64,000 nucleotides of DNA from a bacterium (lineage in GTDB: Bacteria > Myxococcota_A > Bradymonadia > UBA7976 > UBA1532). The notes below the pieces were generated by a model. The model had not been told where the DNA came from, did not search any database, and was given only the letters and a program-made list of their open reading frames with translations. The DNA lies in assembly GCA_030426085.1 (NCBI GenBank), contig JAUHYW010000004.1, positions 62,001 to 126,000 of the forward strand. The letters run 5' to 3'. Shown here in pieces: positions 1 to 64,000 of this stretch; position 1 is the stretch's first letter, and each line of letters begins with the position of its first letter. The translations under genes were made by a program, and so were the position numbers.

Positions 1-556
1 GCAGGTGATAGCGGTTGTGGCGGTAGCGGTAGAACATGCGCACGCCCATCACCAGCACGGCGACGGTGTACATGAACCCGTAGAGGAACCACTGGTCGGC
101 GTGGGTCCCGCGCAGGGCCTGGCTGAGCGGCTCGAGCAGCGCGATGACGCCGCCGGCGGGCTGGCCCCAGTCAACGAAGCCCAGGTGGCGGGGGAACCAG
201 TAGAGCACGACGTAGAAGCCGGTGATGGCCACGCCGAGCAGGATGCCGGCGGCCTTGCGGCCCTTGAAGACGTCGAAGAAGGTGCCATCGTGCTTGATGC
301 CGGGGGTGGTGCCGGCATAGCTGGCCCAGATGAAGAGCAGCGCGAAGCCGATCAGGGGGCCGAAGGCGAGGGCGAAGGCGCCCCAGCCGCTGCCGAGCAT
401 GTGGCCGAAGCCGGCGGCGATCGAGGGGATGAGCGAGAGCCAGATGCCGGCCCCGGCGATCGTGCGCAGGGTCGGGTGGCCCCCGGGCTGGTGGGGGTGC
501 TCGGCGGCGGAGGCCGAGGCGTGCACCCCGGTCGGCGGGTTGGCGTCGGCGGTCAT
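1..556 (-). CDS. Partial multi-pass membrane protein, possibly a membrane iron-sulfur (polyferredoxin-type) protein
   Basis: The gene runs off the left edge; 185 N-terminal residues are present. ATG is at 556-554 and overlaps the TGA of the upstream FAD oxidoreductase (ATGA), so the two are translationally coupled. After a His/Ala/Pro-rich cytoplasmic N-terminus come about four hydrophobic segments, and the visible part ends in a basic Arg/Tyr/His-rich stretch (FYRYRHNRYH). Pairing of such an N-terminus with an NAD(P)/FAD oxidoreductase is reminiscent of membrane 4Fe-4S proteins of the NapH/MauN kind, but no cysteine motif falls inside the window. The family assignment is therefore inference; only the membrane character and coupling are seen. 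Confidence 0.6.
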   Translation of the reverse strand, partial: MTADANPPTGVHASASAAEHPHQPGGHPTLRTIAGAGIWLSLIPSIAAGFGHMLGSGWGAFALAFGPLIGFALLFIWASYAGTTPGIKHDGTFFDVFKGRKAAGILLGVAITGFYVVLYWFPRHLGFVDWGQPAGGVIALLEPLSQALRGTHADQWFLYGFMYTVAVLVMGVRMFYRYRHNRYHL

Positions 557-1863
557 CGGAGCTGCTCCCGGAGGCTGCCGACGATGGCCGGCTCGTAGCG
601 GTGGTAGAACTCGGGGTCGAAGTTGCCGTCGCTCAGGTTGTCGAGCACGTAATCCGGCGTGCGCTGCTCGGCGATCCACCGCTCGCAGACGCGGTGCCGA
701 TAGCGGATGCCCATCGCGTTGACTCCGATGACGTGCCCCCCGGCGTCCATCACCAGCCGGAAGCTGTGGCGCTGGGCGGCGTCCTCCCAATAGATCTGGG
801 TCACCCCGTCGGGCGCCGGGCGGCCGGCGGGCGGCACCTGGCCGTAAGTGTGCCACTCGAGGTCGAGGAACTTCGCCGAGTTGAACCAGATGCCGCGGTC
901 GTAGGTGGCCTCTTCGCCGGCGAGCACCCGCCCGAGCACCTCGCCGTGCATCCGGCCGGTGTACCAGAGCTGCTCGATGCGGTTGCGCTCGCCCTCGGGG
1001 GTCACGATCTCGGCGCAGTCGCCCACCGCGAAGACGTCCGGGGCCTGCGCGCGGAACGAGAGGTCGCACAGGACGCCGCGCCCGGTGGGCACCGCGCTGC
1101 CCTCGAGCGCCGAGAGGTTGGGCCGCACGCCGGCGGTCAGCCCGACGAACTGGCACGCGATGCGCTCGCCGCCCTTGGTGACCACCGCCGAGGCCCGCCC
1201 CTGCCCGTCGGGCACGATCTCGGCCAGCTCGGCGCCGCAGCGCAGCTCGATGCCGCCCTCCCGGATGAGGTCGCCGACCATCAGCGACTCCTCGCGGGGC
1301 ATGGCGTTGTCCCAGTAGCTCTCCTCGCGGGCGAGGATGGTGACCCGCTTGCCCCGGCTGTGCAGCATCTCGGCCAGCTCGATGCCGATGAGGCCGCCGC
1401 CGACGATCACCCCGTGCTCGATCTGGTCGCTGATGGCTTCGAGCGACTCGACGTCCTGGAGCCCGTAGAGCCCCTGCACCCGCGCGAGGTCCTGGCCGGG
1501 CCAGCCGAACTTGTTGGGGGTCGAGCCGGTGGCGAGCACGAGCTGGTCGTAGTCGAGCGTCTCGCCGCCGGTGAAGCGCAGCGCTTTGTTCTCGACGTCG
1601 ACGTGCTCGACCCAGCCCCGTTTCAGGTCGATGCGCTGCTTGCGCCACATGTGGTCTTCGTAGGGCTTGGTGTCCCAGAGGCGCATGTGCCCCATGTAGA
1701 GGTACATGAGCGCCGGCCGGCTGTAGAAGTGGTCCGACTCCCCCGAGATGAGGGTGATGCGGGCCTTCTTGTCCCGCCGGCGCAGGGTCAGCGCGGTGGT
1801 GACCCCCGCGATCCCGTTGCCGATGATCGCGACGTGGCGACCCTTCTTCTTTCCGAAGAGCAA
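553..1863 (-). CDS. FAD/NAD(P)-dependent pyridine nucleotide-disulfide-type oxidoreductase
   Basis: The 436-residue protein has a first Rossmann fold with G15-x-G17-x-x-G20, a second dinucleotide fold near residue 150 with a GGGLIGIELAE motif, and the FAD-binding DVFAVGDCAE motif typical of Pyr_redox_2 enzymes (NirB/rubredoxin-reductase/ferredoxin-reductase-like). There is no CxxxxC redox disulfide, so it is not a lipoamide or thioredoxin reductase. It probably transfers electrons from NAD(P)H to a protein partner, plausibly the coupled membrane protein downstream. The start is TTG at 1863-1861, chosen because AGGGAGG lies five bases before it. It is divergent from the DsbD-like gene. Confidence 0.85.
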   Translation of the reverse strand: MLFGKKKGRHVAIIGNGIAGVTTALTLRRRDKKARITLISGESDHFYSRPALMYLYMGHMRLWDTKPYEDHMWRKQRIDLKRGWVEHVDVENKALRFTGGETLDYDQLVLATGSTPNKFGWPGQDLARVQGLYGLQDVESLEAISDQIEHGVIVGGGLIGIELAEMLHSRGKRVTILAREESYWDNAMPREESLMVGDLIREGGIELRCGAELAEIVPDGQGRASAVVTKGGERIACQFVGLTAGVRPNLSALEGSAVPTGRGVLCDLSFRAQAPDVFAVGDCAEIVTPEGERNRIEQLWYTGRMHGEVLGRVLAGEEATYDRGIWFNSAKFLDLEWHTYGQVPPAGRPAPDGVTQIYWEDAAQRHSFRLVMDAGGHVIGVNAMGIRYRHRVCERWIAEQRTPDYVLDNLSDGNFDPEFYHRYEPAIVGSLREQLR

Positions 1864-1987
1864 AGCGACCTCCCTGTGATGTGGTGTGTCGCGCGGGACT
1901 ACGGGGCGGCGGTCGCCGGGTTACCGCCGACCGCGTCGCGATCCGACCGCCACTGGCGGCCGGTCTCGCGCATCTGATGACCCGAGC

Positions 1988-2017
1988 GTGACACCTCCCC
2001 CGACCCGAGCGTAGATC
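1988..2017 (+). promoter_or_regulatory. Candidate sigma-70-type promoter for the DsbD-like gene
   Basis: GTGACA (1988-1993) and TAGATC (2012-2017) are separated by 18 bases and lie just before the GTG start at 2023. No ribosome-binding site is visible, so the transcript could be nearly leaderless. This is a pattern reading only. Confidence 0.3.
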
Positions 2018-2022
2018 GAATC

Positions 2023-4131
2023 GTGAGCCACCGCCCCATTCTGCCCCTGCTTTCGGCCCTCGTCCTCTCGCTGGCCGCCCCCCTGCGCGCTGAGACGGTC
2101 GATGTGCCGGACGTCCTCGCCGGACCGGTCGACGCCCCCAAGGCCTCGGTGTCCCTGGTCGCCGAGCGCCCCGCCGCCCGCCCCGGCGAGCCCCTGACGG
2201 TGGGGCTGCGCTTCTTCCTCGACGCCCACTGGCACGTCTACTGGCAGAACCCGGGCGACTCGGGCGAGGCCCCCCGCCTGCGGTGGACGCTGCCCGCGGG
2301 CTGGACCGCGAGCGACCCGCTGTGGCCCGCGCCGGCCCGCATCCCGACCGGGCCGCTGGTCAACTACGGCTACGAGGGCGACGTCATCCTGCCGGTGCTG
2401 CTCACCCCGCCCAAGGACGCCGCCGGCTCGGCGCCGGTGAAGGTGAAGGCGACCTGGCTGGTGTGCCGCGAGGACTGCATCCCAGGGAAGGCCACCTTCG
2501 AATTCGAACTGCCGGTGCAGGCCGAGGCGGCCGAGGTGGACCCGGTCTGGAGCCCGCGCTTCGCCGCGCTGCGCGACGCCCGGCCCCGGCCCACGCCGGC
2601 CCGCTTCGCCCGGGACGGCGAGGCGCTGCGGGTGGCCCTGCCCGAGCTGGAGGCCCCCCCGGGCGCGGCGGTGCACCTGCTCGTCGCCGAGGAGGGCGTG
2701 CTGGGGCCGACGACCCCGGTCGAGGTGAGCCGACCGGCGGGCGGGGGGCTGATCCTGACGGCGAAGCTGGAGAGCACCGCGCCCGACCCGCTCGACCGGC
2801 TGGTGGGGCTGGTCCAGATCGACGGTGACCCGCAGAGCAGCCGGGCGATCGACGCCGAGCGGGTCGAGGCCATCGCCGGGGCGGCGCCCGCGGCGGGCCC
2901 GGCGCCGCTGCCGCCCGAGGAGCAGACCTCGCTGGGTCTGGCGGTGCTCTTCGCGCTGCTGGGGGGCCTGCTGCTCAACCTGATGCCGTGCGTCTTCCCG
3001 GTGCTCTCGCTCAAGATCCTGGCCTTCGTGGACCACGCCGGCGACGACCAGGGCGTCATCCGGCGCCAGGGGTGGCTGTTCACCGCGGGGGTCCTGGTGA
3101 GCTTCTGGGCCCTGGCCGGGGCCCTCGTCGCGCTGCGGGCCGGCGGGGAGCAGCTCGGCTGGGGCTTTCAGCTCCAGTCGCCGACCTTCGTCGCCGGGCT
3201 GGCGGTGCTGATGTTCGGGCTGGCGCTGAGCCTGGCCGGCGTGTTCGAGGTGGGGCTGTCGCTGACCGCCGTCGGCGGGCGCAGCGAGTGGGGCGCGTTC
3301 GGCACCGGGGTGCTGGCGACGGTGGTGGCGACCCCGTGCACCGCGCCGTTCATGGGCCCCGCGCTCGGCTTCGCGCTGACCCGGCCGCCGGTGGAGTCGA
3401 TGGCGGTCTTCACCGCGCTGGGGGCCGGCATGGCGCTGCCCTACCTCGTGCTGTCCTACGCCCCCCGGCTGCTGGCCCGCCTGCCCCGCCCCGGGCCGTG
3501 GATGACCACCTTCAAGCAGCTCATGGCCTTCCCGCTGTTCGCGACCGTGCTGTGGCTGGTCAACGTCTTCTTGCAGCAGACGAGCGTGACCGCCGCCGGG
3601 GCGCTGCTGACCGCGCTGCTCGCGCTGGCGTTCGCCGGCTGGCTGTGGGGCCGCTTGCAGCACACCGGCCGCACCGGGCCGGCGTGGGTGCTCGCGGCGC
3701 TGCTCGCGACCGGGCCCGGCCTGTGGCTGGCCCACGGGGCGGTGACCTTCGACGGCGGGGCCGACACCGACGACGCGCTGTGGCAGCCGTGGACCGCCGA
3801 GGCCGAGGCCCGGCTGCGGGGCGAGGGCACGCCGGTCTTCGTCAACTTCACCGCCGCGTGGTGCATCAGCTGCAAGGTCAATGAGCGGGTGGTCTTCGAC
3901 CGGGCAGATGTGCGAGAAGCATTTGCCCGGAACGGGGTGGTGGCCCTGCTCGCCGACTGGACCGACCGCGACGATGAGATCGGGCGCACCCTGGCCGCCT
4001 ATGGCCGGCAGGGGGTGCCCCTCTACCTGTACCATCCCCCGGGTTCGTCCGGCCGGCGGCCCGAGGTGCTGCCGTCCGTGCTGACGCCGGACATGCTGAT
4101 CGCGACCCTCGACGGCGCGATCGACGACTGA
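2023..4131 (+). CDS. ScsB/DsbD-like protein-disulfide reductase (membrane electron transporter with thioredoxin domain)
   Basis: This 702-residue protein carries reducing power from the cytoplasm to periplasmic thiol proteins. It has a signal peptide (about residues 1-23) and an N-terminal periplasmic domain with a C148-x3-C152 pair (VCREDCIPG) as in ScsB alpha domains. A CcdA/DsbD-type multi-helix membrane domain follows, with the two expected prolines and cysteines (MPC323VFP and TPC439TAP). The C-terminal thioredoxin domain has WC614ISC617. The length fits ScsB better than classical DsbD. GTG start at 2023. It lies 45 bases upstream of a secreted thioredoxin-fold protein that may be its substrate. 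Confidence 0.9.
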   Translation: MSHRPILPLLSALVLSLAAPLRAETVDVPDVLAGPVDAPKASVSLVAERPAARPGEPLTVGLRFFLDAHWHVYWQNPGDSGEAPRLRWTLPAGWTASDPLWPAPARIPTGPLVNYGYEGDVILPVLLTPPKDAAGSAPVKVKATWLVCREDCIPGKATFEFELPVQAEAAEVDPVWSPRFAALRDARPRPTPARFARDGEALRVALPELEAPPGAAVHLLVAEEGVLGPTTPVEVSRPAGGGLILTAKLESTAPDPLDRLVGLVQIDGDPQSSRAIDAERVEAIAGAAPAAGPAPLPPEEQTSLGLAVLFALLGGLLLNLMPCVFPVLSLKILAFVDHAGDDQGVIRRQGWLFTAGVLVSFWALAGALVALRAGGEQLGWGFQLQSPTFVAGLAVLMFGLALSLAGVFEVGLSLTAVGGRSEWGAFGTGVLATVVATPCTAPFMGPALGFALTRPPVESMAVFTALGAGMALPYLVLSYAPRLLARLPRPGPWMTTFKQLMAFPLFATVLWLVNVFLQQTSVTAAGALLTALLALAFAGWLWGRLQHTGRTGPAWVLAALLATGPGLWLAHGAVTFDGGADTDDALWQPWTAEAEARLRGEGTPVFVNFTAAWCISCKVNERVVFDRADVREAFARNGVVALLADWTDRDDEIGRTLAAYGRQGVPLYLYHPPGSSGRRPEVLPSVLTPDMLIATLDGAIDD

Positions 4132-4176
4132 GCGACGCCGATCCGGCGCGCCGAAACAAAACCGAGAGGAGCACCC

Positions 4177-4803
<627 letters not shown>

Positions 4804-4823
4804 ACCGCGCCCGCCGCCGGGGC

Positions 4824-4880
4824 TTGATGCTCCGATGTGAAATAAGTAAGGATTCATAGCAAATAGGGGTCAGTATCTCC
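4824..4880 (+). promoter_or_regulatory. A+T-rich intergenic island, possible promoter
   Basis: Between the redoxin gene and the YD-repeat lipoprotein lies a conspicuously A+T-rich stretch in an otherwise very G+C-rich window. TTGATG (4824-4829) could serve as a -35 element, with TAAGGA 17 bases downstream as a weak -10. Confidence 0.3.
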
Positions 4881-4902
4881 CGGCCCCGGAGGAGACGCAG
4901 CC

Positions 4903-6210
4903 ATGGGTGGCGCCCGCACGACCCTGATCGCGATGCTCGCCGTCATGCTGTGCGCGCCCGGCTGCGACGACGCGCACGAGGCGATCGACTCCCAGGGCGC
5001 GGCCGACGAGGGCCCGGTGAGACCCGATCCCGAGCCCGAGCCGCGCTCCGGCACCGATATGGGCGCCGATTGGGACGTCGACGCCGCGTCCGACGAGGAC
5101 GTCGATCCGGCGTTCGACGAGCGGACCGACCCCGACGACGGGCAGGAGGTCGACATCGACGCGGCCGTGGTCGAGCCGCCGATCCCCGATCTGGGCGTCG
5201 AGGCCGAGGACGACTGGGCGGTGCCCGACAGCTTCCTCGGCGGCGGGGAGTGGCACCTGCCGGAGGACCGCGAGCCGGACGACACCGACCCCGAGACCGT
5301 CGAGCTGGACCCCACCGCGCCCGAGCTGCCCCGGTGCGGGGCCTTCGGCCCGGCCGAGGCGGTCGCCGCCGGGCCGACCCTGACGACGACCTGGCTGCAT
5401 GGCAGCCCGGGGGTGCTCTTCGACGAGCCGGCCCTCGCCGGGTGCCGCCCCGAGCGCCTGTGGGGCGGCGACCCCCAGCGGCTGTGGCAGGAGATGACCT
5501 TCGGGTACGTCTGGGGGCGGGTGAGCCGCTGGGCGTGGCGCATCCACACCCTCGACGGGGCCGGCTTCGATCTGCGCGGCGTGGCCCGCTACGACGGCCT
5601 GGGCCGGGTGGCGACGGCGACCTACGACTGCGTCGGCGCGGCCGAGCCGGAGGTCTACACTTTCATCTACGGGCCCCGCGAGCGGCTGCTGCACGTCGAC
5701 GTGCAGCGCCCGGCGGGCTGCGAGTCGATGGCCGCCGCGATCCACGGCGTGCGCTACCGCTACGGCGACGATCCGTGGCTGCCGGTGGCCCGCTCGGTGA
5801 CCGTGGCCGGCGGCCGCATGGCCGAGATCGCGCTGGCCTACGAGCGGGACGCCGAGGGGCGGGTGATCGCCATCCGGGAGTGGACCGCCGCCGGCGACGA
5901 GGGCGACCGGCGCACCTTCGAGTACGACGCCGCGGGCCACATCGTGCGCGAGGTGCGGTCGACCGTCGATCGCGCCGGAGGGCGGGTCGAGGTCGAGATC
6001 GAGTACGACTACGACGACGAGGGCCGGCTGGTGTGGAGGCGCACGGGCGAGCGCCTGCTCGAGATCGGCTACGACGCGGCGGGCGACATCGAGTTCGTGC
6101 ACGCCACCAACCCCGGCCTCGTGCAGCGGCTGCGCTTCCCCGACCGCAGCCGCCTGGATCACATCGGCGTGGACGACGATCCGGTCGCCGACGGCGCCAA
6201 CGGCCGCTGA
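4903..6210 (+). CDS. Exported protein with acidic linker and YD (RHS-like) repeats
   Basis: The 435-residue protein starts with a hydrophobic signal ending in a Cys-Asp-Asp (possible lipoprotein, imperfect lipobox). About 120 residues of Asp/Glu/Pro-rich low-complexity linker follow. The C-terminal half has RHS/YD-type strands such as FEYDAAGHIVREV, YDYDDEGRLVWRR and GYDAAGDIEFVHA. Full RHS toxins are far longer and end in a toxin domain; neither is present, so this is more likely a surface protein with a short YD-repeat beta sheet. A strong GGAGGAG sits before ATG. No catalytic function can be named. Confidence 0.75.
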   Translation: MGGARTTLIAMLAVMLCAPGCDDAHEAIDSQGAADEGPVRPDPEPEPRSGTDMGADWDVDAASDEDVDPAFDERTDPDDGQEVDIDAAVVEPPIPDLGVEAEDDWAVPDSFLGGGEWHLPEDREPDDTDPETVELDPTAPELPRCGAFGPAEAVAAGPTLTTTWLHGSPGVLFDEPALAGCRPERLWGGDPQRLWQEMTFGYVWGRVSRWAWRIHTLDGAGFDLRGVARYDGLGRVATATYDCVGAAEPEVYTFIYGPRERLLHVDVQRPAGCESMAAAIHGVRYRYGDDPWLPVARSVTVAGGRMAEIALAYERDAEGRVIAIREWTAAGDEGDRRTFEYDAAGHIVREVRSTVDRAGGRVEVEIEYDYDDEGRLVWRRTGERLLEIGYDAAGDIEFVHATNPGLVQRLRFPDRSRLDHIGVDDDPVADGANGR

Positions 6211-6281
6211 TTCCGCCGCCCCCGGGCCCGGGGGTGCCTCCACCGCTTGAAGAACCCACCGGCAACGGGCACCGTGCGCCG

Positions 6282-7403
6282 ATGAACCCCACCACCGAAT
6301 CCCGGCTGGCCGCGGGGGCGGCGCTGGCCTTCGCCGGCCTGCTCGCCGGGGCGCTGCTGTGGCCGCAGCCGGCGGTCGACCGGGGCGAGCTGAGCGCCCT
6401 GCGGGGCGCCCTCGAGACCCGGGCGGCCCGGCTGTGGCGCGGCGACGGCCTCGTGCGCCCCGACGGCTGCGTCTACACCGTCGACGTCGGGCACCTGCTC
6501 ATCCACGCCGCCGCGCGGGGCGACCGCGCGCTCTACGACCGGGTGCGGCCGGTGGCCCGCGGGCTGGTGCGCGACGACCGCTCCGACCCCTACACCCGGG
6601 GCTTCGTGCCCTGGCGCCGCTGCGGCGACGATCCGCCCGACGCCTCGGGCACCACCGAGGCCCTGCGGGTGGCCCGGGGGCTGTGGCGGGGCGGCGCGCG
6701 CTTCGACCTGGCCGACGACCGGGCCCTGGCCCGGGTGGTGCTCGACGGCTACGCCCGCCACGCCGCCGAGGAGTACGGGGTGTGGATGGTGCGCAACTAC
6801 TTCGCCTTCCAGACCCGGGCCTTCGCCAACGACTCGTACCTCGTCGACTACGACCCCGACTTCGTCGCCGAGGTGGCCCGGGCGACGGGCGACGCCGGAC
6901 TGGCCACGCTGGCCCGACGCTCGGCGGCGCTGGTCGAGGCGGCCGTGGCCCCGAGCGGCCTGATCCACACCCTGGTGCAGCCGGACGTGGCCACGCTGCT
7001 GCCCCGGGCGCCGGTCCCCATCTTCTCGCCCAACGACGTGATCCAGGTGAACAACGCTTGCGTGGTCGCCGAGACGGTGGTCGAGAGCGCCCCGGCGGCG
7101 GCCCGGGCGGTGCTCGACTTCGCCCTGGCCCGGGGGCGCGGCCTGCGGCGGGCGTATTACGGCCGCACCGGCGAGCCGGTGGACTCGACCCCCGCCGACT
7201 CGACCGCCTGGAGCTGCCTCGCCCGGCTGGCGACGCGGCTGGGCGACCCGGGCGCGCAGCGGGCGTTCGTGCCGATGGCGGCCTGGGGCTGGCGGTGGCT
7301 GGTGCGGGACGAGGTGCGGCGCCCCTACTCGACGATCGAGGCCCTGCTGGCGCTGGGCGTGGTGCTGGAGGGCGGTGAGGCGGGGGCCGGCGTCAGAAGG
7401 TGA
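6282..7403 (+). CDS. Exported/anchored (alpha/alpha)-toroid-like protein of unknown function
   Basis: The 373-residue protein begins with a hydrophobic N-terminal segment (signal or anchor) and is then almost entirely helical, with repeated Trp/Tyr/Asp-rich loops such as YTRGFVPWRRCG, WMVRNYFAF and NDSYLVDYDPDF. This pattern resembles six-hairpin glycosidase-type toroids, but I cannot point to catalytic acids, so a hydrolase role is inference. ATG at 6282 was chosen because it gives the hydrophobic N-terminus; no strong ribosome-binding site is visible. Its last bases overlap the stop of the convergent gene by 11 bases. Confidence 0.65.
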   Translation: MNPTTESRLAAGAALAFAGLLAGALLWPQPAVDRGELSALRGALETRAARLWRGDGLVRPDGCVYTVDVGHLLIHAAARGDRALYDRVRPVARGLVRDDRSDPYTRGFVPWRRCGDDPPDASGTTEALRVARGLWRGGARFDLADDRALARVVLDGYARHAAEEYGVWMVRNYFAFQTRAFANDSYLVDYDPDFVAEVARATGDAGLATLARRSAALVEAAVAPSGLIHTLVQPDVATLLPRAPVPIFSPNDVIQVNNACVVAETVVESAPAAARAVLDFALARGRGLRRAYYGRTGEPVDSTPADSTAWSCLARLATRLGDPGAQRAFVPMAAWGWRWLVRDEVRRPYSTIEALLALGVVLEGGEAGAGVRR

Positions 7404-7938
7404 CGACGCTGCCCTTCTTGATCGCCTTCTCCTCGGCGATGCGGGCCGCCCGGGCGGCGGCGCTCTCCTTGATGGAGAACTTCGTCTTGGCGATGATCTT
7501 GCCCCCGCTGGTGATCACCATCTCGTACTTGCGGCTCTCGTCGGGGAACTGGTCCTTCGTCAGCCGGGCGTAGCTGGCGAGGATACGGGTGCTCTTCTGG
7601 GTCGGATCGGGGTAGATCGGGAACGTCGCCACCTTCCGCCGGCCCTCGGTGATGTCGTAGACCATCGCCGGGAACTCGGTGCCGCCGTACGCCCGACGGA
7701 AGAACGCCATGAACTCGATGTTGAGGCTCTCGGCCTCGTCGGCGTAGGTGAAGGTGTCGGTGTCGACCTTGCGCATGTGCGAGACGAAGCGCCGATCGCT
7801 GCCGAACCGCGCCGGGAAGGGCTTGGTCGACATGATGATCTTGCCCTTGAACACATCGGCCGGCTTGCGGGCCTCGGCGTCGGCGGCGAACAGGCACAGC
7901 GCGGCCGCGAGCGGCCAGAAGCGGATCAGACGCAGCAT
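7393..7938 (-). CDS. Secreted hypothetical protein, 181 residues
   Basis: A clear signal peptide (hydrophobic core, cleavage near AEA) is followed by a compact beta-rich domain with no cysteines. A basic/alanine-rich helical tail (AARAARIAEEKAIKKG) precedes the C-terminus. GGGGAGG lies five bases before the ATG, which makes the start secure. I do not recognise the family. It is convergent with the toroid-like gene and divergent from the sulfatase gene. Confidence 0.75.
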   Translation of the reverse strand: MLRLIRFWPLAAALCLFAADAEARKPADVFKGKIIMSTKPFPARFGSDRRFVSHMRKVDTDTFTYADEAESLNIEFMAFFRRAYGGTEFPAMVYDITEGRRKVATFPIYPDPTQKSTRILASYARLTKDQFPDESRKYEMVITSGGKIIAKTKFSIKESAAARAARIAEEKAIKKGSVVTF

Positions 7939-7984
7939 GGGAGCCTCCCCGTACGGCGGGATCGCCGCACACCCGGAATCCAGA

Positions 7985-8013
7985 TTTTCGAGGCTATCAA
8001 ATCACTGTATACG
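7985..8013 (+). promoter_or_regulatory. Candidate promoter for the sulfatase-like gene
   Basis: The 174-base divergent gap contains an A+T-rich patch with TTTTCG (7985-7990), a 17-base spacer and TATACG (8008-8013), about 100 bases ahead of ATG 8113. The hexamers are only partial matches to consensus. Confidence 0.3.
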
Positions 8014-8112
8014 GCGCGACCCCTACGTCGACCGCCGTGCACGATCCCGCGCGTCGGCCCCCGGCGCGACGCGCGACTTGACCGGCCGGTCCGAGCCGGA
8101 CAGCCTGAGCCG

Positions 8113-10356
8113 ATGAACCTGCGGGGCATCCTCTCCGGCTTCGTGCTCGCCGGCATGATCGGCGGCATCCTCGCCGGCGCGCTCGACGCGCTCGGCGCAA
8201 TGGGCGGCGCGCGTCCGGGGCTGGTGCTGGCCGGCTCGATGGGCTTCCACGTCGTCTTCGGGGCCCTGGCCGGGCTGGCGCTGGGGCTGGTCTTCCCCCT
8301 GCTGCCGGCCGATCTGACCGCCACCCGGCTGCTGCGGCGGCTGGCGACCCGGCTGCACCCCCCGCCCGAGGTGGGCCTGCACGACCGCTGCCGCACCGTG
8401 GCCACCCTGTGGCTGCTGGTCCTGCTCGGGGCCCCGGCGCTGGGGCTGTTGACGACCGGCAACCGGGTGGTGCTGTCCCGGGTGCAGTCCCCCGAGCTGG
8501 CGGCGGTGGCGGTGGCCGGGCTGGCGCTGCTGGGGCTGGCGGCGGCGGCGGCGGTCTTCGCCCCGCTGCACGCCGGGCTGGCCCGGGCTCTCGAGTTCGC
8601 CATCCGCCGCCGGCCGCAGCTCACCCCGCTGGTGCACCCCGCCGGGCACCTGGCGGCCGCGGTCGGGGTCGCGCTGCTGCTGGCCCTCGACGCGCTGGGG
8701 GACGAGGCCGAGACCCTCGCCGCGCTCGACCTGCGGCCGGTGGTCTCGGCGGCGCTGCTCTTCGGCCCGCTGGTGCTTCTGGGCGAGGTGCTCGCCGGGC
8801 CGCTGTCCGCCGTGCGCCCCCGGCGGGTGATGCTGGCGCTGACCGGCCTGCTGTTCTTCGCCGGCGCGGCGGCCGCCGCCGGGCTGCGGGCCCCCGAGGC
8901 GCGCAGCGGGCTGGTCGAGCGCACCGGCTCGGGCCGGCTGCTCGTCGCGCTGCTGCGCACCCCGTTCGACGCCGACGGCGACGGCTTCGCCCGGGCGCTG
9001 GGCGGCGGGGACTGCGACGACGACGACCCCGCGATCCACCCCGGCGCGGTCGACACCCCGGCCAACGGCATCGACGAGGACTGCTCCGGCGCCGACAGCC
9101 CGGCCCCGCCGCCGCCGCCGCCTCCGCCGCCCCCGCCCACCGAGCCGGCGGCGCTGGGGCTCACCCCGCCCTACAACGTCGTGCTGGTGACCATCGACTC
9201 GCTGCGGGCCGATCACGTCGGGGCCTACGGCTACGACCGGCTGACGACCCCCGCCCTCGACGCGCTGGCCGCCGAGAGCGTGGTCTTCGAGGCGGCCTAC
9301 AGCCCCTCGGCCAAGACCCCCACCGCCATCCCGGCGCTGATGACCGGCCGCTACCCGTCCGAGCTGTGGCGGGACGACGCCCACTTCACCACCTACGGCC
9401 CGGAGAACATCTTCCTGGCCGAGACCCTGGCCGGGGCCGGCTACCGGACCGCCGCGTTCCCCAGCCACTGGTACTTCGCGCCGCGCTACGGGCTGGGGCA
9501 GGGCTTCACCGTCTGGCAGCCCTACACCGCCGAGCGGGGCCGCATGGAGAAGCAGCCCACCGCCGAGACGGTCGTCGTCGCCGCGGTGGAGTCGCTGCAG
9601 AGCAGCCCGCCCGACCCCGACCGCCCGCTGTTCGTGTGGCTGCACCTGCTCGACCCCCACAAGGACTACATCGAGCACCTCGACATCCCCCGCTTCGGCG
9701 AGGCGCCGGTCGACCGCTACGACCACGAGATCCGGTACGTCGACACCTGGCTGGACTACCTCTTCGATACGCTCTCCCGGCGGGCGGATTGGGATCGCAC
9801 GGCGGTGATCGTCACCAGCGACCACGGCGAGGCGTTCGGCGAGCACGGCTACCGCCACCACGGCTTCGGGCTGCACGAGCACCAGCTCCGGGTGCCGCTG
9901 ATCGTGCGGGTGCCCGGCCTCGAGCCCCGGCGGGTGGCCGATCCGACGAGCCTGATCGATCTGGCCCCGACGCTGCTCGACCTCGCCGGGGTGCGCCCGG
10001 GGGCGAAGGCCCGCGAGGCGATGGGGCTGCGGGGGCGCACGCTGCTGCCGCTGCTCGGCGGCTTCGAGCGCGCGCCGGCCCCGATCTTCGCCGAGATGCC
10101 CCGGGGGCCGCACAACGCCGAGCAGCTCGCGCTGCGCAGCGGGCGGCACAAGCTGATGTTCTCCGCGGCGGGCAACCGGTGGCAGCTCTTCGACCTCGAG
10201 GCCGACCCCGGCGAGCAGGACGACCGCGCGGCCGACGATCCCGAGACCACCGCCCGGCTGCGGGAGGCCCTGAGCCGGCTGCGGGCCGGGCTCGACCGCC
10301 GCCGCCCCGCACCCCGGGCGGCCCCGATCGATGATCCCGAAGGCCAACCGGAGTAG
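8113..10356 (+). CDS. Membrane sulfatase/LtaS-like hydrolase or transferase with a MopE-like metal-binding segment
   Basis: The 747-residue protein has three parts. Residues 1 to about 265 form several membrane helices. Residues about 286-330 carry an Asp-rich segment (DADGDGF...GGDCDDDDPAIHPGA...NGIDEDCSGAD) matching the MopE-type repeat motif. A poly-proline linker leads to an alkaline-phosphatase-superfamily sulfatase domain from about 354. Metal ligands visible are D362 (VTIDSLRADH) and D570-H571 (SDHGEAFGEHG). The nucleophile position is T402 (SAKTPTA) instead of the Cys/Ser that is converted to formylglycine, so it resembles Thr-dependent LtaS/phosphoglycerol-transferase relatives more than true sulfatases. 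ATG 8113 is preferred over longer upstream readings because it starts at the first membrane helix. Confidence 0.85.
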   Translation: MNLRGILSGFVLAGMIGGILAGALDALGAMGGARPGLVLAGSMGFHVVFGALAGLALGLVFPLLPADLTATRLLRRLATRLHPPPEVGLHDRCRTVATLWLLVLLGAPALGLLTTGNRVVLSRVQSPELAAVAVAGLALLGLAAAAAVFAPLHAGLARALEFAIRRRPQLTPLVHPAGHLAAAVGVALLLALDALGDEAETLAALDLRPVVSAALLFGPLVLLGEVLAGPLSAVRPRRVMLALTGLLFFAGAAAAAGLRAPEARSGLVERTGSGRLLVALLRTPFDADGDGFARALGGGDCDDDDPAIHPGAVDTPANGIDEDCSGADSPAPPPPPPPPPPPTEPAALGLTPPYNVVLVTIDSLRADHVGAYGYDRLTTPALDALAAESVVFEAAYSPSAKTPTAIPALMTGRYPSELWRDDAHFTTYGPENIFLAETLAGAGYRTAAFPSHWYFAPRYGLGQGFTVWQPYTAERGRMEKQPTAETVVVAAVESLQSSPPDPDRPLFVWLHLLDPHKDYIEHLDIPRFGEAPVDRYDHEIRYVDTWLDYLFDTLSRRADWDRTAVIVTSDHGEAFGEHGYRHHGFGLHEHQLRVPLIVRVPGLEPRRVADPTSLIDLAPTLLDLAGVRPGAKAREAMGLRGRTLLPLLGGFERAPAPIFAEMPRGPHNAEQLALRSGRHKLMFSAAGNRWQLFDLEADPGEQDDRAADDPETTARLREALSRLRAGLDRRRPAPRAAPIDDPEGQPE

Positions 10357-10385
10357 AGTGTGGCCCGACACCAGGGAGCTGGCAG

Positions 10386-11606
10386 ATGATCAGGCGCGTA
10401 TTCGCTCTCGTGCTCGCCCTCGCCGGGCCGGCCGCGGCCCAGACCCCCGATGTGCCGGTGGACGGCGCCGGCGTCGACGCCGCAGCCGGCGCGATGGGCC
10501 GGGTGATCGTCGACGTCGCCGAGCTGAGGGCCGGGCCGGGCAAGGCCTACGTCAGCCGGGGGCGGGTCTATCAGGGGGACGAGGTCGAGATCCTCAAGGG
10601 GGCCGACATCGGCGGCTGGATGGAGGTGCTCGCCGCCGGCGGCGCCCGGGGCTGGCTGCAACGGGACGCGGTCAAGATCACGCCCGGGGCGAAGTCGACC
10701 CGCACCTCACGGGTCGACGAGCAGTTCACCTACGACGACAAAGGTCGCCGGATCGGCCCCGACGGGCGGCCCATCGGCAGCGGCGAGGGCGCCCGACGCA
10801 CCGAGACCCCCGAGGACTTCGACCTCGACAGCTTCGAGGACGGCGCGGCGGTGGTCACCCCCGGCGAGTCGACCCCGTGGGGGCTGTCGGTCAGGCTCGG
10901 CGCCGGGGCGACCCTGATCCGGCGGGGCTTCAATACCAACGCGCCGGCCGACTCGCTGCTGCGCACGCTGGAGTCCAAGCCGCTGGGCTACGGCTTCGAC
11001 CTCGAGGTCGGCTACCGCCCCATCGACTACCTCGCCGTGCGGGCCCTCTTCCGCGACGCGCGGTTCACCGAGACGAAGCTTCAGACGCCGACCTACAACG
11101 GGGGGCAGCCGTTCGGGCTGGCGGTGGACGCCCAGCAGGCCGAGCTGGATCTCGTCGGCCGGTTCCCCATCCTCGACGGCTGGGTCGGGGCCTACGCCGG
11201 GGGCCGCTTCTGGCGCCAGGGCTACCGTCAGGTGCAGCCGACGCCGCTCTTTCTGACCACCACCTGGCTCGGCCTGGGGGCCGGGGGCGCGCTCGGCTGG
11301 GCCTTCGGCCCGGTGGACGTCGCCGGCCGGGGGGGCATCGTGCTGCCGTTCGACGTCAGCCAGACGCCTCAGTCCAGCGGCGAGGCCGACCCGTTCGGCT
11401 TCGGCGCCTCGGCCGAGGTCGCGTGGTCGTTCCTGCCCCAGCTCGCCGTCGTCGGCCACTGGCACTACAGCACGCTGACCACCGACTTCACCGGCCCGGC
11501 GACCCACGTCGACGCCACCCTCGACCGGGAGGGCCCGGCCTACAGCCAGGGGCAGTCCGTCGACAGCCTGCACGGCGGCGGCCTCGGCGTGCGCTGGACC
11601 CCCTGA
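10386..11606 (+). CDS. SH3-domain outer-membrane beta-barrel-like protein
   Basis: The 406-residue exported protein has a signal peptide ending PAAAQ. A bacterial SH3-type domain (about residues 40-100; ELRAGPGKAYVSRGRV, GWLQRDAVKI) follows, then an acidic linker. The C-terminal region of about 250 residues has alternating amphipathic beta strands rich in Gly/Tyr/Phe, consistent with an outer-membrane barrel. AGGGAG precedes ATG. A TAGAGT hexamer at 10354-10359 could be a -10 element. The SH3 domain may contact peptidoglycan while the barrel sits in the outer membrane; this is inference from the architecture. Confidence 0.7.
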   Translation: MIRRVFALVLALAGPAAAQTPDVPVDGAGVDAAAGAMGRVIVDVAELRAGPGKAYVSRGRVYQGDEVEILKGADIGGWMEVLAAGGARGWLQRDAVKITPGAKSTRTSRVDEQFTYDDKGRRIGPDGRPIGSGEGARRTETPEDFDLDSFEDGAAVVTPGESTPWGLSVRLGAGATLIRRGFNTNAPADSLLRTLESKPLGYGFDLEVGYRPIDYLAVRALFRDARFTETKLQTPTYNGGQPFGLAVDAQQAELDLVGRFPILDGWVGAYAGGRFWRQGYRQVQPTPLFLTTTWLGLGAGGALGWAFGPVDVAGRGGIVLPFDVSQTPQSSGEADPFGFGASAEVAWSFLPQLAVVGHWHYSTLTTDFTGPATHVDATLDREGPAYSQGQSVDSLHGGGLGVRWTP

Positions 11607-11834
11607 GCACCGCACCCTGATCGCGGCCCCCTGATCACCGCCCCCCGATCGCGGCCCGCTCGCGGCCCGCTCCGACCGGCGTGGTCCGGGCCCCACGCCG
11701 CCGTGGGATCCGCCCCGCACCCCCGGCCCGGGGGGCGGCATGGGCGTGAAGAATTCCAGTGAGTACAGAAGAACACCCACCGGGAGGGGAAGCCGCGTCA
11801 CGGCTATGTGACCCTTACGAGCCTCTATAGCTTC
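11607..11834. other. Intergenic region with inverted repeats upstream of a sigma-54-like promoter
   Basis: The first part of a 357-base gap holds no gene. It contains CCCACG (11692-11697) facing CGTGGG (11702-11707) next to GGATCC, a G/C palindromic stretch (about 11721-11736), and GTCAC-N6-GTGAC (11797-11812). These could be binding sites for an activator or old terminators. Confidence 0.4.
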
Positions 11835-11850
11835 TGGCACGGCCCTGGCA
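11835..11850 (+). promoter_or_regulatory. Sigma-54-like promoter upstream of the secreted subtilisin
   Basis: TGGCACGGCCCTGGCA keeps GG (-24) and GC (-12) separated by exactly 10 bases and differs from the TGGCACG-N4-TTGCA consensus at one core position. It lies 114 bases before the TTG start of the protease. Confidence 0.5.
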
Positions 11851-11963
11851 CATGGGCAGCGGCAGTCGAAGTCGCCGGTGGGTGGGGAGGCCCGCCGGCG
11901 CGCCGCGCCCATCGGGCGCTCCACCCCCGGATCCATCCGCCGGACTCATCTGCCGAGGCTCGC

Positions 11964-13205
11964 TTGAAGTACGCCCCGAAGACGCCCCTGTCGCTCGCCA
12001 TCACCCTCACCTCGCTGGGGCTCGCCGCCCCCGCCGCCGCCGGGCTGCTCGATCGCCCGCAGCGGGCGATGCACATCGTGCAGCTCGACCCCGACGTCGT
12101 CGGCGGGCAGCCGGTCGGCGCGCTGTCGGCGGCCCTGCTCGGTGGCATCGGCGCCCCGGCGGCGGTGTTCGAGTACGACGCGGTCCTGCTCGGCTTCGCC
12201 GCCCCGCTCACCGACCGCGAGGCGGGGCTGCTCGCCGCGCTGCCCGCGGTTCACCACGTCGAGCGCGATCGCCCGGTGCACACCGGCGCCCGCCAGCTCG
12301 GCCCGGTCTACGGCCTCGACCGCATCGATCAGGCCGATCTGCCGCTGGACGGCGGGTATGCCTTCCCCGAATCGGCCGGCGAGGGGGTGCACGTCTACGT
12401 CATCGACACCGGCATCAACCCCGACCACGCCGAGTTCGAGGGCCGGGTCGTCGGCGGGCGCAACTTCGTGATCGACGGCCCGCTGGGCCTCGGGGGCCAT
12501 CTGCCGGTGGACGCCTTCGGGCTGCTCGGTCTCGGCGAGGCCGACCCCGAGGCGTGGGCCGACTGCAACGGGCACGGGACCCACGTCGCCGGCACCGCCG
12601 CCGGGGCGGAGTTCGGCGTGGCCAAGAAGGCCACCCTGCACGCGATCCGGGTGCTCAACTGCGGCGGCTCGGGCTCGGCCTCGGGGGTCATCGCGGGCAT
12701 GGAGTGGGTCGCCGAGAACGCCGAGTACCCGGCGGTGGTGAACATGAGCCTGGGCGGCGGGGCGTCGGACGCCGAGGACGCCGCCGTCCGCGGGCTGTAC
12801 GCGCGGGACATCCTGGCGGTGGTCGCGGCGGGCAACGACGACGGCGACGCCTGCGGCACCTCGCCCGCCCGGGCCCCCGAGGCGCTGACGGTCGGCGCCT
12901 CGGACAGCGCCGACCGGGAGTCGAGCTTCAGCAACCACGGGCCCTGCGTCGACCTCTTCGCCCCGGGCACCGACATCCGCTCGGCGGATCACGCCGACGA
13001 CAGCGGCTCGACGGTGCTCAGCGGCACCTCGATGGCCGCGCCCCACGCCGCCGGCGTCGCCGCCCTGGTGCTCGGCCTCGACCCGGGCCTCTCGGCCGGC
13101 GCGGTCGCCGGGCGCCTGATCGACGACGGCGCGGTCGGCCGGCTCGCCCTGAGCCCGACGGACGCCGGCAGCCCCGACGTGCTGCTGCAAGCCCCCGCCG
13201 AGTGA
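11964..13205 (+). CDS. Secreted subtilisin-family serine protease (S8)
   Basis: The 413-residue protease has a signal peptide, an I9-type propeptide (about residues 30-115), and a catalytic domain with the complete triad D148 (VIDTGIN), H204 ([10 protein letters not shown]) and S356 (GTSMAAPH), plus the oxyanion Asn region AAGNDDG. Size and order fit proteinase K-like subtilases. The start is TTG at 11964, because GAGG sits five bases upstream and it opens directly into the signal peptide; no in-frame ATG does so. It probably acts extracellularly as a degradative enzyme and appears to be expressed from a sigma-54-like promoter. Confidence 0.9.
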
Positions 13206-13223
13206 CCGCGGAGCGCCGCCGGG

Positions 13224-14855
13224 CTACTCCTTTTCGTACTGGGCCCAGTAGGGGGCGTGGTTGCCGCCGTTGGTGTTCTGCCCCGGCATCCAGAACGCGG
13301 GCGCCGAGGGGTCGCTGCCCGGCTCGGCCAGCGGGTCGACGCCGGTCACCCAGATCTGGGGCCGGGGCTCGGTGTCCTGGTCCAGCGGGTCGTTGGGCAC
13401 CACGTAGCCGTAGGGCCGCAGGCTGGTGAACGCCAGCCAGCGCCGCCCCGGGCCCTGGATCGGGGCCCACTTGGGCCACGAGTTGCCCATGAACTCGGCC
13501 ATGTTCGCGTGGTCGAGCCGCACCGGGTCGCCGCCGGCCGAGGGGATGATCCACAGGTCGAGGTTGGGGTTGATGCGCTCGCTGTCCTGCCCCCCGGGGA
13601 ACGGGTCGTCGCCCACCCCGTTGTAGGCGATCCAGCGGCCGTCGGGGCTGAACGCCGGGCGGTCCCAGCTCCGGTCGTCGGTGGCCTCGACCAGCACCGC
13701 CTCGGGCATCCACGCCCCCCGGTCGAGCCACCACCGGCCGATGCTGCCCAGCGGCACCTGCTCGGCGACCGGCACCGAGAACGCGCCGACGACCCCCACG
13801 ATGTGGTCGCCCTGCCACGACCAGTCCGGCGCGCCCGAGGCGGGGTGGCTGTCGAACGGCGGCAGATCGCCCAGGCGCTCGCCGGTCTCGGCCGAGCTGA
13901 TGACCAGCCGCCCGCCGGTGACCCCCACGAGCTGGATCCCGTCGGGCGCGAAGCTGGGGAAGACCGCGGTGTTCTCGGCCCCGCCGGGGTAGAACGGCAC
14001 GCCCGGGGCGTCGATGTTCACCGCCTCGAGGTTGCCCGCGGGGAAGCCGAACGAGCGGGTGTAGGCCATGCGGGTGCCGTCCCGGCTGACCGCGTGGCAC
14101 CCGTAGCAGAAGGCGCCGGGGTAGCGATCGGGCGTCAGGAACCGCTCCGCCTCGCGGTCGTTGACCGGCAGCCGGGCGATGCCGCCCATGCCGGTGTCGA
14201 AGTAGTACACCGCGCCCTTCAGCTCGCCCCGGTCGATGATCAGGGGCAGCGGCTCGGCGGCGCACACCGGCTGGTCGGGGCCCCGGTACTCGCGCACGGT
14301 CACCTCGAGCGCGCCGTCCTCGAGGCGGGCGGCGGCCTGCTTGAGCCGATCCCAGGGGGTGTCGGCCGGCACCAGATGATCGGCGGACGTGTACCAGCGC
14401 ACGACCTCGTCCTCGGTGCGCATGACCACCTCGAACGACCGCTCGCCCTGGGGGCGGCCCGGATCCCACTGGAAGTCGATGCCCTGGATGTTGCGGGGCA
14501 GCGCGGTGCCCGCCTGGGGGTAGATCACCGCCGGCGGGTCGACGCAGTCGCCCTCGGGGGCCGCGGCGAAGCGCTCGGGCGCGTCGGGCGGGCCGTCGAC
14601 GATCACCACCTCGCCCGCTGGCATCGGGCCCGGCCCGCCGTCGGCCGTGGGCGGCTCGGCGTCCAGCTCGGGCAGCGGATCGGCGTCGGCCCCGGGCGGC
14701 GGCTGGCTGTCGAGCGTGGTCACCATCGCGTCGACCTCGGCGTCGACGAGCAGCGCGCCGTCGGCCTCGGGGGCCGGGCCGTCGGTGGAGGCGCCGTCAT
14801 CGCAGGCGGTCGCCGTCAGCAGGATCGACAGGAGCAGGGCAGCGCGAGCGGGCAT
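13224..14855 (-). CDS. Beta-propeller (PD40/TolB-like) lipoprotein with a CxxCH haem-type motif
   Basis: The 543-residue exported protein has an N-terminal signal ending in TACDDG, giving a lipid-modifiable cysteine. An Asp/Pro/Ala-rich linker of about 70 residues and a beta-sandwich-like domain follow. About midway is a single AFCYGCHAVSRDG motif of cytochrome-c type. Propeller blades follow with recurring phrases such as PSFAPDGIQLV, PAFSPDGRWIAY and PYWAQYEK. The strong GGGGAGG before ATG 14855 supports the start. A propeller coupled to one covalent haem suggests redox sensing or electron transfer at the cell surface; that role is inference. It is convergent with the subtilisin gene, 18 bases apart. 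Confidence 0.75.
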   Translation of the reverse strand: MPARAALLLSILLTATACDDGASTDGPAPEADGALLVDAEVDAMVTTLDSQPPPGADADPLPELDAEPPTADGGPGPMPAGEVVIVDGPPDAPERFAAAPEGDCVDPPAVIYPQAGTALPRNIQGIDFQWDPGRPQGERSFEVVMRTEDEVVRWYTSADHLVPADTPWDRLKQAAARLEDGALEVTVREYRGPDQPVCAAEPLPLIIDRGELKGAVYYFDTGMGGIARLPVNDREAERFLTPDRYPGAFCYGCHAVSRDGTRMAYTRSFGFPAGNLEAVNIDAPGVPFYPGGAENTAVFPSFAPDGIQLVGVTGGRLVISSAETGERLGDLPPFDSHPASGAPDWSWQGDHIVGVVGAFSVPVAEQVPLGSIGRWWLDRGAWMPEAVLVEATDDRSWDRPAFSPDGRWIAYNGVGDDPFPGGQDSERINPNLDLWIIPSAGGDPVRLDHANMAEFMGNSWPKWAPIQGPGRRWLAFTSLRPYGYVVPNDPLDQDTEPRPQIWVTGVDPLAEPGSDPSAPAFWMPGQNTNGGNHAPYWAQYEKE

Positions 14856-14991
14856 ATGGGTCCTCCCCGGACATGACAGCGGCGGCACAGTAGCACCGGG
14901 GCCGGGGTGGATGTCAGGAGAGTGGTCGAAACGGCGGCGGGCTGCTATGCACCGACGAGCCGGCCGACAGGCCACAGACCGGAGGTGCGCC

Positions 14992-16833
14992 GTGCAGCCG
15001 ACCATCCCCGCCCGCCTGATGGCCCGCGGCGCGCGCAGCCCCGACGCCCCCGCGATCTGGTCCCGGGGGGTCGACGGCGCCTGGCACGCGCTGAGCTGGG
15101 GCGAGTACGCCGACCGGGCCCGGGCCTTCGCCGGGGCCCTGATCGCCCGGGGCATCGAGCCGGGGCAGGCGGTGGGCATCCTGTCGAACAACCGCGCCGA
15201 GTGGCTCATCGCCGCGCTGGGATCACTGGCGGCGGGCGCGGTGCCGGTGGGCATCTACCCCACGCTGCTCACCGAGCAGGTGGCCTACGTGCTGAACCAC
15301 TGCCGGGCCCGGCTGGTGGTGGTCGAGGACGGCGCGCAGTGGGCCAAGGTCGCCGAGGCCGTGGACGGCGCCCGGCTCGACGCCGGGGTGCGGGGCGCGG
15401 TGATCGAACCCGACACGCTCGAGTCCCCCGCCGACGAGCGAGTGATCGCCTTCGCCGCCCTGCTCGAAGAGGGCGCCGGGCGGGCGGGCGAGGTCGAGGC
15501 CCGCACCGCCGCGCTCGAGCCCGACGACCGGGCGACCCTCATCTACACCAGCGGCACCACCGGCACCCCCAAAGGGGTCGTGCTGACCCACCACAACCTC
15601 GCCTGGACCGCCGGCCGGGGGGCGCACATCATCGACCCCCCGCCGGGCCCCGACGACGCGATGGTCTCCTACCTGCCGCTGAGCCACATCGCCGAGCAGA
15701 TGCTCTCGGTGCACGTCGCGGTGACCTACGGCTTCCCGGTGTGGGTGTGCCCCCGGCTGGACCAGCTCCGCGAGGTGCTGCCCGCCGCCCGGCCGACGAT
15801 CTTCATGGGCGTGCCCCGGGTGTGGGAGAAGTTCCAGACCGCGCTCGAAGGCCGCCTGGGCGAGCTGACCGGGGTCAAGGCGGCGCTGGCCCGGTGGGCG
15901 ATGGGCGTCGGCGCGAAGGCCGGCCCCACGGTGATGGTTCACGGCCCGCCGGGCGGCCTGCTCGGCGCGCAGTACCGCCTCGCCGACCGCCTGTTCTTCT
16001 CGCCGCTGCGGGCGAAGCTGGGCCTCGACCGCCTGCGGGTCGCCATCACCGGCGCCGCCCCGTTGGGGTCGGACGTCGCCCGCTTCTTCCTGTCGCTGGG
16101 CATCGTGCTGCACGAGGTCTACGGCCAGTCCGAGGCCAGCGGGCCGACGTCCTTCGCCCGCAACGTGCCCGGCGCCCGCCGCTTCGGCACCGTCGGCCAG
16201 CCGGTGCCGGGGGTCGAGGTGCGCATCGCCGACGACGGCGAGGTGTGCGTGAGGGGGGGCAACGTCTTCGCCGGCTACCACGACGACCCCCAGGCCACCG
16301 CGTCGACCCTGATCGACGGCTGGCTGCACAGCGGCGACCTCGGCGCGATCGACGGCGACGGGTTCCTGACGATCACCGGCCGCAAGAAGGACCTCATCAT
16401 CACCGCCGGGGGCAAGAACGTCGGCCCGGGGGCCATCGAGTCGGCGCTCAAGGCCATCGACGGGGTGGCCCACGCGGTCGTGATCGGCGACCGCCGCAAG
16501 CACCTCGCCGCGCTGCTGACCCTGGACCCCGAGGCCGCCCCCCGCCTCGCGCCCGGGGTCACCGACCTCGCCGCCCTGGCCGAAGACCCCGCCGTCGTGG
16601 CCCACGTCCAGCGGGCGGTCGACGGGGTCAACGCCGACCAGCCGCGCTACGCGCAGATCAAGCGGTTCGCGCTGCTGCCGGTGGAGTTCTCGGCCGAGGG
16701 CGGCGAGCTGACCCCGACCCAGAAGGTCAAGCGGCGGGTGGTCGACGAGAAGTACCGGGCGGTGATCGACGGGCTGTATCCCGACGAAAAAAAGTCCGGC
16801 CAGGGTCGGTTGCCTGAAACGCCGACGGGGTAG
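14992..16833 (+). CDS. Long-chain fatty-acid-CoA ligase-like AMP-binding enzyme
   Basis: The 613-residue ANL-superfamily protein activates a carboxylate (probably a fatty acid) with ATP and joins it to CoA. Seen: the P-loop-like YTSGTTGTPKG at about 185-195, EVYGQSEASGP, and the C-terminal hinge region SGDLGAIDGDGF...TGRKKDLIITAGGKNV with the conserved lysines. Length and the missing carrier domain fit FadD15-like enzymes. The GTG start at 14992 is set by GGAGGTG four bases before it. It is transcribed divergently from the propeller lipoprotein. Confidence 0.9.
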   Translation: MQPTIPARLMARGARSPDAPAIWSRGVDGAWHALSWGEYADRARAFAGALIARGIEPGQAVGILSNNRAEWLIAALGSLAAGAVPVGIYPTLLTEQVAYVLNHCRARLVVVEDGAQWAKVAEAVDGARLDAGVRGAVIEPDTLESPADERVIAFAALLEEGAGRAGEVEARTAALEPDDRATLIYTSGTTGTPKGVVLTHHNLAWTAGRGAHIIDPPPGPDDAMVSYLPLSHIAEQMLSVHVAVTYGFPVWVCPRLDQLREVLPAARPTIFMGVPRVWEKFQTALEGRLGELTGVKAALARWAMGVGAKAGPTVMVHGPPGGLLGAQYRLADRLFFSPLRAKLGLDRLRVAITGAAPLGSDVARFFLSLGIVLHEVYGQSEASGPTSFARNVPGARRFGTVGQPVPGVEVRIADDGEVCVRGGNVFAGYHDDPQATASTLIDGWLHSGDLGAIDGDGFLTITGRKKDLIITAGGKNVGPGAIESALKAIDGVAHAVVIGDRRKHLAALLTLDPEAAPRLAPGVTDLAALAEDPAVVAHVQRAVDGVNADQPRYAQIKRFALLPVEFSAEGGELTPTQKVKRRVVDEKYRAVIDGLYPDEKKSGQGRLPETPTG

Positions 16834-16877
16834 ACGAGGGGCAGGGACCCTTCAACGACCCCCTGCGGAGATGAACG

Positions 16878-16973
16878 ATGGACAAGAATCGCATCGATCC
16901 GCTGGACGTCCTCCTCCACCTGACCGTCCTGGTCGTGGCTGGCCTCATCCTACGCGCACTGCTTGGTGGATGA
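16878..16973 (+). CDS. Small single-span membrane protein, 31 residues
   Basis: A short frame (MDKNRIDPLDVLLHLTVLVV...) encodes a charged N-terminus followed by one hydrophobic helix of about 18 residues and a short LRALLGG end. GGAG lies seven bases before the ATG. It follows the acyl-CoA ligase by 44 bases and is just ahead of a perfect hairpin. Size, ribosome-binding site and membrane helix support a real small protein; no family can be named. Confidence 0.45.
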   Translation: MDKNRIDPLDVLLHLTVLVVAGLILRALLGG

Positions 16974-16980
16974 CCTTGAG

Positions 16981-17015
16981 CTGACATTTGGCAGACACCG
17001 TCTGCCAAATGTCAG
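16981..17015. terminator. Perfect 16-bp stem hairpin with a 3-base loop between convergent genes
   Basis: CTGACATTTGGCAGAC (16981-16996), loop ACC, then its exact reverse complement (17000-17015). It sits between convergent transcription units, so it could terminate both. There is no T-run on either side, and the stem is only half G+C, unlike its surroundings, so a small mobile or REP-like hairpin is an alternative. Confidence 0.5.
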
Positions 17016-17073
17016 GAGGGAGCCCAGGCGCCTCGCTGTTGCGTCGAGTTCGTGTCAGGAGGGCCGCCCCGCC

Positions 17074-18360
17074 TCACGGCACCTCGGCCGGCCACACCTC
17101 GACCTCGCCCACCCCGGGCAGCGCGCCGATCGCCTTCTCGAGCGCGGCGTCGACCGAGCAGACCATCACCGTCACCAGCTCGGCGGGGCGCATCTCGGCC
17201 TGCACCGCGCGCCGGATGTGGGCGGTGCCGGTGGCCTTCAAGCGGTCGAGCCAGGTGTCGATGTAGTCGTCCGGCCGCCCCAGCAGGCGGGCCCGGACCC
17301 GGTGGGCGACCTGCAAGCTCGCCGTCTCGACCGAGAACGGGAAGCTCTGCGCCAGGTGGCGCCGGGCGAAGTCGGTCTCGTCGTCGGAGAGCCCCTCGGC
17401 GGCGAAGCGCTCGAACTCGTCGAACAGCAGCGCCAGGGTGTCGACCGCGTGGGCCCGGCCGGGGGCGGCGGTCATCATCAGGGTGCCGCCGGCCCGCTCC
17501 AGCGAGAGGCGGGCGCTCGCCCCGTAGCTCCAGCCGCGCTCGACCCGCACCGCCTGCATCAGCCGGCTGGTGAAGTTGCCCCCGAAGCCGCTGATCGCGA
17601 CGTGCAGCGCCAGCGCGTCGGGGTGGTCGGCGGCCACGCACGGGTGGCCGGTGAGGATGCGGGCCTGCCCCCGCTCGGGGCGATCGATGAGCACCACCCG
17701 CCGCCGCGCCGCCCGGGCGGGCTCGGCGAAGTCCCAGATCAGCGGCGCGCCCTCGGGCATGCCGCCCAGCGCCCGGTCGAGGCTCAGCCGCAGCGCGTCG
17801 GGCTCCAGGTCGCCGCTGGCCCCGACGACGAGGTTGCGCCGGCAGTAGACCCGCTCGGCGTGGGCCCGCACGTCGGCCGACGAGATCCGGGCCAGCGAGG
17901 CCCGGGTGCCCGAGCCGCCGTGGCCGAAGGGGTGGTCGCCGAAGAGCACCCGCCCGAACCAGATGCGGGCCAGCGCGCCGTCCTCGTCGCCCGCCGCCTC
18001 GAGCTCGGCCCGCATCTCGCGCTTGACCTTGGCCACCTCGTCCTCGGCGAAGGCCGGCTGGACCAGCGCCTCGCCGAGCAGGTCGAGGTAGGCGTCGAGG
18101 TGCCGGGTCAGGATCGGGCCGCCCAGGCTCACCGCGTGGCTGCGGGTGGCGGTGATCATCTCGGCGCCCAGGATCTCGACGGCCTCCTCCAGCGCGACCC
18201 GCCCCCGGCGGCGGGTGCCCCGGATCAGCGCCCGGTTGGTCAGGCTGGTCAACCCCTGGCGGTCGGGCGGGTCGAACGGCGGCCCGGCGGTGAAGAAGAG
18301 GTTGACGTGCGCGCAGGGGAAGGCCCGGTCGGGCACCAGCACCAGGTCGATCGGGCTCAC
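17074..18360 (-). CDS. M16-family peptidase-like protein, inactive (non-zinc) subunit
   Basis: The 428-residue protein is M16-like across both halves, including the conserved late-domain phrase ERGWSYGASARLSLERAGG. Where active members carry HxxEH it reads LTSLTNRALIRG, so the zinc site is missing. This fits the degenerate partner of heterodimeric M16B proteases, which supplies the Arg/Tyr substrate-binding residues. GTG at 18360 overlaps the stop of the active-subunit gene (GTGA), implying coupled translation. No signal peptide is seen. Confidence 0.85.
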   Translation of the reverse strand: MSPIDLVLVPDRAFPCAHVNLFFTAGPPFDPPDRQGLTSLTNRALIRGTRRRGRVALEEAVEILGAEMITATRSHAVSLGGPILTRHLDAYLDLLGEALVQPAFAEDEVAKVKREMRAELEAAGDEDGALARIWFGRVLFGDHPFGHGGSGTRASLARISSADVRAHAERVYCRRNLVVGASGDLEPDALRLSLDRALGGMPEGAPLIWDFAEPARAARRRVVLIDRPERGQARILTGHPCVAADHPDALALHVAISGFGGNFTSRLMQAVRVERGWSYGASARLSLERAGGTLMMTAAPGRAHAVDTLALLFDEFERFAAEGLSDDETDFARRHLAQSFPFSVETASLQVAHRVRARLLGRPDDYIDTWLDRLKATGTAHIRRAVQAEMRPAELVTVMVCSVDAALEKAIGALPGVGEVEVWPAEVP

Positions 18361-19658
18361 GCGGGGTACCCCCGGACGACGGTCCGCCCCTCGGGGCGCA
18401 GGATGTCGCGGGCCACCGCCAGCACGTCGTCGGCGCTGACCGCCTCGAGCAGCTCGGCGGCGGTGAAGAGCCGGGCGAAGTGGTCGGCGGTGACCTCCCA
18501 GTAGCCGAAGCCCGCCGCCCGCTGCTGCGCGCTCTGGAGCTGGCGGTAGAACCGGGTCTCGAGCCGGTTCTTGGCCTTGGCCAGCTCGCTCGGCGAGAGG
18601 CCGTCCTTCGCGACCGCGGCGAAGGTGTCGAGCACCACCCGCTCGGCGGCGTCGCTGCCCACGCCGGGGCGCAGGTCGACGGCGACCTCGTACAGCCCCG
18701 GCTCGCGGAACGCGGGCACGAAGGCGTAGAACCCCGCCGCCAGCTCGCCGTCGGTGACCAGCGCCCGCTGCAAGCGGGAGGAGTCGCCCTCGCACAGCGC
18801 CTCGTTGAGCACCTCGAGCGCCGCCGCCCGGGGGTCGACCGCCGAGGGCGCGTGCCAGCCCATCACGAGCCGATCGCTGCCCACCCCGAGGGGCTTCTCC
18901 ACCCGGCGGGGCGCGGTCTGCAGCGGCTCGACCACCGCCGGCAGCTCGGGCAGCGTCGCCGGGGGCATGGCGCCGTAGGCCGCCTCGATCGCCTTCATCA
19001 ATCGGGCGCCGTCGACGTCGCCGGCGACCGCGATGACCGCGTTGTTGGGCGCGTACCACGTCCGGTAGAAGGCGTGGATGTCATCCGCCGAGAGCCGGGC
19101 GATGTCGTCCATCCAGCCGATGGTCGGCCGCCCGTAGGGGTGCACGGTGTAGGCCGTCGACCACAGGATCTCGGCCAGCAGGCCGGTGGGGTCGTCGTCG
19201 ACCCGCTCCCGGCGCTCGTTCATCACCACCTCGCGCTCGGTCTCGATCTGGGCCGGGCCGAGCAGGGTGTTCTGCATGCGGTCGGCCTCGAGCTCGACGA
19301 TGGCCTCGAAGCCGGCGGTGGGCACCTCTTCGTAGTAGTACGTCCAGTCGAGCCAGGTCGCCGCGTTGTTGCGCCCGCCGAGGCCCTCGATGATGCGGTC
19401 GAACTCGCCCTCCGGCCGGCGGGCGGTGCCCTTGAACATCAGGTGCTCGAACAGGTGGGCGATGCCGGTGCGCCCCGGCTGCTCGTGGCGGCTGCCCACC
19501 CGGAACCACGTCTGGTAGCTGACCACCGGCGCCCGGTGCTCGGGCTGGTGCAGCACCGTCAGGCCGTTGTCGAGCCGGTAGCGGTCGACGCGGATGGGGC
19601 CGTGACGCACGGTCTCGACGGGGCGGGGGGCGCTTTGGGGCGCGGGATCGGATCTCAA
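18357..19658 (-). CDS. M16-family zinc metallopeptidase, active subunit
   Basis: The 433-residue pitrilysin/processing-peptidase-like protein has the inverted zinc motif H68-L-F-E71-H72 (GIAHLFEHLMFKGT) and the downstream acidic region (ETEREVVMNER) that provides the third ligand. It probably clips unfolded or targeting peptides as a heterodimer with the next gene. The start is uncertain: TTG at 19658 has no strong ribosome-binding site, and a GTG about 17 codons later is possible. It lies 43 bases after the DUF423 gene, so all three may be one transcript. Confidence 0.9.
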   Translation of the reverse strand: MRSDPAPQSAPRPVETVRHGPIRVDRYRLDNGLTVLHQPEHRAPVVSYQTWFRVGSRHEQPGRTGIAHLFEHLMFKGTARRPEGEFDRIIEGLGGRNNAATWLDWTYYYEEVPTAGFEAIVELEADRMQNTLLGPAQIETEREVVMNERRERVDDDPTGLLAEILWSTAYTVHPYGRPTIGWMDDIARLSADDIHAFYRTWYAPNNAVIAVAGDVDGARLMKAIEAAYGAMPPATLPELPAVVEPLQTAPRRVEKPLGVGSDRLVMGWHAPSAVDPRAAALEVLNEALCEGDSSRLQRALVTDGELAAGFYAFVPAFREPGLYEVAVDLRPGVGSDAAERVVLDTFAAVAKDGLSPSELAKAKNRLETRFYRQLQSAQQRAAGFGYWEVTADHFARLFTAAELLEAVSADDVLAVARDILRPEGRTVVRGYPA

Positions 19659-19701
19659 GGCGTCTCGCTGTCGGTCGGCGGGCGGATGGGGCCGCGGGGG
19701 C

Positions 19702-20079
19702 TCAAGATGCCACGGGGCGGCCCCAGGTCGCCACGGCCAGCGCGATCCAGCCCACGATCCACGCGGTGCCGCCGATGGGGGTGACCGCGCCCAGCCAGCG
19801 CAGGCCGGTCAGCGCCATGACGTAGAGGCTGCCCGAGAACAGCAGCAGCCCCAGCACCATCGCCCAGCCGGAGACGGTCAGCGCCCGACCGCCGGCGCCG
19901 ACGCTCTGGGCCCAGGCGACCGCGAACAGCCCCAGCGCGTGGTAGACGTGGTACTGCGCGCCGGTCTGCCACCAGCCGAGGGCCGCCGCGTCGAGCCGCT
20001 TCTCGAGGCCGTGAGCCCCGAAGGCCCCGGTCGCGATGGCGAGCGCCATGGCGATGGCGCCGGCCGCTGCCCAGTTCAT
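19702..20079 (-). CDS. DUF423-family small membrane protein
   Basis: The 125-residue protein has four hydrophobic helices. It carries the family features: GAFGAHGLEKR near the N-terminus, QYHVYHALGLF in the second helix, and a glycine-rich TPIGGTAWIVGW end. Function is unknown in the family. GGAGG six bases before the ATG makes the start secure. It is first in a probable operon with the two M16 genes. Confidence 0.9.
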   Translation of the reverse strand: MNWAAAGAIAMALAIATGAFGAHGLEKRLDAAALGWWQTGAQYHVYHALGLFAVAWAQSVGAGGRALTVSGWAMVLGLLLFSGSLYVMALTGLRWLGAVTPIGGTAWIVGWIALAVATWGRPVAS

Positions 20080-20191
20080 GGGGTGCCTCCGTGGTCGAAG
20101 ATGCCGCGCATCATAGCCGGTGGGCCGCCCGTCCGACAGATGGCCGACCGCCGGGCGAATCCTCGACGGGAGGCAGTGTATCCACCGGTGC

Positions 20192-21310
20192 ATGAAACCC
20201 CGCATCATCTGGCTCGCCGTCGCGGCCGCCCTGGCCGCCGGCCCCCCGGTCTCGGCCGCGCCGACCGAGGCGCCCCCGACCGAGGCGCCCCCGGCCGAGG
20301 CGCCCCCGACCGAGACGCCCCCGGACGGCTTCGAGCCCGGCGTATGGCCCGCGCTGGCCGCGGTGGTGCCCGGGGCGCTGGTGCACGGGGCGGGGCACTT
20401 CGTCGCCGGGGACAGCGACACCGGCTGGACCCTGCTCGGCATCCAGGGCGTGGGCCTGGGCCTCGTGGCGCTGGGCGGGGTGCCGCTGGCCGCCACCGGG
20501 GCCTCGCGCAAGATCATCGGCCCGGCGACCGCGGTGGCGCTCACCGGGGTGGGGCTGCTCTTCACCCCGATGCTGCCCGACGTCTACGGCGCGCTCACCG
20601 GCGGCCGCGACGCCCGCCCGCCGACGCCGGTGCCGCTCACCGCCCGGCTGGGCTACGCCTTCGTCTACGACCCCCAGTTCGCCTACCGCAACTTCACCAC
20701 CGTGGGCTACGAGGGCCGCTTCGACCACCTCGTGCTCGACGGCCGGGCCTGGATCGCGGTCGACGACGACAACCAGCGCCTGCGCCAGCAGTTCGACTGG
20801 CGGCTGTGGGGCGAGACCCTCGGCCCCCGGGAGCACGACGGCGCGCTCGACCTGCGGGCGGCGGTGACCTGGCATCGCTTCGGCACCGACGGCTTCAGCC
20901 GTCTCTCGGGCGAGCTGGCCGTCGACGGCCGCTACCCGCTCGACCGGCTGGGGCCCAGCCTGCGGGGCTCGTTCGCGCTCGGCGCGCTGGGCTGGGCGCT
21001 CGAGGCCTACGACTACGACGTGCCGGGCCTCGGCTTCGGGGAGGACGTCTTCGAGCAGCTCCTGGTGCGCTTCGGCTGGGGCTTCTGGTTCGCCGACCGG
21101 GGGTCGGTGGCGCTGTATTACGACCACCGCAAAGACGACTTCGCCGGCGGCTTCTCGGCCCCCGGGCTCGGCGGCGGCATCCCGGGCTACGTCGGGCTCG
21201 CCGCCGACTACGCCGTCGACGACACCTGGGCCCTCGACCTCGACGTGCGCCGCGGCGCGGCGTGGATCGTGGGGCTGGGCGTGCGCTATCGCTACGGAGG
21301 CACCCGATGA
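20192..21310 (+). CDS. Exported beta-barrel-like protein with Pro-Thr-Glu-Ala repeats
   Basis: The 372-residue protein has a signal peptide ending VSAAP and a short tandem P-T-E-A-P-P segment (four 6-residue units). Two hydrophobic helices or turns follow, then a C-terminal region of about 220 residues with alternating aromatic/charged beta strands (LGYAFVYDPQFAYR, LLVRFGWGFWF, VALYYDHRKDD, VGLGVRYRYGG) typical of outer-membrane barrels. The last strand ends at the C-terminus, as barrels do. The start lacks an obvious ribosome-binding site at proper distance. The stop overlaps the next start (ATGA), so it is coupled to the phosphoesterase. Confidence 0.65.
   Translation: MKPRIIWLAVAAALAAGPPVSAAPTEAPPTEAPPAEAPPTETPPDGFEPGVWPALAAVVPGALVHGAGHFVAGDSDTGWTLLGIQGVGLGLVALGGVPLAATGASRKIIGPATAVALTGVGLLFTPMLPDVYGALTGGRDARPPTPVPLTARLGYAFVYDPQFAYRNFTTVGYEGRFDHLVLDGRAWIAVDDDNQRLRQQFDWRLWGETLGPREHDGALDLRAAVTWHRFGTDGFSRLSGELAVDGRYPLDRLGPSLRGSFALGALGWALEAYDYDVPGLGFGEDVFEQLLVRFGWGFWFADRGSVALYYDHRKDDFAGGFSAPGLGGGIPGYVGLAADYAVDDTWALDLDVRRGAAWIVGLGVRYRYGGTR
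20262..20333 (+). repeat. 18-bp tandem repeat coding P-T-E-A-P-P
   Basis: Four near-identical 18-base units encode the proline-rich linker of the barrel-like protein; the third has Ala for Thr and the fourth Thr for Ala. Confidence 0.7.
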
Positions 21311-22422
21311 GTCGACCGACCTCGAACGCCGCGCCCCGCCTCGCGCGCCGGGCCGCGGTCGCCGCCGCCGTCGCGCTGCTGCTCGCCGGCTGCCTGCGCC
21401 CGGCCGAGGAGCAGGTCGAGCTCGACCTCAGCGTGGGCCAGCGGGACGTGGGCATCGCCGCGATCGCGATCGCCGAGGGCCGGGCCGCGGTGCACCGGCT
21501 GCTCGACGGCGACGCGGTCCTGTGGGCCGCCGCCCCGGCCTTCGAAGGCACGCTCACCCTCGACCCGGCCGCCGACGACGCCTGGACGGTGACCCTGCGC
21601 AACATCCGCCCCGACGCGGTCTTCGAGGTCGACGGCGTGCCGCAGACCCCCGCCGAGCGGCCGGTGCCCACCGAGGCGGTCTACACGCTCACCCTCGACC
21701 CCGGGGCCCACGCCATCCGGCTGCGCCCGGCGCCCCCGGCCGGCGACCGCTGGCGCTTCGCGGTGCTCAGCGACATCCAGGACGCCATCGACCGGGCCCC
21801 GGACATCATCCGGCTGCTCGAGGCCCAGCCCGACCTGGACTTCCTCATCTCGGCCGGCGACCTGACCGAGCAGGGCGGGGCCGACGAGTACCGCCGCTAT
21901 CAAGAGGCCTTCCGGGCGCTGTCGATCCCGTACTACGCCACCCCCGGCAACCACGAGCGGGGCGACGAGGCGGCCAACTGGACCCGCTCCTTCGGGCGGG
22001 CCAACCACTCCTTCCCCTGGCGCGGGGCCCGGTTCTCGTTCGTCGACAGCAGCTTCGGCACGATCGACCCCACGGTCTACGGGTGGCTCGACGACTGGCT
22101 CGCGGCCGGGCGGGACGGCATCCACGTCATCACCACCCACATCCCGATCATGGACCCCGAGGGCACCCGCGGGGGGCAGCTCCGCAGCCGCAACGAGGCG
22201 GCCAAGCTTCTCGTGCGCCTCGCCCGGCGGGACGTCGACCTGACCCTCTTCGGGCACGTGCACTCGTATTACGCGTTCAGCCTCGCCGGCATCCCCAGCT
22301 ACGTCAGCGGCGGCGGCGGGGCGCTGCCCGAGCGGCTCGACGGCATCGGGCGGCACTTCCTGGTGGTCGACGTGCAGGACGGGGTCGGGGTCACCGCGGT
22401 CGGGGTGGTGCGGGTCGACTGA
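21307..22422 (+). CDS. Lipoprotein metallophosphoesterase
   Basis: The 371-residue calcineurin-like phosphoesterase has a good lipobox (LLLAGC). A beta-sandwich-like N-terminal domain (about residues 30-150) precedes the catalytic domain, with metal-site motifs LSDIQD, SAGDLTEQGG, GNHE, TTHIP and FGHVHS in the expected order. The first motif has DIQ where many members have DxH, so one metal ligand differs. The natural phosphoester is unknown. Translation is coupled to the upstream barrel-like gene by ATGA. Confidence 0.88.
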   Translation: MSRPTSNAAPRLARRAAVAAAVALLLAGCLRPAEEQVELDLSVGQRDVGIAAIAIAEGRAAVHRLLDGDAVLWAAAPAFEGTLTLDPAADDAWTVTLRNIRPDAVFEVDGVPQTPAERPVPTEAVYTLTLDPGAHAIRLRPAPPAGDRWRFAVLSDIQDAIDRAPDIIRLLEAQPDLDFLISAGDLTEQGGADEYRRYQEAFRALSIPYYATPGNHERGDEAANWTRSFGRANHSFPWRGARFSFVDSSFGTIDPTVYGWLDDWLAAGRDGIHVITTHIPIMDPEGTRGGQLRSRNEAAKLLVRLARRDVDLTLFGHVHSYYAFSLAGIPSYVSGGGGALPERLDGIGRHFLVVDVQDGVGVTAVGVVRVD

Positions 22423-22434
22423 CGGCGGGGGTCG

Positions 22435-23103
22435 TCAGCGGGGCGCGCAGGGCAGCGCGAAGTCGACGTGATAGTGGTCGTCGTGGCGCACCCACACCCG
22501 CCGCCGGGTGAACGGCAGCCCCGTCGTCGCCGGCCGGGCCCGCTTCACCGCCCGCTGGAGCGCCGGGTCGAGGATGACCTTGGCGACCCGCGCGCCGCGG
22601 GCCCGGGCGGCGGCCTGCAACGCCAGCAGGTGATCGCCGACGGCGGCCGCGTCGAAGGCCGCCCCGCCCAGCCGGCCCCGGCGATCCAGCTCGACCCCGT
22701 AGCCGAAGCCGTCGGCCAGCCCCAGCGGCAGCGGCCGGATGGCGTCGCCCGCCCGCAGGGGGGTCATGAAGTCCACCGACAGCCCGTTCTGGTGGGTCCG
22801 ATGGGGCCACAGCCGCCCGCCGCCGGGCCAGCCGGCCTCGCCGTAGACCCAGACCCGATCGGGGTGCCGCTCGGCCAGGGCGGCGTAGCCGTCGAGGGTG
22901 ATCGCCCGCACGGCGCAGTGCACCCAGTTGCGCATCAGCCACGGGCCCAGCGGGGTGTGAGCGACGAAGTTGGCCCCCGCGGCGGGCAGCGGGCAGCCGC
23001 CGGTCAGGCGCCCGTCGGCGGGGGTGCCGTGGCAGGTCGAGCCGGCGGGCGGGGCGCCGGGGGCGGCGAGGGCGGCGATCAGGACGGCGAGGGGCAGCGG
23101 CAT
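22435..23103 (-). CDS. Penicillin-insensitive murein endopeptidase-like (M74/MepA-type) LAS metallopeptidase
   Basis: The 222-residue exported protein has the zinc-binding pattern of MepA: HQNGLSVDF (first His and Asp) and, near the C-terminus, HDDHYHVDF. The N-terminus is a signal peptide. Four cysteines probably form disulfides. It would cut D-Ala-meso-DAP cross-links in peptidoglycan. It follows the small proline-rich gene by only nine bases and may be the last gene of the FHA/kinase/subtilase transcript. Confidence 0.85.
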   Translation of the reverse strand: MPLPLAVLIAALAAPGAPPAGSTCHGTPADGRLTGGCPLPAAGANFVAHTPLGPWLMRNWVHCAVRAITLDGYAALAERHPDRVWVYGEAGWPGGGRLWPHRTHQNGLSVDFMTPLRAGDAIRPLPLGLADGFGYGVELDRRGRLGGAAFDAAAVGDHLLALQAAARARGARVAKVILDPALQRAVKRARPATTGLPFTRRRVWVRHDDHYHVDFALPCAPR

Positions 23104-23112
23104 CGGGCCAGT

Positions 23113-23364
23113 CTACCCCCGATCGGGCCCGTCGTCCTCCAGGGGATCGGACGGCGCCTCCCGGCGAGGCGGGCCCTCGCGGGGCGGGCGGCCGCGGAAG
23201 CCGAAGCGGGCGAGGTAGATCCGCAGCCAGCGGTCGACGGCCGGCACCGGCCGGGGCGGCGGCTCGTCCGACGGGGGGGTCGGCGCGGTCGGATCGGTCG
23301 GCGGGTCGGCGTCGTCGGGGGGTCGGCTGCCGTCGGTCGGCATCAGCGAGGCGGCGGAGATCAT
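23113..23364 (-). CDS. Small proline-rich hypothetical protein, 83 residues
   Basis: ATG at 23364 overlaps the stop of the large subtilase gene (ATGA). The N-terminal half is Pro/Asp/Thr-rich and disordered; a short helix (VDRWLRIYLARFGFRGR) is followed by another Pro/Arg-rich tail. Coupling and position argue that it is translated, possibly as an adaptor or partner of the subtilase. No family recognised. Confidence 0.5.
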   Translation of the reverse strand: MISAASLMPTDGSRPPDDADPPTDPTAPTPPSDEPPPRPVPAVDRWLRIYLARFGFRGRPPREGPPRREAPSDPLEDDGPDRG

Positions 23365-26300
23365 GGCGCGGCCCGTTCCACCCGGCGCAGGGCGAGGTTG
23401 GCGTTGTCGGCGATCGTGCGCCCGTCCCCGGTCTGGCGGCCGTCGTGGGGGGTGACCTCGACCAGCACGTGGCAGGTCCAGCTCGACCCGGCGTGGGGGG
23501 TCGCCCAGGCGGGCCACGGGATCTGCACGACATGCGCCGCGCCGGGCGGGATGCCCGCCGGCAGGGGCGCCTCGCCGAGCAGGTAGCTGCCCGGGGGCAG
23601 CGCGGTGGCGGCGCCGGTCGCCCGCGGGGTCCAGTCCCGAGGCCACTCGAAGCGGCCGTCGCTGGGGGCCGCCGCAAGCACGAACCGGATCCGGGCGTCG
23701 AGCGACGCCGCGTCGGGCCCCCGGTTGCGCACCCGGGCGCAGATCCAGGCGGTCCGGGTCGGGTCCAGGTCCTCGTGAGCCGTGGGCAGGGCGCCGGGAT
23801 CGGCCGGATCGAGCGGGGTGTGGGTCAGCCAGACGTCCTCGCTGTCGGGCGCGGGGTCGCCCGGGGGCGCGTCAGCGGTCTTCAGCCACAGGTCGCGAGG
23901 GTGGTCGTAGGCCAGCGCCGCCGCGACGGCTGCGGCGGCGTCCAGCCGGCCCGCGCCCTGGAACTCGGCCGGTCCGTCCAGCACCCGGGCGGTCTCCAGC
24001 AGGATCGCCCGGGCCTCGAACCCGGTCAGCGCCGGGTTGGCCGACAGCACGAGCGCCCCGACCCCCGCGCACAGCGCCGAGGCAGCCGAGCTTTGGCCGA
24101 AGGTCTTCTGGTGCCCGCTCGCCGAGTGCCACACCTCGACCGGGCCGTGGGTCTCGAGCCAGGTGGGCGGCTCGTCGGCGCGGAACCGGGCGACCGGCGT
24201 GTCGCCCCCGAGGGTGCCGGTCTCGACGAGCACTTCGGCTCGGCGGTACCCGTCGGCCGAGACCAGGGTGACCCAGTCGGCGGGCGGCCGGTTGGGGTCG
24301 ACGTCGGTCAGCCGGTACCACGAGCCGAATCGACCGCCCAGCCGGGCCCAGCGCACATCCGCCACCCCGACCTCGACGCCCGCGGTGACGGCCGGGGCGG
24401 CCTCGGCGCCGTCGATCCGCTTCAGGTGCAGGGTGAAGACCGCCGCGTCGCCCGACGGCGAGACCGCCTCGACCCGCCACAGCGTCTCGGCGTCGGCCAG
24501 CGGGCCGAGCAGCACCCGGGCGCCCTCGGGGATCGGGGCGGCGGCGCTCGGCAGCTCGACGTCGAGTCGCACCGCGTGGGCCGTGGCCTCGGCCACCGCG
24601 CGTACGGTCCCGCGCACCAGCGCCCGGGCGGGCCAGCCGGTGCTCATGGCGGGGCCGACGGTCAGGGTGCGGCTCCGGCCGTCGAGGTAGCCCGGGGCGA
24701 GGGCGTCCAGCTCGGGGCCGAAGTTGCTCTGGCTGGCGAGGCCGTCGGCCCCGCCGTCGGCGGTCCGCACGTCGCTCGCCCCGCAGGTCAGGGCGTCGGT
24801 CGAGGTCGCGATCGGGTTCATCTCGGCCAGCGGCCGCCCCTCGTTGCCCGCGGCGAGCACCACCAGGCAGCCCCGCCCCGACCGCCCCGCGTGGGCCAGC
24901 CGGGTCAGGGCGTCGGGCCCCGGGCCGTGCACCGCCGCCGGCAGGGTCGCCGGCGCCAGCGCGATCTCGGGCAGGCTCCAGGTCGCCCCGAAGCGCATCG
25001 CGGCCAGCACCACGTCCGCCGGACCGGCGCCCGTCGGACGCAGCCCGCCAGCGATCTCGAGCACGTCTTCGAGGTGGGCCAGCGCGCCGTTGTACTTGTA
25101 GGCCGCCACCGCGGCGCACGGCGCGACCCCCGCGATGCCCGGCCCCTGCCCGGGGTGATCGGTGCCCGCGGCCAGCGCCGCGACGCTGCCCCCGTGCCCC
25201 TGCACCACCCACTCGTGGCCCCCCGGCCGGCCCCGCTCGTCGTACAGCGCCACCCGCTCGATCAGATCGGCGTGCACCGCCTGCCCCGCGATGGGCCGCA
25301 CCCCGCTGTCGATCACCGCCAGCCGAGCCCCGGCGCCCGGTCGGCGGCCCCGGGCGACCAGCGCCGCGTGGGCCTCGGGCACCCCCAGCCGCTTCAGATC
25401 CCACTGCCCGGCCGAGAGCGCGTCGCCCCCGTCGCCGTCGAGCAGCGCGCACCGCTCGGCGATGTCGGGGGTGGCGTGCACCACCAGCCCGGTCTGGAGC
25501 AGCCCGTCGATCAGATCTTCGATCACCTCGTCGTACCCGTCGGGCAGCTCGAGGCGAAAGCGGTCGACCCCCCGCGGCCGCAGCACGGCTCGCCGCAGCC
25601 GGCGGCTCACCCGCCCCTCGAAGAGCCGGGCCGGCGCGACCCCCGGCAGCAGGCGCAGGTCGATCGCCGGGCGGCGCACCGCGGGGTGCGGGCCGCGGCG
25701 CAGCGCCGAGCCGGCGGCGAGGACCGTCGGGTGGCCCCGCAGCGCCTCGACCGCGGCCCGGGCCTCGCCCCCGCTCGCCGCCACGAACGGCAGCACCGCA
25801 GAGAGGTCGCGGGTCACCCGCAGCGGCCCGAGCTCGGCCGCCCGGCGGCGGGCCACGGCGAGGCGCCGGAGATAGGCCGGCAGCGGCTCCTCCCGGGGGT
25901 CGCCCCCGCCCTCGCCGTCCACCGGCAGCAGCAGCTTGTCGGCCAGGACCCGGGTCCCGTCGTCGACCGCCCGGTCCGGCTGGAACCGCAGCCCCCGATC
26001 GGCGGCGAACGCCAGCACGTCGAGCACGGCGTCCAGGTCGGCCGACTCGACCAGGAAGGCGTCGACGGCGGTCGCCGGCAACGCCGCCGGCACCCGGCGG
26101 TCGCCGATGCGCACCCGCCGGGCCCCCGCCGCCACCGGGAACAGGTCGAGGTGGCGGTCGGCGAACAGCGCGACCGGGCGCGCCTCGGGGCGCAGGCCCT
26201 CGCCGGTGAAGGTGACGAGGTAGTGACCCGGGGGCCGGCGCACCGCCCACCGCCCGCGGCCTTCGCGGGGGATCGCCGCCCCCGGGCCGGGGGCGGCGGT

Positions 26301-26387
26301 CATCGGCCGGATGTGCAGTTCATACGGTCCGCGGGGCGGGTGCAGCGCGATCCGGAGCAGCAGGTCTTCGGGGGGGCGGGTCTTCAT
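23361..26387 (-). CDS. Large subtilisin-family (S8) protease without a signal peptide
   Basis: The 1008-residue protein has an N-terminal region of about 340 residues unlike a normal propeptide, then an S8 domain with D360 (VIDSGV), H398 (QGHGGSVAAL), the oxyanion Asn (LAAGNEG) and a modified serine motif GQS766SAASA in place of GTSMAAP. An insertion of about 190 beta-rich residues separates Asn from Ser, and a beta-rich C-terminal domain follows. The absence of an export signal suggests it works in the cytoplasm. Gene order downstream of an FHA regulator and kinase suggests a signal-controlled protease. ATG 26387 is chosen for position; the ribosome-binding site is weak. Confidence 0.82.
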   Translation of the reverse strand: MKTRPPEDLLLRIALHPPRGPYELHIRPMTAAPGPGAAIPREGRGRWAVRRPPGHYLVTFTGEGLRPEARPVALFADRHLDLFPVAAGARRVRIGDRRVPAALPATAVDAFLVESADLDAVLDVLAFAADRGLRFQPDRAVDDGTRVLADKLLLPVDGEGGGDPREEPLPAYLRRLAVARRRAAELGPLRVTRDLSAVLPFVAASGGEARAAVEALRGHPTVLAAGSALRRGPHPAVRRPAIDLRLLPGVAPARLFEGRVSRRLRRAVLRPRGVDRFRLELPDGYDEVIEDLIDGLLQTGLVVHATPDIAERCALLDGDGGDALSAGQWDLKRLGVPEAHAALVARGRRPGAGARLAVIDSGVRPIAGQAVHADLIERVALYDERGRPGGHEWVVQGHGGSVAALAAGTDHPGQGPGIAGVAPCAAVAAYKYNGALAHLEDVLEIAGGLRPTGAGPADVVLAAMRFGATWSLPEIALAPATLPAAVHGPGPDALTRLAHAGRSGRGCLVVLAAGNEGRPLAEMNPIATSTDALTCGASDVRTADGGADGLASQSNFGPELDALAPGYLDGRSRTLTVGPAMSTGWPARALVRGTVRAVAEATAHAVRLDVELPSAAAPIPEGARVLLGPLADAETLWRVEAVSPSGDAAVFTLHLKRIDGAEAAPAVTAGVEVGVADVRWARLGGRFGSWYRLTDVDPNRPPADWVTLVSADGYRRAEVLVETGTLGGDTPVARFRADEPPTWLETHGPVEVWHSASGHQKTFGQSSAASALCAGVGALVLSANPALTGFEARAILLETARVLDGPAEFQGAGRLDAAAAVAAALAYDHPRDLWLKTADAPPGDPAPDSEDVWLTHTPLDPADPGALPTAHEDLDPTRTAWICARVRNRGPDAASLDARIRFVLAAAPSDGRFEWPRDWTPRATGAATALPPGSYLLGEAPLPAGIPPGAAHVVQIPWPAWATPHAGSSWTCHVLVEVTPHDGRQTGDGRTIADNANLALRRVERAAP

Positions 26388-26424
26388 GATGGCACTCGAC
26401 GGGCAGCGGAGGGGCGACGGGCGG

Positions 26425-27456
26425 TCACACCGGGGTGAAGCCGTAGGCCGTCTGGGCATACCACCGGGCCAGCGGGCGGCCGCGGGCGTCCTTCTGGGCG
26501 TGGGCGTACTCGAAGAACGCCTTCAGGCTCTTCGGCGCGTTGGTCTCGTCCCGCTCGAAGAGCAGCCCCACGTCCTTCTGCGGCGGGGTGTAGCCCGGCC
26601 CCAGCACCCAGTGGTCGACGATGCGCGCGCTCGAGCCGAGCGGCACGATGTCCCGCAGCAGCAGCCCCTGGCGGTTGCTCGCCCCGCCGCCGGTCACGAT
26701 CACTTCGAACAGCCGCCGCTCCAGCCCGGCCGGCGGGGCGTCGTCGAGCGGGCCGGCGTCGGCGGCCGTCGGGACCTCGAAGTACTGGAAGTCCATCGTC
26801 GCCTCGTACAGCCGGGGCTTGTCCCCGAACGGCACGTCGAGCGCCTTGATGTAGGCCGTCAGCTCGTCGACGGCGGTCTGGTGGGCCGCCCGGGCCCGCT
26901 CGTCCACCTCGACCCAGTCGGCGTAGGCCTCGCCGGTGCTCGCCAGGCCGACGCGGCCGCTCAGCCACGCCTCGGGGTCGGCCGTCACCAACCGCTCGCG
27001 CCACTTCAGCCCGGTGTCGGTCAGGTCGCCGAGCTTGTCGGCCGCGGTGTCGTCGGTCACCGAGGTGTTCATGCGCCCGACCTCGTCCCGATCCCAGACG
27101 CCGGGGGCGTCGTCGCCCGGGTAGAAGAGCCGGTGGGGCCCCACATAGGTCTGGGTGTCCGGGGTGTCGGAGTAGCCCGCCGGCTGGGCGTCGGGGACGA
27201 CCCGGGTCGCCGGATCGGCCAGGGCCTCGACGGCGCCCAGGTAGTCGCTCGCCGAGCCGCCGGCCGGCCGCGGGTCGGGGCCGTCCGCCTCGTCGGTCCA
27301 GCCGGCCAGCCGAGCCCGGACCGCCTCGAGGTCCAGCGGCTGCCCGCCGAGCAGGGCGAACACCTCCAGGGCCGGGATCTGGCGCTCGACGAGCGCCTTC
27401 AGCCGGGCGGGGTCGATCAGGTCCAGCAGCATCAATCGCTCCAGGGCGTCACGCAT
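26425..27456 (-). CDS. Unknown protein between kinase and subtilase genes, 343 residues
   Basis: Its start overlaps the end of the kinase gene by eight bases, so it is translationally coupled. The first 50 residues form an all-helical mini-domain (RDALERLMLLDLIDPARLKALV...) separated by an acidic, Gly/Pro-rich linker from a larger mixed domain. In size and placement the N-terminal piece recalls small adaptor or effector-associated helical domains, but this is only analogy. No cysteine clusters, membrane helices or catalytic motifs are visible. It may be a substrate or adaptor for the adjacent kinase or protease. Confidence 0.7.
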   Translation of the reverse strand: MRDALERLMLLDLIDPARLKALVERQIPALEVFALLGGQPLDLEAVRARLAGWTDEADGPDPRPAGGSASDYLGAVEALADPATRVVPDAQPAGYSDTPDTQTYVGPHRLFYPGDDAPGVWDRDEVGRMNTSVTDDTAADKLGDLTDTGLKWRERLVTADPEAWLSGRVGLASTGEAYADWVEVDERARAAHQTAVDELTAYIKALDVPFGDKPRLYEATMDFQYFEVPTAADAGPLDDAPPAGLERRLFEVIVTGGGASNRQGLLLRDIVPLGSSARIVDHWVLGPGYTPPQKDVGLLFERDETNAPKSLKAFFEYAHAQKDARGRPLARWYAQTAYGFTPV

Positions 27457-30112
27457 GGTCTCTCTCCTCGTTCGGGGCGCGCAGGCGCGCGCCGGTCAGC
27501 CTCAAGGCTTCGTGATAGGACAGGATGTCGAGCCGCTGGCCCCACTCGGCCGGGGGGCGGCCCCGGGCGACGACGGCCCGGGCCGCCTCGGCCAGCCGAC
27601 CGGCCGGAGCCCAGGCGGCGGTGAGGCCCAGGATCTGGACCCCGAAGTCGGGCTGGCGGCATCGCTCGGCGCTCTCGATCAGCGCCCGGAGCTCGACGAC
27701 CCCCAGCGGGTGGCCGCAGTGCACCGCCAGCGCCCGGTAGAGGGCCGCCGGCTCGGACCGGCCCTCCTCGCCGAAGCGCCGGGCCGCCCGCAGGGCCAGC
27801 CGCCGGGCCAGCGCCACCGCGCCCGCCCGCCAGGCGATGGCTGCCTCGACGTCGGCCATCAGCGCCTCGTACATCGAGCCGAGGTGGCCCGCCGCGTCGA
27901 CCGCCCGGGGCCGGGGATGCCCGGCGCGCCCCAGGCGGTAGCGAGCCGAGCGGGCGATGAAGACCGCGCTCACCTCGATGACGGCGTGGCGCAGCCGGCA
28001 GGCCTCGGCGGCCACCGCCCGGGCCTCCTCCAGCGCCTGCTCGACCGCGCCGCACTCGAGCCGGGCCGCCGCCGCGTCGACCCGCCAGACCAGCGCCTGC
28101 TTGCGCCCGGAGTGTGCCGCGCCGGCCTCGGCGTACAGCGCGGCCGCCTCGGCGTAGCGCCCCTGGCGGTAGCGCAGCTCGCCCAGCCAGCCCCGGAGCT
28201 CGGGCCGCCGTCGCGGGGGGTCGGCCTCGGCCCAGCGGGCGCAGTCGTCGAGGGCGGCCGCCTCGGCGTCGAGGCCCTCCCGGCGGGCGTTGACCACCAG
28301 GATCGAGCGGTGCCAGCGGGCGAGGTCGGGGTCGTCGAGTGCCGCCGCCGGGGGCAGCAGCTCGCGGGCCCGGGCGGGGCGGGCGGCCTGCTCGGCGGCC
28401 AGCAGCCGGTCGAGCCGCTCGACCCGGGCGTCCCGCCGCATGGCCCGGCCCACCAGGTAGCGGGCGTGGCGCAGCGCCGCGGGCAGCCCCCGGGACAAGG
28501 CGTCGAGCGCGCAGACCGTCAGCAGCGCGGCCTCCTCGTCGGGGCGCTGCCGCAGCCGTGCCAGATCGAGCCCCAGGGCCAGCAGCGCCTGCGCCCCGCG
28601 CGAGTCGCCGTCCCGCACCAGTCGCCGGGCGATCCGGGCGATGCGATCCGACAGGCCGGGGGTGGTGTAATCGGCGGCCACCGCGTGGCGCGCCGCCGCC
28701 GGGCTGTCGGCGGGCAGGCTGTCGGCCAGGGCCGCGTGGGCCCGCTGGAGCCGCTCCAGGGGCCAGCCGGGCGCGGGATCGGGCATCACCCAGGTGCCCA
28801 GCGAGCCGTCGGCCAGGGTCCACACCGCGCCCGCCGCGCGCAGGGTCGCCAGCGTGCGATCGAAGGCCGTCCGATCCCAGGCGGTGGTCGCCCGCAGCCG
28901 CTCGACCCCGGCCCGGGGCAGCGCCAGCCGGATCCAGCACAGCAGGTCGGCGGCGGCGTCGGGCAGGCGCGGCGACGGGTGATCGACCACCAGGGGCAGC
29001 CCCTCGGCGAGCCGGGCCAGCCCCTCGGGGCGCAGCTCGATGCGATCGCCCGCCCGCCACGCGAAGCCGGCCCGCAGCCAGGCCTTCAGCTCGCGGCGCA
29101 TGGCCGCCACCCGCCCGCCGGTGCGATCCCACAGCAGCCGGGCGCCCTCCGATCGTCGATGCAGGAACAGCTCGGGCCCGGCGAAGAGCCGCTCGAGCGC
29201 CGCCGGGCCGTCGGCGTCGGCCAGGGGCAGCCCGTCGAGCAGCGGCGCCCCGCCCAGCATCCGCAGCGCGGCCTCGGCGCTCTGGGGGCGGCGCTCGGGC
29301 TCGATCTGCAACAGCGCCTCGACCAGCGCCGCCAGCCGGGGGTCGGCCGCCGGCTGGGCGCCGAGCGCCTCGCGCACCATCACCCCCACGCTGTACAGAT
29401 CGCTGCGGGCGTCGATCCGGGCGGTGAAGCGCTGCTCGGGCGCCGCGTAGCGCCAGGTCAGGTGGTCGCAGGGGGCGTCGCCCATACGCAGCGCGCGCCC
29501 CCGGGCGATACCCAGGTCGAGTACCGTCGGATGCCCCTCGGCGTCGACGAAGACGTTGCCCGGCTTGAGGTCCCCGTGCACGATCCCGATGCCGTGCAGC
29601 CGGGCGAGGACCTCGAGCAGCCGGGCGGTCAGCTCGGCGAGCGGGACCGCGCCGCGGCCGGGGAAGGGCCACCCCTCGACGAGCGCCATCACCAGATAGC
29701 CCCGCCCGCCCTGCGCCCCGTCGTCGAGCAGACGCACGATGCCCGGCAGCCCGGCCCATTGCAGCGCGGTGACCTCGTCCCTGAGCTGGAGCGCCTCGCT
29801 GTCGCTGCGCAGGGGGCACAGCTTCACCGCGACCGGGGCCTCGACGACCGTGTCCACCGCGCGCCACACCTGCCCGAAGCCGCCCGCGCCCAGCCGCCGC
29901 TCGAGCCGGTAGCGGCGTCCGATCAGGTCGCCGGCGCGCAGCGGCCGCCGCTCGTCGGTGGGCAGCGGGTCGTCGGGCCACCCGCCCTCGGGCGCGGACC
30001 AGCTCGACCCCGACGGGGCCCAGGTCACGCTGCCGCCCATGGTGGCCGTGCGGGTGACCGCCCAGGCACGGGCGTCGCTGCGGGCCTCGTCCGTTCGGGG
30101 TGCGCCGGTCAT
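27449..30112 (-). CDS. Ser/Thr protein kinase with long TPR-like helical region
   Basis: A kinase domain (about residues 60-315) has a Gly-rich loop GAGGFGQVW, the VAVKL lysine, catalytic HGDLKPGN (HRD changed to HGD), and DLG in place of DFG; all catalytic Asp/Asn are kept, so activity is likely. The rest, about 570 residues, is Ala/Arg/Leu-rich helical repeat of TPR type, as in PknK/MalT-like signalling proteins. ATG 30112 is used; a GTG at 30154 would add 14 residues. It is in an operon with an FHA-winged-helix gene upstream and the unknown 343-residue protein downstream. Confidence 0.87.
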   Translation of the reverse strand: MTGAPRTDEARSDARAWAVTRTATMGGSVTWAPSGSSWSAPEGGWPDDPLPTDERRPLRAGDLIGRRYRLERRLGAGGFGQVWRAVDTVVEAPVAVKLCPLRSDSEALQLRDEVTALQWAGLPGIVRLLDDGAQGGRGYLVMALVEGWPFPGRGAVPLAELTARLLEVLARLHGIGIVHGDLKPGNVFVDAEGHPTVLDLGIARGRALRMGDAPCDHLTWRYAAPEQRFTARIDARSDLYSVGVMVREALGAQPAADPRLAALVEALLQIEPERRPQSAEAALRMLGGAPLLDGLPLADADGPAALERLFAGPELFLHRRSEGARLLWDRTGGRVAAMRRELKAWLRAGFAWRAGDRIELRPEGLARLAEGLPLVVDHPSPRLPDAAADLLCWIRLALPRAGVERLRATTAWDRTAFDRTLATLRAAGAVWTLADGSLGTWVMPDPAPGWPLERLQRAHAALADSLPADSPAAARHAVAADYTTPGLSDRIARIARRLVRDGDSRGAQALLALGLDLARLRQRPDEEAALLTVCALDALSRGLPAALRHARYLVGRAMRRDARVERLDRLLAAEQAARPARARELLPPAAALDDPDLARWHRSILVVNARREGLDAEAAALDDCARWAEADPPRRRPELRGWLGELRYRQGRYAEAAALYAEAGAAHSGRKQALVWRVDAAAARLECGAVEQALEEARAVAAEACRLRHAVIEVSAVFIARSARYRLGRAGHPRPRAVDAAGHLGSMYEALMADVEAAIAWRAGAVALARRLALRAARRFGEEGRSEPAALYRALAVHCGHPLGVVELRALIESAERCRQPDFGVQILGLTAAWAPAGRLAEAARAVVARGRPPAEWGQRLDILSYHEALRLTGARLRAPNEERDHA

Positions 30113-30185
30113 GCAGGCGACGGTAGCAACGGCCTCCCCGAGCGTCGATGTCACTCCATGACACCGGATGGCAGGCCCGGCGGCG

Positions 30186-31106
30186 TCAGCCGGTCTCTTC
30201 GACCCGCAGGTCGGCCCACCCGATGCGCAGCAGGCCGGTGCGGGAGCGGCGCTCGACCACCCGGCGCTCGTCGAAGCCGCGAGCCGCGAACCGGCGCCGC
30301 AGGCGGAAGACCCACTGATTGAGCGCCGACACCGAGCACCGGGACTGCTCGGCGAGGTCGTCGACGTGCACCCAGCCCTGCTGCGCCTCGGGCAGCGCGG
30401 CGTCCGCCAGCCGCCGCCGGGCGAGCGTCAGCAGGAAGTACAAGGCGCTGCCCGCCCCCCGCATGACCGCCTCCTCGACGCCGGCCCGCTCGGCGCAGAC
30501 CGTCACGAACTCGTCCCCCGGCGCCACCCGGAAGACCAGCCCCACCCGCCCGGCGACGGGCACCGTGCCCTGCGGCTCCCGGGGCAGGCTCGCCCGCCAG
30601 CGGACGCCGTCGACGGTGACGCTCGGATCGGGCCCCGACAGCTCGATCTCCTCGTCGTCGAGCTCGACCACCCAGCCCCGATGCGGCACGTGACGCACCA
30701 GCGCCCGGGGGGCCTGATCGTGGGGCAGGATGAGCGCCCGGCCGACGAGGCGCACCTCGTGATCGGGGTAGGCCCCCACCATCACGATCGGGGGCGGCCC
30801 CACCTCGTCGAAGACCCAGCCCTCGCCCCGATCACCGAAGGCCAGCACGCTGTGGGCCGACACCAGCACGTCCCGCCCGGCGGGCACCCGGCGGCCGTCG
30901 ACGAAGGTGCCGTTGCGGCTGTGCAGGTCGCGCACCCGCCAGCCGTGGGCCTCGGGGCCCTCGCACCAGTGCAGCAGGGCGTGCAGTCGGGAGGCGCGCT
31001 CGGCGCCGGGGGGCAGGGTCACGTCGCAGCTCGTCGCCCGGCCGATCGAGTTGAGCGGGCCCAGGCGGTGGCGGCGGCCGCTCGGCGCGTGCACCAGGTG
31101 GGTCAT
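30186..31106 (-). CDS. FHA-domain protein with C-terminal winged-helix region
   Basis: The 306-residue protein has an N-terminal FHA domain with the phosphothreonine-binding signature (SIGRATSCDV, SRLHALLHW, DLHSRNGTFVDG), a middle beta-rich section, and a C-terminal basic helical part (SALYFLLTLARRRL...VSALNQWVFRLRRRFAARGF) that looks like a winged helix. It would read the phosphorylation state set by the adjacent kinase and may bind DNA. First gene of the minus-strand cluster. The divergent neighbour is the Cys-rich gene, 89 bases away. Confidence 0.85.
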   Translation of the reverse strand: MTHLVHAPSGRRHRLGPLNSIGRATSCDVTLPPGAERASRLHALLHWCEGPEAHGWRVRDLHSRNGTFVDGRRVPAGRDVLVSAHSVLAFGDRGEGWVFDEVGPPPIVMVGAYPDHEVRLVGRALILPHDQAPRALVRHVPHRGWVVELDDEEIELSGPDPSVTVDGVRWRASLPREPQGTVPVAGRVGLVFRVAPGDEFVTVCAERAGVEEAVMRGAGSALYFLLTLARRRLADAALPEAQQGWVHVDDLAEQSRCSVSALNQWVFRLRRRFAARGFDERRVVERRSRTGLLRIGWADLRVEETG

Positions 31107-31158
31107 GCCCCGGACTATACACCGCGGCCGGCGCCCCGCACGGTTTCTCGGCGGGCCC

Positions 31159-31187
31159 TTGGCCCCGGCGATCGAGCGGCGTAGAGT
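31159..31187 (+). promoter_or_regulatory. Candidate sigma-70 promoter for the Cys-rich gene
   Basis: TTGGCC (31159-31164), exactly 17 bases, then TAGAGT (31182-31187), only eight bases before ATG 31196. The transcript would be leaderless, which agrees with the lack of a ribosome-binding site. Confidence 0.5.
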
Positions 31188-31195
31188 GCCCGGCC

Positions 31196-31624
31196 ATGAG
31201 CGCCACCGACCCGACCGACCCCCGCCAGTTCCGCGCCGCGTTCGAGGCGCTGCTGAAGGCCGCCGACGACCGGGGCAACCCCGGCAGCTACCGCAGCGAG
31301 ACCTGCCGCAACTGCACCCAGTGCACGTTCAGCGAGCGGTGCCGCGGCTGCCACGCGTGCAACTACGCCGTCGACAGCGAGGGCTGCTCCCACTGCACCA
31401 AGATCAGGGACTGCGTGCAGTGCCACGCCTCGAGCCAGCTCGTCGACTGCGAGCGGTGCGTCGACAGCCACTACCTCGAGCACTGCCGGGACTGCGCCGA
31501 GTGCACCTACTGCTTCGGCTGCGTGGGGCTGGTGCGCAAGGAGTTCCACATCCTCAACACGCCCTACGACCGCAAGACCTACTTCAAGCTGGTCAAGGCG
31601 CTGCGGGGCACAGTGCGGGTCTGA
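31196..31624 (+). CDS. Cysteine-rich CxxC-repeat protein, 142 residues
   Basis: Seventeen cysteines occur between residues 37 and about 108, mostly as CxxC or CxC-spaced pairs (CRNCTQC, CRGCHAC, CRDCAECTYCFGC). A Lys/Phe/Tyr-containing helix ends the protein. No signal peptide is seen, so a cytoplasmic metal-binding (zinc or iron-sulfur) role is more likely than disulfide bonding. Similar Cys-repeat proteins occur in myxobacteria without a known function. The gene stands alone between the FHA and CHAT clusters. Confidence 0.75.
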   Translation: MSATDPTDPRQFRAAFEALLKAADDRGNPGSYRSETCRNCTQCTFSERCRGCHACNYAVDSEGCSHCTKIRDCVQCHASSQLVDCERCVDSHYLEHCRDCAECTYCFGCVGLVRKEFHILNTPYDRKTYFKLVKALRGTVRV

Positions 31625-31779
31625 GCTGCGGGCCTGATCGGATTTTTCGACCCGACCGGAAAGATCGAGCCCGCCCGCTGCGAACCGCCCCGGTGATGCA
31701 GCACCCCGCCCCCATTCGGATCGGCCGGCGACCGCCGCCCGGCGTACAATGCGCGCCCCCCCGTCTCGAGGAGGAGCCG

Positions 31780-34380
31780 TTGCGGGTCGAGTGCGCCATC
31801 GTCCTGGGGCTGTGCGCCACCGCCTGCGAGGACCCCCGCCCCATCCCGGCGATGGCCCCGGTGGGCGCCCCGGACTACGTGACCATCGCTGGCCAGCGGG
31901 CGCCGCGCTTCGACGCCCAGCGCCCGCCCACGGTGCGGGTCGAGGGCCCGGTCGAGCCCGGCCGGCTCGAGCGGTGGAGCGCGTGGGTCGAGGTCGACGG
32001 CGCGCCTCGCCGGCTGCCGACGCGCATCGAGCGCATCGACGGGTTGGCCTTCGTGCGGGCGGCCGTATCCGACGCGCCGCCGGGCCCGACGACGCTGACG
32101 CTGCGCGAGGGCGACCGCGCGCTGGGGCGGTGGAGGATGCACCTGGGCCCCGCGCCGGCTCCGCCCCGCTATCGCGACGCCGCGCGCGACCTCGAAGCGC
32201 TGGACGCCCGCCCCCCGCAGACCGCCGAGGAGCGCCGCTGGTGGCACTTCACCCGGGGTCTGGCGCTGTGGCGGGCGGGGCGGCTGGACCCGGCGATCGA
32301 GGCGATGCGGGCCTCGGCCGACGACGGGCCGCCGGACCACGCCGCCCGGGCGCTGCGCATGGCGGGCAACCTCGCCCTGCGCCGGGGGCGGCTGACCGAC
32401 GCGGCGGCCTGGCTCGACGACGCGGCGGCCCTGGCCGGGCGGGCCGATGACCGGGCGGGGCGCTCGACGGCGCGCTACCTGCGGGCCGAGGTGGCCCGGA
32501 TGCGGGGCGCGCTGCGCGACGCCGAGGCCCACGCCCGCGCCGCCGAGGCCCACGCCCGCGCCGTGGGCCGGCTCGATCTGGCGGACTACGCCCGGGTGAT
32601 CCACGCCGTCGTGCGCCAGACCATGGGCCACCACCGCGAGGCGCGGGCGATGCTGACGCCGCTCGCCGGGCGGGCCGACGGCATGCCGGCCGACCTCGAG
32701 GCGGTGGTCCGGGGCAACCTGGGCTGGGTGCTGCTCGAAGGCATCGAGCGGGGGGTCTTCGACGCGGCGGCCGACGGGCCGATCGCCCGGCGGGCGTTCG
32801 AACGGGCCCTCGAGCTGAACGCGGGGCGGGCGGCGCCGACGGCCAACCACCACGCCAACCTCGCCGCGCTGGCCCTGCTCGGCGGTGATCTGGCGGCGGT
32901 CGATCACCACGTCGCGGCCCACGACGCCATCGACCCCGAGCGGCGGCAGCACAGCGGGCTCTTCGTCGATCTGGTCGAGGCCCGCCGGCGGCTGGCGGCG
33001 GGCGACGCCGGGGCCGCCGAGGCGTTCGCCGCCGTCGAGCGCCGGGCGCTGGCCGAGGCGGGGGACGTCACCGGGGACTACGTCTGGCGGGCCCGGCTGG
33101 GGCGGGCCCGGGCGCTGCGGGCGGCGGGCGACCACCCGGCCGCGCTCGACGCCTTCCGGGGCGCGCTCGCCGCCCGGGCCACCGCCGCGACCCGCACCGG
33201 GCTCCAGGACAGCCGGGCGACCTTCTTCGCCGACCACCGGGCGCTGTACGACGAGGCCATCGCCGCCGCGCTCGAGGCGGGGCGGGTCGCCGAGGCGTTC
33301 GAGATCGCCGATCGGGCCCGGGCCCGGCTGGTGATCGACCTCGAGGCCCGGACCCGGGTCGACCGGCTCGACCCGGCGCAGCGGGCGGCGTGGCAGGCCC
33401 GGCTGGACGCCTACCTGACCCGGCGGCAGGTGTTCGAGGCGTCCCGGGGCGAGGGCGGCATGCTGACCCCCGCCGAGCGGCCGGCGTGGCGGGCCCGGCG
33501 GGCGGCCGAGCGGCGGGCGCTGCAGGCCGCGTTCGACGACGCCTACGCCTGGCTCGACGCGGTGGCCCCGATCGCGGTGCGGGGGGCGACGGCGGCGGCG
33601 GTGCAGGCCGCGCTGGCCCCCGACGAGGCGCTGTGGCTCACCCACCCCGGCGGCGCGCGGTGGCGGGTGCGCCCGGCCGGGGTCGAGCGGATGACCGCGC
33701 CGACCCCGCTGCCGACGGTGGCCCACCGCTACGTCGTCGGCGCGCCGCCGGGCGACGGGCTGGCCCACGGCACGCTGAGCCGGCTGAACCACGCCGGGCA
33801 GCTCCTCGACGCGCGGACCCCGGCCGAGGGCCCGCCGCTGGTGGTGGGCGACCCCGACGGCACGCTGCCCCACGCCCGCCGCGAGGCGCGGGCCGTCGCC
33901 GCCGGCTGGCCTGGGGCCCGGGTCCTGATCGGATCGGCGGCCGATCGGGCGGCGGTCCGCGCGGCGCTGGGCGACGCCCGCCGGGTGCACTTCGCCGGGC
34001 ACGGGGTCCTGGTGGGCCTGACCCCGTGGGACGCGCACCTGCGGCTGGCCGGGCGGGAGCGGCTGACGCTCGAGGATCTGCTGCTCGCCCGCCCGGGGGC
34101 CGCGCTGGTGGTGCTCAGCGGGTGCGAGACCGGGGCCGAGGCGCCGGTGGGCGGCGACATCCGGCTGGGGCTGGCCCAGGGCTTCCTGGCGGCGGGCAGC
34201 CGGGCGGTGGTGGCGGCCGATCGGGCGGTGCCCGACGGCGAGACGGCGGACTTCGTCGAGCGGTTCTACGCCGCCGACGGCGCCCGCCGCCCGGCCGAGG
34301 CGCTGCGGGCGGCGGCGCTGGCGCTGAAGGCCGACGGGCGGGCGAGCTGGGACGCATGGCACGTATGGGGGCGACGATGA
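31780..34380 (+). CDS. CHAT-domain (caspase-like) protease with TPR region
   Basis: The 866-residue protein begins with a hydrophobic stretch ending in a cysteine (LGLCATAC), suggesting export or lipidation. A short beta domain follows, then about 400 residues of TPR-like helical repeats, then a C-terminal CHAT domain with catalytic H741 (VHFAGHGV) and C782 (VVLSGCETG). CHAT proteins are clan-CD cysteine peptidases often controlled by sensor domains. TTG 31780 is chosen because GGAGG lies five bases upstream and it opens the hydrophobic N-terminus. TACAAT at 31744-31749 could be a -10 element. It is coupled by ATGA to the anti-sigma-like gene. Confidence 0.85.
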   Translation: MRVECAIVLGLCATACEDPRPIPAMAPVGAPDYVTIAGQRAPRFDAQRPPTVRVEGPVEPGRLERWSAWVEVDGAPRRLPTRIERIDGLAFVRAAVSDAPPGPTTLTLREGDRALGRWRMHLGPAPAPPRYRDAARDLEALDARPPQTAEERRWWHFTRGLALWRAGRLDPAIEAMRASADDGPPDHAARALRMAGNLALRRGRLTDAAAWLDDAAALAGRADDRAGRSTARYLRAEVARMRGALRDAEAHARAAEAHARAVGRLDLADYARVIHAVVRQTMGHHREARAMLTPLAGRADGMPADLEAVVRGNLGWVLLEGIERGVFDAAADGPIARRAFERALELNAGRAAPTANHHANLAALALLGGDLAAVDHHVAAHDAIDPERRQHSGLFVDLVEARRRLAAGDAGAAEAFAAVERRALAEAGDVTGDYVWRARLGRARALRAAGDHPAALDAFRGALAARATAATRTGLQDSRATFFADHRALYDEAIAAALEAGRVAEAFEIADRARARLVIDLEARTRVDRLDPAQRAAWQARLDAYLTRRQVFEASRGEGGMLTPAERPAWRARRAAERRALQAAFDDAYAWLDAVAPIAVRGATAAAVQAALAPDEALWLTHPGGARWRVRPAGVERMTAPTPLPTVAHRYVVGAPPGDGLAHGTLSRLNHAGQLLDARTPAEGPPLVVGDPDGTLPHARREARAVAAGWPGARVLIGSAADRAAVRAALGDARRVHFAGHGVLVGLTPWDAHLRLAGRERLTLEDLLLARPGAALVVLSGCETGAEAPVGGDIRLGLAQGFLAAGSRAVVAADRAVPDGETADFVERFYAADGARRPAEALRAAALALKADGRASWDAWHVWGRR

Positions 34381-35144
34381 GCGAGACACACCACGAGGCG
34401 CCGGAGCTGACCCCGGCCGAGCGGCGGCTGCTGGAGGCGGTGCCCGACCGGGCGCCCGACCCCGAAGCCGGGCCGATCGACGACGGCCGGCTGATGGCCC
34501 TGCGCCGGGGCGAGCTGAGCGACGAGGCGGCGGCGGCGCTGGCCGGGCGGCTGGCGGCCGATCGCGACGCCCGGGCCCTGTTGATCGCGCAGGCCGAGGC
34601 CGCGCGGGGCTCGGAGGCGATGTCGGTGCCCCGGGTCCTGGCCCGCCACCGCCGGGGCTGGCGCCGGCCCATCGCGGTCGGGGTGGCGGCGGTCGCCGCG
34701 CTGGCGGCGGCGGTGATCCTGTTCGTCGGCCGGCCGACGCCGCTGCCCGACTACACCGCCGACGGCCCGTTCGGCGGGGTGGCCGACACCCGGGGCGCCG
34801 AGGACGGCCCGACCCGGGTCTTCGTGCCGGGCAATACGCTGACGCTCTACGCCCGCCCGGCGGCGCCGCTCGACGCGCCGGTCGAGTGCGTGGCGGTGGT
34901 CGACGACGGGGCCTATCTGGCACAAGCGGTCGACCCGCGCTACGTCACCCTCGCCCCCAACGGCGTCTGCCGGCTCGAGGCGCCGGTCGAGGCGATCCTG
35001 CCCCACTTCGCCCGCTACGCGGTGGCGCTGGTGCTGCTGCCTCGGGGATCCCCCGAACGGAGCGGGTCGCATGGGATTCCGAGTCGCGAAGACGGAAAAT
35101 GGCTCGTCGAAAAAATCGAGTACCGGTCTGTCGAACAGCCCTGA
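34377..35144 (+). CDS. Anti-sigma-factor-like single-pass membrane protein
   Basis: The 255-residue protein has an N-terminal cytoplasmic segment with the phrase GRLMALRRGELSDEAAAALAGRLAAD, typical of anti-sigma/zf-HC2-like N-termini though without the zinc His/Cys pair. A single membrane helix lies at about residues 98-116, with a beta-rich outer domain of about 135 residues. It overlaps the CHAT gene end by four bases and lies in the same cluster as an ECF sigma factor, so a role in holding that sigma factor inactive is a reasonable inference. Confidence 0.7.
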   Translation: MSETHHEAPELTPAERRLLEAVPDRAPDPEAGPIDDGRLMALRRGELSDEAAAALAGRLAADRDARALLIAQAEAARGSEAMSVPRVLARHRRGWRRPIAVGVAAVAALAAAVILFVGRPTPLPDYTADGPFGGVADTRGAEDGPTRVFVPGNTLTLYARPAAPLDAPVECVAVVDDGAYLAQAVDPRYVTLAPNGVCRLEAPVEAILPHFARYAVALVLLPRGSPERSGSHGIPSREDGKWLVEKIEYRSVEQP

Positions 35145-35174
35145 CACAGACCGCACCCGTCGTCAGGAGCCGCC

Positions 35175-37166
35175 ATGCCCCGCCTCGCCGCCCTCGCCGC
35201 CCTCGCCCTGCTGATCGCGCCCGCCGTCGCCGCCGCCGGAGACGGCCCCGACGGCGTCTGCCGCACCGACCGCTACTTCGTGCACGTGCCCACCTTCGCC
35301 GACCCCTCGATGGTGCCGGCCGGCTTCGGCCGCCAGCTCCGCCAGACGCTGGCGTCGGTCATCCCCGTCGACCGCGACGGCCCGCGCTTCACCGTCACCG
35401 ACGTGCGCCCGGTCCTGCCCGGCCGGCGGGTCGACCAGCGGGTCGACGGCCGGCGCCGCTTCTGGCAGGTGCGCCTCGACCGCCCCCTGGACCCGGCCGA
35501 GGCCTGCCGCTTCGTGGGCGTGCTGCGCAGCGTGGCCTACGCCCAGTCCCCCGACACCACGTTCTACGTCGGCCGGGAGTGCGGCGCGGTGGGCCACGGC
35601 GCGCCGGCCGACCCGCTCTCGCCCGACTGGCACCACGGGGTCATGGGCCGCCCGGCGCCGCTGGCCGACGACCAGATCCCGGCCGAGGTGGCGATCGTCG
35701 ACACCGGCGTCTTCGCCCCGTCGGACTTCGAGGCCGACCCCGACTTCGACCTCGACCGCCACCGGCACGGGGCGGCGATGGCCGATCTGGTCAGCCAGAT
35801 CGACCCCGAGATCCCGCTGCGCGACTACCGGGCGCTCGACGCCGACGGGCACGGCGACCTGGCCGACGTGGCCCGGGCCATCGACGCGGCGGTCTTCCAG
35901 GCCGAGGGGCCTCGGGTCATCAACCTCAGCCTGGGCTGGCCCCCCGAGCTGGAGCGCACCCGCCAGCTCGACGGCGGCCAGTGCTCGACCACCGAGGATC
36001 CGGCCGGCGAGGCGGTGCGCTACGCCCTGGCGATGGCCCGGCTGCGCGACGGCGGCCTGCTGACGGTGGGCGGCCAGCCCCGGCCGCACAACGGCCCCAC
36101 CGCGGTGGTCGCCGCGGCCGGCAACCGCATCAGCCCGTTCATGATCGACCCGTCGTTCTTCTTCGAGAAGCTTCTCGGCGCGGTCGACGAGGCCCCCAAC
36201 CCCGACCCCTGCTCGGCCCCCGGCGACGACGACCTCTTCTACCCCGCGCAGTGGAGCCGCCGGGTCACCTGCATGCAGCTCGCCGGCACCGAGTACACCT
36301 TCGACGACATGGTGATCGCCGCCGGGGCCAGCGACCACCGCGACCGGGCGGGCAACCTCAGCCTGCCGGTGCCGACCCCGCCGCTCGTCGCCCCCGGGGC
36401 CCACGTCCTCGCCGCCGGCGAGCGGTGGACCGGCAGCTCGGTCTCGGCGGCCCTCGTCAGCGGCGCGCTGTCGCTGGCCTTCGCCCGGGGCGCGGCCGAC
36501 GCCGACGCCGCCTTCGCCGCGGTGCACGCCGCCGGGGCCGACCTCTCCGCGCTGGGCACCGGCGTGCGCCGGCTGGCCTTCGAGGTGCCCTACGCCCCGA
36601 CCCCCGCCGCGCCGGCCGGCGACTTCCCCACGCTGGTCGACGGCGCCGGGGCGACGACGTGGACCGACTTCGAGATGGCCGTCTGCCTCATCGTGCTCTT
36701 GCAGTGGGCCGACGACGACAGCGACTTCGCCACCGTGAAGAGCGTCTGCCCGCCGTTCCTGCACACGCTCGACCAGTACACCGCCGGCCGGGCCGGCCCC
36801 CAGCCGCCCGACGTGGGCTGCCCCGACTGCCCGGCCCACCTCTTCGTGCAGCAGGGGGACCTCGTCGACGTGCAGGTCGCGCTCAACCACACCTGGGATC
36901 CGGCCACCGACATCGCCAAGCCCTACCTCTACGCCGAGTGGGCCGACGGCGCCTTCACCTGGATCGCGCTGCCCGGCAACGCCCAGCTCTGGCAGCCGGG
37001 GTCGCAGTTCACCATCAAGGGCTTGACCGTCGCTCACCCGAACGGGACCCTGTCGCTGGCCGACCTGGAGGCGAAGGGCAAGATGCAGCTCCACCTCCAG
37101 GTGCAGACGCCGAAGCAGGCTCAGCCGACCAACGACGTGTCGGACCTGGTGATGACCCCCCTCTGA
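35175..37166 (+). CDS. Secreted subtilisin-family protease, S8, with extended N- and C-terminal domains
   Basis: The 663-residue protein has a signal peptide, an N-terminal domain of about 150 residues, then an S8 catalytic domain with D176 (AIVDTGV), H198 (HRHGAAMADL), oxyanion Asn (AAAGNRI) and S422 (GSSVSAALVSG). The His motif lacks the usual Gly before HG, a departure seen in some S8 relatives. A Cys-rich beta domain of about 190 residues follows. AGGAG is five bases before the ATG. It lies between the anti-sigma-like protein and the ECF sigma gene, so regulated proteolysis of the membrane protein is a testable idea. Confidence 0.85.
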   Translation: MPRLAALAALALLIAPAVAAAGDGPDGVCRTDRYFVHVPTFADPSMVPAGFGRQLRQTLASVIPVDRDGPRFTVTDVRPVLPGRRVDQRVDGRRRFWQVRLDRPLDPAEACRFVGVLRSVAYAQSPDTTFYVGRECGAVGHGAPADPLSPDWHHGVMGRPAPLADDQIPAEVAIVDTGVFAPSDFEADPDFDLDRHRHGAAMADLVSQIDPEIPLRDYRALDADGHGDLADVARAIDAAVFQAEGPRVINLSLGWPPELERTRQLDGGQCSTTEDPAGEAVRYALAMARLRDGGLLTVGGQPRPHNGPTAVVAAAGNRISPFMIDPSFFFEKLLGAVDEAPNPDPCSAPGDDDLFYPAQWSRRVTCMQLAGTEYTFDDMVIAAGASDHRDRAGNLSLPVPTPPLVAPGAHVLAAGERWTGSSVSAALVSGALSLAFARGAADADAAFAAVHAAGADLSALGTGVRRLAFEVPYAPTPAAPAGDFPTLVDGAGATTWTDFEMAVCLIVLLQWADDDSDFATVKSVCPPFLHTLDQYTAGRAGPQPPDVGCPDCPAHLFVQQGDLVDVQVALNHTWDPATDIAKPYLYAEWADGAFTWIALPGNAQLWQPGSQFTIKGLTVAHPNGTLSLADLEAKGKMQLHLQVQTPKQAQPTNDVSDLVMTPL

Positions 37167-37179
37167 CGGTGACCTCCGC

Positions 37180-37815
37180 TTGACCGCTCTCCTCTGCCTC
37201 GCCCTGCTCGCCGCCGCGCTGTCCGGGGCCGCCGCCGACGCGGCCTTCGTCGCCGACGCCCTCGACCGCGGGGGCCGGGCCCTGCGCCGGCTCGTCGAGC
37301 GCCTCATGCCGGTGGTCCGGGCCCGGGTCCGGCGCCGGCTCGGCGGCTGGCGGCCCTCGGCCCGGGAGGACGCGGCGCAGGAGGTCTGGGTGGCCCTGCT
37401 CGCCGACGGGGGCAAGGCCCTGCGCGGCTTCGACCCGGTGCACGGGCGCACCCTCGAGGGCTTCGTGGGCATGATCGCCGAGCGCCACGTCATCGACTGG
37501 ATCCGACGGCAGCAGGCCGCCAAGCGGGGGGGCGACGCCCACATCGTCGACGACCGGGCCCTCGAGCGCCGCGCCGCCGCCGCCGACCCCGAGGCCGACG
37601 TGGTCGCCGCCGACCTCGCCGCCGCGCTGGGGCGCCACCTCGAGGCGGCGCTGCCCGAGATCGGGATGCTCGTCTTCCGGCTGGTCTACACCGACCGCCT
37701 CGCCCCGGCCGCCGCCGCCGAGACCCTGGGGGTCAACCGGCAGGTGGTCTACAACTGGCAACACCGCATCCGGGGCGAGGTCCGGGGCTTCATGGCCGCC
37801 CAGCAGGCGTCGTGA
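37180..37815 (+). CDS. ECF-type RNA polymerase sigma factor with hydrophobic N-terminus
   Basis: The 211-residue protein contains sigma region 2 (LRRLVERLMPVVRARVRRRL, EDAAQEVWVALL, FVGMIAERHVIDWIRRQQ) and region 4 (AAAAETLGVNRQVVYNWQHRIRGEV). The only usable start after the previous stop is TTG 37180, which adds a hydrophobic N-terminal stretch of about 22 residues (LLCLALLAAALSG) that ECF factors normally lack. It could be a membrane tether or a non-translated artefact. Its last bases overlap the transglutaminase start (GTGA). Confidence 0.85.
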   Translation: MTALLCLALLAAALSGAAADAAFVADALDRGGRALRRLVERLMPVVRARVRRRLGGWRPSAREDAAQEVWVALLADGGKALRGFDPVHGRTLEGFVGMIAERHVIDWIRRQQAAKRGGDAHIVDDRALERRAAAADPEADVVAADLAAALGRHLEAALPEIGMLVFRLVYTDRLAPAAAAETLGVNRQVVYNWQHRIRGEVRGFMAAQQAS

Positions 37816-39287
37816 AGCGGCGGTGGGACGCGCTGGGCCTGCTGGCCGTGCTCGGCTTCGGCGCGGCGTACGCCGGGCTGCTCTTCGAACGCCGCGACCC
37901 GGGCCCGGTCGCCGCCGAGCAGGTGGCCGACCCCTCGGCCGACATCCAGCTCGGCGAGGAGTGGATGGGGCTCTACTTCAAAGGCGACCGGGTGGGGCTG
38001 CTGCACGTCGAGAAGAGCGCCCGGGACGGCGGCGGCTACCGCTACGCGATGCGGACCCGGCTGCGGCTGAAGGCGCTGGGCAGCGAGGCCCCGCTCGACC
38101 TGACCGTCGGCGCCGACCTCGACCCGGCGCTGGCCCTCGAGCGCTTCGACTTCACCGTCGACGCCGGCCCGGCCGCGCTCGCCGGGCGGGGCGCGGTCGA
38201 CGGCACGACCATCCGCATGCAGCTCGACACCGGCGGCGAGACCATCGAGCGCACCATCGAGCTCGACGCCCCGCCCGCGCTGCGGGCCAACCTGGGGCCG
38301 CTCTTGAGCCGGGGCGGCCTCGAGCCGGGGCGCACCGCGCAGTTCCACACCTTCGACCCGCTGACCCAGCGCCACCAGCCGGTGCAGGTCGAGGTCATCG
38401 GGCCCGAGCGGATATTGATCCTGGACCGCGAGGTGGAGGCGGTTCACATCCGCACCACCGCCTCGGGCATGACCCTCGACGGCTGGATCAACCGCCGGGG
38501 CGAGATGCTGCGCCAGCAGCTCGGGCTGGGCCTCGTCGCGGTGCGCGAGACCCGGGCCCAGGCCCGCTTCGGGCTGATGCCCGGCGCCCGGGGCGGGGCC
38601 GATCTGATCGTGGCCACCCGCGTCGCCGCCCCGGGGCTGCCCCCCCGGCTCGATCGCCGGGAGACCCTCGCGCTGACCCTGAGCGGGGCCGACCTGAGCG
38701 GCTTCGACCTCGCCGACCACCGCCAGACCTTCGACGCGGCCACCGGCGCCCTGCGCATCCGCCGGGAGCCGGTGGGCGAGGGCCTGCCGCTGCCGGTCCC
38801 GGCCGACGCGGGCCACGCCCCGGCCGATCTGGCGGCCGACGGCCTCATCCAGAGCGACCACCCCCGCATTCAGCGCAAGGCCCGCTCGATCGTCGGCCGC
38901 AGCGGCGACACCGTCTCGGCCGCCCGGCGGCTGCTGCGCTGGGTGCACGGCAACCTCGAGCAGCAGGCGGTGGCCGGGGTGCCCAGCGCGCTGGACGTGC
39001 TCGACAGCCGCACCGGCGACTGCAACGAGCACAGCACGCTCTTCGCCGCGCTCGCCCGGGGGGTCGGCATCCCCACCCGGGTCGCGGTGGGGCTGGTCTA
39101 CGTCGACGGGCACTTCGGCTATCACGCGTGGAACGAGGTGCTGGGCGCCGACGGCTGGATCAGCGTCGACCCCACCTGGGATCAGATGCCGGTGGACGTG
39201 GGCCACATCGCCCTGCTGCGGGGCGGCCTCGGCGAGCACACCCGGCTGCTGCCGCTGATGGGCCGGCTCGAGATCGCCGCCGAGTAG
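37812..39287 (+). CDS. Membrane-anchored transglutaminase-like protein
   Basis: The 491-residue protein has one N-terminal membrane helix, then about 330 residues of beta-rich extracytoplasmic domain. The C-terminal transglutaminase-like domain has the complete triad: Cys in RTGDCNEHSTLFAALAR, His in FGYHAWNEV, Asp in WISVDPTWDQ. Such bacterial domains act as cysteine peptidases or amide-forming enzymes. The start overlaps the sigma-factor stop (GTGA), so it belongs to the CHAT/anti-sigma/subtilase/ECF unit. Confidence 0.87.
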   Translation: MKRRWDALGLLAVLGFGAAYAGLLFERRDPGPVAAEQVADPSADIQLGEEWMGLYFKGDRVGLLHVEKSARDGGGYRYAMRTRLRLKALGSEAPLDLTVGADLDPALALERFDFTVDAGPAALAGRGAVDGTTIRMQLDTGGETIERTIELDAPPALRANLGPLLSRGGLEPGRTAQFHTFDPLTQRHQPVQVEVIGPERILILDREVEAVHIRTTASGMTLDGWINRRGEMLRQQLGLGLVAVRETRAQARFGLMPGARGGADLIVATRVAAPGLPPRLDRRETLALTLSGADLSGFDLADHRQTFDAATGALRIRREPVGEGLPLPVPADAGHAPADLAADGLIQSDHPRIQRKARSIVGRSGDTVSAARRLLRWVHGNLEQQAVAGVPSALDVLDSRTGDCNEHSTLFAALARGVGIPTRVAVGLVYVDGHFGYHAWNEVLGADGWISVDPTWDQMPVDVGHIALLRGGLGEHTRLLPLMGRLEIAAE

Positions 39288-39289
39288 CC

Positions 39290-40768
39290 TCAGCCGGCCT
39301 CGCCCTCGTCCTCGTCCTCTTCGCCTTCGCCCGCGCCGTCCCCGTCCGACTCGGGCGGCGGCACCTTCGGCGAGTCGGCCAGCGCCGAGAAGCCGGCCCG
39401 GTTGAGCGCCTCGGTCGCCGCGGCCATCGCCCGGGCCACCCCGCCGGCCTCCTCGGCCCGGCTGCGGTCGAGGATCTCGGCCACCGTCACGCTCAGCAGC
39501 TCGCTGCGGGCCTTCTCGGCGGCGGCGAGCTGCCACTCGATCGCCGCGTCGGGCCCCCCGGGGAGCTGCCCCGGCTGGTAGCCCTCCGACTCGCTGATGC
39601 GGTACAGCTCGGCGAGGGTGATCACGTCCAGCGGCCGGGCCGGCACCAGCTCGGCGTTGCGCCCGCTGACGAGCAGCACCAGCCCCCCGTCGCGCAGCAC
39701 CCGCACCGCCGGGTTGACCTCGTTGGCCTCGATCTGGAGCATCTCGGCGACCTTCTCCGGGGCGGTGCCCCCGCCCTCGCGCCGGAAGTGGCGGGCGATG
39801 AGCAGGAACACCCGGGTCACCAGGTAGCCGTTGGGCGGCGCCGGCTGCCCGTGGCGCCGGCGGCGGCGCAGCACGGCCCGGGTCAGGGTCTCGCGGTGCT
39901 GCACCGTATAGGCCAGGATGTTGCCCCCCAGCACGATGATCCAGGTCAGGTAGACCCACAGGAAGAAGACCGGCACCAGCGAGAAGGCGCCGTAGATCTT
40001 GGACTGCACCGAGCCCCGGTAGATCGACTCGATGTAGTAGTTGAACCCGGCCCGGCTGAGCTGAAGCGCGATCGCCGCCCCCAGCGCGCCGGCCAGGGCC
40101 ACCCGCCAGCGCACCGAGGTGTGGGGCAGCAGCTTGTACATCAGCGTCAGCCCGAGCACGGTCATCAAAAACGACACCGCGCCGGCCCCGATGCTCAGCC
40201 CCAGCGAGTAGCCGTCGAGGGTCATCTGGGCCTTGGCCGCGAACCACGCCCCGACCCCGATGAGCGCCGGGGTGAGGGTGATGACCGCGTAGAACGTCGT
40301 CAGCCGCCGGTGCAGCGGCCGGCTGAGCGGCACCCGCCAGATGCTGTTGAACGACGACTCGATCGACAGGAAGAGCGACAGCGAGGTCACCAGCAGAAAG
40401 ACGGTGCCCACCGCGCCGAGCGCGCCGCCGTCGGCCCGGGCGAGCACGTCCATCAGCACCGAGGTGACCTCGGTGACGCTGTCGGCCAGCAGCGTCTCGA
40501 GCAGCCAGCTCTGGACCTTGAGCCCCAGCTCGTCGCTGGTCACGAACGCCCGCAGCACCGCGAACGAGACCGCCAGCAGCGGCACCACCGACAGGATGGT
40601 GGTGAACGACAGCGAGCCGGCGATCTGGAGCGCCTGCTGGCTCGAGAGCTGACGGATGGTCTCCACCGCCGCCTCGAGCATGCGCAGCAGCTCGACGAGC
40701 CCCTCCCGGCCCCGGGCCTCGGCCTGGGCGCTGAGGCGGTCGATCACGGTGCGCAGCCACTCGAACAT
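39290..40768 (-). CDS. YihY/virulence-factor BrkB-family membrane protein
   Basis: The 492-residue protein has a helical cytoplasmic N-terminus, six membrane helices with family phrases (ALQIAGSLSFTTILSVVPL, SIESSFNSIWRV, IYGAFSLVPVFFLWVYLTWIIVLGGN), then a winged-helix-like cytoplasmic segment (VAEMLQIEANEVNPAVRVLRDGGLVLL) and a highly acidic tail. The family was once mislabelled RNase BN. Its function is unsettled; transport has been proposed. ATG 40768 is used. It is convergent with the transglutaminase gene, two bases apart. Confidence 0.88.
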   Translation of the reverse strand: MFEWLRTVIDRLSAQAEARGREGLVELLRMLEAAVETIRQLSSQQALQIAGSLSFTTILSVVPLLAVSFAVLRAFVTSDELGLKVQSWLLETLLADSVTEVTSVLMDVLARADGGALGAVGTVFLLVTSLSLFLSIESSFNSIWRVPLSRPLHRRLTTFYAVITLTPALIGVGAWFAAKAQMTLDGYSLGLSIGAGAVSFLMTVLGLTLMYKLLPHTSVRWRVALAGALGAAIALQLSRAGFNYYIESIYRGSVQSKIYGAFSLVPVFFLWVYLTWIIVLGGNILAYTVQHRETLTRAVLRRRRRHGQPAPPNGYLVTRVFLLIARHFRREGGGTAPEKVAEMLQIEANEVNPAVRVLRDGGLVLLVSGRNAELVPARPLDVITLAELYRISESEGYQPGQLPGGPDAAIEWQLAAAEKARSELLSVTVAEILDRSRAEEAGGVARAMAAATEALNRAGFSALADSPKVPPPESDGDGAGEGEEDEDEGEAG

Positions 40769-40887
40769 GGCGGCCAGGATACCCCATGGGCGCCGCCCGT
40801 CCATTCGACGGCGCTGCCGGACACGGGCCTGCTCCGGCCTCGACTCTGCGGTAGGATTCGCCGCCACTCACGGCCCGTGGAGCCTTC

Positions 40888-43017
40888 ATGCCCGCCCATC
40901 GCCTGCCTCTCGCCCTCGCCGCCGCCCTCGGGTTGACGCTCGCCGCGTGCGACGACGGCGACGAGACGCCGCCCGACGCCGCCGCCGCCGACGCCACCGT
41001 CGACCTCGACCGCGCGCCCGACCCCGAGCCGGACGCCGCGCCCGACCCCGAGCCCGACGCCGCGGTCGACATGGCCGCGCCCGACGCCGCCCCCTGCCTC
41101 GAGCCGCCCGAGTGCGGCCCCCGGGAGCACCTCGTCGCCTGCGCCTGCCACCACGTCAACGACCGCCGGTGCGAGACCGCGGCCGACTGCCGCCCGGGCG
41201 AGACCTGCGAAGCGCACGAGGACGCGCCGATGAAGGTGTGCTTCTTCACCCCGCCTCCGCTGCGGGCCTGCCCCGGCGACGGCTGCCCGGCCGACGACGA
41301 CCCGGCGCTCTACGCCGCCGGCGCCAGCCGGGTGATCACCCCCGACGGCTTCGAGACCCCGACCCCCGAGGGCCTCGACGGCAGCCAGCTCGCGTTCAGC
41401 CCGCCGTTCGCCGAGGGCCAGTGGAACGACTGCGGTCTCGACGGCCTGTGCCCCGGCGACCCCGACTACCCCGGCCCCGACCCCGGCGAGGGCGACGGCG
41501 AGATGCAGGGCATGTGGCTGGCCGGCTTCTCCACCGGCCGCCCGGCGCAGTACTGCCCGCCGGAGCGCATCGGCTGCGACGCCCCCGAGTGCTGCGTCTC
41601 GAAGTTCGCCCACGACGACCTGAAGGTGCAGGTCGCGGTGATCCGCCAGCGGGGCATCACCGTGGCGTTCGGCGCGGTCGACACGGTGGGCTTCTTCCAC
41701 AGCGACATCGAGCGCATCCGGGCCCGGGTCGAGCCGCTCGGCGTCGATCTGCTGGTGATGGGCGCCTCCCACAACCACGAGGCGCCGGACACCGCCGGGC
41801 AGTGGGGCCCCGGCGCCGGCCTGCCCAGCCGCACCGGGCGCGAGGCGGCGTTCATGGCGAAGATCGAGGATCAGGCGGTCGACGGCATCCGCGAGGCGCT
41901 CGAGCGCCTCGCCCCGGCCGAGGCGCTGGCGGGGGTGGTCGACACCGGCACCCGGGGGCTGGCCATCAGCGACAGCCGCGCCCCGTATATTTTCAACGAC
42001 GATCTGCCGGTGGTGCACCTGCGGGCGGTCGACGACGGCCGGGCGCTGGCCACGCTGCTCAGCTTCGGCAACCACGCCGAGGTGCTGTGGTCGTCGAATC
42101 CGTACATCACCGCTGACTATTTCCACTACAGCCGCAAGTACATCCGCGAGGGGCTGGCCGCGGTGGACGACGTGAACGGCAACCCCAAGGCGGCTCTGCC
42201 CGGCACCGGCGGCCCGGTGGTCATGTTCGCCGGCAGCGTGGGTGGCCTGATCTATCCCGGCCGGGGCGGCGCCCGGGACTATCGGGGGGCCGAGCCGGCC
42301 GAGCAGCACTCGTTCGCGGCGGCCGACGCGGTGGGTCAGACGTTGGCCAGTCATGTGCTGGCCGGCTTGCAGGATGGGCGGGTGGCCCCGGTGGAGACCG
42401 ATGGCATCCGCTTCGCGACCCAGCAGTTCCTGGTGCCGGTGCAGAATGAGGTGTTCAAGCTCGCGGCGACGACGCTCGATCTCATCCAGCGGGATGTCTA
42501 CAACGTGGCGCTCATCTCCGGGCGCCCGGTGCCGGGTGATCCGTACATCCTGTCCCAGGTGGCGGTGGTGCGCATGGGTCCGGTGTCGTGGTTCACCGCG
42601 CCGGGTGAGGTCTTCCCCGAGACGCTCGTCGGGGGCTATCCGGGGCGTGATCGGGTGCGCACGCCGGTGGTCGGGGATGTGGCGCAGCACCGGGTGCCGT
42701 ATGTGTGCGGGTCGGATGGGCTGCCGGCCGAGGGCGGTGATCAGCCGTGCATCATCCGGCCGGATGCGGTCAACCCCCCCGATTGGGATGCGGCGCCGGC
42801 CGGGCCGTATGTGTATGAGCTGGTCCCGGGGGATGTGCCGTTCTTCATCGGGCTGGGCATGGACTTCATGGGGTACATGGTGCCGGAGTATGACTTCGAG
42901 GCGGTCCCATTCAGCGAGGCGGAAGGGGACCACTACGAGGAGTCGAACAGCATCGGGTTCGACATCAGCGGGCTGTGGCGGACGCACTTGGGGAACGTGC
43001 TCGAGGCGGTGGAGTAG
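40888..43017 (+). CDS. Neutral/alkaline ceramidase-like lipoprotein
   Basis: The 709-residue protein has a lipobox (LTLAAC), an Asp/Ala/Pro-rich linker, and a Cys-rich segment (CACHHVNDRRCETAADC). The remaining 540 residues resemble the neutral ceramidase N-terminal domain, including GASHNHEAPDT and LSFGNHAEVL as likely zinc-ligand regions. It could act on ceramide-like or other amide lipids; the catalytic serine is not assigned. From about 42300 on, codon choice changes to many GAT, TAT, GGT and CGG triplets, unlike the first two thirds. TAGGAT at 40852-40857 could be a -10 element. Confidence 0.75.
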   Translation: MPAHRLPLALAAALGLTLAACDDGDETPPDAAAADATVDLDRAPDPEPDAAPDPEPDAAVDMAAPDAAPCLEPPECGPREHLVACACHHVNDRRCETAADCRPGETCEAHEDAPMKVCFFTPPPLRACPGDGCPADDDPALYAAGASRVITPDGFETPTPEGLDGSQLAFSPPFAEGQWNDCGLDGLCPGDPDYPGPDPGEGDGEMQGMWLAGFSTGRPAQYCPPERIGCDAPECCVSKFAHDDLKVQVAVIRQRGITVAFGAVDTVGFFHSDIERIRARVEPLGVDLLVMGASHNHEAPDTAGQWGPGAGLPSRTGREAAFMAKIEDQAVDGIREALERLAPAEALAGVVDTGTRGLAISDSRAPYIFNDDLPVVHLRAVDDGRALATLLSFGNHAEVLWSSNPYITADYFHYSRKYIREGLAAVDDVNGNPKAALPGTGGPVVMFAGSVGGLIYPGRGGARDYRGAEPAEQHSFAAADAVGQTLASHVLAGLQDGRVAPVETDGIRFATQQFLVPVQNEVFKLAATTLDLIQRDVYNVALISGRPVPGDPYILSQVAVVRMGPVSWFTAPGEVFPETLVGGYPGRDRVRTPVVGDVAQHRVPYVCGSDGLPAEGGDQPCIIRPDAVNPPDWDAAPAGPYVYELVPGDVPFFIGLGMDFMGYMVPEYDFEAVPFSEAEGDHYEESNSIGFDISGLWRTHLGNVLEAVE

Positions 43018-43180
43018 GGGCGCGTGTGAGGCAGGGCGCGTGCGGGGGCGTGTGTGGGGCAGGGCGCGTGTGGGGGCGTGTGTGGGGCAGGGCGCGTTGG
43101 GGCAGGGCGTGTGCGGGGCGCGTGGGGGCAGGGCGCGTGCGGGGGCAGGGCGCGTGCGGGGGCAGGGGCTGACGAGGCCG
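43018..43180. repeat. G-rich degenerate tandem repeats
   Basis: Immediately after the ceramidase stop come about seven imperfect copies built on GGGGCAGGGCGCGTG, with variable G-runs and GTGTG stretches. One strand is nearly devoid of C-runs, so G-quadruplex formation is possible. No gene is visible. Confidence 0.7.
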
Positions 43181-43404
43181 TGGGTGAAGTGATGGCGGGG
43201 CGGGCTTCGGCGGCGGTGTCCGCCAGCCCTGCTTCGCGGGGTGGGCGGCGGGGGCACGGATCCCGTGGCTTCGGGGTGACATCGGGGACGACTTCGGTGG
43301 GGGCTCAGACGGGCTTGCGGACACCGCCGCCTCCGCCATGACGCCCCGCGCGCTCCGGTGACGGTCGGCATGCGGACCGGGGGAGGTCGGGCGCGAGGGG
43401 GACG

Positions 43405-43577
43405 TGGTCCCCGGGGGGAGGGGGACAGGATCGAGATGGACCTATGACACTGATTCGGAGCTCGGCGGCAGGTGCGGCGGATCGCATGGGTGGCCGGGCG
43501 ATGGGGCCGGGCGGCGGGGGGACGTGGCCCCTGGGGGGAGGGGGACAGGGTCGAGATGCTGATTCGGAGCTCGGCGG
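43405..43577. repeat. Direct repeat pair of about 60 bases
   Basis: A block beginning GGGGGACGTGG, continuing GGGGGGAGGGGGACAGG and ending CTGATTCGGAGCTCGGCGG occurs at about 43405-43469 and again at about 43516-43577. The first copy has a short insertion before CTGATTCGG. Confidence 0.65.
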
Positions 43578-43891
43578 ACGAGACGGGGCGGCGGTGATCG
43601 GGGCCCGGATCGTCGAGCGCGCGATCGGCGACCTCGGCCGAGCGGATTCGAACCGCGTCGCGCGCGGCGCGGCCCCGGGTGATCGAGGCCCCGAGCGCAC
43701 CCCGGACGATCCGCGCCCTCGGCCGAGCGGATCCGAACCGCGTCGCGCGCGGCGCGGCCTCGGGTGATCGAGGCCTCGAGCGCACTCCGGACGAGACGGG
43801 GCGGCGGTGATCGGGGCCCGGATCGTCGAGCGCGCGATCGGCGACCTCGGCCGAGCGGACTCGAACCGTGTCGCGCGCGGCGCGGCCTCGG
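43576..43891. repeat. 213-base spaced direct repeats of about 100 bases, with a third partial copy
   Basis: A unit starting GGACGAGACGGGGCGGCGG at 43576 recurs at 43789 with only a few changes over about 100 bases. The inner part (CTCGGCCGAGCGGA...CGAACCG) also occurs near 43719. The block sits in DNA without a convincing gene. Confidence 0.7.
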
Positions 43892-44611
43892 ATGAACGAC
43901 ACCCCGACCGTACCCTGGACGATCCGCGCCCTCGGCGCTCGAGGTCCTGATCGCGCCCGATCGGCCCGGCTGGCGTTCTTTGGGGACACCCGACCCCACG
44001 AGGGGGCCCGCCCGATCGGCGGCGACGGCCCGCGACGCCGTCGTGGGGGGCCGCCGAATCGCCGGACCCCGGTTGAGCGGGGCGCCGCGGGCCGGCGTTT
44101 GATCGCCGCGGCGACCGTGAGCGGGTGGATCGGGCTGGAGATCGGCCACGGGTCGGGCCGGGCGCGCCCGGTGAGGGCCTCGTTCGGACGCGGGGCCCCG
44201 CCGCGGGCGACGATCCGGGCGCCGTTCACCGGCCGCCGCGACCCGCGACGGGCGATCGGGACGCCGTTCGGGCGCGCGCGCGGTCGAGATCGGCCCGCGG
44301 GGCGCCGTTCGATCGCCACGATCCGGGATCGGAGACGGTTCGGGCGTCGATCGCCGGCCGCCGCGCCGCAGCGCGGTGGCCCGGGGCGCCGCTCGCGGTC
44401 GGGGTCGCCCGGCCGGGCGCGGTCCGGGTGGCGTTCGCCGAGCGCCCGATCGCGGCGGGTACGGTTCGGCCGCCGTTCGCCGAAGGATCGGGTCCCGGCG
44501 GCCGCGGGCCGGGCGCCGTTCGATCGCCGCCGGCCGGGGTCTGCGGACCCCATTGGTCCTCCAGGACGTCGGCCGGACGCCATTCCGAGCGTCCGCGCCG
44601 GCCTCGCGGCC
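43892..44611. other. Gene-free region with degenerate short repeats
   Basis: Several long frames are open here on both strands, but they translate to Arg/Pro/Gly-rich repetitive sequence without domain features and have no ribosome-binding sites. Short phrases related to GCGCCGTTCG recur every 30-50 bases (for example near 44219, 44260, 44302, 44463 and 44509), pointing to a decayed repeat array. Confidence 0.55.
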
Positions 44612-45409
44612 TCAGCCGCGCGGGCAGCCCAGCTTCGCGGCCACGGCGTCGACGACCGCGAGCTTCGCCGCCCGCGCGGGGCCCGGCGGCAGCCTGGCTC
44701 GGGCCCGGACCAGCGCGGCGCACGCCTCGGGGCCCCGGCCCAGCGCGCCGAGCACCGCCGCTCGCTGAACCTCGACCGCCGGGTGATCGGGATCGGCGGC
44801 CGCGGCGCGCCGGAGCAACGCCAGCGCGTCGGCCGGCGGGCGGGCCCGGGCCCGATGCAGCCAGCCCTCGGCCCGGAAGCGGGCGGTCTCGGCGGTCCAT
44901 CGGGCCAGGGGCAGCGTCGGATGCGCCCCGGCGGGGTGGATCGGCAGGAGCAGCACCAGCCCCCCGGTCCAGCGGTCGGCGAAGGTGGCCCGGTCCAGCC
45001 GGCGGATACCGGGCGCGGCCGGGTCGAGCACCCGCCAGCCGTCGGCGTCGTAGCCCCGGACCACCAGCGCGTGGGTCGCCGGGCCGTCCTTCACGACGGC
45101 GATGGCCGGCAGCCCGGCGTCGATCACCGCCCGCAGCGCGGCGGCGTCGGCCTGCACCACGAGGCCGCTCAGGCCGTGGCCGGGCAGCGCCTCGATCAGA
45201 TCGAGCCAGGCGATGCCGTCGGCGTGCACCGGCAGCGCCCGGACCAGCGGCTTCAGCGCCAGCCCGCGCCCGTGGAACCGCCCGACCATCACCGCCGCCG
45301 CCGCCGCGCACCACGGGGCCCGCTGCTGCTCGACGTAGGGCACGCCCTCGATGAGCGTCGGGGCGGCGCCGGGGGGCAGGGCCAGCGCCAGCGCCAGCAG
45401 CGCGATCAT
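44612..45409 (-). CDS. C39-like cysteine peptidase domain protein with TPR-like tail
   Basis: The 265-residue protein has a signal peptide, a papain-like C39 fold with the catalytic Cys in QQRAPWCAAAAAVM, and His and Asp in THALVVRGYDADGWRVLDP. A helical TPR-like C-terminal third follows. C39 domains usually process double-glycine leaders, but stand-alone secreted ones have other unknown roles. ATG 45409 overlaps the stop of the upstream TPR gene (ATGA), so the two are coupled. Confidence 0.8.
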   Translation of the reverse strand: MIALLALALALPPGAAPTLIEGVPYVEQQRAPWCAAAAAVMVGRFHGRGLALKPLVRALPVHADGIAWLDLIEALPGHGLSGLVVQADAAALRAVIDAGLPAIAVVKDGPATHALVVRGYDADGWRVLDPAAPGIRRLDRATFADRWTGGLVLLLPIHPAGAHPTLPLARWTAETARFRAEGWLHRARARPPADALALLRRAAAADPDHPAVEVQRAAVLGALGRGPEACAALVRARARLPPGPARAAKLAVVDAVAAKLGCPRG

Positions 45410-46929
45410 CGGGGGCAGGCGGCGCCGCCGTGGCGGGCGCAGAGGCGCTCGAGCGTGGCGCAGGCGGTCGCGTCGCCGCCTCTGCACCGGGGCTGCACCT
45501 CGCCCCGCAGGCGGGTGAGCACCGCCTGGCTGTCGGCCCGCCGGCCGCGGGCGGCGTACATCTCGGCCAGCGCCTCGGGCAGCGCGGTGCCCCGGGGGTC
45601 GATGTCGGCGAAGAGGGCCCAGGCGGCGTCCAGCCGGCGGCGGTCGTGATCGGTCCACGCCCGGACGAGGTCGATGCGCGCCTCGCGGTTCAGGTACGCC
45701 CGGGCCCGGTCGGCGGGGTGGTCGGGGCGGGCGTCGGCGGTGTCGGCCAGCACCCGCTTCAGCGCGCCGAGCGCGGCGGCGGCCCGGCCCCGGCGGATGG
45801 CGCTCCAGGCCAGCAGGTAGCGGGCGTAGGGCGCCGTCGAGGCGCCCCGGTGGTCGGTGAGCAGCCGGCGCAGCGCGGTCTCGGCGAAGTCGTAGCGCCC
45901 CTCGTCGAAGAACATCACCCCCAGCAGCAGCCGGCCGTCGGCGACCCGGTCGGGGTGGCGGGTGGCCAGCCGCTCCAGGGTGGCCCGGGCGGCCTCGCGG
46001 TCGCCGAGCATGCGCTGGCCGTCGGCGATGGCCAGCAGCCCCTCGGCGGTGCGCCCGGCGGCCGGGGCGTCGACCGCGTGCGACAGCATCTCGACCGCGA
46101 TGTGGGCCGACCCGCCGGCGTCCCGGATCCGGGCCGTGCGGGCGGCGACGCAGGCCGCCCGGGCCCCGGCGTCGGCCGCCCGGGCGAGGCAGCGGTCCTC
46201 GTCTTCGAAGGCGGCGATCTGCTCGGCGAGCGCGAACCGCCACGCCAGCAGCCCCCGCCGCTCGAGCAGCTCGACCCGGTTGGAGGCGCCGCCGTCGAGC
46301 AGCCCGGCCAGCTCGGTGTCGAGGCGGGTCCAGGCGGCCCGGTCGATGTCCAGGGGCTCCCGGGCGAGGAAGAGCGCCGGCGGCAGGCGGGGCTCGCTGC
46401 GCAGCTCGACCCGGCCCGGCGCGATGGGCGGGGGGCGGATGGCGGCCCGCTGCACCGCGCCCGCCGGGCCGCCGATCCGGGCGGTCAGGGCCCCGGCGGC
46501 GGCCTCGAGCGGGGCCTCGAGCGCGGCGACCTCGGGCGCGCCGGCCCGCTCGCTGGCCAGCAGCGCGCCGGAGCGGGTGGCGTGCAGCCGCAGCAGGATG
46601 CGCAGAGCCCCGGCGAAGTCGACGATCTCGCCGCTGATCACGAAGTCGACCCCCAGCCGGCGGCCGGTCTCGACCTCGCAGTCGCCCGCGCACGCGGCCA
46701 GCTCGGCGCCCGGGGGCAGCAGCTCGACGATGTTCTCCCGGGTGAGCACGAAGAGGTCGCCCCGGGCCCCGGCCACCCCCCGCACGAGGTCGGTGAGGTA
46801 GTCGGCCTCGGCGGGCTTCAGGTCGGCCCGGGTCCGCAGCTCGAGCACCGCCACCCGGGGCGGGGCGGCGGCGAGCGCGGTGGGCAGCAGCAGCAGGATC
46901 AGGGCGAGCAGCGGGGTCGGGCGGCGCAT
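45406..46929 (-). CDS. Exported TPR protein with N-terminal CsgG/FlgO-like fold
   Basis: The 507-residue protein has a signal peptide and an N-terminal mixed domain (VAVLELRTRADL, VLTRENIVELL, CAGDCEVETGRRLGVDFVISGEI) of a type common in myxobacterial exported proteins. About 300 residues of tetratricopeptide-like helices follow (LLLGVMFFDEGRYDFAETAL, AEMYAARGRRADSQAVL). A conserved Cys pair lies in the first domain and others at the C-terminus. It is coupled to the C39-like gene and may be its scaffold. Function unknown. Confidence 0.75.
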   Translation of the reverse strand: MRRPTPLLALILLLLPTALAAAPPRVAVLELRTRADLKPAEADYLTDLVRGVAGARGDLFVLTRENIVELLPPGAELAACAGDCEVETGRRLGVDFVISGEIVDFAGALRILLRLHATRSGALLASERAGAPEVAALEAPLEAAAGALTARIGGPAGAVQRAAIRPPPIAPGRVELRSEPRLPPALFLAREPLDIDRAAWTRLDTELAGLLDGGASNRVELLERRGLLAWRFALAEQIAAFEDEDRCLARAADAGARAACVAARTARIRDAGGSAHIAVEMLSHAVDAPAAGRTAEGLLAIADGQRMLGDREAARATLERLATRHPDRVADGRLLLGVMFFDEGRYDFAETALRRLLTDHRGASTAPYARYLLAWSAIRRGRAAAALGALKRVLADTADARPDHPADRARAYLNREARIDLVRAWTDHDRRRLDAAWALFADIDPRGTALPEALAEMYAARGRRADSQAVLTRLRGEVQPRCRGGDATACATLERLCARHGGAACPR

Positions 46930-46985
46930 GCCCCGAGCGTGGCACGAAGCGGGCGGCGGGCACCAGACGCCCCCGCGGGGCCCGG

Positions 46986-47024
46986 CCCACGGCGCCGTGG
47001 GGGGGATCCCCCGTAGCGGGGGGC
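46986..47024. promoter_or_regulatory. Cluster of palindromes upstream of a sigma-54-like promoter
   Basis: CCCACGG (46986-46992) faces CCGTGGG (46995-47001); a GGGGGATCCCCC palindrome overlaps its end, and CCCCG-TAG-CGGGG follows. The group is about 40-80 bases upstream of a sigma-54-like promoter, where activators of that class bind. Confidence 0.4.
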
Positions 47025-47065
47025 GGATCGGCCCGAAACCCAGTGTTCATGAGGGCTCCGAGCGG

Positions 47066-47081
47066 TGGCACACCGTCTGCA
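47066..47081 (+). promoter_or_regulatory. Sigma-54-like promoter for the receiver/TSP3 genes
   Basis: TGGCACACCGTCTGCA has GG and GC separated by exactly 10 bases and matches TGGCAC and TGCA. It lies 50 bases before the receiver-gene ATG. Confidence 0.5.
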
Positions 47082-47130
47082 ATACGTCCGGGTGCCGCGC
47101 CGCCCGCGGCGATCATCACGGAGGGGTCCC

Positions 47131-47550
47131 ATGTTCGTCGACGTCATCCTGCTCGAGTCCGACATCCAGGACGCGCTGCTCGCCCGCCTGCGCCTGCGGC
47201 GGCTGCCGGGCATGCGCTGTCGGGTGCGCCACGTCGCCCGCATGAGCGACCTGCCCCGGGCGATCGAGCTGTGCCAGCCGGCGCTCGTCATCATGGATCT
47301 GCTGCTGCCCGAGGTCTGGGGCTCACTGGCCGTGGCCCGGGTGCAGTCGATCGCCCCCTGGGTGCCGGTGATGGTCATGAGCGCGTTCGACGCCCCCGGG
47401 CTCGACGCGGAGCTCGACCGGCTGGCGCCCGCCGCCCGCCTGCGCAAGTCCGACGACGACTACGCCCGGCTGCCGAGCGTGGTCGCCGACATCCTGCGCG
47501 AGGGCTACGTCGGCGCCGAGCGGGTCCAGCCCTGGCCGCTGAGCGCCTGA
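47131..47550 (+). CDS. Stand-alone response-regulator receiver-like protein
   Basis: The 139-residue protein has a receiver fold: VILLESD at beta 1, LVIMDLLLPE with the probable phosphoacceptor Asp, VMVMSAF with the Thr/Ser-equivalent, and LRKSDDD with the conserved Lys. There is no output domain, so it would signal through protein contact. GGAGG is six bases before the ATG. It is followed after 51 bases by the giant TSP3 gene, probably on the same transcript. Confidence 0.8.
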   Translation: MFVDVILLESDIQDALLARLRLRRLPGMRCRVRHVARMSDLPRAIELCQPALVIMDLLLPEVWGSLAVARVQSIAPWVPVMVMSAFDAPGLDAELDRLAPAARLRKSDDDYARLPSVVADILREGYVGAERVQPWPLSA

Positions 47551-47601
47551 GCCCGGGGCGTCCGCCCGCATCCAAAACACATTCTCCCGAGGTCCGCCGC
47601 C

Positions 47602-53163
<5,562 letters not shown>

Positions 53164-53171
53164 ACGGCCGC

Positions 53172-53202
53172 GGTTCGTGACCGTCACGCCGGGTCACGAA
53201 CC
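53172..53202. terminator. Perfect 11-bp inverted repeat after the giant gene
   Basis: GGTTCGTGACC (53172-53182), a 9-base gap, and GGTCACGAACC (53192-53202), extendable by one base pair on each side. It is nine bases past the stop codon, so it may be a terminator stem without a T-tract. It also lies about 70 bases upstream of a sigma-54-like promoter, so an activator site is equally possible. Confidence 0.45.
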
Positions 53203-53269
53203 GCCGCCCGCGCCGCCATGCGACCGCCGCGCGGCGCGCCCTCCCCACCGCTCGACCCCCCCGACGTCA

Positions 53270-53285
53270 TGGCACGGCGTTGGCA
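53270..53285 (+). promoter_or_regulatory. Sigma-54-like promoter upstream of the small membrane protein
   Basis: TGGCACGGCGTTGGCA keeps the GG-N10-GC spacing and shares the TGGCACG and TGGCA halves with the copy before the secreted subtilisin. ATG of the next gene is about 130 bases downstream. Confidence 0.45.
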
Positions 53286-53417
53286 ATCCCGACACCCCGA
53301 GGACGGGGGGCCGCGGTGAGGGCCGCAGCCCCGGAGGGAATCGGCCGGATGCCTGCGCACCGAGAATGGGATCGGGCGCGCCATCGGCATCCGGCCGCAG
53401 CGAGGGAACACGACACC

Positions 53418-53861
53418 ATGAACCACTGCATACCCGCCGAGCGAGGCCTCGACCTCGAACCTCGGCGGTCCATCCGACCGCACGCCCGGCTGCGGCTGTG
53501 GGGCGGCATCTTCGCCGCCGGCCTGGCGACCGCCGCCGCCAGCGCCGCCGTGAGCGACCCGGCCACCGCCTCGTTCGCCGTGGGGCTGACGCTGTCGACG
53601 CTGGCGCTCGTCGGCCTCGACCGCGGCCGGGCGACCGCCCGCTTCCGCCCGCGTCGGCGGGCGGTGCAGGCCGCGCACTACGAGGCGTGGCGCGCGTGGG
53701 ACGCCGAGCGCGACCGCTGGTGCCTGCTCGTGCGCCCCCGCAGCCCGCGCACCGCCGACGCGGTCACCGCGCTCGCCGACGCCCGCCGGGCCCTGGCGCT
53801 CGGCCCCGCCTACCACGCCGAGCGCGGGCCCGCCGGCCCCTACTGGGTCTTCGAGGCCTGA
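53418..53861 (+). CDS. Small two-helix membrane protein, 147 residues
   Basis: A basic N-terminus is followed by two adjacent hydrophobic segments (LWGGIFAAGLATAAASAAV and ASFAVGLTLSTLALVGL) and a cytoplasmic C-terminal domain rich in Arg, Ala and Trp. The start ATG 53418 has a GAGGGA element about 12 bases away, longer than ideal. No family recognised. It lies between two TSP3 surface-protein genes, and the shared promoter type suggests co-regulation. Confidence 0.6.
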   Translation: MNHCIPAERGLDLEPRRSIRPHARLRLWGGIFAAGLATAAASAAVSDPATASFAVGLTLSTLALVGLDRGRATARFRPRRRAVQAAHYEAWRAWDAERDRWCLLVRPRSPRTADAVTALADARRALALGPAYHAERGPAGPYWVFEA

Positions 53862-54157
53862 CCCGACCGGGCGACCGCGCCCGACCCCAGCCCGCCGCCG
53901 CAGCGCGGGCGCCCGCCCCGGCGGGCGCCCGCGCGCGCCCGATCCACCTGCCCGACCGCCGCCGCCCCCGCCGCCCCCGTGGGTGATCCCCCACGACCGT
54001 GGGGGGAGATCCCCCGCGAACCCCACCGTCAGCGCCATCGTGTACCGGGTAGCTCCCGAACCTCACACCCGTGACCCGCGAAACGTAGTCGTTACAGGGC
54101 CTCCAAGGCCTCGGCGAGGGCCCCGGATCGGGTCTCTTCAGTCGTCACGAAACAGGT
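53862..54157. other. Intergenic region with strong hairpin upstream of a sigma-54-like promoter
   Basis: No gene is visible here. CCCCCACG (53988-53995), AC, CGTGGGGG (53998-54005) forms a tight hairpin next to two GATCCCCC boxes. It recalls the palindromes before the receiver gene and the subtilisin gene. Confidence 0.45.
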
Positions 54158-54173
54158 TGGCACGGAGCCTGCT
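54158..54173 (+). promoter_or_regulatory. Sigma-54-like promoter for the GE-repeat protein
   Basis: TGGCACGGAGCCTGCT matches TGGCACG-N4-YTGCW, with GG and GC spaced by 10 bases. It lies 130 bases before ATG 54303 and is the best match of four in the window. Confidence 0.55.
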
Positions 54174-54302
54174 AACTCACCGGGCGTGACATGAGGGGCC
54201 GTATCCGAGCCCACGGACAACAACCAGAAACTGCATCGCGCGACCCGATGGCCGCGTGAGCCGAGTCGGCGTCCGCCCCATGGCGCTCGCCGGGAGACCG
54301 AC

Positions 54303-55859
54303 ATGAAACTGCGCACGATCACCACCACCACGCTCGCGGCGCTCGCCGTGCTGCTGCTCGCCCCGGCGAGCGCCTCCGCCAGCCTGGGCAACGCCTTGTG
54401 CGTCCTGCTCGGCGGCGACAGCGACCACGACGGCGTCTGCGACGCCGACGACTGCTGCCCCGATCACCCCGATCCCGACCAGGCGGACGCCGACGGTGAC
54501 GGCATCGGCGACGCCTGCGAGAACGACGACGAGCGCCGGGCGCTGCTCGCGGCCGCCATCCAGCTCTGCCTCGAGCTCGAGCTGGGCGACGCCGACCTCG
54601 ACGGCATCTGTGACGATGTCGACGAGGACCACGACGCCGGCGAGGAAGAGCGCCGCGGGCTGCTCGGCCTCGACCTGACCCTGTGCCTCGAGCTGGGCAT
54701 CGGCGACGTCGACCTCGACGGCATCTGCGACGACGAGGACCGCCACGACGACCCCCCCGGCGAGAACCTCTCGCTCATCGACGTCGCGGCCATGCTGTGC
54801 CTGGAGCTGGAGATCGGCGACGCCGACCTCGACGGCATCTGCGACGACGCGGACGACCACGACGACGGCCTGGTGTCGCTCGACGCCCTGCTGTGCCTCG
54901 AGCTGTCCCTGGGCGACCTCGACCGCGACGGCATCTGCGACGACGCGGACGACGACGACGACGGCGACGGCATCACCGACGACGTCGACCCCTGCCCCTG
55001 CGTGCACGACCCCGACGGCCACCCCTGCGCCCCCGACTTCTGCGACCCCGCGGCGGGCGGCGAGGGCGAGGGCGAAGGCGAGGCCGGCGGCGAGGGCGAG
55101 GGCGAAGGCGAGGCCGGCGGCGAGGGCGAGGGCGAAGGCGAGGCCGGCGGCGAGGGTGAGGGCGAAGGCGAGGCCGGCGGCGAGGGCGAGGGCGAAGGCG
55201 AGGCCGGCGGCGAGGGCGAAGGCGAAGGCGAGGCCGGCGGCGAGGGCGAGGGCGAAGGCGAGGCCGGCGGCGAGGGCGAAGGCGAAGGCGAGGCCGGCGG
55301 TGAGGGCGAGGGCGAAGGCGAGGCCGGCGGTGAGGGCGAGGGCGAAGGCGAGGCCGGCGGCGAGGGCGAGGGCGAGGATCCCCCCGGCGGCCCCAGCCCG
55401 CAGGACCCCGGCCCGGACGCCGACGAGGTGTTCGACCGCGACTTCGACGACGACGGCCTCGACGACACCGAGGAAGAAGCCATCGGCACCGACCCCGAGA
55501 ACCCCGACACCGACGGCGACGGCTGGCTCGACGGCGAAGAGGTCTTCCGCGGCACCGACCCGACCGTGGCCGACGACATCGACCGGGAGAGCCCGGAGGA
55601 TCCGGCCGGCCCCGACGCCGCGCCGCCCGTCGAGGGTCCGGCCGAGCCGCCCGTCGAGGACCGGGCCGGGGACGCCCCCGACCGGGACGACCTCAACCCG
55701 AACGCCCAGCCCGACAAGTTCGCCCAGAAGAGCATCCGGGACACCGACGCGGGGCGCCCCGCGGCCGGCGGCTGCTCGGTCGGCAACCCCGGCAGCGGCG
55801 GTCAGGCGGGCTGGGCCCTGATGCTGCTCGGCCTCGTCGGCCTGCGCCGCCGGCGCTGA
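54303..55859 (+). CDS. TSP3/GE-repeat surface protein with MYXO-CTERM
   Basis: The 518-residue protein has a signal peptide, then Asp/Cys-rich TSP3-like units in which a helical LCLELELGDADLDGICDD phrase recurs about four times. A Gly-Glu repeat (10 full 10-residue units GGEGEGEGEA plus a partial one), GTDP-type TSP3 units and a Pro/Asp-rich linker follow. The C-terminus is a typical MYXO-CTERM: GGCSVGN, hydrophobic helix, RRRR. It is probably Ca-binding and retained at the cell surface after the sorting signal is processed. Expressed from a sigma-54-like promoter. Confidence 0.85.
   Translation: MKLRTITTTTLAALAVLLLAPASASASLGNALCVLLGGDSDHDGVCDADDCCPDHPDPDQADADGDGIGDACENDDERRALLAAAIQLCLELELGDADLDGICDDVDEDHDAGEEERRGLLGLDLTLCLELGIGDVDLDGICDDEDRHDDPPGENLSLIDVAAMLCLELEIGDADLDGICDDADDHDDGLVSLDALLCLELSLGDLDRDGICDDADDDDDGDGITDDVDPCPCVHDPDGHPCAPDFCDPAAGGEGEGEGEAGGEGEGEGEAGGEGEGEGEAGGEGEGEGEAGGEGEGEGEAGGEGEGEGEAGGEGEGEGEAGGEGEGEGEAGGEGEGEGEAGGEGEGEGEAGGEGEGEDPPGGPSPQDPGPDADEVFDRDFDDDGLDDTEEEAIGTDPENPDTDGDGWLDGEEVFRGTDPTVADDIDRESPEDPAGPDAAPPVEGPAEPPVEDRAGDAPDRDDLNPNAQPDKFAQKSIRDTDAGRPAAGGCSVGNPGSGGQAGWALMLLGLVGLRRRR
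55056..55379 (+). repeat. 30-bp tandem repeat coding G-G-E-G-E-G-E-G-E-A
   Basis: Ten full units and one partial unit, nearly identical at the DNA level (differences mostly GAG/GAA and GGC/GGT). The high identity suggests the copy number can change by slippage without shifting the frame. Confidence 0.85.
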
Positions 55860-55869
55860 GCCCTCGGGC

Positions 55870-56514
55870 TCACTGCCCGGTGGCCCAGATCAGGCCCCGG
55901 AAGTCCCCCGCCGCATAGCCCACCGCCGCGTCCTGCGGATACAGCGCCGCCAGCCGGTCCTTCACCGGCGGCGGCAGCCCCTCCTGCGCCCCGTGACACG
56001 TCACGCACAGCCCCCCGACATACAGCGGCTCGACGTAGCCCTTGCCCCCGCCCTCGATGTCGACGACCCGCGGCTTCGCCTGATCCTTGGGCAGCCTGGC
56101 GTACTCGTCGAGCAGCGGCACCAGCCACGGCGCCGGCGCGTTGCCCGGGTTGCGCAGCTTGCGCGAGGTGCGCCCCACCGTCACCCCGGCCTGCGCCGCC
56201 GCGGCGGTGATCGCCGGCGCCTTGGTGTTGCACGCCGTCACCGCCTCCCCGGGGCCTGCCTTCATGGCGGCCTGCAAGGCGCCCATCAGCGTCTTCTTGA
56301 GCGTACCGACCGCCGCCTTGGCCCGGGCCTCGAACGGCTGGGCCTCGGCCGCCGGCGCGGCGGGCTCCGCGGGGGGCGGGGTCTCGGCGGTCTTCTCGGC
56401 CTCGACGGTCTTCGGCGCTTCGGCGGTCTCCTCGGCCTTCGGCGCGTCGGCCTTGTCACAGCCGGCGATGCCCGCGAGGGCGGTGGACAGGATCAGGATG
56501 CGGATCGGCGTCAT
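55870..56514 (-). CDS. Haem-binding lipoprotein of the DUF3365/Tll0287-like family
   Basis: The 214-residue protein has a lipobox (GIAGC), an Ala/Glu/Pro-rich linker, and a domain with VTACNTKAPAITAAAAQ, VGRTSRKLRNPGNAPAPW and a CVTCHGAQ haem-attachment site. These match DUF3365 c-type haem sensor domains. It probably binds one haem in the periplasm and acts in redox sensing or electron transfer. GGGAG lies six bases before the ATG. It is convergent with the GE-repeat gene. Confidence 0.85.
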   Translation of the reverse strand: MTPIRILILSTALAGIAGCDKADAPKAEETAEAPKTVEAEKTAETPPPAEPAAPAAEAQPFEARAKAAVGTLKKTLMGALQAAMKAGPGEAVTACNTKAPAITAAAAQAGVTVGRTSRKLRNPGNAPAPWLVPLLDEYARLPKDQAKPRVVDIEGGGKGYVEPLYVGGLCVTCHGAQEGLPPPVKDRLAALYPQDAAVGYAAGDFRGLIWATGQ

Positions 56515-56622
56515 GAGCGACTCCCGGTCTGAGGTTCCCCGGCGCGATCATACGCCCTCGGCGCCCGATGGCGAGCCCCGGCCCGCTTTCCTTCGCCCCG
56601 GCGCCCGGTTATCGTCCGCGCC

Positions 56623-59600
56623 ATGGCCGATCCGACCCCCGAGTACGACGCCTTCATCAGCTACCCGAGTGGAGACCGAGAGCATGCAGTCAGACTGTTT
56701 GAAGCCCTCCTTGAGCGAGGTTTGAAGGTCTTCTTGGATGCTAAGAATGTGGAACTCCTAGGAGAGGATTGGAGGAAAGAACTCCCTCGATACATATCTC
56801 GGTCCCGTACGCTGGTGGCAATCGTCACCTCGTGTTGGGCGAGCGGGCGCTATAACCAGGATGAGGTAGATATCGCCTGTACGAAACGGGACAATGGTGG
56901 TCCTCCCTACAAAGTCATCCCTGTTCATCTTGAGGAGGGGATCTCACGGTCTCTAGGGATGATGGGGCAAACACCCCTGCATGCATATGACTTGCCGCCG
57001 GATGAGTGGGTTGACCGCTTGGTGGCCGCCATCGGCGCCGGAAACCCTGGGGGCCGCTCTCAGGAGCGAAGCCGGCGTCATAAAGCTGTCGATTCGGCCC
57101 GAAGAGCACTGGCCCTCGCGCGAAGATCCGGCATTGACGAAGAGGGGGCGATCACACGTCTGACGGAAGCCAAACGAGCGCTTAGAGCGGGGGGGCAACT
57201 GTGTGGAGGAGACCTCTTGAGCGAGAGATTTGAGCTAGTCGATTTGGTGGGGGCGGGGGGATTCGGCCAAGTATGGCGCGCTCTGGACACACACGATAAT
57301 CATCGGTGCGTGGCTGTAAAAGTACTGCACTGCCAGTGGGCGGCTGACCGGTCGTATCTCGAGCGTTTCGATAGAGGAGCGAGAAGCATGCGCCGCCTCA
57401 CCCATCCCAATATCGTTCGTGTCCTGGGGGACTGTCAGGAGGATGATGGCTTTCATTTCTTCGCAATGGAGTACATTGCCGGGGAAACCCTGGAACAACG
57501 AATCCAAAGGGGGCAGCCAGAGTCCACAGAGATAGTGAGGGTTATTTCAAGCGTATCACGCGCGCTACACTATGCCCATTCCCAGAACATCGTCCATCGC
57601 GACGTCCACCCAGCCAACATTATCGTTGGCAGCGATGGCGTCGTAAAACTGACCGATTTTGACTTGGTCTTGATGGACGACTCAACTGGCGGAACTCGTA
57701 CCGGGGTAGCTATGGGGCGAGTCTGTTTCGCAGCGCCAGAGACGTGGGAAGGAGCTGACCAAGCAACCTGGAGGGCAGATGTCTACGGATTGGCGATGAC
57801 TGCTGCCTATTGTTGGTACGGTGGCCCCATCGGCCCCACGGAGGTCCTTGACCGTCGCAAGTTCGTGGACCAACTGACGCGCTGCTCCCCTCTTCAGCGA
57901 GACCAAATCTGGAGAGCCTTGGCAGTTGAACCGGCAAAGAGGCACGACTCGATCGAGCAGTTCGGCGAAGCCTTGCGGAATCCAGAATTCGCCTCCAAGT
58001 TGCCCCGCATGGTTCGAGGTGCGAGCCACCGAAAGGGACGCACCAACCCATTGGCGTCCATGGGGGATAGGCTACCCGAGCTAGCTCTTCAGCATCTCAC
58101 GGATAGGTGGGATGGGGAGGACCTCGTCCGGGCGTTGTGTTGCCTCGGAGGCTCGGAGGCTTTGTTGGAAGAAGCCAGAGGGGGCTTGCTGGACTGGGTG
58201 ACGCCAGCCAGGAATACCCTTGAGCTATCATACGTCTTCTATGCCTTGGAGTCTCTGGGGCTAGGTGTCGAGCCGGCTGACTTTTTTCAGCGGGCGGGGC
58301 GGCAAATGCCTGATGAAGGATGGGGGGATTGGGTGCTGGTTAAGGGAGGGGACTTCTCACTTGGAGGCACCCTAAAATTCGACTCCCCCGTCAGGCGCGT
58401 CTCCCTTGACTCATTCCTTGTGTCGCGTCAGTTGGTCACCGTTGAGCAATACATGGGATTCGCTCCAGAGTCTGAGTTGCGCGGGAAGGTGTCTGCCTCA
58501 ACGCCAAGTCGCGCAATGAGCGGTCTCACATGGTGGGAGGTTTTTCTCATGGCGCGCTGGGCGTCGGCGCGTCTTCTCACGGAGGATGAGTGGGAGGTTG
58601 CTTGTCGCGCTGGGAGCAAGTTCCGATACAGCTTCGGCGATGATGCGAGTGAGCTAGAGCGGTACGCATGGTATAACAAGAATGCCTCCGGGGATGTGCA
58701 GAATGTTGGCAAGAAGGCCGCGAATTCATATGGCATATGCGACATGCACGGGCTGCTGTGGGAATGGTGCCAGGACCCAGTCCCTGGGAGCCAGGGGCCT
58801 GGTGCTACCGATGGGAGGATCTTGAGGGGGGGGTGTTACCGTAGCGGAGTAGAAGCACTTCGATGCGCGTATCGTACCAGCAACCGGCCAGGTCAGAGGA
58901 AGAAATGGCGTGGTGCAAGACTCGCACGAAGCACTGAGGCCGATCCGGCTATGGGGCCACTGCAGCGTTCTTCGCACCCCCAACGGGATGAGACGATCGA
59001 GAAGCCAGAGCAACTCGTATTGTTGGGTAACCCGACTAGTACGAGCGAGCGGACCGCCGCATGTGAGCCCAGTGCTCTGTTGATCTCCCGTGCCCTACAC
59101 GATACACCGCCCGCTCAGCGCGCGGCGAGGAGCCCGTCGCGCCAGAGGAGGTCGCGCGTGCCGCGAAAGTCGAGCGGGGGAGCGCCCGAGCCGCGCCAGA
59201 AGGTCTACGAGAAGTACTGGTACTTCGCCGCGAAGCGTCAGGAGATCTTCTATCGCCGCCTCGCCGGCCAGCCGGGCCCGTGGACCCACGATGAGATCTT
59301 GCAGACCTACAAGTTCTGCAACGCGTTTCGGGCCAGCGACCGGGTCTCGCAGTTCCTCATCCGCCACGTCATCTACGGCGACGGGCTGAGCACGGACGCC
59401 GAGGACATCGTCTTCCGCACGCTGCTCTTCCGCTTCTTCAACAAGAACGCGACCTGGGGCGTCTTCACCGACGCCGTCGGCGAGCCGCGGGCGCGCACCT
59501 TCGTGCCGGGCCGCTACAGCGAGGCGCTGAACGCCGAGATGGACCGGGGCAACGTCATCTTCGGCAACGCCTACATGATCGCGCCCCCCGGGCGGGCCTT

Positions 59601-60198
59601 CGGCGGCAACCACGACAAGAAGCACGACGGCTACCTCGCGCTGCTCGACCACATGATGCGCGACGGCTTCGTGAGCAAGATCCGCAAGGCCCGGCAGTTC
59701 CGCGACATCTACCAGCTCTTGCTGGGCTACCCGCTCATCGGCAAGTTCATCGCCTACCAGCTCGCCACCGACCTCAACTACACCGAGGTCATCGACTTCG
59801 ACGAAGACAGCTTCACCAAGGCCGGGCCCGGCGCCGAGCGGGGCATCGCCAAGTGCTTCGAGAGTCGGGGCGGGCTGGGCAACGAGGCGATCATCGACTG
59901 GATGGTCGACAACCAGGAGCGGGAGCTGAAGCGGCTGGGCTACGACCCCCAGGCGGTCTGGCTCTGGGGCCGCCCGCTCAAGGCCATCGACTGCCAGAAC
60001 CTCTTCTGCGAGACCGACAAGTACTCCCGGGTGGCCTTCCCCGAGCTGAAGAGCAACCGCAAGCGCATCAAGGCCCGGTTCAGCGCCACGCCCGGGCGGC
60101 CGATGCGCTACTTCTATCCCCCCAAGTGGGGCATCAACGACCGGCTCGATGCGCCCCCGGTCGAGCTCCCCCCGCTGGGCCCCGCGCCCGAAGACTGA
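56623..60198 (+). CDS. TIR-Ser/Thr kinase-FGE protein fused in frame to a DNA-base-modification protein (mosaic gene)
   Basis: A single open frame of 1191 residues. Residues 1-140: TIR domain (YDAFISY start, conserved E81 in NQDEVDIA). Residues about 205-455: protein kinase with GAGGFGQVW, K233, HRD327VHPAN, D345-F-D347 (DFG changed to DFD). Residues 565-772: FGE/SUMF1-like domain (VKGGDFSLGG ... ILRGGCYRSG ... GARLAR). A linker of about 70 residues follows, then the separate module described next. From about 56665 to 59095 the DNA is much lower in G+C (31 of 60 bases in row 57541-57600) and codon use is relaxed, while the first 45 bases and everything after 59100 look native. The fusion seems to result from recombination; the product may be made as one protein or as two. 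Confidence 0.8.
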   Translation: MADPTPEYDAFISYPSGDREHAVRLFEALLERGLKVFLDAKNVELLGEDWRKELPRYISRSRTLVAIVTSCWASGRYNQDEVDIACTKRDNGGPPYKVIPVHLEEGISRSLGMMGQTPLHAYDLPPDEWVDRLVAAIGAGNPGGRSQERSRRHKAVDSARRALALARRSGIDEEGAITRLTEAKRALRAGGQLCGGDLLSERFELVDLVGAGGFGQVWRALDTHDNHRCVAVKVLHCQWAADRSYLERFDRGARSMRRLTHPNIVRVLGDCQEDDGFHFFAMEYIAGETLEQRIQRGQPESTEIVRVISSVSRALHYAHSQNIVHRDVHPANIIVGSDGVVKLTDFDLVLMDDSTGGTRTGVAMGRVCFAAPETWEGADQATWRADVYGLAMTAAYCWYGGPIGPTEVLDRRKFVDQLTRCSPLQRDQIWRALAVEPAKRHDSIEQFGEALRNPEFASKLPRMVRGASHRKGRTNPLASMGDRLPELALQHLTDRWDGEDLVRALCCLGGSEALLEEARGGLLDWVTPARNTLELSYVFYALESLGLGVEPADFFQRAGRQMPDEGWGDWVLVKGGDFSLGGTLKFDSPVRRVSLDSFLVSRQLVTVEQYMGFAPESELRGKVSASTPSRAMSGLTWWEVFLMARWASARLLTEDEWEVACRAGSKFRYSFGDDASELERYAWYNKNASGDVQNVGKKAANSYGICDMHGLLWEWCQDPVPGSQGPGATDGRILRGGCYRSGVEALRCAYRTSNRPGQRKKWRGARLARSTEADPAMGPLQRSSHPQRDETIEKPEQLVLLGNPTSTSERTAACEPSALLISRALHDTPPAQRAARSPSRQRRSRVPRKSSGGAPEPRQKVYEKYWYFAAKRQEIFYRRLAGQPGPWTHDEILQTYKFCNAFRASDRVSQFLIRHVIYGDGLSTDAEDIVFRTLLFRFFNKNATWGVFTDAVGEPRARTFVPGRYSEALNAEMDRGNVIFGNAYMIAPPGRAFGGNHDKKHDGYLALLDHMMRDGFVSKIRKARQFRDIYQLLLGYPLIGKFIAYQLATDLNYTEVIDFDEDSFTKAGPGAERGIAKCFESRGGLGNEAIIDWMVDNQERELKRLGYDPQAVWLWGRPLKAIDCQNLFCETDKYSRVAFPELKSNRKRIKARFSATPGRPMRYFYPPKWGINDRLDAPPVELPPLGPAPED
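59158..60198 (+). CDS. 5-hmdU DNA kinase helical-domain/aGPT-pyrophosphorylase-like protein (independent start inside the mosaic gene)
   Basis: GTG 59158 is preceded by GAGGAGG at six bases, so this 346-residue product is probably the original gene. It has the family phrases YWYFAAKRQEIFYRRL, YKFCNAFRASDRVSQFLIRHVIYG and VFRTLLFRFFNKNATW, typical of the helical domain linked with 5-hydroxymethyl-dU kinases and alpha-glutamyl/putrescinyl-thymine pyrophosphorylases. No P-loop GxxxxGK(S/T) is present, so it is likely to act on a phosphorylated or pyrophosphorylated base made with partners. It is followed by a thymidylate-synthase homologue after 13 bases, as expected for a thymine hypermodification set. 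Confidence 0.8.
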   Translation: MPRKSSGGAPEPRQKVYEKYWYFAAKRQEIFYRRLAGQPGPWTHDEILQTYKFCNAFRASDRVSQFLIRHVIYGDGLSTDAEDIVFRTLLFRFFNKNATWGVFTDAVGEPRARTFVPGRYSEALNAEMDRGNVIFGNAYMIAPPGRAFGGNHDKKHDGYLALLDHMMRDGFVSKIRKARQFRDIYQLLLGYPLIGKFIAYQLATDLNYTEVIDFDEDSFTKAGPGAERGIAKCFESRGGLGNEAIIDWMVDNQERELKRLGYDPQAVWLWGRPLKAIDCQNLFCETDKYSRVAFPELKSNRKRIKARFSATPGRPMRYFYPPKWGINDRLDAPPVELPPLGPAPED

Positions 60199-60211
60199 GC
60201 GGAGACCACCC

Positions 60212-61864
60212 ATGCACCGAAACGTGACCCGAGCCCTGGTCGACGGGCTGCGCCACCTGATGTCGCGGGGGGCCGTGATCGAGTCCCGGGCCGGCGAGAC
60301 CCGGGAGCTGCGCAGCCACGTCGTGCGCATCGAGCGCCCCGAAGAGCGGGTGCTCGTGCTGCCCGAGCGGCGCAACAACCCGTTCGCCGCGCTGGCCGAG
60401 ACGATGTGGGTCATCGGCGGGCGGGACGACCTGGCCTACCTCACCCGCTACCTGCCCCGGGCGGGCGACTTCTCCGACGACGGCGAGACGTGGCGCGGGG
60501 CCTACGGGCCGCGGCTGCGGGACTGGCGGGGCGTCGATCAGGTGCGCGAGGTCGCCCGGCTGCTGCGGGAGGACCCGGCCACCCGGCGGGCGGTCATGAT
60601 CATCTTCGACCCCGCGCTGGACTTCGTCGCGAGCAAGGACATCCCGTGCAACAACTGGCTGCACTTCCTCGTGCGCGACGGCCGGCTGCACCTGACGGTG
60701 GCCCTGCGCAGCAACGACGCGATCTGGGGCTTCTCGGGCATCAATGCCTTCGAGTGGAGCGTGCTCCAGCAGATGATGGCCCATTGGGTCGGGGTCGAGG
60801 TGGGCCCGATGACCTTCATGGTCGGCTCGTTCCACCTGTATGGCCGACACTTCGACCGGGCCGAGAAGATCCTGGCCCGGGCGCCGAGCCGCACGCTGTA
60901 CGACCACGGCTTCGCGGTGCCCCGGTTCACGACGCCGCTGGACCGGCTCGATGAGGCGATGGACCGCTTCTTCGCCACCGAGGACGCCATCCGGGCGGGG
61001 GCGCCCGAGGTCGACGACCGCATCGCCGCCGAGGCGGACGACTTCCTGCGGGTCGCCCTCCAGATGCTGCGGGTCTACAACCTCTACAAAGACGGCGCCG
61101 ACGGGCCGACGCTGAGCGCGGCGCTCGACCGCATGCCGACCTGCGACCTGCGGGTGGGGGCCATCGACTTCCTCACCCGCCAGAAGCGGCTGCGCCGGGA
61201 CCGCGACGCGTGGCTCACCCTGCGCCCCGAAGAGCAGGCCTTCTTCGCCGAATACTGGGCGGCCGGCGAGGACGCCTCGGTGGAGGACGTCTACCGGGTC
61301 TTGCAGGTGCTGCACGAGAAGAAGACCCGGGTCTACGGTGATAGCTGGAAGAAGCACGGCGAGCTGCTGGGTGTCTTCGCCAACATCACCCGCAAGTACG
61401 ATCGCATCGAGTCGGTGCTCGACGGGGCGAAGGCGACCGCCGACGAGAGCCTGATCCACACCCTGGCCGACCTCTCGGTGTATTCCGGCAAGTACCTGAC
61501 ATGGCTCGCCGAGCACCGCCCGGAGGCATTCGGTGACTTCCTCGCGTCCCACGGCGGCGACCGGGGTGCCATCGAGGCCTATCATCACAACGAAGGCTTC
61601 GATCCCATCGTCGACCTCTTGCTGGGGCCGAAGGGGCCGGCGCTCGAAGAGGGCGACGACCTGCGGGCGATGCTGTCGACCGTGCGCACCCACTACTCGG
61701 CGCTGGAAGACATCCTCACCTCGGCGAACCCCGACCGGGGGGCCGACGTGAAGTGCCGGGCGGCGGCGGCGCTGTCGCTGGCCGCGGCCAACGCCATCCG
61801 CTTCCAGGCGCAGGTTCAGCCGGCGCTCTACGCCGCCTTCGCCGAAGAGGTCGAGCTGCTGTGA
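60212..61864 (+). CDS. Thymidylate-synthase-like pyrimidine hydroxymethylase fused to Nmad1 (DUF1599)
   Basis: The 550-residue protein has an N-terminal thymidylate synthase fold with C146 in the active-site loop (IPCNNWLHF), N178 (GINAFEWS), phosphate-binding Arg (RRAVMII) and the GSFHLYGRHF motif. The retained Asn favours a uracil over a cytosine substrate, so 5-hydroxymethyl-dUMP or dTMP formation is likely. At about residues 358-432 is a DUF1599/Nmad1 domain (LHEKKTRVYGDSWKKHG, RKYDRIESVL, TLADLSVYSGKYL) found with nucleotide modification systems. GGAG is seven bases before ATG. It overlaps the NUDIX start (GTGA). Confidence 0.87.
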   Translation: MHRNVTRALVDGLRHLMSRGAVIESRAGETRELRSHVVRIERPEERVLVLPERRNNPFAALAETMWVIGGRDDLAYLTRYLPRAGDFSDDGETWRGAYGPRLRDWRGVDQVREVARLLREDPATRRAVMIIFDPALDFVASKDIPCNNWLHFLVRDGRLHLTVALRSNDAIWGFSGINAFEWSVLQQMMAHWVGVEVGPMTFMVGSFHLYGRHFDRAEKILARAPSRTLYDHGFAVPRFTTPLDRLDEAMDRFFATEDAIRAGAPEVDDRIAAEADDFLRVALQMLRVYNLYKDGADGPTLSAALDRMPTCDLRVGAIDFLTRQKRLRRDRDAWLTLRPEEQAFFAEYWAAGEDASVEDVYRVLQVLHEKKTRVYGDSWKKHGELLGVFANITRKYDRIESVLDGAKATADESLIHTLADLSVYSGKYLTWLAEHRPEAFGDFLASHGGDRGAIEAYHHNEGFDPIVDLLLGPKGPALEEGDDLRAMLSTVRTHYSALEDILTSANPDRGADVKCRAAAALSLAAANAIRFQAQVQPALYAAFAEEVELL

Positions 61865-62283
61865 CCCGCTTCGCGGTGGCGGTGCACGGGCTGATCGAGC
61901 GCGAGGGGCGGTTTTTGGTGATGCGCCGGGCGGCCACCGAGCGCTACTGCCCTGGGCTGTGGGATCTGCCCGGCGGCGGGGTGCAGGCCGGCGAGTCGGC
62001 GCTGGCCGCGCTGCACCGGGAGGTCGCCGAAGAGACCGGCCTGCGGGTCGCGGGGGTGGCTCCGCTGCTGACCCACACCAACCTGACTCAGCTACCCGAG
62101 CGGCAGACGGTGCAGATCGTGTATCGCTGTCACCCGGGGGATGACTCCGATGGCATCGTGCGCCTCGACCCGGCCGAGCACGATGCCTTCGAATGGCTGC
62201 CGCTGGGCGCCTCGGGAGACGGCCTGGGTGAGATGATGCCTTATCTGGCGGCGGTCTTCGCCCGGGGTGTCATCCCCCGCTGA
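61861..62283 (+). CDS. NUDIX hydrolase
   Basis: The 140-residue protein has a complete Nudix box at residues 39-61 (G-x5-E45-x7-R53-E54-x2-E57-E58-x-G60). The GTG start overlaps the stop of the TS/Nmad1 gene, so it is in the same operon. It could remove competing or toxic nucleotides, or process a modified nucleotide diphosphate in the pathway; the substrate is not readable from sequence. Its end overlaps the convergent jetD by 14 bases. Confidence 0.88.
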   Translation: MTRFAVAVHGLIEREGRFLVMRRAATERYCPGLWDLPGGGVQAGESALAALHREVAEETGLRVAGVAPLLTHTNLTQLPERQTVQIVYRCHPGDDSDGIVRLDPAEHDAFEWLPLGASGDGLGEMMPYLAAVFARGVIPR

Positions 62284-63331
62284 GCAGCAGCGCCTCCTGC
62301 TCCAGCTTGCAGCCCCGATCGAGCAGCGCCTCGGCCAGCGCCCGCAGCGGGTTGTCGGGGTCGTCGAGGTATCGCGTCAAGCGCCGGCGGTCGTGCTCGG
62401 TCAGCGGCCGGGTCGGGTGGCGGTCGAGCAGCGCCGGCGCCATGCGCCACGGCACCAGCTCGACGTCCGGCGCGGCGGCCCGCAGCAGGTCGCGGAGCTG
62501 GCGGTGGATGAGCAGGCCCCCCGCGTCGAGGTCGCCCCAATGCCGCACCCGGGTGATGCCGGGCAGGGCCGCCAGCCCGGCGACCCACCGCCGCTGGGCC
62601 CGCCGCAAGAAGCCCGAGGTGAAGACGCCCACCGTGTCGGCGAAGGCCCCGGTCAGCGCGAGGCTCTCGAACGGGGCCAGGTTCTCGACGGTGATGATCT
62701 CGGTCGCGGTCGTCCACAGCCCGTCGAGCCCGTCGACCACCGGGCCGGTGACCGCGTACCACGGGGCGCTCATCCGCAGGTCGACGGCGCGGCCCGCGAA
62801 CCGGTAGCCGGCCGGCCCGGCGGTGAGCACGGCGCTGGTCCAGTCGCGCACGAGGGTGTCGAGCGGGGCGTCGAACGCGGCCTCGATGGCCGCCCGGTGG
62901 TCCTCGACCCGCACAGCCTTGGTCTCGCCGAAGGCCTCGAGCACCAGCACCCGCTTGGGCACCGGCAGCGCGTCGGGGTCGGCGGCGAGGCGCTCGAGCG
63001 CGGCGATGAGGCGGGCGGCGTGATCGGGGGCCTGCCGCTCGGCCTGCCACGTCGCGTTCTGCGCCCGGCCGGCCTCGGTGATGCGCAGCGCCGTCGGGCG
63101 GGTGTCGCCCCGCCGATCGCGCTTCGACCCCCGCTCGATCAGGCCCGCCCGCCAGATCGCGTCGACGCCCCGCTCGACGTCGACGATGTCCGCCCCGGGC
63201 CCGGTGTAGCGCCGCAGGGTGGTCCAGCGCATGCGGCTGACGGCGGCCAGATCGGACAGCAGCGCCTCGGCCAGCGGGCGGTGGTGGGCGGCGAGCGGAG
63301 TCGGGTCGGGGGCCCGGCGCCAGACGGTCAT
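62270..63331 (-). CDS. jetD: Wadjet anti-plasmid system nuclease subunit JetD-like
   Basis: The 353-residue protein has an N-terminal winged-helix-like domain and a C-terminal Toprim-type nuclease core with E216 (TVENLAPFE) and D267-L-D269 (HWGDLDAGGLLIH), the acidic set expected for metal-dependent cleavage in JetD (DUF3322/DUF2220). Wadjet complexes (JetA-D) extrude and cut circular plasmid DNA. ATG 63331 overlaps the stop of jetC (ATGA). Convergent with the base-modification operon. Confidence 0.88.
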   Translation of the reverse strand: MTVWRRAPDPTPLAAHHRPLAEALLSDLAAVSRMRWTTLRRYTGPGADIVDVERGVDAIWRAGLIERGSKRDRRGDTRPTALRITEAGRAQNATWQAERQAPDHAARLIAALERLAADPDALPVPKRVLVLEAFGETKAVRVEDHRAAIEAAFDAPLDTLVRDWTSAVLTAGPAGYRFAGRAVDLRMSAPWYAVTGPVVDGLDGLWTTATEIITVENLAPFESLALTGAFADTVGVFTSGFLRRAQRRWVAGLAALPGITRVRHWGDLDAGGLLIHRQLRDLLRAAAPDVELVPWRMAPALLDRHPTRPLTEHDRRRLTRYLDDPDNPLRALAEALLDRGCKLEQEALLLSGG

Positions 63332-64000
63332 CGCGGCGCCCGGTAGCCGAACTTCACCGGCGGGGCCAGCCGCAGCCGGCCCTCTTCGTCGTAGCCCCCG
63401 GCGGTGCGGGTGCAGGTGAGCACGCCGTCGAGCCAGTCCCCGCAGCGGCCGATGTCGAGGCTGGTGGGCATGCTGACGAGGTACTGCGCGCCGGTGCGCC
63501 CGAGGAAGGCCCCCAGCTCCTGGATCTTGTGGGTGTCGCTGGCCGAGAACGGCTCGTCGACCAGGAAGAAGCCGGCCCCGCCCGACGCGCCGAGCGTGCT
63601 CATCGCCATCAGGATCGACAGCGCCGCCTTCTGCCCCCCGGAGAGCGCCCGCGAGCTGTAGGGCACCGGCGGCTTGTCGCCCACCGCCACCTCGAGCGCG
63701 ACCTCGAAGCGGCCGTCGTCCCGCTCGCGCAGGCTGCCCTCGACCCCGAAGTCGAGCCGCTGCGCCTCGGCCTGCACCCGCCCGAAGTAGGCCCGGAACT
63801 GGCGTCGGGTCGCCCGCACGTACTGATCGTGGGCCTGCTCGACGGCGGCCCGGGCGTCCTCGACCTGGGTCCTGATGCGCTCGAACTCGCCGCGCACCGC
63901 CTCGAGCTGGGCCTCGAGCGTGCGCAGGTTGTCGGGCAGCGCCGGGTCGCGGTCGGCGACGGGGAAGCGATCGAGCGCCTTCTGATCTTCGGCGATCAGC
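63328..64000 (-). CDS. jetC: Wadjet SMC-like ATPase JetC (partial, C-terminal part)
   Basis: About 223 C-terminal residues are inside the window; the gene continues past the right edge. Seen are a coiled-coil segment, the ABC/SMC signature LSGGQKAALSILMAMSTL, Walker B (GFFLVDEPF) and the following switch region (VSMPTSLDI), as in SMC/MukB-like JetC. The rest of the gene and the expected jetA and jetB lie outside. Coupled to jetD by a four-base overlap. Confidence 0.85.
   Translation of the reverse strand, partial: LIAEDQKALDRFPVADRDPALPDNLRTLEAQLEAVRGEFERIRTQVEDARAAVEQAHDQYVRATRRQFRAYFGRVQAEAQRLDFGVEGSLRERDDGRFEVALEVAVGDKPPVPYSSRALSGGQKAALSILMAMSTLGASGGAGFFLVDEPFSASDTHKIQELGAFLGRTGAQYLVSMPTSLDIGRCGDWLDGVLTCTRTAGGYDEEGRLRLAPPVKFGYRAPR

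What the first reader, a model, noticed from the sequence alone, without database searches (positions are those of the whole stretch)
56623..60198. Mosaic gene: low-G+C TIR-kinase-FGE block inserted in frame between native sequence
The first 45 bases of the TIR domain look native, then about 2.4 kb of much lower G+C encodes the rest of TIR, a kinase and an FGE domain. Native composition resumes near 59100 without a stop, running into a gene with its own ribosome-binding site and GTG. This implies recombination at a conserved TIR motif and an unusual TIR-kinase-FGE-base-modification fusion.
Basis: partly seen in the sequence, partly recalled or inferred. Interest (0 to 1): 0.85.

Follow-up and report, generated by a model that had tools for sequence, protein, structure and literature searches.

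The report
Foreign immune gene spliced into operon
A bacterium appears to have taken up most of a foreign immune-type gene (TIR, kinase and FGE domains) and joined it, just after a native start, onto its own DNA-thymine-modification operon; the mosaic is real in the assembly, but the giant four-domain 'fusion' is more likely an accidental run-on than a purpose-built protein.

Summary
One 1,191-codon frame (56623-60198) runs without a stop through TIR, protein kinase, FGE and 5-hmdU-DNA-kinase (HMUDK) domains. Its middle has third-position G+C of about 0.6; four native TIR-kinase-FGE paralogues in the same genome have 0.91-0.97, so the block is foreign. Codon likelihood puts the joins at 56650-56674 (just after a native start plus TIR box 1) and 59107-59191. 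The 'four-domain fusion' reading is weak. The native paralogues stop right after FGE. The next 69 codons have no homologue and no block-like coding signal. HMUDK has its own AGGAGG and GTG at 59158, where the relatives that were aligned also begin. No HMUDK relative examined here carries TIR, kinase or FGE in its own frame. HMUDK plus thymidylate-synthase-like (TS) is a conserved gene pair, often beside TIR genes, and both domains occur in experimentally validated anti-phage units (PMC13092281). Best reading: a horizontally acquired TIR-kinase-FGE gene body, captured behind a native start, that lost its stop and runs on into a native HMUDK-TS-NUDIX operon; HMUDK is probably still made from its own start. 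Donor, empty site and protein products were not found or tested. Assembly error is unlikely but not excluded.

The parts
55870..56514 (-). Tll0287-like gene, left native anchor (ortholog and its two neighbours in same order in congener G001)
   Evidence: Pfam PF11845; synteny with G001:C90 up to this gene, none beyond
56623..56667 (+). ATG and 15 native-composition codons including TIR box 1 (YDAFISYP)
   Evidence: codon log-odds -6.28, 0 of 746 block windows as low
56650..56674 (.). 95% interval of 5' composition breakpoint
   Evidence: codon change-point model
56653..56997 (+). TIR domain (aa 11-125)
   Evidence: PF13676 E 5e-14
56668..59106 (+). low-G+C foreign block
   Evidence: GC3 about 0.6 vs 0.91-0.97 in four native paralogues
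57232..57837 (+). Ser/Thr protein kinase domain (aa 204-405); catalytic loop reads HRDVHPAN where the paralogues seen have HRDVKPxN
   Evidence: PF00069 E 6e-31; alignment
58327..58929 (+). FGE-sulfatase / C-type-lectin-fold domain (aa 569-769)
   Evidence: PF03781 E 3e-31
58951..59157 (+). 69-codon run-on tail without homologue or block-like coding signal
   Evidence: score -0.054/codon vs body 0.131 sd 0.028; native paralogues end before it
59107..59191 (.). 95% interval of 3' composition breakpoint
   Evidence: codon change-point model
59144..59151 (+). Shine-Dalgarno AGAGGAGG
   Evidence: sequence, 6 bases before GTG
59158..60198 (+). HMUDK (5-hmdU DNA kinase helical domain) gene from its own GTG, 346 aa
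   Evidence: PF18723 E 6e-100; starts of aligned homologues fall here
60212..61864 (+). TS-like gene, 550 aa with long C-terminal extension; closest solved relatives are CMP 5-hydroxymethylases
   Evidence: PF00303; PDB 5b6d/5jnh best; similar long TS beside HMUDK in L053, L054
61861..62283 (+). NUDIX hydrolase gene, overlaps the TS stop
   Evidence: PF00293 E 4e-22

Best explanation
A TIR-kinase-FGE gene body from another, lower-G+C bacterium entered this genome by horizontal transfer and was joined after a native start and first TIR codons, upstream of a native HMUDK-TS-NUDIX operon (shown: composition and gene content; inferred: the transfer). The insert ends before any stop in its frame, so that frame happens to stay open into HMUDK (shown). 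HMUDK is still translated mainly from its own Shine-Dalgarno and GTG at 59158, with some 1,191-aa run-on made as well (inferred). Likely function, inferred from families: FGE senses a ligand, the kinase relays or gates it, and TIR cleaves NAD+ or makes a signal; beside it TS-like makes a 5-hydroxymethyl pyrimidine nucleotide, HMUDK phosphorylates 5-hmdU, and NUDIX cleans up. Together they would form an anti-phage locus whose sensor/effector gene was replaced or added.
For: Foreign composition against four native paralogues of the same architecture. Native start region. Native paralogues stop right after FGE. Tail non-block-like, and the low-G+C part of the tail stays open in 17% of shuffles. 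HMUDK stands without TIR, kinase or FGE in its frame in the loci scanned with those domains, and starts at the GTG; in 386 genomes of the phylum of L053 all 17 matches lie in frames of 252-434 aa. HMUDK+TS is a conserved pair; 9 of 11 such loci have TIR-family genes near, 0 of 10 HMUDK loci without TS (related species, so counts are not independent). TS and 5-hmdU kinase are newly validated anti-phage domains (PMC13092281).
Against: Donor not found. No empty site: the congener loses synteny beyond the Tll0287 gene. An in-frame join at both ends is what selection for a fusion would also give. No expression data.
Confidence: 0.62

Rival explanations
1. A functional four-domain fusion: the sensor-effector (TIR-kinase-FGE) is covalently tied to HMUDK so that sensing and base modification act together.
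For: Frame fully open and in frame at both joins; TIR genes recur beside HMUDK-TS; HMUDK is fused to other domains elsewhere (thymidylate kinase in L061, MazG_C in L034).
Against: Unique among the HMUDK loci examined; own Shine-Dalgarno and GTG; non-block-like linker; native paralogues end before it.
Confidence: 0.2
2. Assembly artefact: a misjoined or indel-bearing stretch. Either the block is chimeric, or a base error near 58935-59081 hides a normal stop.
For: Draft assembly of 178 contigs; other frames hold stops at 58935, 58989 and 59081, and a C5 run lies at 58977, so a one-base error there could remove a stop.
Against: Two separate misjoins, each in frame and each returning to native sequence, would be needed; the 24-base stretch checked at the 5' join is unique in the genome within 3 mismatches; no flanking repeats stand out.
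Confidence: 0.13
3. A native gene with unusual composition (relaxed or shifted codon use), not foreign.
For: The same three-domain architecture is native to this genome.
Against: Four native copies have GC3 0.91-0.97; the block is only 31-36% identical to the native copies aligned.
Confidence: 0.05

Closest known systems
Native TIR-kinase-FGE paralogues in this genome (C124, C173 58 kb, C73, C43)
   Same: Same domain order, 35-36% identity, TIR and kinase well aligned
   Different: High GC3, end right after FGE, no HMUDK in the neighbourhoods fetched
TS / dNMP kinase / 5-hmdU kinase / NMAD domains in experimentally validated anti-phage units (DefensePredictor, PMC13092281)
   Same: HMUDK and TS-like genes in one operon
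   Different: No dNMP kinase or NMAD found here; NUDIX and a TIR-kinase-FGE gene instead; the published arrangement was read from text and legend only, so whether all four domains sit in one unit was not seen
ThsB_TIR - Nmad2 - TIR/SLOG - thymidylate kinase - HMUDK - TS cassettes (L058, L061, L064, L065, L067)
   Same: HMUDK-TS pair with TIR genes adjacent
   Different: TIR of ThsB or TIR-SLOG type in separate genes; short TS
DGR-linked FGE/CLec conflict sensors (PMC10907252, PMC7159879)
   Same: C-terminal FGE behind TIR or kinase modules as putative sensor
   Different: No template repeat or reverse transcriptase shown for this gene

Membership tests
TIR-kinase-FGE conflict protein | TIR, Ser/Thr kinase, FGE in this order | tested here: met
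TIR-kinase-FGE conflict protein | Protein ends right after FGE, as in the native copies | tested here: not met
   frame runs on 69 codons plus HMUDK
TIR-kinase-FGE conflict protein | Catalytic residues of TIR (Glu) and kinase (Lys, HRD, DFD) | tested here: inconclusive
   candidate Glu in YNQDEVD, VAVK and DFD present by inspection; catalytic loop HRDVHPAN lacks the usual Lys
DGR target | Template repeat with adenine-specific differences | tested here: not met
   no template-like match to the FGE end in own genome; reverse transcriptase not searched
HMUDK (PF18723) | Helical-domain profile over cut-off | tested here: met
   331-335 bits vs cut-off 25
HMUDK (PF18723) | Phosphorylates 5-hmdU in DNA | not testable with these tools
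   no assay
TS - 5hmdU kinase - dNMP kinase - NMAD defence unit | TS and 5-hmdU kinase genes adjacent | tested here: met
TS - 5hmdU kinase - dNMP kinase - NMAD defence unit | dNMP kinase and NMAD in the operon | tested here: not met
   NUDIX instead; no Nmad or nucleotide kinase Pfam match in the genes scanned
Thoeris | ThsB-type TIR (PF08937) with ThsA | tested here: not met
   TIR_2 and TIR matched, PF08937 not listed; no ThsA among the neighbours scanned

The most novel reading that the evidence does not exclude
A laterally acquired immune sensor-effector (TIR-kinase-FGE) has been fused in frame to a DNA-thymine-modifying enzyme, giving one protein that senses infection, spends NAD+ and acts on modified thymine; or, more modestly, TIR-type sensors are exchangeable modules in front of HMUDK-TS defence operons.
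Probability: 0.15. Interest if true: 0.75.

Novelty: new variant of a known kind. Interest (0 to 1): 0.42.

Why it matters
It catches a conflict gene being swapped or added in front of a nucleotide-modification defence operon, with both composition joins placed to within tens of bases, and it links TIR-type sensors to HMUDK-TS, a domain pair implicated in phage defence only recently. It also shows how an open frame through four Pfam domains can be a run-on rather than a designed protein.

Tried and rejected
Donor search: phylum genomes with the TIR part (237 genomes), plasmids, viral contigs and 12 genomes carrying HMUDK relatives gave no close relative; (845-aa query, 400 genomes) failed in the machine and was not repeated at that size. 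Second copy of the TIR motif in the genome: none within 3 mismatches. Flanking repeats: longest direct match 8 bases, within shuffles; no inverted one. Empty site: congener synteny stops at the Tll0287 gene. Template repeat for the FGE end: none seen. Structure of residues 1-845 (6-row alignment): mean pLDDT 57.7, FGE itself mostly below 50, so it says nothing about the tail.

Full report
What is there. The window lies in a 10.1-Mb, 178-contig genome (contig C173, 62001-126000). On the + strand one frame opens at ATG 56623 and closes at 60198 (1,191 aa). Pfam finds TIR (aa 11-125), protein kinase (204-405), FGE-sulfatase (569-769) and the 5-hmdU DNA kinase helical domain HMUDK (860-1143) in it. 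A TS-like gene (60212-61864) and a NUDIX gene (61861-62283) follow closely on the same strand; a JetD-like gene converges from the other side.

The block is foreign. Across 56668-59106 third-position G+C is near 0.6, against 0.90-1.00 from about 59140 on. Native genes of the same architecture make the test fair: four TIR-kinase-FGE paralogues of 746-844 aa elsewhere in the genome have GC3 of 0.91-0.97. A native-foreign-native codon model favours the block by about 640 nats and gives 95% intervals of 56650-56674 and 59107-59191 for the joins. The first 15 codons are native in style: -6.28, against a minimum of -1.37 in 746 same-length windows of the block. Upstream, the Tll0287-like gene and its two neighbours keep their order in the congener G001; synteny stops there, so neither an empty site nor the pre-swap gene could be seen.

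The fusion. The aligned native paralogues end within about 15 residues of the FGE motif. In the target the next 69 codons have no homologue and score -0.054 per codon against 0.131 (sd 0.028) for the block body; shuffles of the 52-codon low-G+C part of this tail stay open 17% of the time. Stops lie in the other two frames at 58935, 58989 and 59081, among others. HMUDK has AGAGGAGG six bases before GTG 59158, in frame, and the relatives aligned begin at or within a few dozen residues of that point, one thymidylate-kinase fusion (L061) excepted.

How far that comparison reaches. TIR, kinase and FGE of the target were scanned, with HMUDK, TS and NUDIX, against the ORFs of L048-L069 and of L027-L038 and L107-L128. 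No HMUDK frame carried TIR, kinase or FGE. Two loci, L057 and L064, had a separate TIR-matching ORF more than 1 kb from HMUDK; L068 showed no HMUDK hit. Many of the loci hold under 4 kb, so more distant neighbours were not covered. The 22 plasmid records and 479 phage records were not scanned this way: five plasmid regions were read and entered, and no phage region was fetched; for the rest only the tblastn rows shown were seen. Separately, HMUDK_hel was found in 9 of 379 genomes of the window's own phylum (besides the target's own 1,221-codon open frame one frame of 927, an HMUDK-MazG_C protein) and in 17 of 386 genomes of the phylum of L053 (frames 252-434 aa). So the four-domain frame is unique in what was examined, not proven unique.

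What it probably does. HMUDK next to, or near, a TS-like gene recurs in L053, L054, L057-L062, L064, L065 and L067, from cyanobacteria, gut clostridia, Fibrobacteres and a Helicobacteraceae MAG. In nine of these eleven, ThsB-type TIR or TIR-SLOG family genes lie near; in ten HMUDK loci without TS none of those families was seen (family identities by Pfam on representatives; the species are related, so this is not a clean statistic). The closest solved relatives of the target's TS-like protein are CMP 5-hydroxymethylases, ahead of thymidylate synthases. A 2026 study lists a 5-hydroxymethyluracil kinase and a thymidylate synthase among domains newly validated in anti-phage units in E. coli (PMC13092281). 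FGE domains with the C-type lectin fold are proposed sensors in conflict systems of multicellular bacteria (PMC10907252, PMC7159879). A defence locus is therefore the likely role, by inference; no activity was tested.

Verdict. A real mosaic: a horizontally acquired TIR-kinase-FGE body behind a native start, running on into a native HMUDK-TS-NUDIX operon. The run-on is more likely accidental than selected. Recombination at the TIR motif is possible but not demonstrated. An assembly chimera is unlikely, since two in-frame misjoins would be needed, but a one-base error near the lost stop cannot be excluded without reads.

Noticed in passing
L041:6113-8647 and L040:5995-8235 (native TIR-kinase-FGE copies): Their FGE ends differ almost only at codon positions 1 and 2 (12 of 13 changes in the last 40 codons) while the TIR part differs mostly at position 3, as in diversity-generating retroelement targets; no template repeat was seen.
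   Followed up: partly
L058, L061, L064, L065, L067: Cassette of ThsB_TIR, Nmad2, TIR-SLOG-type protein, thymidylate kinase (in some), HMUDK and TS in gut clostridia, Fibrobacteres and a Helicobacteraceae MAG; Pfam was run on representatives from L058, L061 and L064 only.
   Followed up: partly
L034:7452-10172 and L061:3489-5201: HMUDK in one frame with MazG_C, and thymidylate kinase with HMUDK: fusions of HMUDK with nucleotide enzymes.
   Followed up: no
L107, L108, L109: HTH, ImmA/IrrE peptidase, TS, HMUDK and NTP pyrophosphohydrolase genes in a row on plasmids typed as conjugative, rhizobial and cyanobacterial (an acyl carrier protein gene is annotated in L109).
   Followed up: no
62270-63331 (-) and L046:2329-5166 (-): JetD-like gene with an SMC-like 945-aa neighbour; no JetA or JetB match in the few neighbours scanned, possibly a Wadjet- or Lamassu-like relative.
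   Followed up: partly
57595-57621: Kinase catalytic loop HRDVHPAN has His where the aligned native paralogues have Lys; activity may be altered.
   Followed up: no
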